From Maribacter sp. PR1 (GTDB taxonomy: Bacteria > Bacteroidota > Bacteroidia > Flavobacteriales > Flavobacteriaceae), in the NCBI RefSeq assembly GCF_028464145.1, contig NZ_JAQPCG010000003.1:186001-250000 (forward strand): DNA of 64,000 nucleotides, read 5' to 3'. A model generated the notes under the pieces. The model was not told the origin of the DNA. It did not search any database and saw only the letters and a list, made by a program, of their open reading frames with translations. Shown in pieces: positions 1 to 64,000 of the stretch (within the stretch, counting starts at the first letter, position 1; each line of letters begins with the position of its first letter). Both the position numbers and the translations under genes were made by a program.

Positions 1-1579
1 CTTTTTTTCGTAGTTCCCGTAGGGTTTCGGGTGCAAAACCAGTCTCCAGATTCAAGGTGCCCCCATTGGTCATTTTGGATCCTGTAGGTTGCGAACTGCC
101 ACGATGTCGCATTCTGGGTGCATCCCCGGCTTCCTGTAAATTCATGCCAAAATCAACAACGTTCACTACAATCTGCGCATGCCCTTGAGGCTGTACCGCT
201 CCGCCCATAAGTCCGAAGCTTACCCAAGGTTTTCCACCTTTAGTGATAAATGCAGGAATAATGGTATGAAAAGGTCGTTTACCCGGTTCGAGTGCATTGG
301 CATGGGTTTTATCTTGAACATTGAACATTTGTCCCCGGTTTTGTAGTACAAAACCCAATCCGTCCGGTACCATCCCCGAGGCAAACTCTGAATAGATACT
401 TTGAATCAGGGAGACCATATTACCATCTTTATCGGCTACCGTCAAATACGTTGTATTCCCTGTCTCAATTTCCATATCCCCAGCAGGATAGGTATCGGCA
501 GCTTTGTCCGGATTTATGAGCTTTCTGCGTTGCGAAGCATAGTCATCGGACAATAGGGTTTCCAAAGGAATTTTGTTGAATTCAGGGTCCGCATAGAATT
601 TGGCCCGGTCTTCGTACGCCAGTTTTTTGGCTTCCGTGAGCACATGTAGGTATTCGGTGCTACCAAATCCCATTTCGCCGATATCAAACCCTTCAAGAAT
701 GTTCAACATCTGCAGTGCGGCTGTACCTTGTCCGTTGGGCGGAAGTTCCCAAACATCATACCCCCGATAATTAATGGACACCGGGGCTACCCAGTTGGAA
801 GTATGGCTAGCCAAATCTTCATAGCTTAAAAATCCGTCATGCTTTTTCATATAACTATCAATGGTCTTGGCAATGGAACCTTTGTAAAAGGCATCCCGAC
901 CCTCTTTGGCAATGAGCTGATAGGTATTGGCCAAATCGGTATTTACAAACACCTCGCCCTTTATAGGCGGACGGCCATTTGGCATATAGGTGTCGGCAAA
1001 ACCCGGTTGGTCTTGTACCGACTCATAACTTGATGCCATTTCATAGGCAATCACTTCCGATACCGGAAAACCATTATTGCCATAATCAATGGCAGGTTGT
1101 AAAATTTTATCCATAGACAGCTTCCCGAATTTTTCATGCAATTTGAACCAGCCATCCACACAACCCGGCACGGATACCGGCAGCGGGCCATAAAAAGGGA
1201 CATATTTCATTCCATTTTCAACAAAATAATCAATGGATAGCGATTTGGGCGCCCTCCCACTACCATTGAAACCATACAATTTTTGTTCTTCAGCGGACCA
1301 CACGATGGCGAAGATATCCCCCCCAATACCACAACTTGCGGGTTCTACGAGACCTAATACCGCATTGGCGGCTATGGCCGCATCCATGGCACTACCACCT
1401 TTTTTAAGAATCTCTAGGGCAGCTTGAGTAGCCAAAGGCTGACTGGTCGCCGCCATACCGTTCTGCGCCAGAATTTCCGAGCGCGTGGTAAAGGTTTCAC
1501 CGGTTAAACGATCCTGGGCGTTTAAAAGGCTACCCAAGGTTAAGAAGGCAATAATAGTGGGTAAAAATTTCATTTTCAT
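1..1579 (-). CDS. ggt: Gamma-glutamyltransferase (partial, 3' end outside window)
   Basis: This frame is open from the start near 1579 to the left edge, so the C-terminal end is missing. The family transfers or hydrolyses the gamma-glutamyl group of glutathione, and in bacteria it is exported and cleaves itself into two subunits. A signal peptide (MKMKFLPTIIAFLTLGSLLNA) opens the protein. The family hallmarks follow: GGSAMDAAIAANAVLGLVEP near residue 65, GIGGD, and the autoprocessing site with the nucleophilic Thr in TGNTTYLTVADKDGNMVS near residue 375. The later GGAVQPQGHAQ segment is also typical. Two in-frame ATGs (1579 and 1573) are possible starts. It is probably transcribed alone, because the next gene diverges. 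Confidence 0.93.
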   Translation of the reverse strand, partial: MKMKFLPTIIAFLTLGSLLNAQDRLTGETFTTRSEILAQNGMAATSQPLATQAALEILKKGGSAMDAAIAANAVLGLVEPASCGIGGDIFAIVWSAEEQKLYGFNGSGRAPKSLSIDYFVENGMKYVPFYGPLPVSVPGCVDGWFKLHEKFGKLSMDKILQPAIDYGNNGFPVSEVIAYEMASSYESVQDQPGFADTYMPNGRPPIKGEVFVNTDLANTYQLIAKEGRDAFYKGSIAKTIDSYMKKHDGFLSYEDLASHTSNWVAPVSINYRGYDVWELPPNGQGTAALQMLNILEGFDIGEMGFGSTEYLHVLTEAKKLAYEDRAKFYADPEFNKIPLETLLSDDYASQRRKLINPDKAADTYPAGDMEIETGNTTYLTVADKDGNMVSLIQSIYSEFASGMVPDGLGFVLQNRGQMFNVQDKTHANALEPGKRPFHTIIPAFITKGGKPWVSFGLMGGAVQPQGHAQIVVNVVDFGMNLQEAGDAPRMRHRGSSQPTGSKMTNGGTLNLETGFAPETLRELRKK

Positions 1580-1885
1580 ATTTTAAAAGGTGTTCTCTAT
1601 TCAAACCAAACCGATTTTAATAGTTGGATTGGATTAAAAAATTTGATTTTTCCTTTAAATATAAGGATAGTGTATCTAACATTTCCCTTTATTAAATATG
1701 ATGTTAAAATTTGTTTACGGGTTGTAAACTCTTTTCAAAATATTTTTTCTAGAGGAAACCATTAGTTTTTTGGTTAATGTGGTTTATCTTCTTAAAAAAC
1801 TTTGCAACTGAATTTTAATCCTTATCTATGCCCTGTAAAATTAAAATTCCCAAATCAGTTATAAATAGTATTTAACCTCACTCTT
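1580..1885. other. Divergent intergenic region
   Basis: This AT-rich 306-base gap lies between two divergent genes and should hold both promoters. I see no convincing terminator, small ORF or RNA gene. An AACTTTG stretch near 1798-1804 only loosely resembles the Bacteroidota -7 element. Confidence 0.4.
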
Positions 1886-3235
1886 ATGTATTTCAAAAAT
1901 TTTTTAATCAAGACTTTATTTCTAGCTGTTGTTGTATTTGTTTCAAGTTGTGCTAAGGATAATGAAGACGGCAACGAAAATCAGGTAAATTTAAATGACT
2001 TGATTACTATAAACATTCCTGAAGATTATTTACACGGTTTTACCATAAATTCGGTTGTTTTCGCCTCGAAAATGGATGGTTCCTTGCTTGCGTCATCACG
2101 TTTTACCTTTTCTGACAGGGTCGTTGTTTTGCATACCGAAGAGAATTTTCCGTCCGATGAAGAATATATGTTGACATTTGCCCTTACGGATAGTGGTTAT
2201 GCGACCCATTTGTTAACATACGCTAACTTAACTAAAACCAAAATATCAGAGATTAATTTAAAACAGCCGCTTAGATATCCAAATGGAACTACAAACACAT
2301 ATACAGCAAGTGGTTTTCAAACTTCGGATGGGATACATTCTTTTGCAGGATTAGGTAATTCTGGTACTTTACATGCATTTTATTTTGAACCTAACAGGAC
2401 TAACTTTAATCTCATACAAAGTCAAGATAAAAATGCTCCCCCTTACAATAAAATATATTTCTTTGGACAACCTAATACAGGTTTCCCTGAATATTCCTAT
2501 TTAATGCTTGACCTGCCTTTGAATAATGATTTTTCACTTAACAAAAATGAATTTTTAAATGAAGGAATTGACTCTAGGTCATTTACCATCTATAATCCAT
2601 ACACGTCAAAAATAGATAGGCCTCCGTATCTTTTAATTTATGGCTATTTGACCGAGAATGATGAGCAATTTCATCTATTTCATAGTGTTTCATTTACCGG
2701 CGCTTACACTGGAACAGATAATTATTTTTATACAAGCAACCTATTCCATAGTTTTTGGTATAAAATCTACAATGGGGACTATTATGCAGAAAAAAGAGGG
2801 CTTCCAGGCATGAATTTTGAAGTTCCCAACCTATCCATAGACTATACTTTAAAGGATTTAACGATCAATTTGGATGTTAAGGGAACAGACCATGAAGTGG
2901 GTAAAATTCAATTACTGGATTATGAAAGTAATAATTCAGTAAATTATATATGGAATTTTAGCTTTGATAGCCAGAAGATTTCATCCATTATTATTCCGGA
3001 ATTTCCGCCTGAAATGGATCCTAGCCAATTGCAAGGATATTATGAAAGTAAAACCTTCAAAGTTGGCTCGGCAGAAATATACAATTATTTTGGTTTTGAC
3101 ACTTATGATGACTACATCACAAAAATAGTGAAGGACCAAAACCATTTTTTTCAAGTTAGTCAGGGTTTTGAAATGAGTCCCACCTCTGACTATCCAATGT
3201 TTAATTTCCCCATTGACGATAATATTTCAGAATAG
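1886..3235 (+). CDS. Hypothetical lipoprotein
   Basis: A 449-aa protein of unknown function. The N-terminus is a lipoprotein signal with a hydrophobic stretch (residues 8-20) ending in the lipobox VSSC, with Cys22 the predicted lipidated residue, followed by an acidic KDNEDGNEN linker. A linker of this acidic kind after the lipidated Cys is common in Bacteroidota lipoproteins sent to the cell surface. The rest is rich in Tyr, Phe and Asn with alternating hydrophobic residues, suggesting a beta-sandwich extracellular protein. I recognise no catalytic motif. It stands alone, with large gaps on both sides. Confidence 0.8.
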   Translation: MYFKNFLIKTLFLAVVVFVSSCAKDNEDGNENQVNLNDLITINIPEDYLHGFTINSVVFASKMDGSLLASSRFTFSDRVVVLHTEENFPSDEEYMLTFALTDSGYATHLLTYANLTKTKISEINLKQPLRYPNGTTNTYTASGFQTSDGIHSFAGLGNSGTLHAFYFEPNRTNFNLIQSQDKNAPPYNKIYFFGQPNTGFPEYSYLMLDLPLNNDFSLNKNEFLNEGIDSRSFTIYNPYTSKIDRPPYLLIYGYLTENDEQFHLFHSVSFTGAYTGTDNYFYTSNLFHSFWYKIYNGDYYAEKRGLPGMNFEVPNLSIDYTLKDLTINLDVKGTDHEVGKIQLLDYESNNSVNYIWNFSFDSQKISSIIIPEFPPEMDPSQLQGYYESKTFKVGSAEIYNYFGFDTYDDYITKIVKDQNHFFQVSQGFEMSPTSDYPMFNFPIDDNISE

Positions 3236-3675
3236 CTATCATACAAACTTGCATGTCCCAGGGAGAGATTTTATCTCTTCATCTGAATTTTTATGTATAT
3301 TAATTGCTCTATTACCATTGCTTATCCTTTTGTTTATGGCTTTTTGACTATACCTCTAATAATTGTCCCTGGTGCTAAAAATGACTGTTTATAGTGTACA
3401 CCTTCGTTATTTTAAACCCGATGATTGTGGAGTTTAGGCATTTTATTAATTTTTTAAAGCCATAAAGGCAATATTTTTAATTGCAAGTTTATTTTTTGAG
3501 TTAATCTTGGATTGAAATAGGCTGGTCACCGTATAACATTTACTATGCCAATAATGTATCCAACAAGTTTAGCTATTAAAAAAGAAATGCTCATATAAGG
3601 GTTGATACCAGAAGTGAACATCGATGGAAGTCATACATTTTATTGGTTCATCGCAAAAAGGACCGCTTTGGTATG
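3236..3675. other. Intergenic region, no feature recognised
   Basis: A 440-base gap between convergent genes. A short GAGAGAT-TTT-ATCTCTT inverted repeat near 3264-3280 could be a weak transcript-end hairpin, but no T-tract follows. No coding small ORF was identified. Confidence 0.35.
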
Positions 3676-4461
3676 TCAATCCAACTCCCGAATCTTCATA
3701 TCACGGAACCACGATTCAAAATACCAGTTTTGAAGGGCTATTTTTCCCTTGGTTGACTTCCCAAAAGCAGGTCGGTCCTTAAAATTTGATGTTGCGACCG
3801 TTTTTGTCCATTCTGGAGAAGTTAAAACAGCTTCTGCCGTAAGAATGCCATTGAGATAAAATTGAATTTGGCCATCCTGTTGCACGATTTTGGCGGTATT
3901 CCATTGCCCGGTAGGTTTGGCCTCTACCGTATTCAATTGGGGAGAAAGGCCCCAAAGACAACCGGGTCTTTTCAAGGGTGTACCTGTATCCATATGTTTT
4001 GGTTCCAGAAGTTGGTATTCCGGTCCGGTCTCATAGGTGGCCCTAAATTCAGGGGATTCCTGAACATTTATAAAGACACCACCATTCCCGCGAAGTCCCA
4101 TTTGCCACTCAAAGGTCAGTTCGTAATTCTCAAATTCTGTATCGGTTACCAAATCCCCGAATATTTTGCTTTCATCGGTGGCATTGCAGTAAACGGTTCC
4201 GTCCTTCACTTCCCATGCGGAATAGCGGGTAGAATCCGGATTGTTGAATAAATGCCAACCGTTCAAGGTCTCACCATCAAATAGTAACCTCCACCCCTGT
4301 TCTTTTTCAATATCCATCAATTGATTGTGCACCTTATTTTTGATAGCGAGCTCCTTGGAGCGTTCAATCTGAAATTTCTTTTTGTCTTGCTGCTTACAGG
4401 AAAATGCCAGTAACAGACAGCAGATAAAACTTAAGGAAATGCGATTCATTGAAGTGGTCAT
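3676..4461 (-). CDS. DUF1080 (3-keto-disaccharide hydrolase domain) lipoprotein
   Basis: A 261-aa lipoprotein with signal and lipobox AFSC (Cys22). From about residue 56 it carries a DUF1080 domain opening with GWRLLFDGETLNGWHLF and continuing through WEVKDGTVYCN, ENYELTFEWQ and GNGGVFINV. This is the LamG-like jelly-roll fold of Pfam DUF1080, whose characterised members hydrolyse 3-keto-glycosides. The sugar substrate here is unknown. An alternative start at Met5 (4449) would give a more compact signal peptide. It is separated from the upstream minus-strand pair by about 150 bases, so it may have its own promoter. Confidence 0.9.
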   Translation of the reverse strand: MTTSMNRISLSFICCLLLAFSCKQQDKKKFQIERSKELAIKNKVHNQLMDIEKEQGWRLLFDGETLNGWHLFNNPDSTRYSAWEVKDGTVYCNATDESKIFGDLVTDTEFENYELTFEWQMGLRGNGGVFINVQESPEFRATYETGPEYQLLEPKHMDTGTPLKRPGCLWGLSPQLNTVEAKPTGQWNTAKIVQQDGQIQFYLNGILTAEAVLTSPEWTKTVATSNFKDRPAFGKSTKGKIALQNWYFESWFRDMKIRELD

Positions 4462-4613
4462 TTGGAATTACTTTCTTTCATGGACTTTATTGGTGTACCT
4501 AAACTATAAAGACTTCTAAAGTAATCAAAATTGACCTAACCCGCTGTTCAAAACTTTAGGAATAGGCCAGAGCTTGGATAATGAACAAACTGATAAAAAA
4601 ATGAAAGTAAAAA

Positions 4614-5729
4614 TTATTCAATTACAAAAGGCTTCATGAATATATCATTGTATTCAACTTGTTTTGGCTGGGTCAGAAGATTTTCATCAAACAATCGATT
4701 CAAATTGTTGCCAGCCCAATCTTCAAGCTTGGCATCCACCAAAAGATTGTAGTTTCCAGCATCCCAGAATTTTGTAGGTATAAACCGTACGGATGTTGCC
4801 AAACTGGAAACCTCCCATTGGCCGGATAAGGCTTCTCCATTGTCATTTTGAATTGTTAAACTTTCTTTTGCCAATACAAAGTCTACGGGTTCTTCAAATT
4901 GTATGGTTAAGGGCGACCTACTATCGGGATTGGGAGGAATTATATTCCAATTTTCAACATCAGGTTTAGTTTCATCCCGTTCGGTCACATGCCACGTTTT
5001 TCGATATCCTTGTTTTAAAGTTTGCCCATCGGTTGTTTTCCATGTATCGCTAATAACTAAGATGTAGTCATTGCCTGTTGATAAGGGAGGACCCTCTTCC
5101 CGATTCGGAATTAGGTCTGTCTTTATTCTACCCGGATCCAACCAAAGGGTCAATCGGTCATGTTCCCGGTTCCACAATTCGGTTTCTAAAGACAAAAAAA
5201 GCTGTTCTTCCTTTTTTTCAGTTTCATTATACACGGTGATATAATCCAAGGCATTACCCACATTTTGCATGGGCCTTGAAAACTGAATATATATTTTAAG
5301 CAAGTTTTGGGGAACGGTATCTTGAACAGGATAAATTTCTATGATTTCGGCAGTTTTTTCTGAGATTGAGGGAGGTATAACAAATTTGGACAATACTTCG
5401 TCACCTTTGCGAATTTCATAAGCTTCACCAGATGTAAAAGGTACTACAGGCGTAAATCTTTGCTGCTCGCCCACTCCATCAAAGCTCCCCAATAGAGCGG
5501 TCTCCTTCTCTCCTTGAAGATAGACGGCAATATCTTTTGAATTTTCAGGATACGCGAAACGAATACTAACTACCTTTTCACCCTTCTTTTCCATTTGAAT
5601 ATCTAGGGTATTTGTCGCTTCGTTACAGCCTGACAAGGAGCATAATGAAACATAAAAAAAGATCAGGTATCTCCTGATCTTTAGTAAGTTTTGGTTCGCA
5701 TCAACCAAGATGTTTACATTCTTCTGCAT
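4614..5729 (-). CDS. Lipoprotein with Ig-like (SbsA-type) domain
   Basis: A 371-aa predicted lipoprotein: a hydrophobic segment around residues 20-33 ends in LSGC (Cys35). The stretch around IYPVQDTVPQNLLKIYIQFSRPMQN resembles the bacterial Ig-like SbsA_Ig fold. A second similar unit is suggested by WNIIPPNPDSRSPLTIQFEEPVDF, then a C-terminal segment on an element of the type YNLLVDAKLEDWAGNNL. I infer a surface-exposed beta-sandwich protein without evident enzyme activity. The upstream gene ends 7 bases away in the same direction, so the two are probably cotranscribed. Confidence 0.75.
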   Translation of the reverse strand: MQKNVNILVDANQNLLKIRRYLIFFYVSLCSLSGCNEATNTLDIQMEKKGEKVVSIRFAYPENSKDIAVYLQGEKETALLGSFDGVGEQQRFTPVVPFTSGEAYEIRKGDEVLSKFVIPPSISEKTAEIIEIYPVQDTVPQNLLKIYIQFSRPMQNVGNALDYITVYNETEKKEEQLFLSLETELWNREHDRLTLWLDPGRIKTDLIPNREEGPPLSTGNDYILVISDTWKTTDGQTLKQGYRKTWHVTERDETKPDVENWNIIPPNPDSRSPLTIQFEEPVDFVLAKESLTIQNDNGEALSGQWEVSSLATSVRFIPTKFWDAGNYNLLVDAKLEDWAGNNLNRLFDENLLTQPKQVEYNDIFMKPFVIE

Positions 5730-5736
5730 TTATGTC

Positions 5737-6864
5737 CTACATTCTCTGGGTACTCCTACTTCTTAACACAAGATCACCTTCTGAGGTACGCTGCAGATAT
5801 ACGACGTTGTCATCTCCTAAATTGTCCATCTGAAGGATGTTCACCATGGGTAAAGAAATGTAGTCTACACCTTTGGCAACGGCCCACTCGTCTACAGGTT
5901 GCGTCATGGATTCCTTGGAATTTGCAATGTCCATATGGTCAATTTTCATAACGGGACGATTGCTGTTGGACATCAAGAAATAGGTTTTCCCTTCCTTTTC
6001 GTAAGAAATCATATCTAAAGGTGAATTTCCCGATCCCAATTCTGCTACGGTTCTTCCTTTGGTATGTTCCCCATTCTTTAGCTCGTCCATTGGAAATAAC
6101 ACCAAGGGTGTACAGGTATAGCTCGCCATCAGGTAGTCCTTTCCATCCATATTGATGACATCGAAAGTCTTAATGGGGGATTGTGTTTCATATTGCCCAT
6201 GGGCGGCATGATAAATCTCTAAAGACGCGTAATCTTGTTTTTCCGAAAAAGGAAAAGGAATACTTCTAAAGGTGGAACCAAATTCCTTGTTGGAAAGTCC
6301 GCTCACCAACACTTGTCCGTCATGATATTTAATATCGGAAATGGCCCAAACACGAAGTGGTCGTTCCCTGCGGTCCTTGGCGTCCTTGTCTATGGCATCC
6401 TTCAGGGCTATTTTGGAATGACTTATCTCGTTCAATGATACGTTCTCTAGGGATTCCCCTTGTAGTTTCATAAGTACGGGGGTGCCATCCATGGTTGAAA
6501 TGGCGAAATAGGCCGTTTTGGAAACTGGGTTTACCGCCATATCGTTGATTTCTATCTTGTCTGGTGTGGTCCCCAAGGAGGAGGCAATTTTTTTATCGAA
6601 TCCATCGATACTGATGTCTTCCGAAGTGGATTTCGATTTGGAATCATTTACATCCAAGGCATAAATCGTTGCATTTTTGGAATCCCCCAAGAACAAAATG
6701 CCTTCAGGCCCAAATGTCAATTGGTTTATTGATGCTATTTCCGGATTACCATATACAAAATTGGCCGTTAAGCTTGGTTTACTTTCATTTTCAGGCAGTA
6801 AACCGGCAGCGGTGGTCAGCAAAACGAGGACAATCACTAAAAATAGGGGTATTATCTTTTTCAT
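5737..6864 (-). CDS. Secreted beta-propeller-like protein, unknown function
   Basis: A 375-aa protein with an N-terminal signal peptide or anchor (MKKIIPLFLVIVLVLLTTAAG). Repeating units such as INQLTFGPEGILFLGDSKNATIYALDV, and later blocks of about 40-50 residues (AYFAISTMDGTPVLMKL, YLMASYTCTPLVLFPM, YFLMSNSNRPVMKI), suggest a propeller fold. I cannot assign a function. It is the first gene of a probable two-gene unit with the Ig-like lipoprotein 7 bases downstream, so the two may act together at the cell envelope. Confidence 0.72.
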   Translation of the reverse strand: MKKIIPLFLVIVLVLLTTAAGLLPENESKPSLTANFVYGNPEIASINQLTFGPEGILFLGDSKNATIYALDVNDSKSKSTSEDISIDGFDKKIASSLGTTPDKIEINDMAVNPVSKTAYFAISTMDGTPVLMKLQGESLENVSLNEISHSKIALKDAIDKDAKDRRERPLRVWAISDIKYHDGQVLVSGLSNKEFGSTFRSIPFPFSEKQDYASLEIYHAAHGQYETQSPIKTFDVINMDGKDYLMASYTCTPLVLFPMDELKNGEHTKGRTVAELGSGNSPLDMISYEKEGKTYFLMSNSNRPVMKIDHMDIANSKESMTQPVDEWAVAKGVDYISLPMVNILQMDNLGDDNVVYLQRTSEGDLVLRSRSTQRM

Positions 6865-7202
6865 AGGTTCTTAGAGTTTAAGTTACTCGTTAAGTTATTG
6901 AATTCCTTGGTCTTATAATATTTTTCAAGAGTCAATTAACTCAAGTTTAACAGGTTAGGTTGGCGCTTATATTTAGAATAAAATATGATTTAGAATTTTA
7001 CTTGTATTAATGAGTAAGGGAATTATTATAAAGGTTAAATATTTTGGAAACATGTAAGTGACCAGTCAATTTTCAAAGACTCTAGATTTTAATCTTGTTT
7101 GAAGCGTTTAAAAGACAAATAAAGGTTTAGAAGAAAAAATAAGAATATCGTCATGATGAAAATCATCATATTTCTTTCATCGAGATTAGGAGAAAAAATA
7201 AT
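6865..7202. other. Intergenic region, no feature recognised
   Basis: This AT-rich 338-base gap lies between two minus-strand genes. It should hold the promoter of the 6864 gene and the 3' region of the fabD-like gene. A short ATGAT-gaaa-ATCAT repeat near 7153 is too small to call. No small ORF is supported. Confidence 0.35.
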
Positions 7203-8078
7203 CTAAAAGATACCATCAGCTATTGCTTTTGTATGAATTTGTTTTACCAAGCCCCTTAAGAAATTTCCAGGGCCAATCTCGGTAAACTGGGTAGCTCCAT
7301 CCTCAGCCATTCGCAACATGGTATGACGCCACAACACTGGGTGAGTCAATTGAGCAATCAAGTTCTTTTTAATCGTTTCAATATTAAGTGTTGGTCTAGC
7401 GGTAACATTTTGATAAATAGGACAAATAGGAGTATTAAATGTAGTTTCTTCGATTGCAATTTTAAATTCATCAACTGCAGGTTGCATAAAAGGAGAATGA
7501 AATGCACCACTTACAGGCAATTGTAATATTCTTGATGCGGCGGGTTTTAGTCTTTCACAGGCTTTTTTTAAAGCTTTTTTATCTCCAGAGATAACTACTT
7601 GATTTGGTGCATTGTAATTGGCAGGAACCACTATCCCATCTATTTGTTGACAAATGTTTTTAACAATGACATCGTAAAGACCAATTATGACAGCCATACC
7701 GGTATTTTCATCGGCACATACTTTTTGCATCGCTAGAGCTCGTCTTGAAATTAACTGTAATGCAGAGACAAAATCCAAAGAACCTGCATTGGTCAGCGCA
7801 GTAATTTCACCTAGGGAATGACCCGCAACCATATCAGGTTTAAACCTAGTCCCTAAATTTTGAGTAAGAATGTAGGAGTGTAAAAAGATAGCAGGTTGGG
7901 CATATATGGTTTGCTTCAAATCTTTTACCGATCCATTAAACATGATATCGGTGAGCGGAAATCCTAAAACTTTATTGGCTTTATTGAAATAGACTTTGGC
8001 TATAGGAGATTCATCATATAACTTTTTTCCCATTCCCGGAAATTGTGAACCCTGGCCAGGGAATAAGTATGCGTGCAT
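7203..8078 (-). CDS. fabD: Malonyl-CoA:ACP transacylase (FabD-like, stand-alone AT)
   Basis: A 291-aa cytoplasmic acyltransferase that moves malonyl groups from CoA to acyl carrier protein. Diagnostic sites are present: FPGQGSQ at the start, the nucleophile Ser88 in GHSLGE, Arg113 in SRRALAMQK, QVVISG, and the catalytic His in GAFHSP near residue 196. The length is normal. The sequence, as I recall it, differs from the usual flavobacterial housekeeping FabD (FPGQGAQFTGMG; GHSLGEFSAL), and no other fatty-acid genes lie beside it. It may therefore be a second paralog serving a specialised acyl or polyketide pathway; that part is inference. Confidence 0.85.
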   Translation of the reverse strand: MHAYLFPGQGSQFPGMGKKLYDESPIAKVYFNKANKVLGFPLTDIMFNGSVKDLKQTIYAQPAIFLHSYILTQNLGTRFKPDMVAGHSLGEITALTNAGSLDFVSALQLISRRALAMQKVCADENTGMAVIIGLYDVIVKNICQQIDGIVVPANYNAPNQVVISGDKKALKKACERLKPAASRILQLPVSGAFHSPFMQPAVDEFKIAIEETTFNTPICPIYQNVTARPTLNIETIKKNLIAQLTHPVLWRHTMLRMAEDGATQFTEIGPGNFLRGLVKQIHTKAIADGIF

Positions 8079-8183
8079 ATTTTTATACTTTTAGGAAATT
8101 GTCCAGATAATAATCTTAATTATTAATTCTTAAAAAGTTTAAGGACAAAATGTCGAAAAAAAGGTTCAGATGTGTAATCACAC

Positions 8184-8213
8184 ACTAATTATTAAATAAC
8201 TTGAATAATTAGT
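8184..8213. promoter_or_regulatory. 10-bp perfect inverted repeat upstream of the fabD-like gene
   Basis: ACTAATTATT and its exact complement AATAATTAGT are separated by 10 bases. The repeat sits about 105 bases upstream of the minus-strand fabD-like start. It could be an operator or an RNA hairpin, but AT-rich repeats also arise by chance. Confidence 0.3.
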
Positions 8214-8330
8214 TCCTACAATAAGAAATACAGATATATTTTTTAAACGCATTATTAATAAGTGTTCTTATTTTATTTGAAAGCGATCAATAATTAATCG
8301 ACTTAAATTATTTTACCCAAAATATAAACT

Positions 8331-8557
8331 ATGGCTTCGGGATTTCTTAAAGTTCTTGAAGATGTTGCAACGCTTTTAGACGATGTACCATGAGCAAAGT
8401 AGCAACAATGAAAATCTCCGGTAATTTTGTCGATGACGTGTAGGTTAATGGAGAAAAGGACTCAGCATTTGTTTCTAAGCGGAAACTTCCTGATTTAAAA
8501 GTCATAACGAAAGGGATATCAGGTAATTCAAATTTATGCTAAAATCATTTATACCGT
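8331..8557 (+). pseudogene. Broken 5' fragment of a DUF808-family gene
   Basis: This stretch aligns with the first 210 or so bases of the intact DUF808 gene at 10605. It reads MASGFLKVLEDVATLLDDV and then stops at a TGA. Against the intact copy there is a 4-base deletion at the VASM codons. Further on a TAG sits inside the conserved DD.xVN.EK segment (D-D-V-stop-V-N-G-E-K), and a later frameshift precedes a degenerate counterpart of KGSLLNKLIILP. The roughly 25 bases before the ATG also resemble those before the intact gene. It is a decayed partial duplicate and should not be annotated as coding. Confidence 0.8.
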
Positions 8558-8631
8558 TTCAATATCTATATTGCCAATACAATCTTTAAATCAATCTGGC
8601 GTTTTCACAAAGTATTACTATTTTATTTGGT

Positions 8632-10476
8632 TTGAAAAAAAAAGATCTTAAAATATTTTTTCTACTAGCACTTTATCTATTATTTATTGGAGAAATAATT
8701 GGTCAAACAACTTTTGCAGACAACTTCTCCAGCCCGAATTATAATAGGCAAGATGGTACTGCGAATTGGTCTACCGATTGGATTGAATCTGGAGATAGTA
8801 ACAATGGGCCTACTTCACAATATATACGCATACAAAGCCAACAACTTTATATGTATTATCTATGGACCGAAGATATTCGGAGAACGGCGAATCTTACAGG
8901 AGCTACTGCGGCAACACTGAGCTTTGATTACACAACAAATAATTTGGGAGGAACCAGACAACTCGGTGTTTATATTTCCAGTACGGGCGGTGCCCCCTAT
9001 ACTCAAATTGGAACACTTTCGGGCAATGGTGCGTTTACACAAGATATATCGGCCTTCATTTCCGCAAATACGGTCATACGCTTTGCAAAATCGAATGCTA
9101 ATTGGGGGTCCAGTGACAATGCAAATATTGACAATGTTCTGATTAGTGCTGTAATACCCGTGGATACGGACGGTGATGGCATCGAAGATGTGGCAGATCT
9201 AGATAATGACAACGATGGTATTTTGGATTGGGAAGAATGTACCTTTATAGCAACCACCACACAGAACTTTAGCTCTTCCGGGGGGACTTCGGTTACAAAT
9301 ACCGCATCCTCTGGACGCGGTATTATGTATATTGATTTTATCTCTATAGACAATTCCTTTAACCTAACGGTAAACGGAACGAACATTGCCACCGAGTTTC
9401 AATTTCAGCCTGGGGCTCCTGGGAACTTTGCTAGGTTCGATACGGGCTTTACTTATGGGCAAGGAGGCGTTCCGCAACTTTGGTCCATGACGGGAACTCT
9501 GGCCAACCCTATGCTACGGGTTATTGTGGATGCCGATGGAAATTTAAAACTCTTTGGGGCACAATCCTCTGGTGGTGCTTTAGTGCCATTGACCCTCGAT
9601 ACCCCTCCGGTAACCGTTCCTTGGAATCCTTCTGGAACCAATACGATTACTATTGGTCAGTTCGTGACCGGGCCCACCAATATGAATGGTCAGATCAGGT
9701 TTAGTGGAGAATGCGATACGGATGGCGATGGTATTTTCAATCGATTTGATCTGGATAGCGATAATGATGGTATCTACGACGCCGTGGAAGCAGGGCATGG
9801 ACAGGTACACACAAACGGAGTGGTCAATGGCACCGTTGGTACGGACGGGGTTCCCGATTTGGTTCAGACCGACCCCAATGGTGGAAGCCTTAATTATACC
9901 AATACCGATAGTGATGGTGATGGCATATTGGACAGCATAGAATTGGATTCCGATAATGATGGGTGTAACGATGTTTTGGAAGCCGGCTTTACGGATTACA
10001 ATGCGGACGGACTTTTAGGTCCCATTCCCGTTACTACGGATGGTAATGGAGTGGTAAATTCTGGAACGGACGGTTACACGATTCCAGCGGATGGTGACTC
10101 GGATGCCGTTTTTGATTATAGACAGTCCGGAGCACCGCCTAGTATAACTGCTCAACCTGTAAATGCACCTATATGCCCTGGTTGTAATGGTAGTTTATCG
10201 GTTTCGGCCACAAATGCCGACCTCTATCAATGGCAAAGGTTTACAGGAGGTTCTTGGACAGATATTACCGATAACGCCATGTTCAGCGGTGCCAATACTG
10301 CAACACTCACTATCTCCAATCCCACACCTTCGCAAAATGGAGAACAGTACCGCGTGATCTTGAATAATCTGTCTTATGTATGTACTTCTTCCACTAGTAC
10401 CATAGCCAGCCTGCAAATTCAGGTAAACACCATAGTTAGCAATAGGCGTATTACCTATAGGGTACAAAAGAATTAA
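8632..10476 (+). CDS. Secreted protein with thrombospondin type 3 repeats
   Basis: A 614-aa exported protein starting at TTG; the signal peptide (MKKKDLKIFFLLALYLLFIGEIIGQ) follows directly and no better ATG precedes it. Residues about 27-175 look like a jelly-roll domain. Calcium-binding thrombospondin type 3 units follow (DTDGDGIEDVADLDNDNDGI near 183, DTDGDGIFNRFDLDSDNDGI near 364, DSDGDGILDSIELDSDNDG near 427). An Ig/PKD-like unit lies near 505-600. It ends in NRRITYRVQKN with no recognisable type IX secretion sorting domain. It may be a short relative of large gliding or adhesion proteins, or a C-terminally reduced one. Confidence 0.82.
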   Translation: MKKKDLKIFFLLALYLLFIGEIIGQTTFADNFSSPNYNRQDGTANWSTDWIESGDSNNGPTSQYIRIQSQQLYMYYLWTEDIRRTANLTGATAATLSFDYTTNNLGGTRQLGVYISSTGGAPYTQIGTLSGNGAFTQDISAFISANTVIRFAKSNANWGSSDNANIDNVLISAVIPVDTDGDGIEDVADLDNDNDGILDWEECTFIATTTQNFSSSGGTSVTNTASSGRGIMYIDFISIDNSFNLTVNGTNIATEFQFQPGAPGNFARFDTGFTYGQGGVPQLWSMTGTLANPMLRVIVDADGNLKLFGAQSSGGALVPLTLDTPPVTVPWNPSGTNTITIGQFVTGPTNMNGQIRFSGECDTDGDGIFNRFDLDSDNDGIYDAVEAGHGQVHTNGVVNGTVGTDGVPDLVQTDPNGGSLNYTNTDSDGDGILDSIELDSDNDGCNDVLEAGFTDYNADGLLGPIPVTTDGNGVVNSGTDGYTIPADGDSDAVFDYRQSGAPPSITAQPVNAPICPGCNGSLSVSATNADLYQWQRFTGGSWTDITDNAMFSGANTATLTISNPTPSQNGEQYRVILNNLSYVCTSSTSTIASLQIQVNTIVSNRRITYRVQKN

Positions 10477-10604
10477 TCAATTCAACAGGTATACCTACCA
10501 ATTATCCAGTAGCTTTCTTCTAAAAATGGACTAACGTACATTTTTTAGTCTATTGCGTTCCTTTTATTGACCTTCATCGTTTATTTTTATCCAAAAATTA
10601 ATAT

Positions 10605-11471
10605 ATGGCTTCAGGATTTTTTGCAGTATTGGATGATGTAGCTACTTTATTGGATGACGTAGCATCTATGAGTAAAATAGCGACCAAGAAGACTGCTGGG
10701 ATTTTGGGGGACGATTTGGCCGTAAATGCGGAAAAGGCTTCCGGTTTTGTATCAAAGCGCGAAATACCGGTGCTTTGGGCTATTACCAAAGGGTCTCTTT
10801 TGAATAAGCTTATCATTTTACCTATCGCCTTTTTGCTTAGCGCCTTCCTGCCGGTGGCAGTAACCATTATCTTGATTCTTGGGGGGCTTTATTTAGCTTA
10901 CGAGGGTGCAGAAAAAATATATGAATTCTTTTTTCCACATAAACATGATGCACCCACACTAAAAGAGGTAGCCCCTAGTAAAAAAGATATACTGGAATTG
11001 GAAAAGGAAAAAATAAAATCCGCCATACTAACGGATTTTATATTGTCCGTAGAGATAGTCATCATCGCCTTGGGTACGGTCATCAATGAACCACTTACCA
11101 CGCAAATCGGGGTGGTTACAGTGGTGGCACTTTTGGCCACCGTCGGAGTTTACGGAATTGTAGCCCTTATTGTTCGTATGGATGAATTCGGAGTGCGCCT
11201 TATTAATATAAATGAAGAGGATAATAGTATCTCTGATAAAATAGGTCATTTTTTTGTGAATGCCCTTCCCGTAGTGATCAAGTCCTTGGCGGTAATCGGG
11301 ACCATAGCATTACTATTGGTGTCCGGGGGAATCTTTGTACACAATGTCCCATTTCTACATCACATCTTCCCCAATATCCCAACAATTTTGGTGGAGTTTG
11401 CAATAGGGCTTATTGTCGGTTTTCTGGTATTGCTATTGATCAAGGGAATAAAGAAAATCTTCAAAAAGTAG
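10605..11471 (+). CDS. DUF808 family inner-membrane protein (YedI-like)
   Basis: A 288-aa integral membrane protein. Its N-terminus MASGFFAVLDDVATLLDDVA, then KKTAGILGDDLAVNAEKASGF and ELPV-like EIPVLWAITKGSLLNK, closely matches E. coli YedI and the DUF808 family. Hydrophobic segments around residues 62-95, 137-185, 212-245 and 258-282 are likely membrane helices. The molecular function of the family is unknown. A decayed partial copy lies upstream at 8331. The gene converges with the MORN-repeat gene, leaving 12 bases between the ends. Confidence 0.92.
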   Translation: MASGFFAVLDDVATLLDDVASMSKIATKKTAGILGDDLAVNAEKASGFVSKREIPVLWAITKGSLLNKLIILPIAFLLSAFLPVAVTIILILGGLYLAYEGAEKIYEFFFPHKHDAPTLKEVAPSKKDILELEKEKIKSAILTDFILSVEIVIIALGTVINEPLTTQIGVVTVVALLATVGVYGIVALIVRMDEFGVRLININEEDNSISDKIGHFFVNALPVVIKSLAVIGTIALLLVSGGIFVHNVPFLHHIFPNIPTILVEFAIGLIVGFLVLLLIKGIKKIFKK

Positions 11472-11483
11472 GTTCTCTATCAC

Positions 11484-12329
11484 TTACCTATCGTTGATTT
11501 CCACCAATTTATCCTCATTCCATTCACCACTGGCTACGACATCTCCCTCAGCATCAAAAAATTTACCGGAACCACTTCTTTTGTCCTCTTTCCATTGTCC
11601 CGCGTATTTTTCGCCATTTGGCCAATAATACGTACCAAATCCGTTGCGTAGATCATTTTCATAATTGCCAGAATAATATTCTCCATCGGGCCAATAAAAT
11701 GTACCGTTGCCATGTCTTTGGTTATCTTTCCAAGATCCTTCATACCTACTCCCGCTATCCAAAAGCGCTATCCCATTCCCATTGGCTTTTCCGTTTTTAA
11801 CCTCTCCGATGTAGTGCATCTGGTTCCCTTTTTTACTTTTAAAAGTAAGGTACTCACCAAAGGATTTCTGCTGTAACTGCTTTTTAACCCGTTCTAGTTG
11901 AACTCTGGTCTTTTCAAGCGTAAAATTGAGAGAGTCCAGTTTTCTAATGGAGCCCTCTCCATTTAACAGCGCCATTTTTAAACTATCCGAATTAATTGCA
12001 GAACTATCCGGTCTGTTCGTATTATTGGTGTTTTGTCGCAATAATTTTTCTGCCAATGCTATGCGTAGTGGAATTGACATTTTATGTTCGGTAGTTCCAT
12101 TCATGGAATTATTATATGAACTTATGGCTGTTTCATATTCGCCCTGTAATAGCAAGGAATCAATTTTCACTAATTTTTCAAATTCCTCAAGTTGACTTAA
12201 AATGATTTCTTTTTCCTGTTCAATTTTAGATACTTTGCCCTCTAATTTTACAGATTTATATATAAAAAGCATTAGGCCAAAAAGAGGAAGTGCTACGGCC
12301 AAGAAGAGCAGTGCTTTTTTACGTTGCAT
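11484..12329 (-). CDS. MORN-repeat protein with N-terminal membrane anchor and coiled coil
   Basis: A 281-aa protein: a membrane segment at residues 5-25 (ALLFLAVALPLFGLMLFIY), a coiled-coil stretch near 30-55 and again near 130-160, then about four or five MORN repeats from residue 175 (GEVKNGKANGNGIALL, YEGSWKDNQRHGNGTFYW, YSGNYENDLRNGFGTYYW, YAGQWKEDKRSGSGKFF). MORN repeats form elongated beta hairpins that bind proteins or lipids; no enzyme motif is present. It is the last gene of a probable three-gene operon with the DUF2490 gene (33 bases upstream) and the large 13196 gene, all cell-envelope proteins. Confidence 0.85.
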   Translation of the reverse strand: MQRKKALLFLAVALPLFGLMLFIYKSVKLEGKVSKIEQEKEIILSQLEEFEKLVKIDSLLLQGEYETAISSYNNSMNGTTEHKMSIPLRIALAEKLLRQNTNNTNRPDSSAINSDSLKMALLNGEGSIRKLDSLNFTLEKTRVQLERVKKQLQQKSFGEYLTFKSKKGNQMHYIGEVKNGKANGNGIALLDSGSRYEGSWKDNQRHGNGTFYWPDGEYYSGNYENDLRNGFGTYYWPNGEKYAGQWKEDKRSGSGKFFDAEGDVVASGEWNEDKLVEINDR

Positions 12330-12362
12330 ATAGTTATTGTTTGGTACATAAGTACATACGCA

Positions 12363-13193
12363 TTAATCGGTCAAATGGATTTCTGGTAGTTTGTTTTTAA
12401 TCCTTCTAAAGTCCGGTGAGAAATACATATGAAATCGAAGGGTCCAAGATTGCTTATAATTACCACCGTTATAAAGGTCCTGTCCTTGGGAATACATTAA
12501 ACCTGCAGCAAAAGTCAATCTTGGGGTGGCAATATAGCCAATGGTCGTCGTAAGACGCAAATCCTCCATGGGACTGGCCACGACCTCTTTCCCACTTTGC
12601 ATTATGAGTTCCGCTTCTGGAGATATGTAGTATGTTTTGGGTTTCAATTTATGATCGTTTAATGGAATTTTTGCGCGAAACATATAACGCCATCGGTTTC
12701 TAAAAATGTAATTGCTGTTTTCCGCAAATCCTTGTGTCCATCGGTGTTCTATCCGAATACGATGATAAATCATGGCATTATAAAGGGGCATGGCAAATTG
12801 GTATTGATGCCAAATACGCCATTCGGGCACTACATTGCGGTCCGTTGATTCCTCGTCCGTATTAAAATTTATCCGTACTACCCCACCGAGACTAAAATTT
12901 GTTTTTTTATCGTAAATATACCCTATCGCATGACGGTTATAAATTTGTCCAATCTGACCTATAAATGGTGTATTAACCGATTCCTGAAAACGAAAGTGGG
13001 TCTGGGCGTCCCAAAAGAAACGCTTTCCTATTCTAATGTTCCCGTAGGTATTGAACCAAACTTTTGATACGGGTTCTTTATACTTGGAATACGGCGGAAG
13101 CTCTATCGGTTCAGATTCTTGAGAATGTAGGTTGAATACAAAAACACAAACGAACAAAAAACATCCAAATAGGCTAATTTTATGCTTACCCAT
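12363..13193 (-). CDS. DUF2490 outer-membrane beta-barrel protein
   Basis: A 276-aa exported protein with signal peptide (MGKHKISLFGCFLFVCVFVFNLHSQ). The alternating aromatic pattern of VWFNTYGNIRIGKRFFWDAQTHFRFQES and the many strands ending in Tyr or Phe match the DUF2490 family, thought to be an outer-membrane barrel. Its substrate is unknown. It follows the 13196 gene after only 2 bases and precedes the MORN-repeat gene by 33 bases, which supports one transcript. Confidence 0.82.
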   Translation of the reverse strand: MGKHKISLFGCFLFVCVFVFNLHSQESEPIELPPYSKYKEPVSKVWFNTYGNIRIGKRFFWDAQTHFRFQESVNTPFIGQIGQIYNRHAIGYIYDKKTNFSLGGVVRINFNTDEESTDRNVVPEWRIWHQYQFAMPLYNAMIYHRIRIEHRWTQGFAENSNYIFRNRWRYMFRAKIPLNDHKLKPKTYYISPEAELIMQSGKEVVASPMEDLRLTTTIGYIATPRLTFAAGLMYSQGQDLYNGGNYKQSWTLRFHMYFSPDFRRIKNKLPEIHLTD

Positions 13194-13195
13194 AC

Positions 13196-15127
13196 CTATT
13201 TGTTTTTGGATGTTACTTGCTGATGTAGCAATTTTAAAACCGCTGCCGGTCGTCGTTCCCTGCGGAGCTTTCGTTCTAGTTTCCGGGTATCCATTTCCCT
13301 TAAATCTACCATGCGATTATTCGTGTAGATAATTTGATTGTTTAGGGGTTCAATTTGGTCACAGTTTAGGGTATCGGTTATACTTTCGATAAAATAGGGT
13401 ATCAGAATTTCCGTGTAGGACTCTACGATGCGTTTTTTGACTTCCTCTTCCATGACCGTCGCCATAAAAGGGTTCCAAATATCATCGGTGTATAAATTTT
13501 CTATTTCCATTTTTTTCTCTGGAAGTGAAGCGATGGATGTGGACAGGGAACTGATTTCGTTAAGACATGTTTTTAGGCTTTCTCCATAAGTCAGTTTTTC
13601 ACTCGGATTAGAAATTGTTGCGTAGGCACTTAAATTTTTATCGGCCAGGCCAATCAGTTTCTTTAAGCTTGTTTTATATGGGTTAGAAAGACTTCCGGAC
13701 AAGGAATCCACTTGTTGCCCTAAGAGATTGTTCAAAGAAATTAAATCGTTCTCCAATTCTTGCAGGGACTGCATTTGGAGATCATCGGACATTTTTGGAT
13801 CAAGCCTTTCCAAGATTTGGGTTAAACTAGTCTTGGCGTAGTCGGTAATATATTCCACCGTTTTTAAGTTTACTCCACTAAAATCAAAATCGTCCTTATT
13901 CGAAAGCTCAAACGTTCGTTCCGTTTCATTCAATTTTATAAGAATATCCTTTTGAGGTTTTCCATTAGGCCAAAGTCTTTGGGTTATTTTTTCGTTATCG
14001 AGGTAGGGAACAATACTATCCTTGTATAGCTCTATATACGTTTCTAGCGGATTTAAGTATTCTTCTTTTAATCTTTTGGCAACATCATATAAAAAGGCTG
14101 CTTCTTTATCTGTTCTTTTCACTATATTCAAGTGACTATTGCTTAATATGGTCAAAGCCATATTGGAAGAAGACTCATAGTTGGATACAATATTTTTTAA
14201 GGATTTATTTTGCAAGCTGTCCAAAGCAAAATAAGGAACCCTTACTTTCATGATTGGAGAAAAGGGGGTTGAGCCCAATTGTGTAATAAGAAAATTTATT
14301 TTTTCGTATTGATAGAGATTGTCCGAGATTAATTGACCTATTCGCCTTTGAGTTGAGGGGTAAGATTCCAATTGTATTTCTAAAAGCCTGAGAAATCTAT
14401 GATCCAAGGGTATGGTGCGGTAATTGAAATGGTCTGATTTAAAAACTGGAATTTCTTTCTTCATCCCATCGGTCTCCATTTTTATTCGTGTTAAGAGTCC
14501 CTCTTCAAAAAACCAGTTTTCAATATCTACCAAAATATCGGTTCCATAGCTTGTCCACTCATCATGGGCCATACCGTCTCTAAGTAATCTTCCCACGAGA
14601 GCACTACTATCATTCTCGATTTGAAAATTTTTCTGGGGTACGCCATCTTCAAAAGTGATATTGCTCTTAAATGTTGTCTTAGTAACTTCCGAGTTTTCTA
14701 TTTCCTGAATGGTGGAAATCCATTCACCATCAGGAGCACCGTTATCAAAATTACCCGAGCTTTTTTCCTGTGTACCGCTTACCAATATGCGATATTCAAA
14801 ATCAACGACTTCGCTTTTACTTTCCGAGGTAAATTCACCAAATTGAAACTGCCACGGTCCGTTGGCCCTGGAATCTTTGAAATTACCTTTGATTAGAAAA
14901 GAAGAATCCTGATCCTTTAATAAGGTTTCCAAATTGGAGCGTTGAAACAGGAAAGGGCCGTCGTAAATAGAATCTCCATTGGCCACAACATATTGATATT
15001 TCGCATTACCGGAATAAGGCCCAATTTTTAGAAGTCCATTATATTGTTCTTTTTCCTGTCCAATGATTATCAAGGAAAATAAGCAAAGTGTTAGCGTGGA
15101 TACGTACCTAAGTAAAAACTGATTCAT
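13196..15127 (-). CDS. Secreted MORN-variant protein with long helical C-terminal region
   Basis: A 643-aa protein with a signal peptide (residues 1-23). The N-terminal third has degenerate MORN-like (YwqK-type) repeats: YNGLLKIGPYSGNAKYQYV, IKGNFKDSRANGPWQF, SSGNFDNGAPDGEWIST. From about residue 250 it is strongly helical and charged, probably a coiled-coil rod, ending in a basic RKLRRERRPAAVLKLLHQQ segment. No catalytic site is evident. It is the first gene of the operon with the DUF2490 barrel and the MORN-repeat anchor, which suggests a shared envelope assembly. The function is not known. Confidence 0.75.
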   Translation of the reverse strand: MNQFLLRYVSTLTLCLFSLIIIGQEKEQYNGLLKIGPYSGNAKYQYVVANGDSIYDGPFLFQRSNLETLLKDQDSSFLIKGNFKDSRANGPWQFQFGEFTSESKSEVVDFEYRILVSGTQEKSSGNFDNGAPDGEWISTIQEIENSEVTKTTFKSNITFEDGVPQKNFQIENDSSALVGRLLRDGMAHDEWTSYGTDILVDIENWFFEEGLLTRIKMETDGMKKEIPVFKSDHFNYRTIPLDHRFLRLLEIQLESYPSTQRRIGQLISDNLYQYEKINFLITQLGSTPFSPIMKVRVPYFALDSLQNKSLKNIVSNYESSSNMALTILSNSHLNIVKRTDKEAAFLYDVAKRLKEEYLNPLETYIELYKDSIVPYLDNEKITQRLWPNGKPQKDILIKLNETERTFELSNKDDFDFSGVNLKTVEYITDYAKTSLTQILERLDPKMSDDLQMQSLQELENDLISLNNLLGQQVDSLSGSLSNPYKTSLKKLIGLADKNLSAYATISNPSEKLTYGESLKTCLNEISSLSTSIASLPEKKMEIENLYTDDIWNPFMATVMEEEVKKRIVESYTEILIPYFIESITDTLNCDQIEPLNNQIIYTNNRMVDLREMDTRKLERKLRRERRPAAVLKLLHQQVTSKNK

Positions 15128-15232
15128 TTACCAAAAATAAGATTTACTATAGACTCTTTTAATCCGTTGACTTAATGGAGTATAAAAAGAATTAAAAGAA
15201 CCAAAAAAAGTAGCAAAAAGCGATTTATAATT

Positions 15233-16507
15233 TTAAGCTAAACTTTCCACTATTTGAAGTGCTCTATCAATTTCTTCTTTGGAATTGTAAATATGAACGG
15301 AGTGTCGTATCATTTTTTCTCCGACGGAACGGGGTTGTAACCTTTCCCGCTCCCACATGGTTTTTTGCAAGTCCGGACCTGATATTCCCGCAACTCCATA
15401 GGTCGTGATTCCTGCAGCCATTTCTTCGTTGGTAGAGGAATAAATCGTCACATGGGGCATTTGTTTCAATCCATCACGCAAGTACATGCCCAATTCCTTG
15501 ATGCGTTCCAACCAATTTTCCGCACCTATGGTATTGAAGAAATCGACCGCTGCATCATAGCCGGCTAGAAGTCCGGCGTTTCCGGTACCGTTTTGCATCA
15601 ATCTAAAGCCATGATCGTCCTGATTGTCCCAATTGTAGCTTGCAATGGTGGACCAAATATCACCTGCCACCTCCTTGTTTATGTATAAAAGCCCACTCCC
15701 TGCAGGGGCAAGAAGCCATTTGTGCAAACTGGAATAATAGGCATCACATCCAATCTCCTTGACATCCACGGGAATATGACCAACACATTGGGCACCATCC
15801 AAAACCGTGAAAATTCCTCTTTTTTTAGCTTCCTGGCATATTTCCTTTACAGGCATTACCGTACCGAATCCAGATACCATATGCGGTATGGCAATCACCT
15901 TGGTTTTTTTGGTCACCTGCTTGTATATTGCGTCCACAATTTCTTGTGGATCGTTTGCAGGTTCCGGTAGTGTTGCTTGTTTGTAGATACACCCCTTACG
16001 TTTTGCCAGCAATTGCCAGGCACCAAAGCCACCACCGTGCTCCTGATTGGTATTTAAGAGTTCATCCCCTTCTTTAAGGTTTAAGCCCATGCCCACGTAG
16101 TTCATTCCAAAGGTTGCATTTTGCGTCAAAGAGATTTCCTTGAAATCACAATGGATAATCTTGGATAGTTTTGTTCGTAATTCCTCATAGGGAAAATAGC
16201 CGCTCAATAACTTTGGACCAGAATTGTTCTTATAATCAATCGTAGCGGCCTCCACATTGTAATGAAGCATGTGATGCATCATTTTATCCAAAACGTAACC
16301 TGGCGTAGGTCCCATGGTTCCATTATTGAAATAGGTCTGACCTTCCTTTAACGGAAATTGTTTTCGAATCGATTTCCAATACCCATCATCATAGGTATCC
16401 GTTTTTAAAACATCAAGTGACCATTCCTTTTTAGGGTCGAAGGACATTAGTGGAGCTGATAGAAAAGCCATGGCCCCCTGCTTGAGAAATTTTCTTCGAT
16501 GCGACAT
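15233..16507 (-). CDS. PLP-dependent aminotransferase class V (exported, Tat-like signal)
   Basis: A 424-aa protein. The N-terminus SHRRKFLKQGAMAFLSAPLM resembles a twin-arginine signal, so it may be exported, which is unusual for a PLP enzyme but seen in isopenicillin-N-epimerase-like proteins. The class V fold is shown by NNGTMGPTP near residue 42, QEHGGGFGAW, DGAQCVGHIPVDVKEIGCD and the Schiff-base lysine in SSLHKWLLAPAGSG near residue 267. The substrate cannot be read from the sequence. It lies 31 bases downstream of the VPS10/BNR gene in the same direction and may share its transcript. Confidence 0.88.
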   Translation of the reverse strand: MSHRRKFLKQGAMAFLSAPLMSFDPKKEWSLDVLKTDTYDDGYWKSIRKQFPLKEGQTYFNNGTMGPTPGYVLDKMMHHMLHYNVEAATIDYKNNSGPKLLSGYFPYEELRTKLSKIIHCDFKEISLTQNATFGMNYVGMGLNLKEGDELLNTNQEHGGGFGAWQLLAKRKGCIYKQATLPEPANDPQEIVDAIYKQVTKKTKVIAIPHMVSGFGTVMPVKEICQEAKKRGIFTVLDGAQCVGHIPVDVKEIGCDAYYSSLHKWLLAPAGSGLLYINKEVAGDIWSTIASYNWDNQDDHGFRLMQNGTGNAGLLAGYDAAVDFFNTIGAENWLERIKELGMYLRDGLKQMPHVTIYSSTNEEMAAGITTYGVAGISGPDLQKTMWERERLQPRSVGEKMIRHSVHIYNSKEEIDRALQIVESLA

Positions 16508-16538
16508 AGTACTTCGGTTGGTTAGTTTTGGTATTCCA

Positions 16539-19538
16539 TTATAGATCGACTTGCTTTTTGGTCTGATTGAATTGCTCTTGCAATTCCTTAAATCGCTCTA
16601 TTTCCTCGTTTCCTGGTTTCTTATCGGCCCTACCGATGATATTGGAGAGATAGGAGATTTGGGCAACCATCATTTGCTGGGGATAGGCTCCTTCATCATT
16701 TTTGATTGTCTTAAGCAAATTTTCCAATTCTTCCTTTTCCTCCTTATTCTTGGTCTCCTTTATTTTCTTCTCCAAGTCCGACTGAAATTTTCTGGCCTCG
16801 GATAAAAGCTGATTGACCTTGTTTTGAAGTGCCAATTGTTCCTTGATAGTTTCCAAGGAAACACCTTCCTGCTCTAATCTTGGGTCCATCAGAATTTGAA
16901 AAGACTGTTCTAAGGTTTTCCCATCAACGGTCAATTTAGCCGTATATGATCCTGGGGGAACCATCGGACCATTTTTGTAGCTACGGCTCTTATTACTGCT
17001 CCATGCTCCTTTTTCCCGCAAGTCCCACTCGAATCGATTGATGCCCTTTTTGGTTTCCAATTTGGTATCCACGTATTCAAATACCATACTTAGCCCCATA
17101 TCTTCTACCTGTTCCTTGGTCGATTTCAATTGGGTGGAATCGCTAACGATTTTGGCAACTGATTTCCCTTCGGCATTGAATATCTCCAAGGAAACCCCAC
17201 TTTTTAATTCTTTGGGCAAATAATAATCGATGCTTACACTTGTTGAAGAATAATTAGGAAAATCCCCAGAACCCCAAGGCGTTCTGTATCTATAGGTGTC
17301 TTCTGGTTTAAAAAGTACAGGGTTTGCGTTTAATTCTGCTATGCTATTGTCCCTAAGTGCACTAATATTATCCAAAATCCAGAATCCACGTCCCATGGTA
17401 CTCAAGACCAAGTCTCCTCGATTTATAATAATATCCGTTATCGGGGTCACAGGTAAGTTCTGTTGAAACGCCTTCCAAGTTTCGCCATCGTTGAAGGAAA
17501 TAAACATTCCAAATTCAGTACCTGCATATAGTAATCCTGCCATCTTTGGATCCTCCCTAAGGACCCTTGCGGTATAATCCGATGGTATTCCGTTACTTTC
17601 CGTACTTATCAAGGTCCAACTTTTACCGTAATCATCCGTTTTATATATGTAAGGCGTAGTATCACCCAATAGATGTCGGTCTACTGTAATATATGCTTTG
17701 GCAGGGTCTAATTGCGAAGGTTCTACAGACTCCACCCTACCCCCTTTGGGCATTTTTTTTGGGGTGACATTCGCCCATGTCTGCCCTCCATCTTGGGTAA
17801 CGGAAATAACACCGTCATTGGACCCGGTCCAAATAAGGCCAGGGTTGATTTTTGATTCCCTTATAGAATATAATGTACTATAATATTCTTCCCCTGTGAT
17901 ATCACGGGTAATAGGACTACCTGAAATCACCTGTTTATCGGTTTCATTTGCCGTTAAGTCTGGGGAAATAGTTTGCCAAATTTGACCATTGTTCCTTGTT
18001 TTATGAAGGTATTGAGAACCCATATAGACTACGTTCGGGTCGTGGGGAGAAACGTGAATGGGCGCTACCCGTTGAAACCTGTATTTTAAGTCTTTCGGAT
18101 TATGTCCATAAATATTTGAGGCCCCAATGGAATATTCCCTATCCGTTCCCGTAAGCTTGTTAAATACGCTAAACCGACCTTTACAGTTGTTATACACCAC
18201 ATTAGGGTCGCCAGGTTTTGGGATGGCAGGACCGGTTTCACATCCGCCAACATCCATCATGATTTGTGTGCCCTGCGCACCGCTAGCGGTCGGCGCCGAA
18301 CTTGGAATAGCTATGGTCGTGTTATCTTGCTGCGCCCCATAGACCCAGTAGGGATATTGGTCGTCTACCGCCACTTGATAGATTTCTGCTGTAGGCTGAT
18401 TGAACTGTGTTGACCATGTTTTACCCCCATTGTGGGAAACATTAGCCCCTCCGTCATTACATTGGATCAATAAGTCTGGATTGTTCGGATTTAACCAGAT
18501 ATCATGATTATCCCCATGGGGAACGCTCATACGTTTCCACGTTTTACCACCATCCGTCGATTTTAATAAGGGATTGGCGTTGGAATAAACAATATCGGGG
18601 TTGGTGGGGTCCAATTCTATATTGGTATAATAAAAAGGCCTATTGACCAAGCCTTCATTGCTGGAGGTTTGGGTGAATGTTTTTCCCTGGTCTACGGATT
18701 TATAAACTCCCCCCTCCTTTCCAGGAGCTTCGATTACGGCATAGAGAATACTGGAGTCCGTAGGGGAAACGGCCAAGTCTATTTTTCCGATAAGGCCTTT
18801 GGGCAGCCCATCTTCCAATTTCACCCAATCCTTGCCTCCATTGACGGATTTATAAATTCCTCCTTCTTTATTTTCACCTCCGGAGATAATTGTCCAAGGT
18901 GTTCTTTTGGCTTTCCAAGCGGCCGCATAGACCACGTTGGGGTTACCGGGTAAAAGTTCCAAATCCGCAAAACCTGTTTCGTTGGAAAGGAATAAAACTT
19001 TTTCCCATGTATTTCCGCCATCAGTTGTTTTAAAGATACCACGTTCTTCGTTGGGCTTAAAGGCATTACCGATAGCCGCTACCCATACAATATTGCTGTT
19101 GGTAGGGTCTATTTCAACGGCTCCAATTTGCCCTACCTTTTCCAACCCGATATGGGTCCAGGTTTTTCCTGCGTCAACAGATTTGTAGACACCTTTTCCA
19201 CTGATGATATTGCTTCGTAATCCATCGGAACCTGTTCCGACATACACAATATTCGAATCATTCGAGGCCATCTCTATGGCGCCAATCGAGGGTGTTTTAA
19301 AATATCCATCAGAGACATTATTCCAAGTAGTGCCGTAATCCTCGGTTTTCCAGACCCCGGCCCCAGAAGCACCCAGATAAAAAGTACCGGGTAACATTGG
19401 TGTTCCGGTTACCGTTGTGACTCTTCCTCCCCTATTGGGTCCAATGGTACGGTACTGAAATGCGTCGAAATTTTGACCAAATATTGAAAATCCTAGAAAT
19501 AAAAAAATTGTTGATAGTGAAAGCCCTTTCATGAACAT
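16539..19538 (-). CDS. VPS10/sortilin-like BNR-repeat glycosidase-type protein
   Basis: A 999-aa exported protein; a signal peptide (LSTIFLFLGFSIFGQ) precedes Gln22. Repeated Asp-box (BNR) motifs include SVDAGKTW, TTDGGNTW, SVNGGKDW, SVDQGKTF, STDGGKTW, HNGGKTW, TQDGGQTW and TDDYGKSW. They build a large beta-propeller like the VPS10/sortilin and xyloglucanase domains. Beyond residue 730 come a beta-sandwich and a charged coiled coil (LEKKIKETKNKEEKEELENLL). I see no secure catalytic acid, so the enzyme activity is open. It probably sits in the envelope or is released. Confidence 0.88.
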   Translation of the reverse strand: MFMKGLSLSTIFLFLGFSIFGQNFDAFQYRTIGPNRGGRVTTVTGTPMLPGTFYLGASGAGVWKTEDYGTTWNNVSDGYFKTPSIGAIEMASNDSNIVYVGTGSDGLRSNIISGKGVYKSVDAGKTWTHIGLEKVGQIGAVEIDPTNSNIVWVAAIGNAFKPNEERGIFKTTDGGNTWEKVLFLSNETGFADLELLPGNPNVVYAAAWKAKRTPWTIISGGENKEGGIYKSVNGGKDWVKLEDGLPKGLIGKIDLAVSPTDSSILYAVIEAPGKEGGVYKSVDQGKTFTQTSSNEGLVNRPFYYTNIELDPTNPDIVYSNANPLLKSTDGGKTWKRMSVPHGDNHDIWLNPNNPDLLIQCNDGGANVSHNGGKTWSTQFNQPTAEIYQVAVDDQYPYWVYGAQQDNTTIAIPSSAPTASGAQGTQIMMDVGGCETGPAIPKPGDPNVVYNNCKGRFSVFNKLTGTDREYSIGASNIYGHNPKDLKYRFQRVAPIHVSPHDPNVVYMGSQYLHKTRNNGQIWQTISPDLTANETDKQVISGSPITRDITGEEYYSTLYSIRESKINPGLIWTGSNDGVISVTQDGGQTWANVTPKKMPKGGRVESVEPSQLDPAKAYITVDRHLLGDTTPYIYKTDDYGKSWTLISTESNGIPSDYTARVLREDPKMAGLLYAGTEFGMFISFNDGETWKAFQQNLPVTPITDIIINRGDLVLSTMGRGFWILDNISALRDNSIAELNANPVLFKPEDTYRYRTPWGSGDFPNYSSTSVSIDYYLPKELKSGVSLEIFNAEGKSVAKIVSDSTQLKSTKEQVEDMGLSMVFEYVDTKLETKKGINRFEWDLREKGAWSSNKSRSYKNGPMVPPGSYTAKLTVDGKTLEQSFQILMDPRLEQEGVSLETIKEQLALQNKVNQLLSEARKFQSDLEKKIKETKNKEEKEELENLLKTIKNDEGAYPQQMMVAQISYLSNIIGRADKKPGNEEIERFKELQEQFNQTKKQVDL

Positions 19539-19681
19539 GCGTGTATTATTGTTGGTTTATTTAAAGTTAAGGAATACGGAAGGTTTACCAATTCTAAGGA
19601 TTATATTTTTCCTAAAATTGTAAATCTTCAGTTAATGTAATAAAGAGAAATGGAAATTAGAACCCATTTTTCATCATTTCC

Positions 19682-20965
19682 CTATTTATGCTGCTGTGCC
19701 AACCATTCCATAATGGTTACCGGTCTATCATTAATTAGCACCGGGCTTCCGTCAAAATCAAAATCGGCATCATTATCATGGGAATAAATCCAGGACCAAT
19801 GGCCCGGAAAATGATAATCCTCTCCTCCATACATCCCATTCAAGTCAATGACATGGTCGTAAAGAGAAAGATGTACGTTGGGTGCTCCTACTGCAACTAG
19901 TCTTTCATATAACGGAATTACCGTTTCTTCAGGAATCGTGGTCGTGTCATCCTTAGAATGTACAAACCAAATGGGAATATTTTTGATGCTGTTCAACTGT
20001 TCATTGGATATATATTCATTGTGATAAGCCAGAGCACTAATATATCCGGCAGCAAAATAATCGGGATTGTTAAATAGAAGTTTTAGACTCATGTATCCTC
20101 CATTCGAACACCCTCCAATATAGATTCTATCAGAATCTATATTCGGATTGTTTTTTACAAAATCCCTGATCAATGCCATCAAGGCTTCGTTATAGATGTC
20201 ATTGGTGTTCCCCCGGGTATACTCCCCGGATTCACTTTGCATCCAAAAGGTTGGGGTCTGTGGGGCCAATACATACGCTCCCTTGAAAATCTCCTGAATT
20301 TCTTCGGAGGCATAATTGGTCGCTTTATTGGCAATCAACGGAATACTGGCATCTGTACCTCCTTCGCCGCCTCCATGTAGCCAAATGATCAAGGGAAAGC
20401 TTCCATCTCCTTCCGGCGTAAAGCTTCCATAGGTTAAATCTATGTTTTTATGGCTGAAGCTTCCGTTTAAATCAAAAATATCCAAATCGGGGATGATCCT
20501 TCTCCCTTCCTTGTTCCAAGTAGTTCCTGAAGGTATATGGGTAACGGTTAATTCATAGTCTATCCATTGGTTGCTGGCCCTTCCATTACTACTACGATAA
20601 TATTTAATAGGTGAACTTAATGCATCATTAGGCGCCACCAATAACACTAGGGTAGTAAATGATCCATTTTCATCGCGGTCCCCATCTGCATTCGATGGAT
20701 AGGCATAGAGCACCTTTCTTATTCCTTCAGCCTCACCAGGCCGCATTTCTACATTTTCCTTACTTCGTACGACCTTTACCTTAAAATCGTTATGGCTCAG
20801 CCTATCTTCAGTGTTCGGTTTTGGTACAATAACCTTATTAACGCCGGGACCCCAATCATAGGCGTCTATAAGTACAGTATTGGTGCCATCCATAGTGCTT
20901 TGTGCAGAAATTGATAAAAAGGGAACAAATAATAGTGCGATTAGAAGAATTTGCAGTCGTTTCAT
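19682..20965 (-). CDS. Secreted carboxylesterase/prolyl-oligopeptidase-family hydrolase
   Basis: A 427-aa exported serine hydrolase (signal to about residue 21). An N-terminal strand domain precedes the alpha/beta hydrolase core: oxyanion HGGGEGG near residue 196, nucleophile Ser in GCSNGGYMS near 289, Asp in HSKDDTTT near 337 and His in HFPGHWSW near 399. These positions fit an LPXTA-like polysaccharide esterase of the PhaC or CE1 type. The substrate is probably an ester bond in a polymer or peptide; I cannot choose. The gene is monocistronic by spacing. Confidence 0.85.
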   Translation of the reverse strand: MKRLQILLIALLFVPFLSISAQSTMDGTNTVLIDAYDWGPGVNKVIVPKPNTEDRLSHNDFKVKVVRSKENVEMRPGEAEGIRKVLYAYPSNADGDRDENGSFTTLVLLVAPNDALSSPIKYYRSSNGRASNQWIDYELTVTHIPSGTTWNKEGRRIIPDLDIFDLNGSFSHKNIDLTYGSFTPEGDGSFPLIIWLHGGGEGGTDASIPLIANKATNYASEEIQEIFKGAYVLAPQTPTFWMQSESGEYTRGNTNDIYNEALMALIRDFVKNNPNIDSDRIYIGGCSNGGYMSLKLLFNNPDYFAAGYISALAYHNEYISNEQLNSIKNIPIWFVHSKDDTTTIPEETVIPLYERLVAVGAPNVHLSLYDHVIDLNGMYGGEDYHFPGHWSWIYSHDNDADFDFDGSPVLINDRPVTIMEWLAQQHK

Positions 20966-21051
20966 AATTAAGCTGGTTTTAGTCCCTTAAAGTAATCGAT
21001 TACCTCCAATTTACAAAACCATTATACAAGACGCTTCATGAAGGGTTTTAT

Positions 21052-21900
21052 TCAATTCCCTTTTAAATGATGAAAAGCTTCCTGTAATTTTTTGGTAACG
21101 GGACCAACAGTAGAATCGGTGTAGTAAGAATGATCGTTTATCTGCTGTATGGAGGCTATTTGGGTGCTTGTACCCGTAAGAAAGGCCTCGTCCTTATTGT
21201 AGATTTCATCCTCGGATATAGCCTCTTCCTTTAGTTCCAAGCCTAGTTCCCCACAAAGTTGGATCACCACCAATCTCGTAATACCATTTAGTATGAACTC
21301 GTTTGCAGGATGGGTGTAGACCACATTATCCTTCACAAAAAAAACATTACAATGCGACGCTTCCGTAACCACGCCGTTCCGACATAGCACCGTTTCATAA
21401 CACTCATGCTGCATGGCTTCTTCATTGAGCATAACGTTGCCCAAAAGGGAGGTCATTTTAATATCGCATCGAGACCACCTGAAATCCTCACGGGTAATTA
21501 CCTTGGCATGTATTGTATTAATATCCGGTAGCACCTTGGGCAAGGCGTACATAAAAACCGTAGGTTGAATATCTTTTGGGAAGGCATGTTGTCTAGGAGC
21601 TACCCCGCGCGTAATTTGTAAGTATAGGAAACAATCCTTTCCTATTAAGTCGGAAGACTCTAATAGGTAATTGATTTCCTTCGGAATCTGACTAACGTCA
21701 TATTGGATTCGGATTTTGGCAAGTCCCTCCGCAAGCCGACTCAAATGCGCCTCTTCATAGAAAAAGACTCCATTTATTTGGGCCATGGCCTCATAGATAC
21801 CATCCCCAAAAATAAACCCTCTGTCAAAGACCGAAACTTGGGCTTTTTCAGAGGGTAGAATTTCTCCGTTCAGATAGACTTTATCAGGATAATTCGACAT
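21052..21900 (-). CDS. Class IV aminotransferase (D-amino-acid transaminase type)
   Basis: A 282-aa cytoplasmic PLP enzyme. The N-terminus MSNYPDKVYLNGEILPSEKAQVSVFDRGFIFGDGIYE is the class IV signature. The Schiff-base lysine is in DIKMTSLLGNV near residue 146, followed by GVVTEASHCNVFFV and the C-terminal FLTGTSTQIASI. The DxGxxxGDGxYE pattern and the SLLGN motif favour a D-alanine aminotransferase, converting D-amino acid and 2-oxoglutarate to 2-oxo acid and D-glutamate. Branched-chain or aminodeoxychorismate lyase activity cannot be excluded. It starts 4 bases from the stop codon of the sorbosone-type gene's downstream end, suggesting cotranscription. Confidence 0.85.
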   Translation of the reverse strand: MSNYPDKVYLNGEILPSEKAQVSVFDRGFIFGDGIYEAMAQINGVFFYEEAHLSRLAEGLAKIRIQYDVSQIPKEINYLLESSDLIGKDCFLYLQITRGVAPRQHAFPKDIQPTVFMYALPKVLPDINTIHAKVITREDFRWSRCDIKMTSLLGNVMLNEEAMQHECYETVLCRNGVVTEASHCNVFFVKDNVVYTHPANEFILNGITRLVVIQLCGELGLELKEEAISEDEIYNKDEAFLTGTSTQIASIQQINDHSYYTDSTVGPVTKKLQEAFHHLKGN

Positions 21901-21904
21901 TTTT

Positions 21905-23092
21905 TTAGTTTGAGGCTACTTGTGTATCGGAATAGGTAACCCTGTAAATGGCATCGCCATAGTCATCCGAAATCAATAAAGACCCATCTTCCATCCAAAG
22001 CAAGTCTACCGGTCTTCCAGTAACCTTTTGAGTTTCGTCATTCAACCAGCCATCAATAAAGGGCTCCGTACTCTTTACTTCACCATTTTCTATATCGGCC
22101 AGCATAATTCTATAACCTATTTTTTTACTTCGATTCCATGAACCGTGCTCAGCGATAAATGCTTTTCCATTATAGGTAGAGGGAAACATATTTCCCGATT
22201 TAAATTTAACAGCCAACGGTGCTACATGTGCTCCCAAAGCTTTTGCAGGTGGCACAAAATCCGAACAAGGACGTTGATCTCCGAATTCCGGGTCCTGTAC
22301 GGTGCCCCCATGACAGAAAGGATAACCAAAATGTTGACCGGCCTCCGTAATATGGTTCAATTCACAAGGAGGAATATCATCGCCCAACATATCCCTACCA
22401 TTGTCCGTAAACCACATTTCGCCTTTATCATCCCAGGTAAAGCCTACGGAATTACGTACTCCTTTAGCATAGATTTCGCGATTAGTGCCATCAGGATCCA
22501 TTCTGGTAATCGTTGCAAAGCGTTCATCTTGCGTAGGATTGCAAATGTTGCAGGGTGCACCTACGGGTACATATAATTTATCATCAGGTCCAAAAGCAAT
22601 ATATTTCCAACCGTGATGAAATTCCGTTGGGTAATCGTCGTACACCAATTCCTTGTTTAGTGAATCCCCTAATTGACCTTCTATATTCGGATATTTCCAT
22701 AGACTTCCTACTTGGGCAACATACAGGTCACCGTTCCGCATGGCGATTCCGTTTGGAACTTCCATCGTATCGAGTACCATGACCGTTTCTGCATTATAGT
22801 CCCCATCCTTATCTTGTATAGCGTACACGGTGTTCTCGTTTCTTGTGCCCACGAAAAGTGTCCCGTTATCGCCCATGGCCATGGAACGTGCACCATCCAC
22901 TCCCCTAGCATATACCTTAATGTCAAAACCATCGGGTAAATTGAGATCCAATAATGCCATGTCCGTACTATCCATGGGTACTTCCTCTTTAGCAACAGTA
23001 TTTTCCTCCTTTTTCGTTTCCTTGCAGGAAAATATGCCAAGGGCTAATGCTGCAGCAAAGATTGATTTAAAAAAAGATATCCTATAATTCAT
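21905..23092 (-). CDS. Sorbosone-dehydrogenase-like (PQQ-type) lipoprotein
   Basis: A lipoprotein with lipobox IFSC (Cys23 from the chosen ATG at 23092, where the signal MNYRISFFKSIFAAALALGIFSC starts; an earlier in-frame start at 23122 adds an unlikely 10 residues). The protein is a six-bladed propeller related to soluble glucose/sorbosone dehydrogenase: MVLDTMEVPNGIAMRNGDLYVAQ, HHGWKYIAFGPDDKLYV, GVRNSVGFTWD, WFTDNGRDMLGDDIPPCELNHI and RPVDLLWMEDGSLLISDDYGDAIYRVTY. PQQ binding is expected for the family but is not shown. Its likely role is periplasmic sugar or aldose oxidation. Confidence 0.9.
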   Translation of the reverse strand: MNYRISFFKSIFAAALALGIFSCKETKKEENTVAKEEVPMDSTDMALLDLNLPDGFDIKVYARGVDGARSMAMGDNGTLFVGTRNENTVYAIQDKDGDYNAETVMVLDTMEVPNGIAMRNGDLYVAQVGSLWKYPNIEGQLGDSLNKELVYDDYPTEFHHGWKYIAFGPDDKLYVPVGAPCNICNPTQDERFATITRMDPDGTNREIYAKGVRNSVGFTWDDKGEMWFTDNGRDMLGDDIPPCELNHITEAGQHFGYPFCHGGTVQDPEFGDQRPCSDFVPPAKALGAHVAPLAVKFKSGNMFPSTYNGKAFIAEHGSWNRSKKIGYRIMLADIENGEVKSTEPFIDGWLNDETQKVTGRPVDLLWMEDGSLLISDDYGDAIYRVTYSDTQVASN

Positions 23093-23205
23093 AGTTTTTA
23101 AGTTTTCTACGAAGATACTCAAGCATCCTTACAAATTGAAAAATTTTGAATCTTTACCACATGGCAGGGTAAGGTAAATAGTTTTGGGTTGATGATTTAA
23201 TAATC

Positions 23206-23238
23206 AAAAGCTAAAAACCTGTTTGGCTTTTAGCTTTT
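23206..23238 (-). terminator. Rho-independent terminator of the 23261 gene
   Basis: AAAAGCTAAAA pairs perfectly with TTTTAGCTTTT, with a CC/GG extension inside. The site lies just past the end of the 23261 minus-strand gene. The T-tract on the minus strand is short. Confidence 0.6.
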
Positions 23239-23260
23239 AGTATTTGTTTTTGTGAAAAGA

Positions 23261-23761
23261 CTAGACCTTCAAATTGCCTTGTTCGCTTAAATCCTTTTTT
23301 TCACCGGTTATGGTTCCCACACCCATTTTTATTAGACTGATAAACATATTGTCCTTAGTATCCCAATAATGGGCATCTTCGGGAGTAACTTTTATTGCTG
23401 AAATGTTTGGGTCGGTTTTACCGTCGAACCAATTATCATCACTACTTTGATATAAATCGTCTATGATAATCTGGTCATTTACGATTTCTGCTTTTCCATA
23501 GACCGTTAAGAACTCCATAGCCATTGCTTTGGAATAAAAGAGTTGAACTTTTGAATCCTTGTTAATGTTCTTATTGTGGGTACTGTCCTTTCCGCTTAAG
23601 AACCAGATATTACCTTTACTATCCACTTTTTTGGTGCTCATGGGTATAGCATGTAAAGGAAATTTATCCAATTGTGTAGCCATTAAAGCAAAATCTATAG
23701 AAGTTGCAAGCTCCTTTAATTTGGATACTGCATCCGTATTCGAAAGATTTTTAGTTGCCAT
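23261..23761 (-). CDS. Pyridoxamine-5'-phosphate-oxidase-like protein (general stress 26 family)
   Basis: A 166-aa protein of the flavin-binding split-barrel fold. The motifs are FALMATQLDKFPLHAIPMSTKKVDSKGNIWFLSG near residue 27, KVQLFYSKAMAMEFLTVYGKAEIVND, and DPNISAIKVTPEDAHYWDTKDN. These are the general-stress-protein-26-like subset, which binds FMN or related cofactors and lacks the residues of a true PNPOx. A role in stress or redox chemistry is inferred from the family and from the nearby flavin reductase, SDR and OsmC genes. It begins 52 bases after the reductase gene and ends at a terminator hairpin. Confidence 0.87.
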   Translation of the reverse strand: MATKNLSNTDAVSKLKELATSIDFALMATQLDKFPLHAIPMSTKKVDSKGNIWFLSGKDSTHNKNINKDSKVQLFYSKAMAMEFLTVYGKAEIVNDQIIIDDLYQSSDDNWFDGKTDPNISAIKVTPEDAHYWDTKDNMFISLIKMGVGTITGEKKDLSEQGNLKV

Positions 23762-23813
23762 GTTTATTATTTTTTATGAGTGAATTAATTTTCTACTGAT
23801 GGTTTATCGGGAA

Positions 23814-24485
23814 TTAATCTAAATCTTCGGTAATAATGTCCTTTTTTGGAACATCCAACTCCAACAAGACATTATATACACTATCCATCATCGGTGGCGG
23901 TCCACAGAGATAAAACTTTTTATCAAAATTCTGAGTATGGCTTTTTATAAATTCCTTGTCTATTGTACCATGGGGAAACTTACTGCTATGTTCATCAGAA
24001 AGGATATTGATAAAATTTTTTCCAAGCCACCTTTCAAAATCTGATTGAAGAATAATATCCCGTTCACGTTGATTAGCAAAAATCAATGTATTACCCTCCA
24101 AATTTCCTTTTCGGGCCAAATCCTTAATAATCGCAATAAACGGCGTAACCCCTGCCCCACCGGCCAAGAATATTCCTGGTCCTTCATAGGAAATTGCTCC
24201 CCAAGAATCACTTATCAATAGGGTGTCCCCTTGCTCTAAAGTTTGTAATTGATCGGTTACCCCATCGTGATCTGGATACACTTTAATAGTGAACTGTAAG
24301 AAACCATCATCCGGTAAGCTAGTAAAGGTGAACGGTCTTTTTTGTTCCTTCCATGTGGGTTGGTCAATGGACATTTCACAGGCTTGACCAGGTGTAAAAT
24401 CATAGTCCGGAGGCCTTTCCGTTTGTATTTGGAGTACGTTATGTCTTATAAATCCTATATCTTGAATTTTTATTTTATGTGCCAT
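23814..24485 (-). CDS. Flavodoxin/ferredoxin reductase-like FAD/NAD(P)H oxidoreductase
   Basis: A 223-aa cytoplasmic protein of the ferredoxin-reductase fold. The FAD region carries the KRPFTFTSLP motif near residue 50 and a loop at GDTLLISDSWGAISYEG. The NAD(P)H-binding glycine motif is GIFLAGGAGVTPFIAI near 106, and the C-terminus has FYLCGPPPMMDSV. It has no 2Fe-2S domain and so must pass electrons to a separate carrier or flavoprotein. The neighbours 52 bases down and 53 bases up suggest a redox-stress operon. Confidence 0.88.
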   Translation of the reverse strand: MAHKIKIQDIGFIRHNVLQIQTERPPDYDFTPGQACEMSIDQPTWKEQKRPFTFTSLPDDGFLQFTIKVYPDHDGVTDQLQTLEQGDTLLISDSWGAISYEGPGIFLAGGAGVTPFIAIIKDLARKGNLEGNTLIFANQRERDIILQSDFERWLGKNFINILSDEHSSKFPHGTIDKEFIKSHTQNFDKKFYLCGPPPMMDSVYNVLLELDVPKKDIITEDLD

Positions 24486-24538
24486 TTAATTTTGTCTTTT
24501 TCTGTTTGCTTTATTTTTTTAGTTCTGAAAATGAAAAT

Positions 24539-25168
24539 CTAGGAAACCGAATCCAAAGCTTTTCCAATCAAGGTTTCACCGTCCAAAATTTCAAACGTTT
24601 CGTTGGTACCTGCATTTTCATGTAAGGCATGAACCAAGGTTTGCGCAACGTCATCACGGCTTATGGAACCTTGTTTTTCAAAATGTTTTTTTAAGCTTAT
24701 CGTACCAGTACCATTTTCGTTGGTTAAAGGCCCGGGCCTGACAATCATATAATTTAAATCGCTTTGTTTGAGGTATTCATCCGCATTGTGTTTTGCTTGT
24801 AAATACTCTTTTAGGTCTTCCGCAGCTTCGGGATTATCAGCTCCCATAGAACTTAACATCACAAATCTCTTCACGTTCGCTTTTTTGGAGACGTCCATTA
24901 AGCTTTTAGCGCCCTCCTGATCTACAGCTACCACTTTTTTTCCTCCCGATCCAGCAGCAAAAACCACCTTATCGATGTTCTTGACGGTATGTGTAAGATC
25001 TTCCTCTAAATCGCCTAAAACGGTATCTATTCCATCATTTTCAAATTGCGCTAATTGTTCTTTCTTACGAACCATGGCAACAGGATTAAAATATTGGGAT
25101 GCCTTTAATAAATGAACTACTTTTTTTCCTGTGGTACCATTCGCACCTGCTACTAATATATTTTCCAT
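24539..25168 (-). CDS. Atypical SDR NAD(P)-binding protein (YwnB/NmrA-like)
   Basis: A Rossmann-fold protein starting at the ATG at 25168 (MENILVAGANGTTGKKVVHLL); the longer frame from 25210 adds 14 residues before the core. Diagnostic sites are GANGTTG near residue 8, VVFAAGSGG, VKRFVMLSSMGAD, and a YMIVRPGPLTNENGTG element like that of atypical SDR group 5. The classical YxxxK dyad is not obvious. The protein likely senses or reduces NAD(P)-linked compounds. It sits in the redox group ahead of the flavin reductase. Confidence 0.85.
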   Translation of the reverse strand: MENILVAGANGTTGKKVVHLLKASQYFNPVAMVRKKEQLAQFENDGIDTVLGDLEEDLTHTVKNIDKVVFAAGSGGKKVVAVDQEGAKSLMDVSKKANVKRFVMLSSMGADNPEAAEDLKEYLQAKHNADEYLKQSDLNYMIVRPGPLTNENGTGTISLKKHFEKQGSISRDDVAQTLVHALHENAGTNETFEILDGETLIGKALDSVS

Positions 25169-25359
25169 AGTGTATTCTTTTTTTACACAAAGTAAGATAG
25201 GTAGATCCAAGGACGGACCTTACTCTGTATGGTGTAATTATTAGCTCGATACCCATTTTTTTTGGATGGTTCAGTTATTCTGAATACAGCACTTTTATTT
25301 AGGGTTTAGATTAATAGTGGGATGGAAAAACTTGTATATTCTCGATATAAAATTTAATT

Positions 25360-25644
25360 ATGAGTGATAAGAAAGGGAAACCCTATAATTCAGATATTAC
25401 AAAGGAAGATTTGAACGCCTTGGGCGAAAAAACAAAAAATTCGAGAACCGATCAAGGTGATGACCAACAATTACAGGAAAGGGAAAAAGATGTGGATTTT
25501 GCAGGTTCGGATTTGGATGTTCCGGGACGGAATCTACCAAAAGACAAAACCAAGAAAACGGTTAAGGACGAAGAAAATCAATTGTATAGTCAGGGGGGTT
25601 CAGGAAATGAGGATTTAGAACGGAACAGGGACCATATCGAATAG
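25360..25644 (+). CDS. Small hydrophilic stress-type protein, unknown function
   Basis: A 94-aa, very charged protein without hydrophobic core (Lys, Asp, Glu, Gln and Asn dominate), so it is probably disordered. Features are DITKEDLNALGEKTKNSRTDQ in the first half and DVDFAGSDLDVPGRNLPKD in the middle, ending NEDLERNRDHIE. Such hydrophilic proteins sometimes act in desiccation or osmotic stress, but I have no direct family assignment. A strong terminator follows. It is transcribed divergently from the SDR group. Confidence 0.75.
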   Translation: MSDKKGKPYNSDITKEDLNALGEKTKNSRTDQGDDQQLQEREKDVDFAGSDLDVPGRNLPKDKTKKTVKDEENQLYSQGGSGNEDLERNRDHIE

Positions 25645-25662
25645 ACTTTTGTATTTACGATA

Positions 25663-25692
25663 TAAAAAAGCAGCCATCTAGGCTGCTTTTTC
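25663..25692. terminator. Bidirectional rho-independent terminator
   Basis: AAAAAGCAGCC, loop ATCTA, GGCTGCTTTTT form a perfect stem with a T-tract on both strands. It lies between the ends of the convergent 25360 and OsmC genes. Confidence 0.9.
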
Positions 25693-25713
25693 TTTACAAT
25701 GTGTTTTTTGCTT

Positions 25714-26130
25714 CTATGCTAAACTGGCATTTAGTACAATTTCAGTATCCAATAATTTGGAAATGGGACACACATCCTTTGCCTTTGTAGCAATCTTCTT
25801 AAATTCCGAAGCTTCAATTTCCGGTACATCACCTTTTAGGTCCAAGGTCACTTTTACAATCTCGCCATCCTTAAAGGATACCTTGGCACTAACGTCGAGC
25901 GTATTTGGTGTATAATCCGCTTCCCCGAGCAAAAAACTCAATTGCATGGCAAAGCATCCTGCGTGTGCCGCTCCAATGAGTTCTTCGGGATTGGTACCTT
26001 TTCCATCCTCAAATCTCGTATTGAAGGAATATTGGGTATTTTCCAGTACGGTACTATCCGTCGTTAATGTACCATGGCCTTCTTTTCCACTTCCTTTCCA
26101 TTGTGCTTTCGCATTTCGTGTAAAATTCAT
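25714..26130 (-). CDS. osmC: OsmC family peroxiredoxin
   Basis: A 138-aa cytoplasmic protein that reduces organic hydroperoxides through a cysteine pair. The start [26 protein letters not shown] and the domain order are those of OsmC. The catalytic cysteines are in [16 protein letters not shown] near residue 59 and DVCPISKLL near 119. This is OsmC-type rather than Ohr-type, by the [16 protein letters not shown] motif. It has its own terminator and probably its own promoter, and lies next to the Old Yellow Enzyme gene. Confidence 0.93.
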
Positions 26131-26167
26131 TTTGTCTTTTTTTAATTATTATTTATTAATTCAATTT

Positions 26168-27283
26168 TTACTGAACCGATTCTTCTTGCTTGTGGGTTTC
26201 ATAGTCTATATAACCCTCCTTACCTGGAGTGTAAAAAGTGTCTTCGTCCCAGTCGGCCATATCCCAATCATTTTTAAACCGTTCGACTAAATCGGGGTTG
26301 GATACATACAATTTCCCAAAAGAGACTAAGTCGGCATTTCCGCTTTCGATGACTTTATTTCCAGATTCTTGGTTAAAACCGCTGTTTATCATTAAAGTTC
26401 CACTATACATGGGTCTAAAATGTTCCGCTATGTTTTCAACCGCAAATGGGATTTCTGAAACATCATTAAAAGGTTCCGAAAGATGTATATAAGCAAGGTC
26501 ATATTCATCATCCAATTTTTTAATGATATACTCAAAAGTTGCAATGGTTTCCTCATCCATGTTCATTCCAAACATTCCATTTAAAGACGGATTGAAGCGT
26601 GCGCCAATTTTTGATTCAGGAATAACCTTTTTGACTTCATCCAATACTTCAAAAAAGAATCGTGCTCTATTTTCGATACTGCCGCCATATTCGTCCGTTC
26701 TTGTGTTGGAGGTTGCATTAAAAAATTGATGAAAAAGGTACCCGTTTGACGAGTGGATTTCAATACCATCAAATCCCGCCTTTACGGCGTTTTGGGCGGC
26801 ATTTTTGAAATCCTCGATTGTTTTGGCTATATCTTCTTTGGTCATTGCTTTTGGTGTTACCGTATCCTTAAAACCTTCAGGGGTATAGGATTGTGCCTCC
26901 GGATTAATTGCCGAAGGGGCCAAGGGCAAATCTCCACCATGAAAATCAGGATGGGACATTCTACCCACATGCCATAACTGAATGAATATGGTACCATTTT
27001 TTTCATGAACGGCCCGAGTGACATTTTTCCAGCCTTCTACCTGTTCTGTTGTGTGAATTCCCGGGGTGTTGACGTATCCAACAGCTTCTTCGGATACTTG
27101 TGATCCTTCGGTAATTATGAGTCCGGCCGAAGCTCTTTGTTCATAATAAATATCGTGTAACCCTTTTTCTGGTTTTTTATGCTCATTGGTTGCTCGGCTA
27201 CGGGTCATTGGTGCCATTACTACCCTGTTTCTCAAGGATAGATTTCTTTCTTTAAAGGGCTCTAATAGCGCTTGTTCTTTCAT
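26168..27283 (-). CDS. nemA: Old Yellow Enzyme family alkene reductase
   Basis: An FMN-dependent NAD(P)H:enoate/nitro reductase. The ATG at 27283 ([31 protein letters not shown]) starts the conserved region; the longer frame from 27346 adds 21 unlikely residues. Motifs are APMTRSRA near residue 23, [27 protein letters not shown], the substrate-binding His/Asn pair in [13 protein letters not shown] and [16 protein letters not shown]. It likely detoxifies reactive electrophiles. The start lies 276 bases from the DUF5916 gene on the other strand, so the two have divergent promoters. Confidence 0.92.
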
Positions 27284-27559
27284 ACATTTTTTTTGTTCTA
27301 ACAAAGTTCTATGGAATAACGGAATATCCTTAGCTCTTATGGCCAAAATAGTATCTGTAACAAAATCGGTTTTAGTGAATTTTTCGGAAAGACATTTTCA
27401 ATGCATTGTAGCTATCACCTACCCAAATCTTCTATTCTTGTTTCAAAGCTACTTGAAATCATTTGGGAGATGGTTTACATGAATTTTAGCTTCTTTTTTG
27501 TCCATTGGAAAAGTATCCTTCAAAAATTTGAGTAAGTTGCGGTGCCAACTTAATACTCA

Positions 27560-29737
27560 ATGAAATTCAACATATACGCACTTTTATGCCTTATTTTGTG
27601 TGTCAATACGCTAACGTCACAAAAGAAGAATGCCGATTATCGGCTACACATTAAAAAAACCAATTATCCCGTTATCATAGATGGAATAGGTAATGACAAG
27701 GCTTGGGAGGATGCGGATGAAGCAAACGATTTTTTTAGGGTACTGCCTATGGACGATGGTTTGGCCAGCGAACAATCTGCCATAAAAATGACCTATGACG
27801 ATAAAAATCTTTATTTATTGGCCACCTTTTATAATGCCACGGAAGCCAATTATTTTGTAGAATCTCTTAGAAGAGATTTTTCCTTTGGAAAGAACGATAA
27901 CTTTTTACTCTTTTTAGACCCTTTCAATAATCAGACCACTGGTTTTTCATTCGGTTCCAATGCTTTCGGGGCACAATGGGATGGTACGATGTACGATGGT
28001 TCCAGAATCGATTTGAATTGGGATAGTAAATGGATATCCGAAGTAACGCGTGATGATGATAAATGGGTTTTTGAGATGGCGGTCCCTTTTAAATCCATTC
28101 GATATGAGGAAGGGGTTACCGAGTGGGGTATAAATTTTAGTCGGTTAGATTTAAAGTCGAGTGAAAAGTCGAGTTGGACCCCCATTCCTAGACAATTTCC
28201 AACAGCTGCCTTGGCCTATACGGGTACTTTGGTTTGGGATGCCCCACCCCCAGCACCAGGAACCAACTTTTCCATTATACCCTATGTTTTAGGGGAAGTC
28301 AATAGAAATTTAGAAGCCAATGAAGACACCAAGACCAATGGCAAAATTGGTGGTGACATAAAATTTAGTCTAACGTCTTCCTTGAATTTGGACCTTACCG
28401 TGAATCCGGATTTTTCACAAGTTGAGGTAGACCGACAGGTGACCAACTTGGACCGATTTGAACTTTTCTTTCCGGAGCGACGTCAGTTTTTTTTAGAGAA
28501 CGGAGACCTGTTTGCCAATTTTGGATATGAGACGATACGACCTTTTTTTTCCAGACGTATTGGTTTAGGTGTCCCGATACAGGCAGGTGCCCGCGTCAGT
28601 GGTAACTTGAATGAGAAATGGCGTATGGGTCTTATGGATATGCAGACTGCATCTGTGGATGAAACAGGTTTGCCCAGTCAGAATTTTGGTGTGCTTTCAT
28701 TGCAAAGAAAGGTTTTCGGGCGTAGTAATATTGGACTGATGGTCGTAAATAAGCAATCCATCAACTATCCTTCTGAAAACGATTCCATCAACAGTCAATA
28801 TGCAAAATACAATCGGAATTTGGGCTTGGAGTACAACTTGGCGTCCTCCAATAATCTATGGAACGGGAAAGCCTTTCTCTTAAAATCACTGGCCCCCGAT
28901 GAAAACGGTAAGGGTATAGCCCAAGGGGCGCACCTACAATATAGTAGTAGAAAATGGAGCTGGCGATTACAGGAAGAATGGGTAAGCAACGACTACACTG
29001 CAGAAGTAGGTTACGTGCCCAGAAGAAATTACGTAAAGTTAAGCGGAAAATTAGGACACCTATTTTTTCCAAAGGGTGGTCCCTTGGTGAGTCATGGGCC
29101 AGAGCTCAATATCAATTATTTCTTTAATGAAGCACTTAGAGAAACAGACCATTTGGCCTATCTGGTATATAATTTTGATTTTAGGAAGCGAAGCAGTTTG
29201 ATGTTTTTTGTTTCCGATGATTATGTGGAACTCCTTTCTCCCTTCGACCCTACCCGATTGGGAATTGCGGATTTAGCCACTGGGACCAAGCACCAATGGA
29301 ACGCCTTTGGTTGGGAATACCAGTCCAAGCCCCAAAGCTTGTTTACCTATTCTTTCGCCGGACGTTTGGGAGGGTATTATCAGGATGGGAACCGTACCAG
29401 TTTAACCACAGAATTGGGGTATCGCTTTCAACCTTATGTGAGTTTAAGCGCGAATCTAAACTACAACCATATCGACCTACCTGCTCCATGGAACACCAAC
29501 GAATTCTGGTTGATTGGTGCTGAGGCGGATATCACTTTTACCAATAAGCTCTTCTTTGCCAATTTGGTCCAGTACAATGAACAAACCGGCAATATGAACC
29601 TAAATTCCAGGTTTCAATGGCGCTACAGTCCGGCTTCGGATTTATTTTTGGTATATACGAATAACTATTTTGTAACCCCTTTTGAAACAAGAAACTGGGG
29701 ATTGACGTTAAAATTTACGTACTGGTTGAACAACTAA
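27560..29737 (+). CDS. DUF5916 outer-membrane protein with CBM9-like domain
   Basis: A 725-aa exported protein (signal MKFNIYALLCLILCVNTLTSQ). Residues about 25-230 are a carbohydrate-binding family 9-like domain (YPVIIDGIGNDKAWEDADEANDFF, AIKMTYDDKNLYLLATFY). From about 235 the DUF5916 region (NFSIIPYVLGEVNRN, LNLDLTVNPDFSQVEVDRQVTNLDRFELFFPERRQFF) leads to many amphipathic strands and a final WGLTLKFTYWLN, as in an outer-membrane barrel. The ligand is unknown. It ends 3 bases before the convergent FAD-oxidase gene. Confidence 0.92.
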   Translation: MKFNIYALLCLILCVNTLTSQKKNADYRLHIKKTNYPVIIDGIGNDKAWEDADEANDFFRVLPMDDGLASEQSAIKMTYDDKNLYLLATFYNATEANYFVESLRRDFSFGKNDNFLLFLDPFNNQTTGFSFGSNAFGAQWDGTMYDGSRIDLNWDSKWISEVTRDDDKWVFEMAVPFKSIRYEEGVTEWGINFSRLDLKSSEKSSWTPIPRQFPTAALAYTGTLVWDAPPPAPGTNFSIIPYVLGEVNRNLEANEDTKTNGKIGGDIKFSLTSSLNLDLTVNPDFSQVEVDRQVTNLDRFELFFPERRQFFLENGDLFANFGYETIRPFFSRRIGLGVPIQAGARVSGNLNEKWRMGLMDMQTASVDETGLPSQNFGVLSLQRKVFGRSNIGLMVVNKQSINYPSENDSINSQYAKYNRNLGLEYNLASSNNLWNGKAFLLKSLAPDENGKGIAQGAHLQYSSRKWSWRLQEEWVSNDYTAEVGYVPRRNYVKLSGKLGHLFFPKGGPLVSHGPELNINYFFNEALRETDHLAYLVYNFDFRKRSSLMFFVSDDYVELLSPFDPTRLGIADLATGTKHQWNAFGWEYQSKPQSLFTYSFAGRLGGYYQDGNRTSLTTELGYRFQPYVSLSANLNYNHIDLPAPWNTNEFWLIGAEADITFTNKLFFANLVQYNEQTGNMNLNSRFQWRYSPASDLFLVYTNNYFVTPFETRNWGLTLKFTYWLNN

Positions 29738-29740
29738 TGA

Positions 29741-30988
29741 TTAAGTCTTTTCAATAGCTTCTAAAACGCCCTTTGCCGCCATTTCTCCGGAAATCATGGC
29801 AGCATTCAATGAACCATTAAGTAAATAGTCACCCGCTAAAAAAATAGATTCTGTGAGTCGGGTTTCAGTAGGCATTAAACTATATCTAATATCGGATAAC
29901 TTGGGTAAAGCCTTATTTATACGATAATGTTTTAAGTAACGCACAGTTGTAATTCCACAGAACTTTTCTAAGTCATCCTTCACTTTTTGTATCAGTTGAT
30001 ATTCCGTTAAATCATGTTCCCCTACAACGGTAACGGACAGAAGTTCCTCTGTTCCATTTTGGTTTGTTTCCAGTGCAGTATGGTAAAAAATATTATTGAT
30101 CAAGGCGTCTTTATCTGAAATTAAACCAATCAATGGTTTATCAATTTTTCGAACTATTGTTGTGAAGTATAAAGTGTCCGAAGTATGCCAATTCAATTGT
30201 TGTTTTCGCAAATTAGGTACCAGTGGCGAAGCGTTGGTAGCGATGATTTTATAATCAAAAAATGCTGTTTTACCGTTTGAAAAGGTGATTTTTTGATTCA
30301 TACAGCTTTCCACCGGTGAATTAAAAACGAATTTCGTGTCCTTTAATTTATCTTGTAGTTGATTCGGGATGGCTGCAATACCCGCTTTGGGCAATACAGC
30401 TAATCCTGCCCCGAACATTTTATAGACAAATTGAAACATTCTGGAAGATGTGTCTAAATGGGGTTCCAAAAAAATACCGGAAAAGAAAGGCTTGAAAAAT
30501 TTGGTGATAATTTCTTCCGAAAGACCAAAGGATTTCAAAAAATCCAGCGTAGATGTTTCGGGCTCCTCAAAAATGGCCTCCAACGATTTTTTCTTCAGCA
30601 CTGTATTTAATTTCAACACATTTAGCTTATCCCCAAAAGTTCCAATATTCGAGGTCACGGTAGGAATTAAAAGGCTAAGGTTGCGCAGCGGGTCACCGAT
30701 GACGGAGCTCTTTCCCTTATGAAACACCTGTGCTCCCGGAAGGAATTTTTGTAATTCCAGCTGTTCGTACTGCAAATATTTTTGGGCCAAGGGATAAGCA
30801 TCCAATAAAACTTGAAAGCCGTGGTCTAGTTGATATCCTTCCACAATATCTGTTTTTACACGACCACCTATGCGGTCTGTCGCTTCATAAATAGTGGGCG
30901 CATATCCTGCTTTTTCCAGTGTAATGGCGGCAATCAATCCACTGATTCCTGCTCCGATTATGGCGATTTCAGTTTTTTTCTTTTTCAT
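29741..30988 (-). CDS. FAD-dependent amine oxidase/protoporphyrinogen-oxidase-like protein
   Basis: A 415-aa flavoprotein. The FAD dinucleotide motif is IAIIGAGISGLIAAITLEKAGY near residue 8, followed by YEATDRIGGRVKT and DHGFQVLLDAYP. A second FAD-contact motif, SIFLAGDYLLNGSLNAAMISGEMAA, lies near the end. This pattern is typical of the large NAD(P)/FAD amine oxidase clan that includes phytoene desaturase and protoporphyrinogen oxidase. The substrate cannot be told from sequence. The next minus-strand gene upstream, the helicase, ends 64 bases before its start. Confidence 0.87.
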   Translation of the reverse strand: MKKKKTEIAIIGAGISGLIAAITLEKAGYAPTIYEATDRIGGRVKTDIVEGYQLDHGFQVLLDAYPLAQKYLQYEQLELQKFLPGAQVFHKGKSSVIGDPLRNLSLLIPTVTSNIGTFGDKLNVLKLNTVLKKKSLEAIFEEPETSTLDFLKSFGLSEEIITKFFKPFFSGIFLEPHLDTSSRMFQFVYKMFGAGLAVLPKAGIAAIPNQLQDKLKDTKFVFNSPVESCMNQKITFSNGKTAFFDYKIIATNASPLVPNLRKQQLNWHTSDTLYFTTIVRKIDKPLIGLISDKDALINNIFYHTALETNQNGTEELLSVTVVGEHDLTEYQLIQKVKDDLEKFCGITTVRYLKHYRINKALPKLSDIRYSLMPTETRLTESIFLAGDYLLNGSLNAAMISGEMAAKGVLEAIEKT

Positions 30989-31051
30989 AAGATAAAAATA
31001 GGAAAAGAAAAGGCCGTAATAAAAAAGCTTGTTATATATGAAGACAGATAA

Positions 31052-32605
31052 TTATTCCTCAGGCGGATGACCATGGATTTCTTCAAAAACCTCATCAAAA
31101 TTCTCCCGGAGATAGGAGTTGAGCTTCTTTTTATAATCTTCTTTCAACCAGTGAAGAAAATTATAGGTACTCTTACTAATGCACTTACCGTATACCTGTA
31201 TACGGTTATCAATGTCCTCTTTAAGCAATTTTGCCAAAGCCAAGGCATCATATACATCTTCACTGTTTTCAACACAGATACTTGCGTGTTGGGCGATAGA
31301 GCGTTCCAGAACTACTTTTGAAGATTCACCGGCAAAGGTAGCTTGCTTATAGGTCTCCCGAATATCGAAGTAGGTTTCCTCGGAATTGCTAAATTCCTCC
31401 TTTATTTCTTCCGATAAATCGTGTTTAAAGCTTGCCTCAATATCCTCATCATCACGGATACGATCCATGTAATAATTAGGCGATTTAAAAATAGCTCCCC
31501 AATCCAAGTCGGCACCCCAAGGTCCAAATCGATAAAGGTTGTTCCCCAAATCGATAACCGTAAACTTGGATTTATTGTTTAAAACACGAGAACCTCTACC
31601 AATCATCTGATAATACAAGGTCAAGGATTTGGTGGCCCTGTTTAATATGATCGTATCAATAGTCGGTTCATCAAATCCTGTGGTAAGAATACTTACAGAA
31701 GTTAGAATAGCATCCGGTGTTTCCCTAAACCACTTTAAAATCTGTTTACGCTGTTTTTTAGTAGCGGTATTGTCCAGATGCATTATGGGCAAACCGGCAT
31801 TCTTAAACGTATAATATACTTGTACCGAGGTTTCTATACCGTTATTGAAAATTAAGGTCTTCTTACCTTGGGAATGTTTGGTGTAAGCTTCAAGAAGCTT
31901 ATTTAACATGGCCGGACTCGTATAAAGGTCTGAAGATGATTTTACGGTATAATCCCCATTGGAACCCACTTCTAAGGAGGTAAGCCCCATATCATAATGA
32001 AATACTTCTGCGCGCGCCAGAAATTCGTTTTCAATTAAGTTTTCTATGGATTCCCCAGGAATTAATTCATCATAATTCCCGTTCATAGGAGTTTCCTTGT
32101 TGGAACTCAACGGAGTTGCCGTTACCCCAAGAATAAAAGAGTTCTCGAAGAACTTGAACAGCTTGGTAAAAGAATTGTAATGTGCCTCATCTATAATCAC
32201 CAGACCAACATCCGATATATCCAGTTTGTCATCATTTAGCCTATTGTTCAACGTTTCGACCATAGCCACATAACAGCTGTACTTTTCTTGGTCATCCAAA
32301 TTGGCTTTGCTGTTTACAACTTTATTGACTACCCCAAAACTGGTGAGCATTTTCGAAGTTTGGTTACATAACTCCACCCTATGGGTCATGACCAATACTT
32401 TTTTGGAATGATTCTTTAGGTATTGGCGGACTATCTCCGAAAAAATTACGGTTTTACCCCCGCCCGTTGGTAATTGGTATAGTAAATGGTAATCGTCACG
32501 TTCATTATCAAACTTTTCAAAAATTTGTTGGATGGCTCCCTGTTGATAGCTATAAAGTTCCTTATCCGTTTTTTTTTCTTGTAGTTCAAATACTGTCTCT
32601 TGCAT
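31052..32605 (-). CDS. DEAD/DEAH-box (SF2) helicase, paralog 1
   Basis: A cytoplasmic SF2 helicase of about 517 aa, taken from the ATG at 32605 (MQETVFELQEKKTDKELYSYQQGA); a frame from 32647 adds 14 residues. Q-like/ATP motif YSYQQGAIQQIF precedes Walker A in LPTGGGKTVIF; DEAH is in VIIDEAHYNSF; motif III is TATPLSS; motif VI is QMIGRGSRVL. The C-terminal 100 residues are unlike other helicases I know but are shared by the paralog at 55689. Its role may be repair or RNA/DNA remodelling. It is divergently transcribed from the pseudouridine synthase. Confidence 0.9.
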   Translation of the reverse strand: MQETVFELQEKKTDKELYSYQQGAIQQIFEKFDNERDDYHLLYQLPTGGGKTVIFSEIVRQYLKNHSKKVLVMTHRVELCNQTSKMLTSFGVVNKVVNSKANLDDQEKYSCYVAMVETLNNRLNDDKLDISDVGLVIIDEAHYNSFTKLFKFFENSFILGVTATPLSSNKETPMNGNYDELIPGESIENLIENEFLARAEVFHYDMGLTSLEVGSNGDYTVKSSSDLYTSPAMLNKLLEAYTKHSQGKKTLIFNNGIETSVQVYYTFKNAGLPIMHLDNTATKKQRKQILKWFRETPDAILTSVSILTTGFDEPTIDTIILNRATKSLTLYYQMIGRGSRVLNNKSKFTVIDLGNNLYRFGPWGADLDWGAIFKSPNYYMDRIRDDEDIEASFKHDLSEEIKEEFSNSEETYFDIRETYKQATFAGESSKVVLERSIAQHASICVENSEDVYDALALAKLLKEDIDNRIQVYGKCISKSTYNFLHWLKEDYKKKLNSYLRENFDEVFEEIHGHPPEE

Positions 32606-32704
32606 GTTATCCTTTTTCTTTGCAGGTTGCAAAGTTAAGACCTTCAAACGCCTAATACTAATCCATGGGATAAAAAGGGTATCTTTCCGACCAATGAAAC
32701 CATA

Positions 32705-33313
32705 TTGTCAAAGAGAGCATTGCAAAGAATAATCCATCATCATTATAAGATTTATAAGCCCTTTGGAATGCTGAGTCAGTTAACCTCGGGAGAGGAACGA
32801 CAGCTGAGGAAAAAAAGATTTCTCGGGGAACTTTATGACTTTCCAACTGGAACTATGCCAGTAGGTAGGTTGGATGAGAAATCGGAGGGATTACTATTGA
32901 TGACGACCGATGGAAAACTAGCGAATCACGTCAATAATACTGGTATCGAAAAGGAATATTGGGTGCAGTTGGATGGGGAAATTAGTCATGAAGCTATCGA
33001 AAAACTCAAAGATGGGGTATCTATAGGTATTTTTGGGAAACCATATACCACGAAACCTTGTTGTGTAGATCATCTTCATGAAGCTCCTAAATTGCCTCCA
33101 CCCCACCCTAAACTTCGTATTGGGGTGCATAGACCAACATCTTGGATAAGTATCATACTCACTGAAGGTAAATTTAGGCAAATACGTAAGATGACTGCTG
33201 CCGTGGGTTTTCCGACCTTGCGCCTTATTCGTGTCCGGATTGGTGATGTTCATCTAAATCATTTAGCTTTGGGTAGCGTTACACCAGTAAAACTGAAATC
33301 CTTTGTGTATTAA
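32705..33313 (+). CDS. rluE: 23S rRNA pseudouridine synthase (RluE/RsuA family)
   Basis: A 202-aa enzyme that converts a uridine in rRNA to pseudouridine. The core YKIYKPFGMLSQLTS near residue 13, the catalytic Asp in MPVGRLDEKSEGLLLMTTDG, EKEYWVQLDG, and GKFRQIRKMTAAVGFPTLRLIRVRIG are RsuA/RluB/E/F features. It has no S4 domain, as in RluE, and acts on one site. Which uridine it modifies is inferred only from family. It converges with the barrel-protein gene, 8 bases apart. Confidence 0.88.
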   Translation: MSKRALQRIIHHHYKIYKPFGMLSQLTSGEERQLRKKRFLGELYDFPTGTMPVGRLDEKSEGLLLMTTDGKLANHVNNTGIEKEYWVQLDGEISHEAIEKLKDGVSIGIFGKPYTTKPCCVDHLHEAPKLPPPHPKLRIGVHRPTSWISIILTEGKFRQIRKMTAAVGFPTLRLIRVRIGDVHLNHLALGSVTPVKLKSFVY

Positions 33314-33321
33314 CTCCGGTT

Positions 33322-34020
33322 TTATAGATGAACGCCAATAGTAAAACTGGAAGTTCCATGTCTAAAACTAATATGCTTCTCGGGCAGATTGTCTGGATTG
33401 CTATTTGTATCATATGGACCTAATTTGTTGGGTAAGGCATAGATATAATCCAGGTTTAACTTTCCATAAGTCCTTTTGCTACTCCATAGTCGTAAACCAA
33501 GTCCGCCAAAAACTCCTAGAGTTACCTTGGTATCTTTAGTATTCATTTGGTTAAGGGTATAAGATTCGGGATTAATTGTATTTAAAAGTATACTCGGCCC
33601 AATCTTCAGTATCCAGGGATTTTTTTGATATGAATAAAAAATTGCGCCGTAAAGTGATTTGAATTCAAAGGCAATAGAGGCCCCGCTATTGCTTAAACCG
33701 GAAACCCTACCGAGATTTGATGAACCCACTTGGATATTTACCCGCTTCCCCATACGGACCCTCCATGAATAGTTTAGGGATAGGCTACCTCCCACCGGTG
33801 TTTTTACGGGGTAATCTGTGGGACCAAAGAACCAACTGTCTACATTTTGTGCATCAAATCCCTGTTCGCTCAAATAATTGGCCATAGGACCCACTGGACC
33901 CGCAAAGGTAAGGCCTACATCAAGAGAAATCCTATAGTTAAGATTACTGTCTTGCCCTTGAAGATTGTAGGATATAATTAAAAGCATCGTACCTAAGTAC
34001 AATTTTATTTTCGTTTTCAT
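33322..34020 (-). CDS. Outer-membrane beta-barrel-type hypothetical protein
   Basis: A 232-aa protein with a signal peptide (MKTKIKLYLGTMLLIISYNLQG). The following sequence has alternating strands (YRISLDVGLTFAGPVG, LSLNYSWRVRMGKRVNIQVGS, SLYGAIFYSYQKNPWILKIG, LGVFGGLGLRLWSSK) and a final aromatic-poor strand FTIGVHL, consistent with a small 8-stranded outer-membrane barrel. No function is known. It converges with the pseudouridine synthase gene. Confidence 0.72.
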   Translation of the reverse strand: MKTKIKLYLGTMLLIISYNLQGQDSNLNYRISLDVGLTFAGPVGPMANYLSEQGFDAQNVDSWFFGPTDYPVKTPVGGSLSLNYSWRVRMGKRVNIQVGSSNLGRVSGLSNSGASIAFEFKSLYGAIFYSYQKNPWILKIGPSILLNTINPESYTLNQMNTKDTKVTLGVFGGLGLRLWSSKRTYGKLNLDYIYALPNKLGPYDTNSNPDNLPEKHISFRHGTSSFTIGVHL

Positions 34021-34132
34021 TTTTACGGTTTTATGGTTATATAATGAATCGAAAATAGGATACGGATACGAATGGGGTGTCCGATATTATCGAGTTTGCA
34101 GAAATCGGGATAAATTCTGAGTTACTTACACG

Positions 34133-35059
34133 CTACTGCTTTGAAGCAAAACGTGAGAATAATGTTAATTTTTTCTTGGTGTTGATAAAATATACACCGG
34201 TTAAAAGTATAACGGCTGCTATTAAAGATTGTGCGGTTATAGTTTCATTTAAAAAGTACCAGCCCAATATCATGGCAATGATAGGGTTAACATAAGAGGA
34301 AGTCGCTACTTTTTCTGGTGAAACTACTTTTAATAGATAGTTGAATGCAGTAAAGGCGACTATACTGCCTAATAAAACGAGCAGAATCATAGACCATCTT
34401 ACTGGTGTGCTCCAATGCAAAGGAGAAATCCATTCTTCACCAATGGCACTACTAATTATGAACAGAAGTATACCACCGGTAACCATTTGATACCCTGTAT
34501 TTACAAAATAGTTTGGTGGAAGATCAGCTTTACCAACAAAAAGGCTTCCGTAGGCCCAACTGAGCATGCAGGCAAAGATTAAAATCATACCTAATAATGC
34601 ACCTTCCTGGGATATAATCTGTTTTTGACTAACCAAAAGATAAATCCCTATCATACCTAAACCCACCCCAACTAGGGACATGGGCTGGATACGCTTGCCC
34701 TGAAGTATTCTCATTAGTATTAAAACAACCAGGGGTTGCGCGGATATCTCTAAAGCGGCAAATCCACTGTCGACATATTTAAGGGCCCAAACTACTACCC
34801 CATTACCAAATGTAAGAAAGAGAAAACCTGCGATAATGCTATTTCCTAATTGTTTTTTGGTTACCGCTAACGAAATTTTTAAAAACTTCGCTATAACAAA
34901 GATGAGGCAACCCGCTGTAATAAAACGTATTCCTGCCAGCATAAAAGCAGGTAGCTCCGTAACAGCGATTTTGTTTAGTAGATATGTTGACCCCCATATA
35001 ACGTAGATGGCGAAAAAGGCCAAAATTATAAGACCGGTGTTACGTTTGGCTATGGTCAT
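34133..35059 (-). CDS. EamA (DMT superfamily) transporter
   Basis: A 308-aa inner-membrane protein with two tandem EamA domains and about ten helices. The first begins GLIILAFFAIYVIWGSTYLLNKIAVTELP; the end of the first repeat is VVVWALKYVDSGFAALEISAQPLVVLILM; the second ends in a VSPEKVATSSYVNPIIAMILGWYFLNETIT motif with a RhaT-like flavour. It exports a metabolite or drug of unknown identity. It is followed by a long gap and lies 20 bases downstream of the cold-shock gene. Confidence 0.9.
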   Translation of the reverse strand: MTIAKRNTGLIILAFFAIYVIWGSTYLLNKIAVTELPAFMLAGIRFITAGCLIFVIAKFLKISLAVTKKQLGNSIIAGFLFLTFGNGVVVWALKYVDSGFAALEISAQPLVVLILMRILQGKRIQPMSLVGVGLGMIGIYLLVSQKQIISQEGALLGMILIFACMLSWAYGSLFVGKADLPPNYFVNTGYQMVTGGILLFIISSAIGEEWISPLHWSTPVRWSMILLVLLGSIVAFTAFNYLLKVVSPEKVATSSYVNPIIAMILGWYFLNETITAQSLIAAVILLTGVYFINTKKKLTLFSRFASKQ

Positions 35060-35079
35060 TAATTAGTAATAAATAACCA

Positions 35080-35538
35080 CTAGATTTTCTTCACCCTAAC
35101 GGCATTCATTCCTTTCATGCCCTTTTCCAATTCAAAGGAAACCTTGTCATTTTCAAAAATCTCATCTATAAGGCCACTAACATGCACAAAGTACTTTTCA
35201 TTATTTTCGGAGTCGATTATAAATCCAAATCCTTTGGAAGAATCAAAAAAGGAAACCTTTCCTTTTCTTACCGGATCGAACTCTTCTTCGTCCCCTTCCT
35301 CTTTTTTAGGAATACCCAATACAATATCTTCAGCCTCTATTTCTACTTTCATAGATGGATCTGGCGGAGTGTCCACTAAGTTTCCGTTAAAGTCGACGTA
35401 AGCGAGCGGTATACCAGAAGATCCACTCTCCTTTGCAGCTTGTTTACGCGCCTCTTTCTTCTTCTGTTTTTCCTCCCTTTTCTTTAATCTTTTTTTTACT
35501 TTTTCAGTTTTGTTAAATGTTTGTTGTGATTTTGCCAT
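35080..35538 (-). CDS. Cold-shock-domain protein with basic N-terminal extension
   Basis: A 152-aa nucleic-acid-binding protein. The C-terminal ~65 residues form the cold-shock fold, with RNP1-like KGFGFI and RNP2-like YFVHVSGL and the strand RKGKVSFFDSS. The first ~45 residues are a Lys/Arg/Glu-rich helix (KKRLKKREEKQKKKEARKQ), then a flexible acidic linker. The extension makes it longer than the usual 65-70 aa CspA. It probably binds single-stranded RNA. An autonomous promoter is likely in the long gap before it. Confidence 0.92.
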   Translation of the reverse strand: MAKSQQTFNKTEKVKKRLKKREEKQKKKEARKQAAKESGSSGIPLAYVDFNGNLVDTPPDPSMKVEIEAEDIVLGIPKKEEGDEEEFDPVRKGKVSFFDSSKGFGFIIDSENNEKYFVHVSGLIDEIFENDKVSFELEKGMKGMNAVRVKKI

Positions 35539-35959
35539 TCGTAATTTTAATGTGGTGTTTCAATTTATATTAAGGAAGAATAGAAGTTCTAGTTTGACGA
35601 TTACTAAATGATATTTGCAGTGAGTACCGCCAAATGATGCATTTTTTAGGTCGGAGCAAGATTCCCCAGTTTTCCTTTAAACTTCCCCAAAGATAGTTCA
35701 TGTTTTACAATTATCGTATAACATATTGGAAGTATAACATTTTTCTACAACAATTCCATTAAAACGCTAGTTATTTTATTTAAGTTATTTTTAACATATT
35801 ATTTTAATATACTGTATTACAATTGTTTATGGCAAATTCCAAAGAATAATAATTTATATATAGTACCTTTTATAACATAGTACTGTAACAAAAGTATTCA
35901 TCTCTCGTCTTCTATATATAAACACAATATTATTATTCATCAATCTAAAAAATAAAGAC
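35539..35959. other. AT-rich intergenic region upstream of the micropeptide cluster
   Basis: This 421-base gap lies between divergent genes and should hold the promoter of the cold-shock gene and that of the micropeptide cluster. It is very AT-rich. An AGTAC element is repeated near 35862 and 35880. A TACCTTTT at 35864 loosely resembles the Bacteroidota -7 element but lacks a properly placed TTG. No longer ORF is seen. Confidence 0.35.
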
Positions 35960-36073
35960 ATGAGAACTTTTATTAAACAATCACCAACGGAAGCACGAAG
36001 ACACTCTTTCTTCAGCAATTTTAGAAACAGTAAAAGAGTGCAATGGGCAGAGGCTAGAAACCATACCCATTAA
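35960..36073 (+). CDS. Micropeptide family A, copy 1 (37 aa)
   Basis: A 37-residue basic peptide reading MRTFIKQSPTEARRHSFFSN, then FRNSKRVQWAEARNHTH and a TAA. It is too short for standard gene calling. Coding status rests on copy 2, 54 bases downstream, which is 31/37 identical without gaps, and on copy 3, which aligns without gaps over 33 residues. It has no signal peptide or membrane segment. The function is unknown. Confidence 0.75.
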   Translation: MRTFIKQSPTEARRHSFFSNFRNSKRVQWAEARNHTH

Positions 36074-36127
36074 ATTAAAATTCATCAATCAATCAGTTAA
36101 TTAATCATCAATTAAAAAACGAACGTC

Positions 36128-36241
36128 ATGAGAACTTTTATCAAACAAACACCAACAGAAATTAGAAGGCATTCTTTCTTTTCAACTTTTAAGAACAGTA
36201 AAAGAGTGCAATGGGCAGAGGTTAGACACCATACCCATTAG
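36128..36241 (+). CDS. Micropeptide family A, copy 2 (37 aa)
   Basis: A 37-residue peptide beginning MRTFIKQTPTEIRRHSFF and ending HHTH before TAG. It differs from copy 1 at six positions (S8T, A12I, N20T, R22K, A32V, N34H), mostly conservative changes. The spacer before it (CATCAATCAATCAGTTAATTA and similar) is AT-rich with short repeats and has no terminator, so the copies are probably on one transcript. Confidence 0.75.
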   Translation: MRTFIKQTPTEIRRHSFFSTFKNSKRVQWAEVRHHTH

Positions 36242-36270
36242 AATATCAATTCATCAATTAAAAACAATCA

Positions 36271-36286
36271 CCCGATAGGTATCGGG
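36271..36286 (+). repeat. Short hairpin before micropeptide copy 3
   Basis: CCCGATA and TATCGGG are complementary around GG, ending 15 bases before the ATG of copy 3. It could tune translation of the third peptide. The sequence has no T-tract, so it is not a terminator. Confidence 0.45.
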
Positions 36287-36301
36287 ACAAAATCAGGGGT
36301 T

Positions 36302-36430
36302 ATGAAACATCACAGAAGACTATCCCCAACCACTTCTAGAAAATTTGCTTTTTTTACTGGTTTGCCAGTAAACCAGAAAGTTCGTTGGGTAGCTGCTAAA
36401 GAGACCATCTCTTTAGTATCGGAAAATTAA
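36302..36430 (+). CDS. Micropeptide family A, copy 3 (42 aa)
   Basis: A 42-residue basic peptide beginning MKHHRRLSPTTSRKFAFF and ending LVSEN. It aligns to copy 1 from Met1 to residue 33 without gaps, with ten identities: M1, S8, P9, T10, R13, F17, F18, V27, W29, A32. Shared residues give a P-T-x-x-R-[RK]-x-x-F-F-[ST]...[RK]-V-[QR]-W core. An AGGGG lies a few bases before the ATG, an unusually good ribosome-binding-like site for this genome. A terminator follows. Confidence 0.72.
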   Translation: MKHHRRLSPTTSRKFAFFTGLPVNQKVRWVAAKETISLVSEN

Positions 36431-36438
36431 TAAAGCAA

Positions 36439-36472
36439 AAAAGGATAAGATTTAATCAATCTTATCCTTTTC
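36439..36472. terminator. Terminator after the micropeptide cluster
   Basis: AAAAGGATAAGATT and AATCTTATCCTTTT form a 14-bp perfect stem with a 5-base loop (TAATC). A-rich and T-rich ends suggest it works in both directions, also ending the convergent 36501 gene. Confidence 0.88.
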
Positions 36473-36500
36473 TATTTATGCTTAAGCGCCTAACTAAATC

Positions 36501-37292
36501 CTAATCTCTTAGGGTAATTTCTTCTTCAACGCCATTAGGGTAAGTGACCATAGCTACATTGTCACACGTGCTGTCACCAAAATCTACATTTACGGTAAGC
36601 CCGTTTTTGGAAACGGTCATATCGCCTTCAGCTATATAGCCACAAGTTACACTACTTGTCAATGGAGCGCTTACAGTAACATTGTAGGTGTTACCCTCGT
36701 AAACTACGGTCCATGTACCCGCTATACTGTAGGTTGTGGTTTCAGCAGAATCGCCAAAAGTGAGCGTAAAAGATCTATTTCCATCATCTGATATAATTGA
36801 GCCATCTGCCATTTCCACGGTCAACTCACTGGTAATTTCAAAAGAAACTGAATTCCCTTCTGTATCGGTACTTAATACATATGATCTAGTTCCATTAATT
36901 TTAATATCTCCAACATAAAAATCATCATAACTAGCAGAGAATGAACCTTGCTCGTTATTGGCATTATAGGTTACTGTTAATGTACCATTAATATTTTCCG
37001 TACCGTTTAGAACACAATTATTAAAGGTAGCGACATAACCCGTATCGGTATACTGGGCACTATAGCATTCATTACTCTGTGTCTTGTTCGTTGTACCTGC
37101 CGCATTGTACAGCTCAAATAATGCCACATCAATACCTCCGGTAATATCATCGGTTTCTAAAACAGCCTTAACATCGGTTTGGGTCAATACTACGTCATTA
37201 TTAGTTTCGGCATCATCACTACAGCTATAGGCCAAAAATAGGCCAGTGGCCAGAAAAGCTATTTTTTTCAATGTGTTTGTTACAATTTTCAT
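36501..37292 (-). CDS. Hypothetical lipoprotein, Ser/Thr-rich beta protein
   Basis: A 263-aa lipoprotein: signal with lipobox AYSC (Cys24), then an SDDAETNND acidic linker. The mature part is Thr/Ser/Asn-rich with alternating strands (YSAQYTDTGYVATFNNCVLNG, GTLTVTYNANNEQGSFSASYDDFYVGDIKING, SIAGTWTVVYEGNTYNVTVSA) that suggest a repeated beta-sandwich; several Cys residues could form disulfides. No family is recognised. It is the only gene between the micropeptides and the GntR regulator, and it diverges from the latter. Confidence 0.78.
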   Translation of the reverse strand: MKIVTNTLKKIAFLATGLFLAYSCSDDAETNNDVVLTQTDVKAVLETDDITGGIDVALFELYNAAGTTNKTQSNECYSAQYTDTGYVATFNNCVLNGTENINGTLTVTYNANNEQGSFSASYDDFYVGDIKINGTRSYVLSTDTEGNSVSFEITSELTVEMADGSIISDDGNRSFTLTFGDSAETTTYSIAGTWTVVYEGNTYNVTVSAPLTSSVTCGYIAEGDMTVSKNGLTVNVDFGDSTCDNVAMVTYPNGVEEEITLRD

Positions 37293-37425
37293 ATTTAATG
37301 GATTGTGGGTTTAAACAGTTAAAACGAAAAATTGATGTTTTTAGTGTAGCTCTCAAAAGTATGTTGTTGCCGTTCAACGAAAAATTATTCCTTTAATACA
37401 ACAATTAATATGAAAGTAAGTTTAA

Positions 37426-37437
37426 ATCGTATACGAT
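37426..37437. promoter_or_regulatory. Palindromic GntR-type operator candidate
   Basis: ATCGTATACGAT is a perfect 12-base palindrome ending 16 bases before the GTG start of the GntR gene. It contains the TNGTATACNA pattern that matches operators of FadR/FCD-type GntR repressors (general knowledge: TNGTNNNACNA and close variants), so autoregulation is likely. Confidence 0.6.
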
Positions 37438-37453
37438 ATATTATATTTACAAC

Positions 37454-38083
37454 GTGATTACAAAAATAAATCTAAGAGATCAGGTTAGGGATTACCTACT
37501 TTCCGAAATGAAAACCGGAAAGTTAAAAATTGGAAAAACCATAAATTTAGCGGCTCTATCAAGAGAATTAGGAGTTAGTGTAACACCGATTAGGGAGGCT
37601 CTTACCCAATTACAACAATCACATATTATAAAAGCAGTTCCCAATCGAGGATTTATCTTAGCCGAACTCGATGGTAAGGAATCCGAGGACTTATATACTT
37701 TAGTGGCCAATCTTGAGGTAATGGCCATAGAAAACTCCGACTTTGATGAAGATCAAATAGAAGCTTTAAAGCAACAACAAGAGGTATTTGAAAATGCACA
37801 CGATGCAATTTCCCGTATACAGGCAGATTTGGAGTTTCATCATTTATTGACCAAGGGATATCCAAATGATTTGGCACTAAAAATTCTAAAAGACCTCAAG
37901 ACTCGGATATTCTTTTATGAACGTGCTTTTACTGCGGACGACTCCTTTTACAATAAGTCCGACAACCAGCATGAAGCCATCATATCGGCCATAGAGGACG
38001 ATAACGTTCCTACGGCCTCCCTCCTATTAAAAATGAATTGGATGTTGATCTTAAACTATATTCAAAAGAAATTAACGGAGTAA
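37454..38083 (+). CDS. GntR family (FadR/FCD) transcriptional regulator
   Basis: A 209-aa DNA-binding regulator that starts at GTG. The winged helix (DQVRDYLLSEMKTGKLKIGKTIN, LAALSRELGVSVTPIREALTQL) covers residues 6-70; the FCD domain follows (DLYTLVANLEVMAIE, LEFHHLLTKGY, DNQHEAIISAIEDDN). The expected metal-binding His residues are present near 134 and 176, but the last one of the family is replaced in LLLKMNW. It likely controls itself through the 37426 palindrome; the effector is not predictable. Confidence 0.9.
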   Translation: MITKINLRDQVRDYLLSEMKTGKLKIGKTINLAALSRELGVSVTPIREALTQLQQSHIIKAVPNRGFILAELDGKESEDLYTLVANLEVMAIENSDFDEDQIEALKQQQEVFENAHDAISRIQADLEFHHLLTKGYPNDLALKILKDLKTRIFFYERAFTADDSFYNKSDNQHEAIISAIEDDNVPTASLLLKMNWMLILNYIQKKLTE

Positions 38084-38084
38084 A

Positions 38085-38687
38085 CTAAGAATCTAAATCT
38101 CTTAATATATCCTCGGCTGAATTTGTAATCTTCTTGTAACTTTTATAACCCCATCTTGTAAAGAAAAACATAAAAATCAGCGCAACTACAAGTGCAATAA
38201 CTTGTAAGGGTTTAAAGCTTGTAAGGAAAATATTCTTATTTGATATTATTTTAGTGGACACTGGAACCAAAATGAACAAAAGCAAATAACTTAGATATAT
38301 ACCCATTTGCTGTAGTTTTAATAACCTATTTTTTTCTTTAATGTAAATCACCAAGTTTTTCTTGTATGATCCATTAAGAATATCGAGGTTCTGTATTTTT
38401 TTCAAGGACTTTAAAACTAAAGTGGGAAGAATAATTAAAAATCCTATGGTTAGAACTCCACATATTTGGAGATACCAAGTATCTAATTTTCCAAAGTTGA
38501 AGAGGAAAAACACTACCCATAAATAGCAAATCATAGCTCCTACAGTTTCCAAATTTCTAAGCTTACTAAACTTCTTCCTATATCTATCCTGTGTCATCTT
38601 TAATATAATTTCGTTCGTTAATTTTTTTTGTTTTTCCAATTCTTGGCTCATTTCAGACCAAGTTGCTCGTAGTTCTTCTAGTTCCAT
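38085..38687 (-). CDS. Four-helix membrane protein cotranscribed with ECF sigma
   Basis: A 200-aa protein. An N-terminal amphipathic helix (MELEELRATWSEMSQELEKQKKL, about 40 residues in the cytoplasm) is followed by about four membrane helices near residues 48-65, 72-92, 127-145 and 160-178, and a short charged tail. It starts 4 bases after the ECF sigma gene ends, so it is probably cotranslated with it and may be its anti-sigma or sensor partner. It lacks the ZAS zinc motif of common anti-sigmas, so this role is inferred. Confidence 0.72.
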   Translation of the reverse strand: MELEELRATWSEMSQELEKQKKLTNEIILKMTQDRYRKKFSKLRNLETVGAMICYLWVVFFLFNFGKLDTWYLQICGVLTIGFLIILPTLVLKSLKKIQNLDILNGSYKKNLVIYIKEKNRLLKLQQMGIYLSYLLLFILVPVSTKIISNKNIFLTSFKPLQVIALVVALIFMFFFTRWGYKSYKKITNSAEDILRDLDS

Positions 38688-38691
38688 GATA

Positions 38692-39180
38692 TTATGAATT
38701 TGTCATGTTCTGCTTTAATTTTTGTTTAATACGGGAAATTCTAGTGCCCACATTAGAAGGATTGAGCCCCGTAATACTTGCAATTTCCTTATAGCTCTTG
38801 CCTTCTAGCAATAATAACATCAGACCCTTTTCCAAAGTATTTAGTTGTTTTATATGCAGGTAAAGTGATTTTAGGCGCTCCTCAAAAACTTCATCTTTAG
38901 TGTCAGAGGCACTCAATAAATACTCGGGCAAGGGAACTGAACTTGGGCTTCTTTTGGATTTTTTTAAATGGGTTATTGCCGTGTTCATCGCAACCCTATA
39001 CATCCAAGTGCTTATTTTGGCTTCGTTCCTAAACGTGTCAAAATATTTCCAAAGCTGATAGACTATCTCTTGAAACAGATCTTCACGATCCTGTTCATTA
39101 TTCGTATATATGGAGGTGACTTTGTATATTAATCCCTGATGCTTCCGTATTACATCCGCAAAATCCTTTGCATTACCCAT
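38692..39180 (-). CDS. ECF-type RNA polymerase sigma factor
   Basis: A 162-aa sigma-70 family protein with only regions 2 and 4. Region 2 is HQGLIYKVTSIYTNNEQDREDLFQEIVYQLWKYFDTFRNEAKISTWMYRVAMNTAI; region 4 is LEKGLMLLLLEGKSYKEIASITGLNPSNVGTRISRIKQKL. It redirects RNA polymerase to a stress regulon. Its regulator is probably the neighbouring membrane protein, but no promoter motif was recognised here. Confidence 0.92.
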   Translation of the reverse strand: MGNAKDFADVIRKHQGLIYKVTSIYTNNEQDREDLFQEIVYQLWKYFDTFRNEAKISTWMYRVAMNTAITHLKKSKRSPSSVPLPEYLLSASDTKDEVFEERLKSLYLHIKQLNTLEKGLMLLLLEGKSYKEIASITGLNPSNVGTRISRIKQKLKQNMTNS

Positions 39181-39321
39181 TAGAGCTCTTATTCTTTTTT
39201 AAATAGGTATGTAATGTGCCAAAAAAATCACATTATTGGAGAATTATTTTTTTGAAGCCCACTATATTGAAAGCAATACAACAAAAAAATATTGAAAACG
39301 TTATGACTAAAAAGAAATGAT

Positions 39322-39459
39322 ATGCAATTCTTAAATAAGGAAATTGAGCTACTTACCAAACGAAAGATGACATCATCATTGGTTAAAAAGGAAATATCCT
39401 GTGGTATATTTCAAGACGTGGAAAAGCTTCCACAAAAAGAACAAAAAACCAATCCATAA
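39322..39459 (+). CDS. Possible small ORF (45 aa)
   Basis: A 45-residue frame, MQFLNKEIELLTKRKMTSS and on to QKEQKTNP, lies between the divergent ECF gene and the convergent amidohydrolase gene. It is Lys-rich with an amphipathic start. There is no homology support or strong ribosome site. Confidence 0.3.
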   Translation: MQFLNKEIELLTKRKMTSSLVKKEISCGIFQDVEKLPQKEQKTNP

Positions 39460-39462
39460 GAA

Positions 39463-40554
39463 TTATTGTTCAAACAAAGACCGGTCTAAGCCCGGTATTA
39501 AGTTCAGTGCATTTTTATAATATACCTTTTTTAGGACTTCATCAGGAAGATTAAGTCCGTACATGGCCCAAAATGCATGATATTTTTTATAGTATGGAAA
39601 ATATTCATCGTTACTTTCCAGAACCCTAAAGTAGGTTGGGAACTCTTCCGGTTTCCAGCTATCCTTTCCAAAAAGAATTCTATCTTGATATTTAAGAAAG
39701 AATGCTCGGGCATTCTGAGGTTGTCGACCTAACTCTGCGATAACCGCCGATATACCTACATTCATATTAGGAATTTCATCCAACAATTCTCCTAACTTAC
39801 CCAAATTATTGGCATACCACCCCATATGGGCATTGATAAATTTAGTGTTGGGATGTTTTTTAAATACATTATGTTGTTCTTGAATGATTTGTTCCCAAGG
39901 CGCAGGGTCTGTGGCCGACCTTTTTCTTCTTGGGTGTGTTTTCAACTCTAACCACCGCTCATTGTCACTATCCATATCATCCCAAAATGATTTTGGGTCA
40001 GCCGCATGAATCAGAACGGGTACGCCCATTTCTCCACATTTGGCCCAGATAGGGTCCAATCTGGGGTCGTCAATGGCAAGTCTTTTACCCGAGGCATCCT
40101 TGTAGCGAAGTCCTAGACTCTTATATATTTTTAGACCCTTGGCACCATTATTAATATCCTTTTCTAATTGATTGGCTGCACTTTTACCCCAATCTGGTCC
40201 ATCTACACCTTCAAAATCTACATTTGCAAAAACGACAAAACGATTAGGGAAACTTTTGTTGATGTTATCCAATTTCTCTTGGAGTTGGTCTCCAGAGCCA
40301 CCGCTTAAATTTACCATAATGCCTTCATTCAAGGCTTCCATATCTTGTAACAAGCTGGTCAATTTATCAACTGACATATCTCTTTGATGACTGTGAACAT
40401 CTATAAAAGGAAACTTGGCTTGCTTTATTTCCTTCCCTGGTACAACCAAGGTAGAAGTAGGGTTATACTCTTCAAAACCCATTTCCTGTCCTCTCATATT
40501 TGTTAAAAAAAGAAGGATAATAGCAGTTAGCATTAATTTTAGAGAAATTTTCAT
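39463..40554 (-). CDS. Amidohydrolase family TIM-barrel protein (exported)
   Basis: About 363 aa from the ATG at 40554 (MKISLKLMLTAIILLFLTNMRG signal peptide); the longer frame from 40599 overlaps the upstream gene. The metal-dependent hydrolase (amidohydrolase_2 clan) shows the HxH pair in FIDVHSHQRDM near residue 55, PVLIHAADPKSFW, KFINAHMGWYANN and an RILFGKDSW segment with the catalytic Asp. The substrate is unknown. It ends the XdhC-MocA operon. Confidence 0.87.
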   Translation of the reverse strand: MKISLKLMLTAIILLFLTNMRGQEMGFEEYNPTSTLVVPGKEIKQAKFPFIDVHSHQRDMSVDKLTSLLQDMEALNEGIMVNLSGGSGDQLQEKLDNINKSFPNRFVVFANVDFEGVDGPDWGKSAANQLEKDINNGAKGLKIYKSLGLRYKDASGKRLAIDDPRLDPIWAKCGEMGVPVLIHAADPKSFWDDMDSDNERWLELKTHPRRKRSATDPAPWEQIIQEQHNVFKKHPNTKFINAHMGWYANNLGKLGELLDEIPNMNVGISAVIAELGRQPQNARAFFLKYQDRILFGKDSWKPEEFPTYFRVLESNDEYFPYYKKYHAFWAMYGLNLPDEVLKKVYYKNALNLIPGLDRSLFEQ

Positions 40555-40564
40555 GGAATTTTCT

Positions 40565-41182
40565 TTATTGATGATGGTGTTCGTTGTACAATTTTTCATA
40601 TTCTTCCGGGGTATCTATATCCTTTAATATAGAATTTGTATCTAATGCAACTAGGGATGACTGATATTTGGTGAGTATGTGTTTCGCACCAAAATCCGAA
40701 TCTAAACTTAAAAGCTCATTTAATACCGTTCCGCTGAAAATAGCAGGCACCCCTACTCTATTCTTGTAATTGCTAGCAACAATAGGATATATGCTCGTTT
40801 CAAAATGAGATTGAAGACGTTTAAAGTAAGTATCCGTGACTAAAGGCTGATCGGCCAGACAGACTAGTACACCGGCAACTTCCACATTATCTTTTAAAAT
40901 ATGTTCAATACCAACAGAAATACTATTACCTAATCCCTTGTCCCAAGTCGGATTATGAATTACCTCTACCAATTGTGATTCAAAATCCAATTGATGTCGT
41001 ATTTTTTCAGAATTCGCTCCTAAAACCACAAACACTTTTTCGAGACCTAACTTTATAAGTGTATTTAGTGCGTGCTGCAGTAAAAAAGTCCCCTTCCAGG
41101 GTAATAATTGCTTAATACCTCTCATTCTACTCGATTGACCGGCCGCTAAAAGAAGAGCTGATATGTTTTTATTTTGAATCAA
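40565..41182 (-). CDS. mocA: MobA/MocA-like nucleotidyltransferase (molybdenum cofactor)
   Basis: A 205-aa cytoplasmic enzyme. The nucleotidyltransferase signature ALLLAAGQSSRMRGIKQLLPWKG is at residue 10, followed by VFVVLGANSEKI, NPTWDKGLGNSISVGIEHIL, and the metal-binding LVCLADQPLVTD. MocA makes the CMP form of molybdenum cofactor for xanthine-dehydrogenase-family enzymes. It overlaps the XdhC gene by 4 bases, and the pairing with XdhC strengthens the call. Confidence 0.87.
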   Translation of the reverse strand: MIQNKNISALLLAAGQSSRMRGIKQLLPWKGTFLLQHALNTLIKLGLEKVFVVLGANSEKIRHQLDFESQLVEVIHNPTWDKGLGNSISVGIEHILKDNVEVAGVLVCLADQPLVTDTYFKRLQSHFETSIYPIVASNYKNRVGVPAIFSGTVLNELLSLDSDFGAKHILTKYQSSLVALDTNSILKDIDTPEEYEKLYNEHHHQ

Positions 41183-42189
41183 TTATGAATTCCTTTTTTC
41201 TTGTTTTTCAACATCATGGGTTCTTGGCGACGAACAACTGCAAGAATTTCGGATAGGATAGCTATTGCAATTTCTTCTGGCGCCTCGGCTCCAATATTTA
41301 GTCCGGCAGGTCCATGTATTTTATCAAAAAAATCAAAATTATCATCAGGATAAAGCTCAATATATTCATTGAACAGTTTTTCCCTTCTCTTAGAAGGTCC
41401 TAAAAGACCAAAATACATGGGGTTACAATCCTTAACGGCGTTTAAATATTTTAAATCTTTTACATAACTATGCGTCATTAAAATCAAAGCCGTTTGACCG
41501 TCAATTTTTTCAATAGGTAAATCTATGGGTTCCACATTCCACAACTCGTCAATTCCCGGGAAATCAGCTACCGTTTTTCCTTCGGCAGGAACAACACTGA
41601 CCGAAACCTCCCAACCCATTTCCAAGGCTATTTTGGATAATTTTACTGCATCGTGTTCCCCACCAACAATGGCTATTTTATAGCAAGGTTTGAGTTCTTG
41701 CTCATAAATTACATTATTATTTTCCTTGGATAATTTAGGATTTAAAGCTATTTGTTCCTTATCAAAAACAAAAAAAGAACCGATGTTCCCATGTTCCCCA
41801 TATTCTTTTTGGAAATAGGAACAAATTTTAAAGGAATTCCGTTCTTTTAAAGCTCTTTCAAAACATTCCAATAGTTCTTGCTTCGGATGAAAGGGTTCTA
41901 TTAGAATGTAAAGAATACCTTCGCATCCCAATCTAAATCTACCATCATAGGTCATTATTTTGGACTTGCCCGTTTTAAAAACGCTCGCTGCTTGAAACAA
42001 TACCTCTTTCTCCACGCATCCACCACTGACAGCGCCTACCATTTGTCCATTTTCGCAAATTAACATACGCACCCCTGGTCGTCTATAAGAGGAACCATCC
42101 AAAGCAACAACGGTTGCCAAAACGGTATTTAAACCCTTTTCATGTAGTTTACTATATTCTCTAAAAATATTTTTTAGTTCGTGCGTCAT
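41179..42189 (-). CDS. XdhC/CoxI family molybdoenzyme maturation protein
   Basis: A 336-aa protein. The N-terminal domain has VVALDGSSYRRPGVRMLICENGQMVGAVSGGCVEKEVLFQA and ends with CEGILYILIEPF; the C-terminal Rossmann domain has IAIVGGEHDAVKLSKIALEMGW, FGLLGPSKRREKLF and GLNIGAEAPEEIAIAILSEI. These are the paired XdhC domains that insert a sulfurated molybdenum cofactor into xanthine dehydrogenase-type enzymes. The enzyme it serves is not within this window. Confidence 0.9.
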   Translation of the reverse strand: MTHELKNIFREYSKLHEKGLNTVLATVVALDGSSYRRPGVRMLICENGQMVGAVSGGCVEKEVLFQAASVFKTGKSKIMTYDGRFRLGCEGILYILIEPFHPKQELLECFERALKERNSFKICSYFQKEYGEHGNIGSFFVFDKEQIALNPKLSKENNNVIYEQELKPCYKIAIVGGEHDAVKLSKIALEMGWEVSVSVVPAEGKTVADFPGIDELWNVEPIDLPIEKIDGQTALILMTHSYVKDLKYLNAVKDCNPMYFGLLGPSKRREKLFNEYIELYPDDNFDFFDKIHGPAGLNIGAEAPEEIAIAILSEILAVVRRQEPMMLKNKKKGIHN

Positions 42190-42356
42190 TATAATCGTAA
42201 GGATGATGTAATTTTGGCCTCTGAAATACGGAAATTACCTATTCCAACCTGTTTTTTAAAGGGATAAGAGTTTCTTTAACATTCTTTAACATAATTTTTT
42301 TATTTACCTATAATTTCTAAGCAGAAAGACCGTTTTGCTTGTTGAACTCAAAATGT

Positions 42357-43454
42357 ATGACTATGAAATCGTTCTTTAGAACTTTTAGTTTTTTATTTGC
42401 AATCTCCCTTTTTGTTTCTTGCGGTAATGCTGATGATGATGTAAATCTGGACCTCAATTTTGGAGATGGACTTGGCAAAGGCACCCCCGTAGATGATTGT
42501 TTGGGTCTAGAAGAAGGAGAGCTTGTGCTATCCATTCAAGATCAGTATACCACTTTACCAGGAAAAGTATCCATATTTTTCAAAGTTTCGGATACCAATG
42601 GCAACCCGGTACCAGGCTTGGAGGCCAACCAATTTACAATTTATGAGCAAGGTAGAAACGATGATTGTTTTAACACGATTTCCACTTCGGAATCTTTTGC
42701 CCGAATTTCCCCTAATTCTCAAATATTTACGAACAACACACTTTTGGTGTTGGATTTGAGTAATAGTGTCTTGGAAAGTAGTTTACAGGAGTTGAAAATG
42801 GCAAGTGCAAGTTTTGTAGAAAATGTAATGCCAGCCACATCCCAAGAATCCTTTCAAATGGCTATTTATTGGTTTGATGGGGAAGACGAACTACATTTAT
42901 TAAATGAGCTTACTCCTTCTAAAGAAGAGCTTATAGCGTCCATTAATGGAATTACCGATAGTATAAGTTCCGACCCATCCACAGATTTATACGGGGCTGT
43001 GATAAAATCTACTGATATTGCGACCGATTTAGTTAACCAGACGACTTCAGGTGATAAAATTGGAGCGGCTTCTGTTGTTATTTTTACCGATGGTACGGAC
43101 CAAGCTTCAAGATATAGCGAAGAAGCTGCGCTTAAAAAAGTTAATGATGCAAATGCCAACATTTCTTTTTTTAGTATAGGTTTAGGTAGTGAAATTGACA
43201 CACAGGTGCTTATGGATATCGGTAAGACATCAAGTGTTTTTGCAAGTAATAAAGAGGATTTGGAGGATACTTTCAATGAAATCTCCGAAAAAGTGTCGGA
43301 ACGTGCTAATAGCTTTTATTTATTTGAATATTGTAGCCCAAAACGTGACGGAAGCGGTGAAAACAATTTGGCTATCGAAGTTAATACGGGAACTAGGCAA
43401 GGTGCGGTTCAAACTAAATTCAACGCCGCAGGTTTCACAGGTGGTTGTGAGTAA
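42357..43454 (+). CDS. VWA-domain lipoprotein
   Basis: A 365-aa lipoprotein, using the ATG at 42357 (or 42363), since the frame from the TTG at 42339 only adds residues before the signal. The lipobox is FVSC. From about residue 115 a von Willebrand A domain has the MIDAS motif DLSNS in LLVLDLSNSVLESS, then a Thr in the STDLYGAVI loop and VVIFTDGTDQASR. It probably binds a protein partner or adhesin at the cell surface in a metal-dependent way. It stands alone and ends in a strong terminator. Confidence 0.87.
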   Translation: MTMKSFFRTFSFLFAISLFVSCGNADDDVNLDLNFGDGLGKGTPVDDCLGLEEGELVLSIQDQYTTLPGKVSIFFKVSDTNGNPVPGLEANQFTIYEQGRNDDCFNTISTSESFARISPNSQIFTNNTLLVLDLSNSVLESSLQELKMASASFVENVMPATSQESFQMAIYWFDGEDELHLLNELTPSKEELIASINGITDSISSDPSTDLYGAVIKSTDIATDLVNQTTSGDKIGAASVVIFTDGTDQASRYSEEAALKKVNDANANISFFSIGLGSEIDTQVLMDIGKTSSVFASNKEDLEDTFNEISEKVSERANSFYLFEYCSPKRDGSGENNLAIEVNTGTRQGAVQTKFNAAGFTGGCE

Positions 43455-43472
43455 CTAGAAAAAAGAAATAAT

Positions 43473-43502
43473 AAAAAAGAGGCTTTTAGGCCTCTTTTTT
43501 TA
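43473..43502 (+). terminator. Rho-independent terminator after VWA lipoprotein
   Basis: AAAAAAGAGGC, a short TTTTA loop and GGCCTCTTTTTTT form a stem with a T-tract, just past the 43454 stop. Confidence 0.88.
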
Positions 43503-43656
43503 TGCAATTTATTTAAGATATAAAATACTGAATATCAATTTCTAATAGTTGTTCATCCCGTGCAAATATGGGGGAGTCAATCCGATTAAACATCCATTTT
43601 TGAATTTTCTTCGTAAATGATGTTGAACGATAATATGAATTAAAAGAACTTTTAAA

Positions 43657-44484
43657 ATGAAAAAATTATCAATTATCGGTGTGATGTCTATTGCACTTTT
43701 ATCTTCTTGTGTTTCGAAAAAGAAATATGTCGCGTTAGAAGACAACCTAGCTCAAACACAAAGCAGATTGACCAAGACTCAAGTTGAGAAAGAGGAGTTA
43801 GAAACTAAGATGGCTAAAATTGAGGCGCGTGTAGAGGAGTATAACTCAAAAATAAACTCGCTTAAGGAAATAAATGACAGTCAATATACTTATGTGGATG
43901 ATGTTACCGTGATGAGCAACAACACGAAGGAGAACATGAGAAAGACCTTGGAAAAGGTTGATCAAGCTAAATTGGCAGAGGCCAAGACGCTGCAGGACTC
44001 TATGAACCTTGCGGTTTCGTACAAGCTTAAACAATCGATTTCCGATGAAAATGAGGATGTGGATGTAAGCATTGACAAAACGGTGGTTATGATTAATATC
44101 TCCGATGAGTTATTATTTAATACGGCTGGATATAGAGTAAGCAATAAGGCAGAAAATATTCTTAAAAAACTTGCAGACGTTATAAATTCTGAGCCAAGTA
44201 TGGAAGTAATGGTTGAAGGGCATACCGATTCCAGAACCATTAACACCACATTGTTTGAGGATAACTGGGATTTGAGTGTAAAGCGTGCCACTTCCATAGT
44301 TCGTGAGCTGCAAAACAAATATGACGTTGATCCTACACAATTGATTGCTGCCGGTAGAAGTAGTTACCTTCCACTTGTAGAAAACGACTCCAAAGAAAAT
44401 ATGGCCAAAAACAGAAGGACCAAAATTGTAATTCTTCCGAATTTGGATAAATTCTTTGCCTTGTTGGATACGGCAAGTTTATAA
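43657..44484 (+). CDS. OmpA-family peptidoglycan-binding lipoprotein
   Basis: A 275-aa lipoprotein; signal MKKLSIIGVMSIALLSSC gives Cys18. A coiled coil follows (residues 25-75), then the OmpA/MotB domain from about 130: DELLFNTAGYRVSNKAENILKKLADVI, VMVEGHTDSRTIN with the DAP-binding Asp, and ENMAKNRRTKIVILPN with the paired Arg. It anchors the outer membrane to peptidoglycan. It is monocistronic with its own terminator. Confidence 0.92.
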   Translation: MKKLSIIGVMSIALLSSCVSKKKYVALEDNLAQTQSRLTKTQVEKEELETKMAKIEARVEEYNSKINSLKEINDSQYTYVDDVTVMSNNTKENMRKTLEKVDQAKLAEAKTLQDSMNLAVSYKLKQSISDENEDVDVSIDKTVVMINISDELLFNTAGYRVSNKAENILKKLADVINSEPSMEVMVEGHTDSRTINTTLFEDNWDLSVKRATSIVRELQNKYDVDPTQLIAAGRSSYLPLVENDSKENMAKNRRTKIVILPNLDKFFALLDTASL

Positions 44485-44505
44485 AATACAATCGATATCA
44501 GATGT

Positions 44506-44535
44506 AAAGGGAGGCAATAGCTTCCCTTTTTTATT
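44506..44535 (+). terminator. Rho-independent terminator after OmpA lipoprotein
   Basis: AAAGGGAGGC-AATA-GCTTCCCTTTTTTATTTT forms a stem with a T-tract 20 bases past the stop codon. Confidence 0.85.
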
Positions 44536-44651
44536 TTAAGAAAGTAGGGTTTTGTGGTCCGATAATTGTTTATATATTATAGTAACCCCAAAGATTACTA
44601 AACTTAACATCCTAAAGACTATGGATATGTTGAATTTAAAAAGAAGAAGTC

Positions 44652-44819
44652 ATGGATGTACTCAACGAGATTTATCAAAAAAGTGCCTTGGGCATTTTAC
44701 CGGAACCTATTAAGAGTTTGGTTCTTTTCATATTTTCGGCCATTGTAACAATATTAATTACCATGTTGTATCTGTTGTTAAAACATGGTCACTATTTAAA
44801 CGTTCAGTTCGGTTATTAA
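44652..44819 (+). CDS. Small single-span membrane protein (55 aa)
   Basis: A 55-residue frame with a polar N-terminus (MDVLNEIYQKSALG), one strongly hydrophobic helix (residues 22-43, SLVLFIFSAIVTILITMLYLLL) and a short His-rich polar tail (KHGHYLNVQFGY). The composition is what one expects for a small inner-membrane protein rather than random sequence. It converges with the M14 peptidase gene 8 bases away. Its function is unknown. Confidence 0.55.
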   Translation: MDVLNEIYQKSALGILPEPIKSLVLFIFSAIVTILITMLYLLLKHGHYLNVQFGY

Positions 44820-44827
44820 TTTAATAA

Positions 44828-46294
44828 TTACCTAAATATCATGGCGTTTGGAATTTCTATGTTTTCTGATTCTAAATCAATCAGAAAACCATTGATAACC
44901 CCGTAGTGAAACTTTCCATCTTTTTTCATAAAAAATGTCGGGTTTATTCCTGGTTGAAGTCTAAAATCGGGCTTTTTATACTTTTCACTGACAATATGAA
45001 AGGGGGCTGGCGAATTCAAGGACTTGGACGGAATTTGAGCTAGTTTGATGTATCCAAAACCCTGAGACAATAACGCTTTGGTGTCTAATTTTTTTAGGCC
45101 TTCTAAATCGGATACGACCTCTGGATAAATTTTTGCTTCCACAAGTTCGTAACCTTCCGCATCCAAGGTCTCATAGCCATAATAAGTAGACAAATCCCCT
45201 TGGTCCCAGACTCTACTACTGTACCAAAAATCATCGTGACCTTCGTAATCCACTTCCACTTGGTTAATTCCCAAATCAATAATATAAGGGTTGCCCATAA
45301 GATTGTAGGTAGCACCAACAATTTTCAAATCGAAAAGCATTCTATCGTTTTCTGGGATTTTCTCATATTCGGAAATATTTATATCCGTATAGTTTTGATT
45401 GGCAATGGTATAAATTGCGGATAGGATGGAAACATAATTCAATTTTCTTATTTCCTGTTTTTCTGTGTCTTCAGGATATCCTCCAGATTCAATTAAAATG
45501 GTACTGGTTCCCCACTTCTGAATATTGTCCCCAAATGCACGAGGCTCAAAATCATCGTTGTATCGCCCTACCTGACCCGGAGCATACTTTTGAAGGATAT
45601 TATTCATAAATACGATTATCTTCATCGCATTTCCACGAACTTGGTTAATCTCCTTTTCATAATTATAGGCCGGTGCCAAATACGAAATTGTAGCCGGTTT
45701 CTCAGTTCTTTCCGCATTATAATAGGTACTCTGATCGTGAAGGTTAAAACCAAAATCGGCTTCTAGACTATCACGTACCCGCTTAAGCGTTTGGCTTTCT
45801 GGTGCTTGCAATCGTAAGGCATCTCTATTGATATCGATTCCCAAAAGATTTCGCCGTTGAAATAGTTCCGCCCCATCGGGATTTAGCATGGGTAGAAAGT
45901 GAACTTTTAAATTGGACAGGATTTCTTCTTTTTCTTTGGCAAAATCCGAACTGTTCAGAAAATTAAGGATATCGAAGATGGCCTGTGTGGCCGTAGGTTC
46001 GTCTCCGTGCATCTGTGACCAAAGAAAAACATCGGTATCACCTGATCCTATACTCACAAGCGATAAGTCCTTTCCCCCTATCGAAGTCCCAATCTTAGTT
46101 ACCGTAAATCTGGGATTATTTTTAAATTTTTCCAGTAAGGGCTGAATATCGGTATGTTTAATGCGCCTTTTACCAATAGAAGGCTCTTTGTACGATTCAT
46201 AGGTCTCATACAACTGTGTAGTTATATCTTGAGCATGTACGGGAAAAATCATAAATACAAAAAAGAAATAGGCAATACTTTTATATAATTTCAT
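44828..46294 (-). CDS. M14-family zinc carboxypeptidase (exported)
   Basis: A 488-aa exported metallopeptidase (signal to about residue 21). The M14 zinc site is present: HGDE in WSQMHGDEPTATQAI near residue 94, and a later His in NLHDQS; the catalytic Glu is in LIESGGYPED. An Arg-rich substrate pocket is indicated by GIDINRDALRLQAPES. A C-terminal beta-domain (residues 340-488) follows. It overlaps the amidase gene by 4 bases and may trim peptides from peptidoglycan or other substrates in the periplasm. Confidence 0.92.
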   Translation of the reverse strand: MKLYKSIAYFFFVFMIFPVHAQDITTQLYETYESYKEPSIGKRRIKHTDIQPLLEKFKNNPRFTVTKIGTSIGGKDLSLVSIGSGDTDVFLWSQMHGDEPTATQAIFDILNFLNSSDFAKEKEEILSNLKVHFLPMLNPDGAELFQRRNLLGIDINRDALRLQAPESQTLKRVRDSLEADFGFNLHDQSTYYNAERTEKPATISYLAPAYNYEKEINQVRGNAMKIIVFMNNILQKYAPGQVGRYNDDFEPRAFGDNIQKWGTSTILIESGGYPEDTEKQEIRKLNYVSILSAIYTIANQNYTDINISEYEKIPENDRMLFDLKIVGATYNLMGNPYIIDLGINQVEVDYEGHDDFWYSSRVWDQGDLSTYYGYETLDAEGYELVEAKIYPEVVSDLEGLKKLDTKALLSQGFGYIKLAQIPSKSLNSPAPFHIVSEKYKKPDFRLQPGINPTFFMKKDGKFHYGVINGFLIDLESENIEIPNAMIFR

Positions 46295-46944
46295 TCGGGT
46301 AAAGCTTTAAAATTAAGATCTTTAACGGCGTTTCTAACTTTATTCATAAAATCGGTTCCTGGGTCTGTTTTCTGGGTTCTATACCCATTATCCTGTTCCA
46401 ACCATAAGGGGTGGTCTTCAAACTTGGTATACTCGTAATGACCGATCAAATAATCGATATCATATTTATTGGCCAAATAACGAACTAGCCAAATATTCGA
46501 CTTTACCTGGGCTTTGGTCAAAGGTTGTCCCTCATCTCCGCCAACATTTTCAACTCCGATGGCACAATGGTTTAGCCCAATTACATGGCGGGCCATTGTT
46601 GTTTCAGGGAGTAACCTATAAATAGTTCCATCGCGGTCTACCATAAACTGAGAAGAAACATTAAGGGCACCGGCGGTATTTATATCTGGACGTGAATTAG
46701 GTAAAGTAGAACGATTAAAAGCCTTGAATGATTCCTCGAAGGTGGGAATCACCGTCCAATGTAAAACAACCATTTTAGGTTCAATTTCAGGAGAATCCTT
46801 TTGTAATCCATACCTGTCGGAAAGATACTCCAATGTCAATATTTTACGTTCTTCATCAAAAGTGATAGGTCGGTCAACTATGGTATTAGTTGACTTGCAT
46901 GAAATTACAATAAAACAAATCGTAAAAAAGTATATATATTTCAT
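46291..46944 (-). CDS. N-acetylmuramoyl-L-alanine amidase lipoprotein
   Basis: A 217-aa lipoprotein (lipobox VISC, Cys16). An Amidase_2/PGRP domain covers residues 55-205: the first Zn ligand is in VVLHWT, then QFMVDRDGTIYRLLPE, HVIGLNHCAIGVENVGG, a second ligand His in LIGHYEYTKF and the third (Asp) in KTDPGTDF. The enzyme cuts the bond between MurNAc and the L-Ala of stem peptides. It overlaps the genes on both sides by 4 bases, so translational coupling with the 3D protein and the M14 peptidase is likely. Confidence 0.92.
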   Translation of the reverse strand: MKYIYFFTICFIVISCKSTNTIVDRPITFDEERKILTLEYLSDRYGLQKDSPEIEPKMVVLHWTVIPTFEESFKAFNRSTLPNSRPDINTAGALNVSSQFMVDRDGTIYRLLPETTMARHVIGLNHCAIGVENVGGDEGQPLTKAQVKSNIWLVRYLANKYDIDYLIGHYEYTKFEDHPLWLEQDNGYRTQKTDPGTDFMNKVRNAVKDLNFKALPE

Positions 46945-47369
46945 TCTTTGGTTTCCGCTGTGGAGTCCTTTAAAACGGCATATTTAATTTCAATCTTTCT
47001 TCTCCCCCATTTTTTAGCCTTATTTCTATCCTCTCCCATGTAAATATCAATTCGATTTTTCCATCTGGGATGCATTTTATCCTTTACAATGTAAATTCCC
47101 TCAAAAGTATCAATTTTAACCAAAGTATTATGCCTTAAACCTCTACCAATTAGGTCTCGGGAAACGGCAATCCATTTCACCCCAGGTTTTATGGAATCTC
47201 CCCATGCCGTTATCTCCGGGTGCTCATAGGATGTTTGCCCTGGAAAAGAATTGTAGGCCGTTGCAGTCACTTTTAACGGTATCCAATCATAGCTTGGTTC
47301 TTCAATTTTGGGCTCACCACAAGCTTGAACTATGAATAGGATTGACAGTAAAAAAATAAATCGATACAT
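46941..47369 (-). CDS. 3D-domain (MltA-like double-psi barrel) lipoprotein
   Basis: A 142-aa lipoprotein (VQAC, Cys17). The small domain has the three conserved Asp residues that name the 3D family: AWGDSI, VKDKM and RIDIYM, in the order of the MltA lytic transglycosylase barrel. It may cleave or bind glycan strands. It is the first gene of a cell-wall operon with the amidase and M14 peptidase. Confidence 0.85.
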   Translation of the reverse strand: MYRFIFLLSILFIVQACGEPKIEEPSYDWIPLKVTATAYNSFPGQTSYEHPEITAWGDSIKPGVKWIAVSRDLIGRGLRHNTLVKIDTFEGIYIVKDKMHPRWKNRIDIYMGEDRNKAKKWGRRKIEIKYAVLKDSTAETKE

Positions 47370-47491
47370 GGTTATTAAAAGAATCTCAATATAACAATTA
47401 TCTCAACTGTTTGTATATATTGAAATTTTGGGTGCGCAGGTGTCCAAGTATTCTTATGTTTTTCAATACTTTTAAGGGCAGTTATCAGCTT

Positions 47492-48826
47492 ATGAAAAAA
47501 ATAAAATGGACACTTGCAATTCTCTTGATCGGATTGCTTGTTATAGGTTACTTCAATTATCCAAAACTCAATTTAATTTCTGGTTACGCTTCCAAAAATT
47601 TGGCTTCGAATGTTTTTTTAGCTGGAAGGGATGCCTATTTGGTGAATAAAATCGATCACAACATGCCATTGATCGGTTTGGCCAAAGCAGAAATCAATCC
47701 ACAAGAAAACGCTGCTACAGCTTCCGTTTATGGACTCTTGCCGAGAAAGTCGGTATATAAAGAGGGTTTAGGTGCGGTTTTGACTAACGAAACCTATGCT
47801 TCCCACAATTTTAATATTATTCCGAAACGGACAAAAAGGTCTGATAGCCTTCCATTTCCATTTGGGAATAAGGGAATTGAGGATACTATTTTACAAAATG
47901 TGGATTATGATAAGTTAGAATATGTTCTTTCATCAGCAATAAGCGATTCCGTCCAAAAAACAAGAAGCCTTTTAGTTGTTTATAAAAATCAGATTATTGG
48001 AGAAAAATATACTAACGGATTCACGAAAGATACCAAAATCTTAGGCTGGTCCATGACCAAAAGTATTTTGGGTACGCTTTATGGTATCCTGGACTATGAA
48101 AATAAAATTACCATGGACTATAAACCCTTTCCGATGGTTTTAGGTACAAATGGACCCAAAGAGGATATCACCTTAAACCATTTACTGCGAATGCAAAGTG
48201 GATTAGCTTGGGAAGAGGATTATTTTAAAATATCCGATGTCACTAGAATGCTTTTTTTGGATTCGGATATGACGAAGGCTCAAGCAGATAATAAGATGAT
48301 TGCAAAACCCACGGAAATTTGGAACTATTCCTCTGGCACCAGTAATCTACTATCTGGGATTTTGAGAAAACAATTCAAAACCCATCAGGAATATTTGGAT
48401 TTCCCGTATTCAAAACTTATTGATAGAATTGGTATGTACTCTATGTTGCTAGAAACCGATTTAGAAGGGAACTTCGTTGGTTCTTCCTACGGATGGGCAA
48501 CTACAAGGGATTGGGCAAAATTTGGACTGTTATATCTTCATAATGGCGATTGGAACGGTGACCGACTTTTTTCCGAAGAATGGATAGCGTATGTAACCAA
48601 GCCAACAAAGCATTCCAATGGTACTTATGGAGCTCACTTTTGGTTAAACGCAGAAGGGAAATACCCAGATTTACCAAGGGATTTGTATTCCGCGAATGGT
48701 TTTCAAGGACAAAGGGTGTTTATCATTCCCTCAAAAGATGTCGTCATTGTACGTACAGGGTTAGAAGAACAATCGGACGAGCAGTTTAACACCCTTATTG
48801 GAAATATCTTACGAACCATTAAATAG
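47492..48826 (+). CDS. Class C beta-lactamase-related serine hydrolase (membrane anchored)
   Basis: Taken from the ATG at 47492 (MKKIKWTLAILLIGLLVIGYF), because the frame from 47411 adds 27 unsupported residues. The signal anchor is followed by a penicillin-binding-type fold: active Ser in WSMTKSILG (SxxK) near residue 192, YSS in IWNYSSGTSNLL, and a third motif in SANGFQGQ instead of KTG. This third motif fits EstB-like esterases or 6-aminohexanoate hydrolases, so a resistance role is not indicated. It stands alone. Confidence 0.88.
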   Translation: MKKIKWTLAILLIGLLVIGYFNYPKLNLISGYASKNLASNVFLAGRDAYLVNKIDHNMPLIGLAKAEINPQENAATASVYGLLPRKSVYKEGLGAVLTNETYASHNFNIIPKRTKRSDSLPFPFGNKGIEDTILQNVDYDKLEYVLSSAISDSVQKTRSLLVVYKNQIIGEKYTNGFTKDTKILGWSMTKSILGTLYGILDYENKITMDYKPFPMVLGTNGPKEDITLNHLLRMQSGLAWEEDYFKISDVTRMLFLDSDMTKAQADNKMIAKPTEIWNYSSGTSNLLSGILRKQFKTHQEYLDFPYSKLIDRIGMYSMLLETDLEGNFVGSSYGWATTRDWAKFGLLYLHNGDWNGDRLFSEEWIAYVTKPTKHSNGTYGAHFWLNAEGKYPDLPRDLYSANGFQGQRVFIIPSKDVVIVRTGLEEQSDEQFNTLIGNILRTIK

Positions 48827-49001
48827 GGAATACTTTTCTAAAAGAAATGTAAGTGTTTTCAATTAGACTACAATTTTCTCTTGGTTGACCACAAATCTGC
48901 CTTGGCAGACAACAATAGTTTCCTGATACCTTATAACCTCGCTACTTTTACAGTGTTACAAAAACGAATTAATTTTTTTCATTTTCATATAGTGTTCTCG
49001 T

Positions 49002-49036
49002 AAAAGAGTCTGGTCTTCGCTGATTGGGCTCTTTTT
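49002..49036. terminator. Probable terminator between convergent genes
   Basis: AAAAGAGTC and GGGCTCTTTTT pair (one G.T) with a 15-base loop. It lies between the ends of the convergent 47492 and menB genes. The surrounding 290-base gap holds nothing else that I recognise. Confidence 0.5.
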
Positions 49037-49116
49037 AGTTTATGTCCGTTAAAGATATCTTTTCGACCTCCCTTACCGACGCTGTAATTAGAACCTAGTA
49101 GTACATATGGAAATAT

Positions 49117-49959
49117 TTAAGGAATCCAATTGTCTTTACCAAAATCGGGCTTTCGCTTTTCCAAAAAGGCGTTCCTGCCTTCTTTTGCCTCGTCAGTCAT
49201 ATAGGCCAATCGTGTAGCCTCACCGGCAAATACCTGTTGCCCCACCATACCATCATCGGTCAAGTTCATAGCGAACTTTAGCATTTTTATGGAAGTCGGG
49301 GATTTTTGTAAAACTTCTTGCGCCCATTCAAAAGCTGTATCCTCCAGTTCAGAATGGGTAACCACGGCATTTACCATCCCCATCTCAAAAGCTTCCTGAG
49401 CGGAATAGTTTCTTCCTAAAAAGAATATTTCACGAGCCTTTTTCTGGCCTACCATTTTGGCGAGATATGCTGACCCATAGCCACCGTCAAAACTAGTGAC
49501 ATCTGCATCGGTCTGTTTAAAGATGGCATGCTCCTTACTCGCCAAAGTCATGTCGCATACCACATGTAAGCTATGACCACCACCAACGGCCCAACCCGGG
49601 ACTACCGCAATAACTACCTTAGGCATAAAACGTATCATACGTTGAACCTCCAGAATATTTAATCGATGTTGTCCATCTTGACCTACATATCCCTTATGTC
49701 CCCTAGCTTTTTGATCTCCTCCGCTGCAAAATGACCAGATGCCATCTTTGGTCGATGGTCCTTCAGCGGAAAGTAATACTACACCGATAGAGGTATCCTC
49801 TTGCGCATCATAAAATGCCTTAATCAATTCACTCGTAGTTTTCGGCCTAAAGGCATTCCTCACATTAGGGCGGTTAAAAGCAATTCTTGCTACACCATCA
49901 CTTTTTTTATAGGTAATATCTTCAAATTCCAGGGCAGTCTGCCATTTGGGTGATTTCAT
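49117..49959 (-). CDS. menB: 1,4-dihydroxy-2-naphthoyl-CoA synthase
   Basis: Chosen start is the ATG at 49959 (MKSPKWQTALEFEDITYKK); the frame from 50016 adds 19 residues. A crotonase-fold enzyme closing the naphthoquinol ring in menaquinone biosynthesis. Motifs: the oxyanion loop FCSGGDQKARG near residue 80, WAVGGGHSLHVVCDMTLAS, and FDGGYGSAYLAKMVGQKKAREIFFLGR with the active-site Asp and Tyr. The C-terminus NAFLEKRKPDFGKDNWIP is typical. No other men gene is nearby. Confidence 0.95.
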   Translation of the reverse strand: MKSPKWQTALEFEDITYKKSDGVARIAFNRPNVRNAFRPKTTSELIKAFYDAQEDTSIGVVLLSAEGPSTKDGIWSFCSGGDQKARGHKGYVGQDGQHRLNILEVQRMIRFMPKVVIAVVPGWAVGGGHSLHVVCDMTLASKEHAIFKQTDADVTSFDGGYGSAYLAKMVGQKKAREIFFLGRNYSAQEAFEMGMVNAVVTHSELEDTAFEWAQEVLQKSPTSIKMLKFAMNLTDDGMVGQQVFAGEATRLAYMTDEAKEGRNAFLEKRKPDFGKDNWIP

Positions 49960-50106
49960 CCGGTTATCTTTAAATTTTGAGCTATAAAGATAAATGTTCC
50001 TTTTCAAGTCTACCAAGAACTAAGCAAATGAGTTAGCATCTATAGGATTTCCGATGCTACATATTCAATTTTTGTTTTAAGTTTATACCTCTTGTATTTC
50101 ATTAGT

Positions 50107-50838
50107 ATGAAGAAAACACTTTACACAGTAATAAAATCAATTCGAACTTTTTTATCGGAAAAGTTTCACCAGGAAGATTCCAGGCTACCGTATTTTATTA
50201 CGGTTTTGGTTTCTTTGGTTATTGTTGTCGGAGGCATAAATCTATTTATTGAACTGACTGATACTTTGAAAACTGATACCCTGGCCAGTTACGATACGGC
50301 CATTACCGATTACGTGCTTTCTTTTCGAAACCCTATGCTTACCAAATACTTTGTTTTTGTCACTGATATTGGTGATGTCAATGGTTATCTTATTGTCCTG
50401 TCACTTTTTGCCTTTATTTCTTGGCTTGTTTTAAAACAATGGAAATATGTTTTGCAAGCTACCATAGTTCTGGCCTTGGCTACCTTTTCCAATATGGCCT
50501 TAAAACGATTTATAGACCGAGCTAGACCGGGTATAGAGCACTTGGTTTCCGTAAAAACCTTAAGTTATCCAAGTGGGCATGCCATGAGTGCCATGGCGTT
50601 TTTCGGCTTTTTAATGTATCTGATTTCCAAACTCGATATCCACAGGGTATTAAAGTACTTTTTGATATTTATATTTGGCCTATTAATCCTCAGTATAGGT
50701 ATCAGTAGAATCTATTTGGGTGTACACTTCCCATCCGATATTGCAGGTGGATTTATTGCAGGTTTTATTTGGGTAGTCTTTTGCGTACTTGTTTTTGATT
50801 TAATCGAACTATTTAGGAGAGATCCCAATGTGAACTGA
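50107..50838 (+). CDS. PAP2-family membrane phosphatase
   Basis: An integral membrane protein of about 243 aa (start at the ATG at 50107, not the TTG at 50092). The three phosphatase motifs are KRFIDRARPG, SYPSGHAMSA with the catalytic His, and SRIYLGVHFPSDIAGG. Five or six membrane helices surround them. Likely substrates are lipid phosphates, such as undecaprenyl pyrophosphate or phosphatidate. It precedes the M20 gene by 42 bases. Confidence 0.9.
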   Translation: MKKTLYTVIKSIRTFLSEKFHQEDSRLPYFITVLVSLVIVVGGINLFIELTDTLKTDTLASYDTAITDYVLSFRNPMLTKYFVFVTDIGDVNGYLIVLSLFAFISWLVLKQWKYVLQATIVLALATFSNMALKRFIDRARPGIEHLVSVKTLSYPSGHAMSAMAFFGFLMYLISKLDIHRVLKYFLIFIFGLLILSIGISRIYLGVHFPSDIAGGFIAGFIWVVFCVLVFDLIELFRRDPNVN

Positions 50839-50880
50839 GGCTTTCTTAGTCTAAAATTCAACCTTAAAAATGATGAGCTA

Positions 50881-52014
50881 ATGATAGCAAAGGTCAAAGA
50901 ATTGAGAAAGGAGCTTCATCAATACCCAGAACTTTCTGGAGAGGAAATTGGAACGGCAAAGCGCATAAAATCCTTTATTTCCAAATATCACCCCACCAAG
51001 ATTTTAGATAATCTTGGTGGAAATGGACTGGCTGCTATTTATGAATATTCCAATCAGGGAGCTACAATTGCGATACGATGTGAATTGGATGCCCTGCCCA
51101 TTGTAGAAAAGAATCGATTCGATTATCGATCAAAGAATAATGGAGTATCACATAAATGTGGACATGACGGACACATGGCCATCGTTGCCGGACTTATGTT
51201 TTGGATTAAAGAACAGTCTTTTGCAGCCGGAAAAATCGTGTTACTGTTTCAACCTGCCGAAGAAACGGGGAAGGGAGCGGCAAGAATACTGGCGGATAGG
51301 CGATTCAACGAACTGAATATTGACTACATATTCGCTTTACATAATATTCCAGGCGTACCACTGCATACAGTGATACTCCCGAGACAGGGATTTTCCGCCG
51401 AAGTACAAAGTCTGGCCATATATTTTAAAGGTAAAGAATCACATGCCTCAGAACCGGAAAATGGTATAAATCCAGCACAGGCAATTGCGGAAATTACCTC
51501 CAAATTGTATGCGCTGAATCTGAATAACCCTAAAGATGATGGTTTTTCTATTCTAACTCCGATCCATATTCACATGGGTCAAAAATCCTACGGTATTTCA
51601 CCAGCGAACGGGGAATTACATTACACGATTAGAACATGGAGTTCGAAAAGAATGCAGCAATTAAAAATGGAAATCGAAAAGATATGCAAGAAGATATGCC
51701 ATTCCAATACATTAGATTATGACATAGAATGGTTTGAATATTTTCCCGCTTCTATCAATGATGACTACTGCAGCAAAATTATTCTTAATGCCATTGATAC
51801 TAATGAATTAAAAAAGGTAGAGCGAACTTATCCCTTTACGTTTGGTGAGGATTTTGGTTGGTATTCTAAAACCTATAAAGCGGCCATGTTTGGTTTGGGT
51901 GCTGGAATGGATACTCCGGCCTTACATCATTCTGACTACGATTTCCCTGAGGAGCTTTTGTCCACAGGAATGGATATGTTCAAGACTATTATTTTGGAGG
52001 TATTAAATTCTTAG
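50881..52014 (+). CDS. M20 amidohydrolase (hippurate-hydrolase type)
   Basis: A 377-aa cytoplasmic metallohydrolase that removes an acyl or amino-acid group from amides. HDGHM in KCGHDGHMAIV near residue 97 and the catalytic Glu of PAEETGKGA are present, as is the initial motif RKELHQYPELSGEE. The second-domain HASEPENG loop lies near 196. It probably belongs to the M20D/HipO set acting on acylated amino acids. It converges with the glycosyltransferase. Confidence 0.9.
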   Translation: MIAKVKELRKELHQYPELSGEEIGTAKRIKSFISKYHPTKILDNLGGNGLAAIYEYSNQGATIAIRCELDALPIVEKNRFDYRSKNNGVSHKCGHDGHMAIVAGLMFWIKEQSFAAGKIVLLFQPAEETGKGAARILADRRFNELNIDYIFALHNIPGVPLHTVILPRQGFSAEVQSLAIYFKGKESHASEPENGINPAQAIAEITSKLYALNLNNPKDDGFSILTPIHIHMGQKSYGISPANGELHYTIRTWSSKRMQQLKMEIEKICKKICHSNTLDYDIEWFEYFPASINDDYCSKIILNAIDTNELKKVERTYPFTFGEDFGWYSKTYKAAMFGLGAGMDTPALHHSDYDFPEELLSTGMDMFKTIILEVLNS

Positions 52015-52020
52015 CACTAA

Positions 52021-53262
52021 TCACTCCACTTTATTATTCTTTTCTTCAATCCATTTCCCCATATACTTAGTGCTTTGAAGGGATTGATGCTGTAAAAGAC
52101 TTCCAATAAAATTGTTGTTCCTGTGTGCCTTGATATTTTTCCGGAGTTCTTCAATCCTTGTCAATAATTGGGTTTCTAACTTTGGCTTACTATAGACTTT
52201 ATTGATAATTTCCTTACCATTGAACTGTGCTTGTTGCCATGAAGTTTTGTTGGTATAGAGGTCAATCGCATTTTTTGCAAATTCATCTGGATTATCAGCT
52301 ATATGTCCATTCCAATCCAAGTCGTTATGCATACTTTCTGCACCAATGGAAGTAGTGACGCTCGGTGTACCATGTAACATCGCATCGACTAATTTACCTT
52401 TTATACCCGCTCCGTATTGTAAAGGGGCCAAACAAATCCTAGCCAATTTCATTACCTCAGATACTTTTCCAGCTCTACCACGAACGTAAAAGTTATTCTT
52501 TGGGTTATGCAACTCGTTAATCGATTGGGGTAAGTAAGCGCCATAAATATAACATTTGGCATCCGAAAGGGACGCCTTGATTATTGGCCAGATTTCTCTT
52601 TGTAAATATTTTATGGCATCTACATTGGGTTTATGTTTACCACCACCAATAAATATAAAATCGCTTCGGTCTTCAAATTCAGGCCAATCGTTATTTTGGG
52701 AAATTTCATCGAACATGAAAGGTTGATGTAACAATAAACATTCCTCTATTTTCACTGCCTTTATTAACAAATCCATTTCAAAGCTTGAAATGATCAATGA
52801 TAGATCACACCGGAAAATACTGGCCATTTCCCTTTTGGTTTTATCATCCTGTAACCAAAATTCTGCGGAAAAAGAAAAACCTTTCTTTTGACATGCTTCC
52901 CTTACGTGTCGCAATGATTGTAAATCTTCAGAATCTAGTACCCGTAGCGCTTTTGGGCAATGTTCCGCCACACGCCATCCAAATTGTTCTTCCGTTAAAA
53001 ATCGGTCAAATAGTACTACATCGGGTGCTTCTTGTACTAAGTATTCATCAAAAGAAGCACTGTTTAGTTCAATGTATTGGGTTTTTATATTTAAAGTTCC
53101 CAAATCTTCAGAAAAATCAGTTTTAGATGCCGTGGAAACAAAACTGATTTCGTAACCATATTTTATAAACGACCTTAGTAATTGCATCATCCGTACTCCC
53201 GCAGCGGTTGCGCTGGGCTCTGGCCACATCAGACCTATAACGAGAAGTTTTTTTGATTCCAT
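52021..53262 (-). CDS. Glycosyltransferase (GT4-like, cytoplasmic)
   Basis: A 413-aa protein. Features are an N-terminal Rossmann domain (LLVIGLMWPEPSATAAGVRMMQLLRSF) and a C-terminal one with the glycosyl_transferase_1 pattern FYVRGRAGKVSEVMKLARICLAPLQYGAGIKGKLVDAMLHGTPSVTTSIGAESM. The donor and acceptor are unknown. No polysaccharide cluster lies on this side. The nearest gene upstream, the membrane hydrolase, ends 32 bases away. Confidence 0.85.
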   Translation of the reverse strand: MESKKLLVIGLMWPEPSATAAGVRMMQLLRSFIKYGYEISFVSTASKTDFSEDLGTLNIKTQYIELNSASFDEYLVQEAPDVVLFDRFLTEEQFGWRVAEHCPKALRVLDSEDLQSLRHVREACQKKGFSFSAEFWLQDDKTKREMASIFRCDLSLIISSFEMDLLIKAVKIEECLLLHQPFMFDEISQNNDWPEFEDRSDFIFIGGGKHKPNVDAIKYLQREIWPIIKASLSDAKCYIYGAYLPQSINELHNPKNNFYVRGRAGKVSEVMKLARICLAPLQYGAGIKGKLVDAMLHGTPSVTTSIGAESMHNDLDWNGHIADNPDEFAKNAIDLYTNKTSWQQAQFNGKEIINKVYSKPKLETQLLTRIEELRKNIKAHRNNNFIGSLLQHQSLQSTKYMGKWIEEKNNKVE

Positions 53263-53294
53263 CTTAGATACAAGGTTGATTATAAAATTTAGTC

Positions 53295-55502
53295 TTATTG
53301 CAAAGGTGTATAGCCTATATCGTCCAAAACAATAACACCTTTAGGGCTTTGGTCGAATATCAATTTGATTGTCCGTACCGATGCCGGGTCAAATTCAGAT
53401 TCTTGATGTTCAAAAAGTGTCAAGGGAAAATGAAAGGTCTGTAATTGCACTTCCCATGAATCCCCAACCATTTGATCTTCTAAAAATTCAAACTTAGTAA
53501 ATTGGGTCTTTAATGGTTTCATAATTTTTTTGACGTCACTGACCTTAAGCTGCGTCGAATTCCCCAAGCTATCTGTTAATTGAATACTAAAATCTGTTGA
53601 GAAAGATTCTTCACCTTCTTCTTTCTCTGATTCCTCTTTTTCCTTCTCATCTGATTTCAGCCATTCCAAATTTCCACTGGCAATGGCCATTTGAATGCTT
53701 TCAATTTCCTGTCTCCATAGGTTCTTACCGGAAGTTATTTCATAAGATGCCGGTGAATCACTTTTCATTTCATTGTTATTATTCCAACCTAACACCACAG
53801 CGTTGTTATCCTGTTTTCCATTATCTCGGGTTGTTAGAACTTGTTCCCTCCAAAGATTCAGACCTTTACCGGCGAGTTGTATGCTATTAGATGCAGTAGT
53901 AATATCAATATCTCCTTCAAAATCGACCAAGGACACAAAATCTGAAGTTTCGAAATTTGTTAAGAGGTACTCATCCGGTAGCCATTTTTCGGCCAGTGCC
54001 ATATTTTTAAAAATTGGCAGGTACTCCTTGTTATTTTTGAGAACGGCCTCCGCAAAGGCACTAATAAAGACTTTGGCTATTTCTTGTTGCTCTTCCTCTT
54101 TCAATAAAGGTTGAAGGTTCAACAACCATTTAGACGGTGCTCCAAAATCTGAATTTCCCCAAGTAGAATTAAACTGGCCGTGATTGGCATGATGCACATA
54201 AACTCCTGCCTTAATTCGGTCTATACTATCGTTATATTGCAAACGACGGAAGGGACGCATGCCCCAAAAACTCACTTCATCCGAGTCATAGGAACCTTGG
54301 AGGCTTAGGTAGTTTACGTCTTCCAGTACAATCTTTCTATCGTATCGATAATCCGTAGGTGCAATGGATACAATTCCTTCTATATTGAAATTAAAATCGA
54401 AGACGACGGATGCATCATCCGGAAAGTGAGGTAATCGATTATAACCACCGGCTATTGTCACAGCCTCTCCTCCCCTGGAATGGCCCATTAACATGATATG
54501 CTCCATATCTACCTTACCAGAAAGCGCATGCTGTTTATCTACGTTCCACGTTTGCCATTGTTGCAAATGTTTTAATAAAAGCCAAGCTCTTACGGGCATT
54601 TCCTTTCCTCTAAAATCACCGGACCAATGGCCATTGATAAAGTTTTCATCAACAGAAACAGTTATAATACCACGACTGGCCAACAGGTCTCCCAGATAGC
54701 CATAGCCATCATCCGAATAATCTATCATACTGTGATTTCCATGAACAATTAAGGCCAAGGGAAATGGGCCATTACCTTCGGGCATAAACACGCGGCCGTT
54801 TAAGGGAAATTCTTTGACTCCAAAACCCCAAAAATTTTCACGCCATTTTTTCTTCTTTCCCTTCCATTCCGGTAATAATTTAGAGGCATCCAAAGTAGGA
54901 GTTTCATATTTTATTCCATCTCGGTATTCTTTTCGCTTTTTGTCGCTTCCGCTGCCATAGGTAAAAGTAGTCACCTCAAATGTTCCTGTTTCAGCAGGAT
55001 TCTCCTTGCCCAGTTCACTCAAAGAAATTTGTTGTTTTCCCAAAGAGAATCTTGGAAAATCTTTCTTATATGGATCAGATCCTGTGTCGAATAGAAGAAA
55101 AACTCCATAACCAAGACCAATTAGGCCAAATACAAGAAACAAGAAAGAAAGAAGCGTTTTGCCGTTTAAAAACCACAATAGGAAAATAATACAAAGGAGG
55201 GCGAGGAGGGCCAATGGGTAATAAATGGTTTCTGGCCACCCGAAGCCAAATAATTTTAATGAAACCAAGGTGGCAATGCCGCTAAGGGCGGCTAAGATGT
55301 ATATAGAACTAAGCCCCTTAAACAGATATTGAACTAATTTGAACAAAAGATAAAAAAGAACTTGAACTACGACACCAACAGCCATAGCAAAAAGCATCAT
55401 TAAGATTGGAGAAATGCCTGTTAGAAAGTGATATCCGTAAATACCGGTTAGAATTAGCGTAGGAATAAAAGTAAGAGCCAGTTGTCGGTTTTTCATTTGC
55501 AA
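53295..55502 (-). CDS. Membrane-anchored alpha/beta hydrolase with C-terminal beta-domain
   Basis: A 735-aa protein. Residues 8-150 hold about five membrane helices, then an alpha/beta hydrolase domain starts: oxyanion LIVHGNHS near residue 252, nucleophile Ser in MLMGHSRGGEAV near 345 and a later His in VHHANHGQFN. The last 170 residues form a beta-sandwich similar to a carbohydrate-binding or C-terminal lectin-like unit. Substrate is unknown. It may share a transcript with the glycosyltransferase downstream. Confidence 0.83.
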   Translation of the reverse strand: MQMKNRQLALTFIPTLILTGIYGYHFLTGISPILMMLFAMAVGVVVQVLFYLLFKLVQYLFKGLSSIYILAALSGIATLVSLKLFGFGWPETIYYPLALLALLCIIFLLWFLNGKTLLSFLFLVFGLIGLGYGVFLLFDTGSDPYKKDFPRFSLGKQQISLSELGKENPAETGTFEVTTFTYGSGSDKKRKEYRDGIKYETPTLDASKLLPEWKGKKKKWRENFWGFGVKEFPLNGRVFMPEGNGPFPLALIVHGNHSMIDYSDDGYGYLGDLLASRGIITVSVDENFINGHWSGDFRGKEMPVRAWLLLKHLQQWQTWNVDKQHALSGKVDMEHIMLMGHSRGGEAVTIAGGYNRLPHFPDDASVVFDFNFNIEGIVSIAPTDYRYDRKIVLEDVNYLSLQGSYDSDEVSFWGMRPFRRLQYNDSIDRIKAGVYVHHANHGQFNSTWGNSDFGAPSKWLLNLQPLLKEEEQQEIAKVFISAFAEAVLKNNKEYLPIFKNMALAEKWLPDEYLLTNFETSDFVSLVDFEGDIDITTASNSIQLAGKGLNLWREQVLTTRDNGKQDNNAVVLGWNNNNEMKSDSPASYEITSGKNLWRQEIESIQMAIASGNLEWLKSDEKEKEESEKEEGEESFSTDFSIQLTDSLGNSTQLKVSDVKKIMKPLKTQFTKFEFLEDQMVGDSWEVQLQTFHFPLTLFEHQESEFDPASVRTIKLIFDQSPKGVIVLDDIGYTPLQ

Positions 55503-55688
55503 TGGTTTCGAGGTTAATTGAAACCCTTAAATTAACCAACTCAGATCAATTAAGGTATAGCTATTCTATTTTTTCACAATCCCTCAAAATATCCCAATTT
55601 TAAAGGAGAAAAGATATTTTTAAAGCTTCAAACTGGTAAAAAATTGAACCTTAACCTATATAATATATGTAGGGAAGCTATACTAATT

Positions 55689-57200
55689 CTACATTTTGGA
55701 GGCAAACATTTTCGAAATCTTAGAGCGAAGTTTACGTTCATAGTCTTCCTCCAACCACTCCTTATAGTTTTTTGTATTGTTCATAATACAGTAAGAATAC
55801 TGACGAACACGGTATTGAATTTCCTCTTTTAGTTTTTTGGCCAAGATACGTGCATCGAAAACATCCTCGGCATTCTCTATACAGATTTGGGCATGCTGTT
55901 CTATACTTTTTTCCAGTACAAGTTTGGATTTTTCACCATTGGCAAAACTTTTTTTGTATTCTGCCTTTATGTCAAATTCTATATTATCTGATTTTGAAAA
56001 TTCATCCCTTAACTCTTGGGGCATTTCATAGACAAACTCCCTTTCTATATCTTCATCGTTCTTTATATTTTCCAAAAAGAAATCCGGAAAATGGAAAATT
56101 TCCTGCCAATCCACCTTGGCATCCCACATACCGAAACGGGCAACATTATTCCCCATATCAATAACATTGAATTCCTCTTTATGAGGAAGATATCTAGACC
56201 CGCGACCGATCATTTGAAAATAAAGCGTAAGGGAACGTGTAGCCCTATTCAAAATAATTGTTTCTACGGAAGGTTCATCGAATCCCGTCGTTAAAATACT
56301 TACTGAAGTCAGTATGGCATCTGGGGTCTCTTTAAACCATTGAAGGATATCTCTCCGCTCGGAAGCATTATTTTTATTGTCCAAGTGCCGAATATTGTAT
56401 CCAGCCTTTTTGAACATATCGTAAACGTAACGCGATGTATTGATACCATTATTGAAAATAAGCGTTTTTGTACCCTTGCCAATTTCATTGTAGGCATTCA
56501 ATAATTTTCCCAACATACTATGATTGCTGTAAAGCTCATCAGATGACTTTACGGTGTAATCTCCATTTATCCCAAGCTTTAAACTTTGCAAGCTTACATC
56601 GTAATTGTACATGTTGGCACTGGCCAAGAACTTTTTTTCAATCAAAGATCCAATAGATTCCCCAATAATCAACTTTTTGTAATTATCCTTCATGGGAAGC
56701 TTAATATTGGAACTCAAAGGGGTTGCAGTCACTCCTAGAATTACAGCCTCTTCAAAAAATTTAAAGAGTTTTCGAAAGGAATTATAGTGGGCCTCATCGA
56801 TTATGACCAAGCCAATATTGTTAATTTCTACCTTTTCTTCTTGTAGGCGATTATTGAGGGTTTCAACCATGGCCACAAAACATTTGAACTCATCTTGGTC
56901 CTTCAGTTCCTTAACCTCACTATTGATGATCTTATTTTTCACACCAAAACCACTCAACATTTTTGATGTTTGCTGGCTTAGCTCAATACGGTGTGTAAGT
57001 ACAACGACTTTCTTATTTGTCTTTTGAATATATCTCCTTGCTATTTCAGAGAAAACTACAGTTTTTCCACCTCCTGTGGGCAATTGGTACAAAAGATTGG
57101 AATTATCGGGATTGTCCTCAAGATATTGAAATATCTTCTTAAGGTCTTCCTCCTGATAACCGTACAAAGTTTTTTCCGTTGTGTCTTTTGAAGATTTCAA
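55689..57200 (-). CDS. DEAD/DEAH-box (SF2) helicase, paralog 2
   Basis: A 503-aa helicase closely related to that at 31052. Walker A is in QLPTGGGKTVVF, DEAH in VIIDEAHYNSF, motif III in TATPLSS, and motif VI in QMIGRGSRYL. The long stretches VAMVETLNNRL and ETPDAILTSVSILTTGFDEP are identical or nearly so in both copies. Both share the unusual C-terminal 100-residue helical region. It probably arose by a duplication and not by recent transfer, since the two copies have diverged at many sites. Confidence 0.9.
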   Translation of the reverse strand: MKSSKDTTEKTLYGYQEEDLKKIFQYLEDNPDNSNLLYQLPTGGGKTVVFSEIARRYIQKTNKKVVVLTHRIELSQQTSKMLSGFGVKNKIINSEVKELKDQDEFKCFVAMVETLNNRLQEEKVEINNIGLVIIDEAHYNSFRKLFKFFEEAVILGVTATPLSSNIKLPMKDNYKKLIIGESIGSLIEKKFLASANMYNYDVSLQSLKLGINGDYTVKSSDELYSNHSMLGKLLNAYNEIGKGTKTLIFNNGINTSRYVYDMFKKAGYNIRHLDNKNNASERRDILQWFKETPDAILTSVSILTTGFDEPSVETIILNRATRSLTLYFQMIGRGSRYLPHKEEFNVIDMGNNVARFGMWDAKVDWQEIFHFPDFFLENIKNDEDIEREFVYEMPQELRDEFSKSDNIEFDIKAEYKKSFANGEKSKLVLEKSIEQHAQICIENAEDVFDARILAKKLKEEIQYRVRQYSYCIMNNTKNYKEWLEEDYERKLRSKISKMFASKM

Positions 57201-57325
57201 AAAGGCAAGAAAATTTTGGTTAGGTGAAAAATTCGAAGCATTAAAATTAGCAGATTTTTATCGGTAAATAAAATATAAAATTTCCCTAACCATATATTGA
57301 AGAAAATAATTTTGCGCTTTAGTGA

Positions 57326-58255
57326 TTAATATCCCTTGTTTCTATTGACTTTATTTAAGAGATTTTCCCCATGCCTGAGTCGTTCATAATTCTCTAGAAT
57401 CTGCGGAACCACAGAATTTGTATCCGAAACACTGGCGTAATGAGGAGTCATAAATATTTTTGGATGATTCCAAAAAGGATGGTCTGAAGGTAAAGGCTCT
57501 TGGTGATAAACATCTAAACAGGCACCGGATAAATGACCATTGTCCAACGCTTTCAATAAATCTTCGTTCACCAAATGACCGCCACGTGCAACATTTATTA
57601 TATAGCAACCTTTGGGAAGCTTAGAAAATAATTCACTGTTTAAAATCCCTTCCGTTTCCGGTGTTAAAGGAAGTAAACAGACCAATATTTGAGTTGATTC
57701 TAAAAAGGAATTAAATTCCTCAGAACCGGAGAATGTCCGTACGCCTTTTATTGTTTTTTTACTTCTGGACCAACCTTGGACCGAAAAACCAAATTTCATC
57801 AGGTCAGTCGCCGAAAGTGACCCTAGTTCCCCCAAACCCATTATTCCGACCTTAACATCCTTAATTCTTCTATATTCTATTGGACTCCAGTGGGAATCTA
57901 CTTGCTGCAATTTATAAATGTTGAAATTTTTTAGTTCAGCTAAGATTACAGCCAAAACATGTTCGGACATGTCACTTGCCAAATACGGGTCTACAATACG
58001 CGTGATGGGGACATCTTTTGGTACTGTGGTATCCTCAAATATATAATCTACACCCGCTCCTGCAGAGGCAATACATTTCAAATTAGGGTAGTGTGAAAGA
58101 CTTCCTTGGGGATGCTTCCAAATGACGGCCATGGTAATAGTTTCCTTCGGATGTTCTTCCAAATAACTATATACCGCTACTTCGGGGTTTCTATCTTTTA
58201 GGGCTCCCTTCCATAAATCTATCTTTCCGTCTTGTCGTATTATCACTATCGCCAT
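57326..58255 (-). CDS. D-isomer 2-hydroxyacid dehydrogenase (glyoxylate/hydroxypyruvate reductase)
   Basis: A 309-aa NAD(P)H-dependent enzyme. The Rossmann motif is VGIMGLGELGSLSATDLMKF near residue 137; the catalytic Arg lies in INVARGGHLVNEDLL, the Glu in YHQEPLPSDHPFW and the His in MTPHYASVSD. The order fits the GhrA subgroup that reduces glyoxylate and hydroxypyruvate. It overlaps no gene but lies 12 bases downstream of the DUF6155 gene. Confidence 0.9.
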   Translation of the reverse strand: MAIVIIRQDGKIDLWKGALKDRNPEVAVYSYLEEHPKETITMAVIWKHPQGSLSHYPNLKCIASAGAGVDYIFEDTTVPKDVPITRIVDPYLASDMSEHVLAVILAELKNFNIYKLQQVDSHWSPIEYRRIKDVKVGIMGLGELGSLSATDLMKFGFSVQGWSRSKKTIKGVRTFSGSEEFNSFLESTQILVCLLPLTPETEGILNSELFSKLPKGCYIINVARGGHLVNEDLLKALDNGHLSGACLDVYHQEPLPSDHPFWNHPKIFMTPHYASVSDTNSVVPQILENYERLRHGENLLNKVNRNKGY

Positions 58256-58267
58256 TCTAAATCAGTT

Positions 58268-58777
58268 TTAATCTAAAATATCCAAAGCTCTCGAGAATTC
58301 CTCCTTATAAAGCCAATTTTTTAATTGGGACTGTTCATATATTTTTACGATTCGCGCCTTAAACTCGGGTAAAATTGCATGCTGAGAGACATAAGTAGTC
58401 ATTTCGCTAAAGGAGTTCAACATACTTTTATAGAATGCATCGGGTACATTGCGTTCTTGCTCAAATGCTTGGGCTATTTCTAAATTAAAGCACATTACAT
58501 CGGCTACCATTGCGCTGTCCACACCTAATTTAACAAAGTGCTTAATATATTTCTGAGCTACGGACCTCCTTGCTTTAGGGCGCTTCCTTTTTACGGGAAA
58601 ATATTCATTCGATATTTTCGTCTTTGCCTCTTGAACCATTTTATCTTCCTTGGGATTAAAGGCAAAATCGTAATAGGTCTTTACGGCAGGAAATTTTTCA
58701 TATAATTCCATTACCTGCGCCTCCAAAGCTTTTTTACTCAATTCAGATAAATATGTTTTAAGTGCTCTTTTACTCAT
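58268..58777 (-). CDS. DUF6155 family protein
   Basis: A 169-aa protein opening MSKRALKTYLSELSKKALEAQVMELYEKF, which I recall as the DUF6155 pattern. It is helical, basic (KRKRPKARRSVAQKYI) and rich in Lys and Glu, without membrane segment. Function is unknown. It is probably cotranscribed with the dehydrogenase downstream. Confidence 0.8.
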   Translation of the reverse strand: MSKRALKTYLSELSKKALEAQVMELYEKFPAVKTYYDFAFNPKEDKMVQEAKTKISNEYFPVKRKRPKARRSVAQKYIKHFVKLGVDSAMVADVMCFNLEIAQAFEQERNVPDAFYKSMLNSFSEMTTYVSQHAILPEFKARIVKIYEQSQLKNWLYKEEFSRALDILD

Positions 58778-58944
58778 CGATTATTAATTACCTCAAAAAT
58801 AAGCTATGCCCGGTCAACTGCCTAAATCCTTTAAAGATTAGAAGGGAACTCATAAATTTTGGAAAACATTATAGCTTTCCTTTTGGATAAGACGTAATAA
58901 AAATGTATAATGTAAACTTGTACGAACTTAAAACTTAGATATAC

Positions 58945-59808
58945 ATGAGGCAACTAAAGATTATCAAGCAGGTAACCAATCGTGAATCCAAATCATTGGA
59001 TAAATACCTGCAAGATATCAGTAAGATTGATTTAATAACGGCAAACGAGGAAGTAGAACTGGCCCAAAGAATACGTGAAGGAGATCAAATAGCGTTGGAA
59101 AAATTGACCACTGCAAACTTAAGATTCGTGGTATCCGTAGCTAAGCAATATCAAAATCAAGGGTTGAAATTACCGGATTTAATTAATGAGGGTAACTTGG
59201 GGTTGGTAAAAGCGGCCAAACGTTTTGATGAAACTCGGGGTTTTAAATTTATATCTTACGCCGTTTGGTGGATAAGACAATCTATTTTACAAGCCTTGGC
59301 AGAACAATCTAGGGTTGTTCGTTTACCATTGAACAAAATTGGTTCCATTAATAAAATAAAAAAGACTTTTTCTTATTTAGAACAAACTCATGAGCGCCCG
59401 CCATCTGCGGAAGAAATCGCCAAGGAACTGGAGATGACCGTTAGTGAAGTAAAACAGTCTTTAAAAAACTCTGGTAGACACGTCTCCATGGATGCCCCTC
59501 TGCGTGAAGGTGAGGACTCCAACTTATATGATGTGTTGCGTTCTGGAGAGTCTCCAAAGCCGGACAATCATCTCTTACAACAATCCTTGAATACAGAAAT
59601 AAACAGAGCTTTAGAGACCTTGTCCCCTAGGGAAGCTGATGTTGTAAAGCTATATTATGGAATTGGCGATCAGCAATCCATGACCTTAGCGGAAATAGGA
59701 CATACTTTTGATTTAACAAGGGAACGTGTTAGACAAATTCGTGAAAAAGCGATTAGAAAGCTTCGTCACAATTCAAGAAGTAAATTATTAAAAACATATT
59801 TGGGTTAA
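58945..59808 (+). CDS. rpoD: Primary RNA polymerase sigma factor (Bacteroidota SigA)
   Basis: A 287-aa sigma-70 factor without region 1.1, as in Bacteroidota. Region 1.2 is at residues 14-45; region 2 contains [57 protein letters not shown]; region 3 begins near [16 protein letters not shown]; region 4.2 is [27 protein letters not shown]. It recognises the TAnnTTTG-type promoters of this phylum. It ends in a strong terminator shared with the opposite strand. Confidence 0.96.
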
Positions 59809-59829
59809 ATTCCCTGAAGCCTCAAAAAT

Positions 59830-59866
59830 AAAAAAGCGCCTATTTTCAGAATAGGCGCTTTTTTTG
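59830..59866. terminator. Bidirectional terminator after rpoD and the micropeptides
   Basis: AAAAAAGCGCCTATT, loop TTCAG, AATAGGCGCTTTTTTT form a 15-bp perfect stem with tracts on both sides, closing rpoD and the minus-strand micropeptide transcript. Confidence 0.92.
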
Positions 59867-59882
59867 TAGTACACACTAGATA

Positions 59883-59984
59883 CTAAGAATACGTTAGTTT
59901 ATTAATGTTAATGTCTACAAGAATGTTATTTAAATTCTCGATAAAATTATGATAAGAGGTACTATCGTTATTTTGATTTGCCAT
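59883..59984 (-). CDS. Micropeptide family B, copy 2 (33 aa)
   Basis: A 33-residue frame MANQNNDSTSYHNFIENLNN, then ILVDININKLTYS, ending at TAG. It is below usual gene-calling limits. Copy 1, 29 bases upstream on the same strand, shares Y-x2-F-[IL]-[EQ]-[ND]-L-N-x-I-L-x7-L-x-Y with identical spacing although the DNA differs, as expected for selection on the protein. A terminator follows. No signal peptide is evident. Confidence 0.65.
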   Translation of the reverse strand: MANQNNDSTSYHNFIENLNNILVDININKLTYS

Positions 59985-60013
59985 ATTATTCTATTTTAAG
60001 GTTATGTTTTCGA

Positions 60014-60112
60014 CTACATGTAGTCTAGTTCCACTAATTCGTTAAGGCTTAAAATTTCGTTAAGGTCTTGAAGAAAAATTAGGTATTCCTCACCGTAGGT
60101 ATCATAAAGCAT
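60014..60112 (-). CDS. Micropeptide family B, copy 1 (32 aa)
   Basis: A 32-residue acidic frame, MLYDTYGEEYLIFLQDLNEI then LSLNELVELDYM, ending at TAG. It is the first of a tandem pair with copy 2 at 59883. About 50 bases upstream lies a promoter candidate with an inverted repeat (60160-60197). Acidic and Leu-rich, it may form one amphipathic helix. The function is not known. Confidence 0.65.
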   Translation of the reverse strand: MLYDTYGEEYLIFLQDLNEILSLNELVELDYM

Positions 60113-60159
60113 AGGTTAGGGGTTTTTAGGTTTAAAATTTCGATTTGGTTACTTTTAAG

Positions 60160-60174
60160 TACATTCTAAATGTA
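60160..60174. promoter_or_regulatory. 6-3-6 inverted repeat overlapping promoter candidate
   Basis: TACATT-CTA-AATGTA is perfect and overlaps the -7-like element of the micropeptide promoter candidate, where a repressor or activator could bind. Confidence 0.45.
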
Positions 60175-60197
60175 GGAAGGGAGTGCATTTACGACAA
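60167..60197 (-). promoter_or_regulatory. Bacteroidota-type promoter candidate
   Basis: On the minus strand, TTG (60195-60197) and TACATTTA (60167-60174) are 20 bases apart, one mismatch from the phylum's TTG-N19/20-TAnnTTTG pattern. The distance to the first micropeptide ATG is about 54 bases. Confidence 0.5.
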
Positions 60198-60329
60198 TAA
60201 AATGTGGTAAACGAGTTCATTTTTGTTGTAAAAAATACGTTTGTTATAGGTGAAGGAAATTAAATCGTTTGAATTACTGGGTTTTACGGGGGTTACCAAA
60301 GAATCCTTTCGTCGTTTATTTATAATGAT

Positions 60330-61544
60330 TCAACGGAATTTTACTTGATATGCAAGACCAGCAGTCACGGATAAGAAGAAATCTCCTGTACTAAACGCCA
60401 ATTCTTGTCGGTTAACACCTAAATTGGCTTTGTATTGGTTGTTGCCCTTTTTGTTGGTAAACTGATACTCCAATCTCAATCTTTGAGATTCCAAGTACAA
60501 TAATGTTTCTGCAAGCAACTGTCCATTGACGACAAACTGATTTAATTCTGTATCAAAACCGTAGACTACGTTGAGTCCCAAGAAATTATTACCATCTTTC
60601 AGATATTTTCTAACCAAAAAGTTTCCAGATACTCCAACTCCTTTTTTTGCATCGGGTATTACGTATGACCGTAGCACCATATAATAATTACCTCTGTATA
60701 ACCCAAAGGTTCCCGTTAGAATAGTTGCATTATCCTGCTCAAATATTAAATGCCTAAAACCAAGAGAAGCCTCTAAGGCATTTGGCAGTTCTTTTACCAC
60801 CTCTCCCCCTATCCTATGCTTGGGAAAAATAGGTGCTCCTGAATATCCGTAATTGAAATACCCATTTAGGGTTTTAGAAAACCTTGGATACGCATCTACT
60901 TCGGCTTGTATTCCATGTATGTTAAACCTTCTGTTATAATTCAACCGGGGAATAAGAACGCCCCACTTTGTTTTTTTTTGGTACTCCAATGCCCCGTAAT
61001 ACATAGGGTTCAATTCTTTGTCGAAAACCTCTGCTTGGGTATAAACGGTAAGAGACTGGTTATTTTCATCTTCAATTTTAGTCTTTTTTAGGACATTCTG
61101 TAGAAGTTGTTGGTCCTCGATTTGTTGGACAATTTCGGTCTTAATAATTAGCAGCTCATTATTTTCAGGTAAATATTTTAGGGCCTTGTTCGCTAGTCCG
61201 AGAGCGATATTATAATTTTTAGCGTATTGCTCGTTCTTAATAGCTCCCAACCAAACTTCACGGTTATTTCGTTCCTTACTGGTTATACGGTTAAACTCCA
61301 GTCTTGCTGATTCGAACTCATGATCCCAACTATATGTTTTTGCGAGCAAACTTCTTACATCTGTATATTCAGGGTACTTGGTAAGAATACTTTTCAGGGT
61401 ATCCCTGGCAGATTGCCTATTGCCCGCAAATGCCAAATCTCGTGCAGCAAAAAATGATTTGTCAGGGTCCCCTTTATAACTGAATTCCTGGGCAAAGAAC
61501 ACCCACGATATCAATAGAAAAAGAGGAAGCAATACTTTCTTCAT
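60330..61544 (-). CDS. YaiO-family outer-membrane protein with TPR N-terminus
   Basis: A 404-aa exported protein (signal MKKVLLPLFLLISWVFFAQ). Residues 25-160 form TPR-like units, including DPDKSFFAARDLAFAGNRQSARDTLKSILTKYP and LLAKTYSWDHEFESARLEF. From about 180 it is a YaiO beta-barrel (YYGALEYQKKTKWGVLIPRLNYNRRF, EASLGFRHLIF, LRSYVIPDAKKGVGVSGNFLVRKYL) that ends with a terminal Phe-Arg strand. It shares one base with the sulfatase gene, so the two are coupled; the pair probably exports or modifies a surface polymer. Confidence 0.87.
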   Translation of the reverse strand: MKKVLLPLFLLISWVFFAQEFSYKGDPDKSFFAARDLAFAGNRQSARDTLKSILTKYPEYTDVRSLLAKTYSWDHEFESARLEFNRITSKERNNREVWLGAIKNEQYAKNYNIALGLANKALKYLPENNELLIIKTEIVQQIEDQQLLQNVLKKTKIEDENNQSLTVYTQAEVFDKELNPMYYGALEYQKKTKWGVLIPRLNYNRRFNIHGIQAEVDAYPRFSKTLNGYFNYGYSGAPIFPKHRIGGEVVKELPNALEASLGFRHLIFEQDNATILTGTFGLYRGNYYMVLRSYVIPDAKKGVGVSGNFLVRKYLKDGNNFLGLNVVYGFDTELNQFVVNGQLLAETLLYLESQRLRLEYQFTNKKGNNQYKANLGVNRQELAFSTGDFFLSVTAGLAYQVKFR

Positions 61545-63916
61545 TATTTTTGTTCTGTATTGACCTCTGCAGTTTTTAATTCCAGCGCCTTAGTAGTTTT
61601 TTCTTGTGCCACAATCAAGGAAATAGATCTTTCAAACTTTTCATTTAATATCCTATCCTGGACACTATTACTTTTTGCAGTCCTTTGTATATCATAGGCA
61701 AATTCATTTTGCCCAGACCAGAAATAAGCATCCATAAGTGCACAGTAACCATCTTCGTACTTTGGATACTTCTCAATTACTTCATTTAATAGCGCTATCG
61801 ACTTATCGTAGTTTTCTTTCCAAGAATAAATCCTACCCATAAGGATTTCAGTATCCGCGTGACGTGGTATTTCACTTAAAATATACTCACAGAGCAAAAG
61901 GGCCCTACCATAATCCTTATCAAATGCCATATCCTTGGCTTTTGAATAGGCATCATCAAAGTCTTTTCCATTAAAAACACTTTCTATCCAAATAATTTCC
62001 TCTTTGGAAAATTTAGGGTTTTTATCGGCTATCAGGGATACTGATTTTGGGATAATCCTATTGTTTTTGGTTACGTAGTTGTTGACGGACTTAAAATTTT
62101 CAAACCTTTTCTCAATTGGGTCTATTGCTGATTCATTATCTATTTCTTCCAAATTTAGATTGTGATCCAAATGAAAGGTCTTTCCATCGGTATAGAATAA
62201 ATCGTTCATTATATAATCCTGAATATTGTAGGCATTTCTCAATAATGGAATTTCATTGTATGTTTTTAGGTCAGATTTATCGACCAAGTCTTGTCCCATC
62301 CAAGCCATCTGATTGGGCTTTGTAAAGGAATATCCTTCGTTTAAAAGGGAGATCAAACTTGGGGCAATGTCCGCATGTGAAGTTATTTTAGGTATTACCC
62401 CAGTTTTTTTTAATAAAGGACTGTACATAATTAAGGGAACCCTGTACTTGGACAATGTGTTTGCCTGCGGAAGTTCGGCCAACTGATGGCTACCAGTGAT
62501 AATATAAATCGTGTTTAAATATGTTTTGTGCTTTCTTTCTTGGGTCAAGAAATCGTTTAAGGCCTCATCGGCATAAAGAAAACTAGCAAATAACTCATCA
62601 TTTCTTCGAATAAATCTGTTTGTAGCACCTTCGAAATTCGATTGTTCTACTATTTGGCTTACTTGTTCCTGATACTTACTACTATTTGGAATATGAAATG
62701 GCGCTTTGGTACTCAGCGTTACAAAGACATCAAACTTTGGAACGGTATAGAATTGCACGTTTTTATCATAATTGGAAAACAGTGCCTTATCTGGATATCC
62801 CAAGGTAATTCCTGCCGCATCCTCTTCCTGTAGTTTAAATTCATTTCCAAAATTATTTCTGTCAAAAATCAAGGATACCTTCTCCTCTTCCAGGAATTTA
62901 TCAAAATTATATAGTGCCGTATTTCCGCCATAATTAAATGAGGTAGCATACCCATTATTTTTCAAAATACTATATAACGTATTTCTATAGGTGAAATTAG
63001 GGATTTGAGTAAAACCTGCCTCTCCAAAAGGAAGAGAACCAACAACATTTGGAAAGGAAGCATAGCTTTCACCTGTATTACTGAGAAAATTACTCCAATA
63101 CAATGATTCCTCTTTTAAACCTTGTAATTGCGGCATAAAGGCTTTGAAATCACCTTGTACCAAATCATTACCTAATCCATCAACAATAATTATTTTTATG
63201 TGAGGCATGGAATCCTTAAGGTCAAAATATTGGGATAGACCCGCTACATTGTAAAAAGGATTCAATAATGGAAATTCTTCTTTACCATCATAAGTTTGTG
63301 ATTGGAATAGTTTCTTGGTGATATGCTGTGCCAAATGTTGGATCTTATTTTCATTGACCGGCTTTTTATCAGAATATAACGTAGCCAAGAAAATACTAAA
63401 AAAGATAATGGTCAATGGGTACATTCGACTAATAACACTATAGAACGATTTTATATACCTATAACAGAAATAACAAATGGCAAGGGTAAATAATGAAACC
63501 ACCAACGTTTGCAAGACAGAGAATCGAATTTCACTTTTTTTGAATAAGCCTACAAAATCCGCCCCTAGTGGCTCAAAATTCTGAACATAATAGGTAATTA
63601 AGGAAGCCTCGGCAAGAAGCAATAAAAGCAGAAGTACTTGAACAACTTTAAGGCCCAAACCATATTTTCTATTCTCTAAAATATTAAAAACAAAAGCAAG
63701 GAATAATGAACAGACGGAAGCAAATCCTAAATGGTGTAATAAATAGATAAAAAAACTAGTGTTGAGGATACTATCAAGGACACCAAATGAATACAATACA
63801 GTATTTTGATAAATAGACAGAACGACCAACCCTAGAAAAAAGGTAATCACCAAAGGAATGAAATCCTTTAGTGTCTTTTCTTTTAAATTGATATGTTCGT
63901 CCTTGTATTCCAGCAT
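61544..63916 (-). CDS. LTA-synthase/sulfatase-type membrane protein with C-terminal TPR
   Basis: A 790-aa inner-membrane protein. Five membrane helices (residues 18-185) precede a periplasmic alkaline-phosphatase-superfamily domain: metal-binding IIIVDGLGNDLVQG near residue 235, a probable nucleophile Ser or Thr in SNTGESYASFPNVVGSLP, ITGSHQLAEL and TSHADIAPSLISLL. The last 130 residues form TPR-like units (DAYSKAKDMAFDKDYGRALL, RIYSWKENYDKSIALLNEVI) resembling those of the YaiO partner. The nucleophile position is not certain. It likely transfers phosphoglycerol or phosphoethanolamine, or hydrolyses sulfate, on a surface polymer. Confidence 0.85.
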   Translation of the reverse strand: MLEYKDEHINLKEKTLKDFIPLVITFFLGLVVLSIYQNTVLYSFGVLDSILNTSFFIYLLHHLGFASVCSLFLAFVFNILENRKYGLGLKVVQVLLLLLLLAEASLITYYVQNFEPLGADFVGLFKKSEIRFSVLQTLVVSLFTLAICYFCYRYIKSFYSVISRMYPLTIIFFSIFLATLYSDKKPVNENKIQHLAQHITKKLFQSQTYDGKEEFPLLNPFYNVAGLSQYFDLKDSMPHIKIIIVDGLGNDLVQGDFKAFMPQLQGLKEESLYWSNFLSNTGESYASFPNVVGSLPFGEAGFTQIPNFTYRNTLYSILKNNGYATSFNYGGNTALYNFDKFLEEEKVSLIFDRNNFGNEFKLQEEDAAGITLGYPDKALFSNYDKNVQFYTVPKFDVFVTLSTKAPFHIPNSSKYQEQVSQIVEQSNFEGATNRFIRRNDELFASFLYADEALNDFLTQERKHKTYLNTIYIITGSHQLAELPQANTLSKYRVPLIMYSPLLKKTGVIPKITSHADIAPSLISLLNEGYSFTKPNQMAWMGQDLVDKSDLKTYNEIPLLRNAYNIQDYIMNDLFYTDGKTFHLDHNLNLEEIDNESAIDPIEKRFENFKSVNNYVTKNNRIIPKSVSLIADKNPKFSKEEIIWIESVFNGKDFDDAYSKAKDMAFDKDYGRALLLCEYILSEIPRHADTEILMGRIYSWKENYDKSIALLNEVIEKYPKYEDGYCALMDAYFWSGQNEFAYDIQRTAKSNSVQDRILNEKFERSISLIVAQEKTTKALELKTAEVNTEQK

Positions 63917-63918
63917 GT

Positions 63919-64000
63919 TTAACTAGCTTTTGCGAAACCCTTTCTTACTTGGGATCCCCAACCTGATTTTATTTTGAACAATTTTTTATAATTACCGCGC
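63919..64000 (-). CDS. C-terminal end of a probable glycosyltransferase (partial)
   Basis: The frame running off the right edge reads RGNYKKLFKIKSGWG then SQVRKGFAKAS and stops 2 bases before the ATG of the sulfatase gene. The basic KSGWGSQVRKGF tail resembles the ends of processive family 2 glycosyltransferases. Only 26 residues are visible, so the call is tentative; tight spacing indicates the same operon. Confidence 0.45.
   Translation of the reverse strand, partial: RGNYKKLFKIKSGWGSQVRKGFAKAS

What the first reader, a model, noticed from the sequence alone, without database searches (positions are those of the whole stretch)
35960..36472. Three tandem copies of an unrecognised basic micropeptide family
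Seen: frames of 37, 37 and 42 codons, in one direction, closed by a 14-bp terminator hairpin. Copies 1 and 2 are 31/37 identical; copy 3 aligns to copy 1 without gaps over residues 1-33, with ten identities (M1, S8, P9, T10, R13, F17, F18, V27, W29, A32). The core is PT..R[RK]..FF[ST].......V[QR]W..A. Conserved residues and no gaps between diverged copies point to selection on protein. They fall below gene-calling limits, so they would be missed. Inference: a cytoplasmic RNA-, ribosome- or protein-binding peptide family, perhaps stress-linked because of the cold-shock gene on the other side of the gap.
Basis: partly seen in the sequence, partly recalled or inferred. Interest (0 to 1): 0.78.

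Follow-up and report, generated by a model that had tools for sequence, protein, structure and literature searches.

The report
Tandem micropeptide genes with dedicated promoter
Three tiny overlooked genes in a marine bacterium belong to a large, conserved family of very short, positively charged proteins that some flavobacteria keep in tandem copies behind a special stress-type promoter; what the little proteins do is still unknown.

Summary
The frames (37, 37, 42 aa) belong to a real peptide family: 288 distinct members in 106 arrays, window included; 58 of 397 genomes of its taxonomic family match. Copy 3 is a weak match by itself. Selection acts on protein: 12,560 of 12,561 pairs of 159 type-A genes have pN<pS. 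Pfam, NCBIfam, PHROGs, phage, plasmid and viral searches gave no match. Arrays usually end in a divergent copy (53 of 60).

Its exact palindrome pattern occurs twice in the 4.7-Mb genome, both times at arrays. In 20 genomes that have the pattern without a family match, 19 carry other short Trp/Arg peptides behind it. A matching promoter (TGTAAC-N15-17-CGTC) precedes one ECF sigma gene in 25 of 30 array genomes (0 of 1506 control windows), so that factor is the likely driver. The peptides' target is unknown; I favour RNA or ribosome. A cold-shock link is not general.

The parts
35862..35884 (+). 23-bp imperfect palindrome AGTAC-N13-GTACT (putative operator)
   Evidence: Exact pattern AGTAC-N13-GTACTGTAAC twice in the whole genome, both at arrays; AGTAC-N13-GTAC[TC] in 69 of 106 arrays; half-sites agree at 7 of 11 positions here, 7.39 on average over 108 blocks, 3.85 in control windows, control maximum 9
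35884..35889 (+). -35-like element TGTAAC
   Evidence: spacing 16 to CGTC in 106 of 108 unique blocks, 17 in two (pattern allowed 15-17)
35906..35910 (+). -10-like element CGTCT (ECF type)
   Evidence: [quoted passage not shown]
35960..36073 (+). micropeptide copy 1, 37 aa, MRTFIKQSPTEARRHSFFSNFRNSKRVQWAEARNHTH
   Evidence: E 6.8e-20 against a profile without window rows
36128..36241 (+). micropeptide copy 2, 37 aa
   Evidence: E 2.6e-19 against the same profile; dS 0.594 and dN 0.115 against copy 1
36302..36430 (+). micropeptide copy 3, 42 aa, divergent terminal member
   Evidence: only E 0.0072 against that profile; a divergent last copy is usual (53 of 60 arrays)
36438..36472 (+). intrinsic terminator, stem 14, loop 7, T-rich tail
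   Evidence: terminator-like hairpins after 61 of 102 arrays, 22 of 600 random stretches

Best explanation
The locus is one operon of a family of micropeptide arrays. SHOWN by sequence: the frames are under selection as proteins; they sit behind a promoter made of a palindrome plus an ECF-type -35/-10; one conserved ECF sigma gene has a matching or near-matching core in front of itself; copies multiply in tandem and the last one diverges. INFERRED: under some stress that ECF sigma factor is released (by the gene behind it, an anti-sigma factor by position only) and transcribes itself and the arrays; a second, unidentified dimeric factor binds the palindrome and confines or boosts expression at the arrays; tandem copies and strong start contexts give a large dose of peptide. 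GUESS, favoured: the basic C-terminal motif, roughly [ST]K[KR]xxW...R[RN][YF], binds a polyanion, most likely RNA or the ribosome, so the peptides act as stoichiometric stress modulators of RNA or translation.
For: Coding: pN<pS in 12,560 of 12,561 pairs of 159 type-A genes; median dN/dS 0.13 and column entropy by codon position 0.37/0.41/1.06. Translation: A at -13, -12 and -11 in 86, 94 and 92% of 283 starts against 41, 55 and 61% of 696 flanking genes; A or G at -3 in 98%; A at -3, -6, -12 and -13 promotes initiation in F. johnsoniae (PMC6847099, abstract and passages). Dedicated promoter; the fair test is the 20 genomes fetched by promoter alone, 19 of which have peptides behind it. Sigma gene: close match in 30 of 30 array genomes; promoter in 25 of 30, 0 of 1506 control windows; Pfam Sigma70_r2 and r4. 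Five TGTAAC-N16-CGTCT sites in the genome (reversed control: 1): two arrays, the ECF operon, a gene for a 111-aa protein with an apparent signal peptide, one unclear. All 248 unique peptides are net positive, mean +5.9, without a hydrophobic stretch.
Against: No transcript, proteome or binding data. The RNA or ribosome target rests on charge and motif only; conserved T10, E11, S12, S24 could mean a protein partner. The AlphaFold model is poor (mean pLDDT 66.5, pTM 0.23). 37 of 106 arrays lack the dyad within 450 nt upstream (two of these have less upstream sequence); at least five are near variants, others have different upstream types. Of the 25 sigma-gene promoters 18 read CGTCT like the arrays, but 7 read CGTCG or CGTCA, in genomes with the other peptide types. 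The sigma gene was found through its promoter in this genome, and genomes without arrays were not tested, so co-occurrence is unknown. The anti-sigma label is weak (Pfam RskA_C E 0.089).
Confidence: 0.45

Rival explanations
1. Envelope modulators: the basic aromatic peptides are made in an ECF envelope-stress response and bind the inner face of the membrane, lipopolysaccharide precursors or a secretion component.
For: ECF sigma factors often answer envelope stress (general knowledge). In F. psychrophilum ECF-type SM6 promoters precede T9SS genes and an ECF/anti-sigma pair (PMC9723704, passages). One of the five promoter sites of this genome precedes a gene for a protein with an apparent signal peptide.
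Against: No hydrophobic stretch in the family (best 15-residue mean 0.65, median -0.57); orthology of the F. psychrophilum ECF was not tested.
Confidence: 0.25
2. Feedback regulators: the peptides bind the ECF sigma factor, the product of the gene behind it or the factor at the palindrome, and tune the response.
For: Peptides and sigma gene share a promoter core, and few other sites exist in this genome.
Against: Tandem dosage and several peptide types are not needed for feedback; 339 of 397 genomes had no match to the first profile.
Confidence: 0.13
3. Type I toxin array with antisense RNA, like the E. coli ldr or ibs repeats (recalled).
For: Tandem near-identical small genes in dispersed loci.
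Against: Not hydrophobic. Antisense housekeeping-type promoter matches: 1 in 42,975 nt of arrays, 63 in 728,062 nt of flanks.
Confidence: 0.04
4. Precursors of a modified or secreted peptide (RiPP, pheromone or bacteriocin).
For: Tandem precursor-like arrays; the last copy differs.
Against: Cys in only 12.5% of unique peptides; no gene goes with most arrays: the commonest neighbour cluster is near 16 of 90 arrays examined. The neighbours were not searched for modification enzymes as such.
Confidence: 0.04
5. A structured or regulatory RNA with incidental frames.
For: Some DNA identity between copies.
Against: Codon-level selection; no Rfam match near a gathering score.
Confidence: 0.03

Closest known systems
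ECF sigma / second gene / DUF4252 operons of Bacteroidetes (P. gingivalis PG_0214-PG_0216, PG_0985-PG_0987)
   Same: The likely driver here has the same order: ECF sigma (Pfam r2 and r4), a small second gene, then a DUF4252-like gene (69-residue fragment, E 0.0016, below Pfam's cut-off). Both P. gingivalis operons are up in a PG_0686 mutant, more so under peroxide stress (PMC10101095, passages); PG0985-87 is also in an iron-dependent list (PMC10434189, one passage).
   Different: Orthology to either was not tested; the passages read mention no micropeptide array.
SM6 ECF-type promoters of Flavobacterium psychrophilum
   Same: [quoted passage not shown] an ECF/anti-sigma pair among the targets; induced at low nutrients (PMC9723704).
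   Different: SM6 targets include T9SS genes; the array promoter adds a palindrome.
Tandem type I toxin repeats of E. coli (Ldr, Ibs), recalled
   Same: Tandem, dispersed, near-identical micro-genes.
   Different: Those are hydrophobic with antisense RNAs; these are basic and polar, without enrichment of antisense promoter matches.
Small basic regulator-controlled proteins such as Bacillus FbpA/B/C or ribosome modulation factor, recalled
   Same: Short and basic; a works-like analogy only.
   Different: No tandem arrays and other regulators (recalled); no Pfam family matched.

Membership tests
Own micropeptide family | Match to a profile that does not contain the tested row | tested here: met
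   Copies 1 and 2 strongly (E 6.8e-20, 2.6e-19); copy 3 weakly (E 0.0072)
Own micropeptide family | W29 and K25-R26 core | tested here: met
   W invariant, K and R at least 90% in 36 rows; met in copies 1 and 2; copy 3 keeps the W and has QK in place of KR
ECF-sigma regulon of the P0004 orthologues | Promoter core shared with the sigma gene | tested here: met
   Same core in this genome; 25 of 30 genomes by TGTAAC-N15-17-CGTC, 18 of them with CGTCT
ECF-sigma regulon of the P0004 orthologues | Loss of transcription without the sigma factor | not testable with these tools
   Needs a deletion strain
Family 2 (28-aa WN.KRRYR peptides) as the same family | Sequence homology to family 1 | tested here: inconclusive
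   hhalign probability 5.7, E 0.0067 over 16 columns; shared promoter; both kinds in one array in L190; cold-shock gene divergent from the array in L168 and L177 as in the window
Type I toxin-antitoxin | Hydrophobic membrane peptide | tested here: not met
Type I toxin-antitoxin | Antisense RNA over the array | tested here: inconclusive
   No enrichment of antisense promoter matches; transcripts not available
RiPP precursor cluster | Linked modification or export gene | tested here: inconclusive
   No neighbour cluster near most arrays, but neighbours were not searched for such enzymes
Leader-peptide attenuator | Frame and terminator in front of a regulated gene in the same direction | tested here: not met
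   In the window the next gene after the terminator is convergent; other arrays not checked one by one
Phage or plasmid gene | Occurrence in phage, plasmid or viral records | tested here: not met
   P0001 in phages and plasmids, A3 in viral contigs, A1 in PHROGs: no match

The most novel reading that the evidence does not exclude
A promoter-defined peptide system of Flavobacteriaceae: one ECF sigma factor and one palindrome-binding factor control several unlike-looking sets of basic peptides of about 22-54 residues, kept in tandem as adjustable dose units, that act directly on RNA or ribosomes as a stress-time modulator. The promoter is more conserved than the peptides behind it.
Probability: 0.3. 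Interest if true: 0.85.

Novelty: categorically new. Interest (0 to 1): 0.64.

Why it matters
Small proteins under 50 residues are largely missing from bacterial annotation, and in Bacteroidota few have a known function (general knowledge). Here is a multicopy family under clear selection, with a predicted promoter, sigma factor and operator, so it can be tested directly. The promoter also led to peptides that the sequence profile had missed (19 of 20 genomes), which is a way to find genes too short and divergent for ordinary search.

Tried and rejected
Library searches for the peptides led nowhere: Pfam (three window peptides; 36 rows of A1; 28 rows of A4), NCBIfam (window peptides; A4), PHROGs (A1), solved structures (A1: best E 0.45; A4: none), Rfam on 34800-37600 (nothing near a gathering score). 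The AlphaFold model was too weak to search with, so no fold search was made.

Cold-shock link set aside. Phage, plasmid or viral origin not supported. Toxin, RiPP, attenuator and pure RNA readings put low for the reasons in the rivals. Neighbouring genes (adenylate-cyclase-like, AraC-type, acyltransferase, LytTR-type response regulator; named by reading the sequences, from no family search) recur near some arrays only. The first palindrome count used a window shifted by one base and was redone. A first -7-box pattern found 1 of 24 and was replaced.

Papers: searches by words listed no paper that by title or start of abstract describes this family. A search for short sequence strings found 66 papers, of which I saw only the 10 listed, unrelated by title; five peptide strings of the family occur in none. 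The library holds open-licence PMC papers only.

Full report
1. What is there. The three frames are at the stated coordinates, with the stated identities and a terminator-like hairpin at 36438-36472. The window lies in a 4.7-Mb genome. A genome of the same genus, G075, has its array on a contig of 92,123 bases, the length of the Maribacter sedimenticola contig whose peptide is 100% identical, so the window's genus is most likely Maribacter (inference).

2. It is a family. P0001 finds matches in 9 of 100 genomes of the family, own genome included. A 36-row profile (A1; three rows are the window's) finds 58 of 397, in 37 of 237 genera; that search scores only part of its candidates in most genomes, so this is a lower bound. 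In an order-wide sample it finds 7 of 395: five in the same family, two weak and with internal stops. A scan of species genomes with nine type-A rows gave 72 loci (of 115 pattern matches); genus names there include Maribacter, Arenibacter, Muriicola, Croceitalea, Croceivirga, Allomuricauda, Pricia and Euzebyella, one record is titled Cytophaga, and many are unnamed Flavobacteriaceae. In the loci held, 331 profile hits, merged where flanks are identical, give 288 members in 106 arrays. Four of the 288 have no ATG at the expected place (L043, L087, L139, L153), a few are cut by contig ends, and some terminal copies are strongly diverged. Against a profile without window rows, copies 1 and 2 score E 6.8e-20 and 2.6e-19, copy 3 only 0.0072. 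The second array of this genome has four copies.

3. Architecture. There are 61 arrays with three or more copies; one with a cut copy was left out. In the other 60 the non-last copies are 88% identical on average and the last is 38% identical to them; the last is the outlier in 53, the first in 4. The window's order fits. Median spacer is 45 nt in 182 gaps. Of 24 unique long spacers (110-160 nt), 18 hold direct repeats like ACAATTGAGT-N12-ACAATTGGGT (random stretches 4 of 1500) and 17 a [TC]AnnTTTG box (random 106 of 1500), so some arrays seem to have an internal second promoter; the likeness of the repeats to LytTR sites is recalled. A companion peptide with a core like IGFGWNTD was found in 11 unique versions, 7 of them 62-74 nt after the promoter; the pattern was narrow.

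4. Protein, not RNA. From 235 ungapped 37-aa genes a pattern picked 161 of type A, 159 unique. pN<pS in 12,560 of their 12,561 pairs; medians 0.124 and 0.606; median dN/dS 0.13 over 9,236 pairs with dS below 2. Pairs are not independent. In the 74 unique others 92% of 2,701 pairs have pN<pS. Window copies 1 and 2: dS 0.594, dN 0.115. Start contexts are strong, and codons are shifted from those of flanking genes (ATC 0.68 against 0.25, TAC 0.64 against 0.32); that this means high expression is inference.

5. The promoter. Upstream of first copies lies AGTAC-N13-GTAC[TC], then TGTAAC-N16-CGTCT. The dyad is in 69 of 106 arrays within 450 nt; spacing 16 in 65, 17 in one, unscored in three. Of the 37 without it, L062, L065, L076, L078 and L087 are near variants, others have an AraC-neighbour type or the repeat type, and two have little upstream sequence. 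In the window's genome the pattern AGTAC-N13-GTACTGTAAC occurs twice exactly, both at arrays; six further sites with two mismatches are about what the reversed pattern gives (5). In the family it occurs in 51 of 397 genomes at 61 places, reversed pattern 2. By the lists, 31 of the 51 also match A1 and 20 do not; I did not check every place in the 31. I fetched all 20: 19 have short basic peptides ending in W...R[YF] type motifs behind the promoter, often in tandem with a longer last one; L172 has a gene for a protein with an apparent signal peptide. That is the fair test. Over all 107 promoter blocks held with 300 nt downstream, 104 show the peptide signature against 34 of 2676 random stretches, but most of those loci were fetched through the peptides, so this count is partly circular; of the three misses, L143 and L191 do carry family-1 peptides. 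In a class-wide sample GTACTGTAAC-N16-CGTCT occurs in 2 of 257 genomes, both in the same family; the second, G138, has one 41-residue peptide with the same kind of end.

6. Family 2. The 28-aa peptides (A5) match 9 of 296 genomes of the order: five at E below 1e-10, all in the same family, and four weakly, two of these outside it and one with a stop. Homology to family 1 is not shown by sequence. L190 has two of this kind and a family-1-like last one in one array, and L168 and L177 have the cold-shock gene divergent from the array as in the window, L165 on the far side. Same promoter, same layout, possibly one superfamily.

7. The sigma factor. TGTAAC-N16-CGTCT occurs five times in the genome (reversed control 1): two arrays, an ECF sigma operon, a gene for a 111-aa protein with an apparent signal peptide, and a site with no clear gene. 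The ECF protein (P0004) has Pfam sigma regions 2 and 4; the next gene has only a weak anti-sigma hit (E 0.089) and the third a DUF4252 hit below cut-off. In 30 genomes chosen because they have arrays or the promoter, own genome included, each has one close match, 52-88% identical apart from the query, and most have weaker paralogues. TGTAAC-N15-17-CGTC stands 51-97 nt before the start in 25 of 30 (0 of 1506 control windows). In 18 of these it reads CGTCT as in the arrays, in 7 CGTCG or CGTCA. Of the other five, two show TGTTAC on reading, two a changed -10, and in one (L247) the start was not located. So the array promoter looks like the autoregulated promoter of this ECF factor plus a palindrome. 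The gene order is that of PG_0214-0216 and PG_0985-0987 in P. gingivalis, which respond to stress (PMC10101095, passages). Flavobacterial promoters with a CGT box are induced by low nutrients and precede an ECF/anti-sigma pair (PMC9723704, abstract, outline and passages). Orthology was not tested.

8. Mechanism. Shown: coding, promoter, ECF gene with a like promoter, tandem copies. Inferred: ECF control, a dimeric second factor, high expression. Guess: RNA or ribosome target. All 248 unique peptides are positively charged, mean +5.9, without membrane stretches; the structure model is unconvincing.

9. Synteny. The EamA gene or the lipoprotein gene beside the window's array also lies near arrays in 19 other locus ids, at least two of them the same place under two ids. 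This locus is therefore old; others may be dispersed copies (inference).

10. Verdict. I call it categorically new because no known family or system was matched; the limit is that its function is unknown.

Noticed in passing
L125, L118, L054 and others: A companion micropeptide with a core like RP[KR]IYFRIGFGWNTDR lies inside or in front of several arrays, often as the first gene after the promoter.
   Followed up: partly
Spacers of 110-160 nt, e.g. L103, L114, L129: Internal direct repeats ACAATTGAGT-N12-ACAATTGGGT, often with a [TC]AnnTTTG box: a likely second promoter inside arrays.
   Followed up: partly
Upstream of arrays in L043 (second array), L045, L086, L097, L098, L100, L111, L124, L126: A third upstream type (GCATAGCTCATACGGGTTGCTTC...ATCTTTGTACC), with an AraC-type gene beside some of the arrays.
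   Followed up: no
L045 and L098 downstream genes: Neighbouring genes begin with the same stretch MKSKI[HY]E..LKLNN in front of what looks like the true start; perhaps a conserved in-frame upstream peptide.
   Followed up: no
L172 at 1518 and L252 at 1500: Genes for small proteins with apparent signal peptides behind the same ECF-type core; perhaps a further target family of this sigma factor.
   Followed up: partly
L203 (G032:C1:335913): A frame MKTLKQSSRSEWNSKRRYR just after another gene, without the promoter; possibly the smallest member.
   Followed up: no
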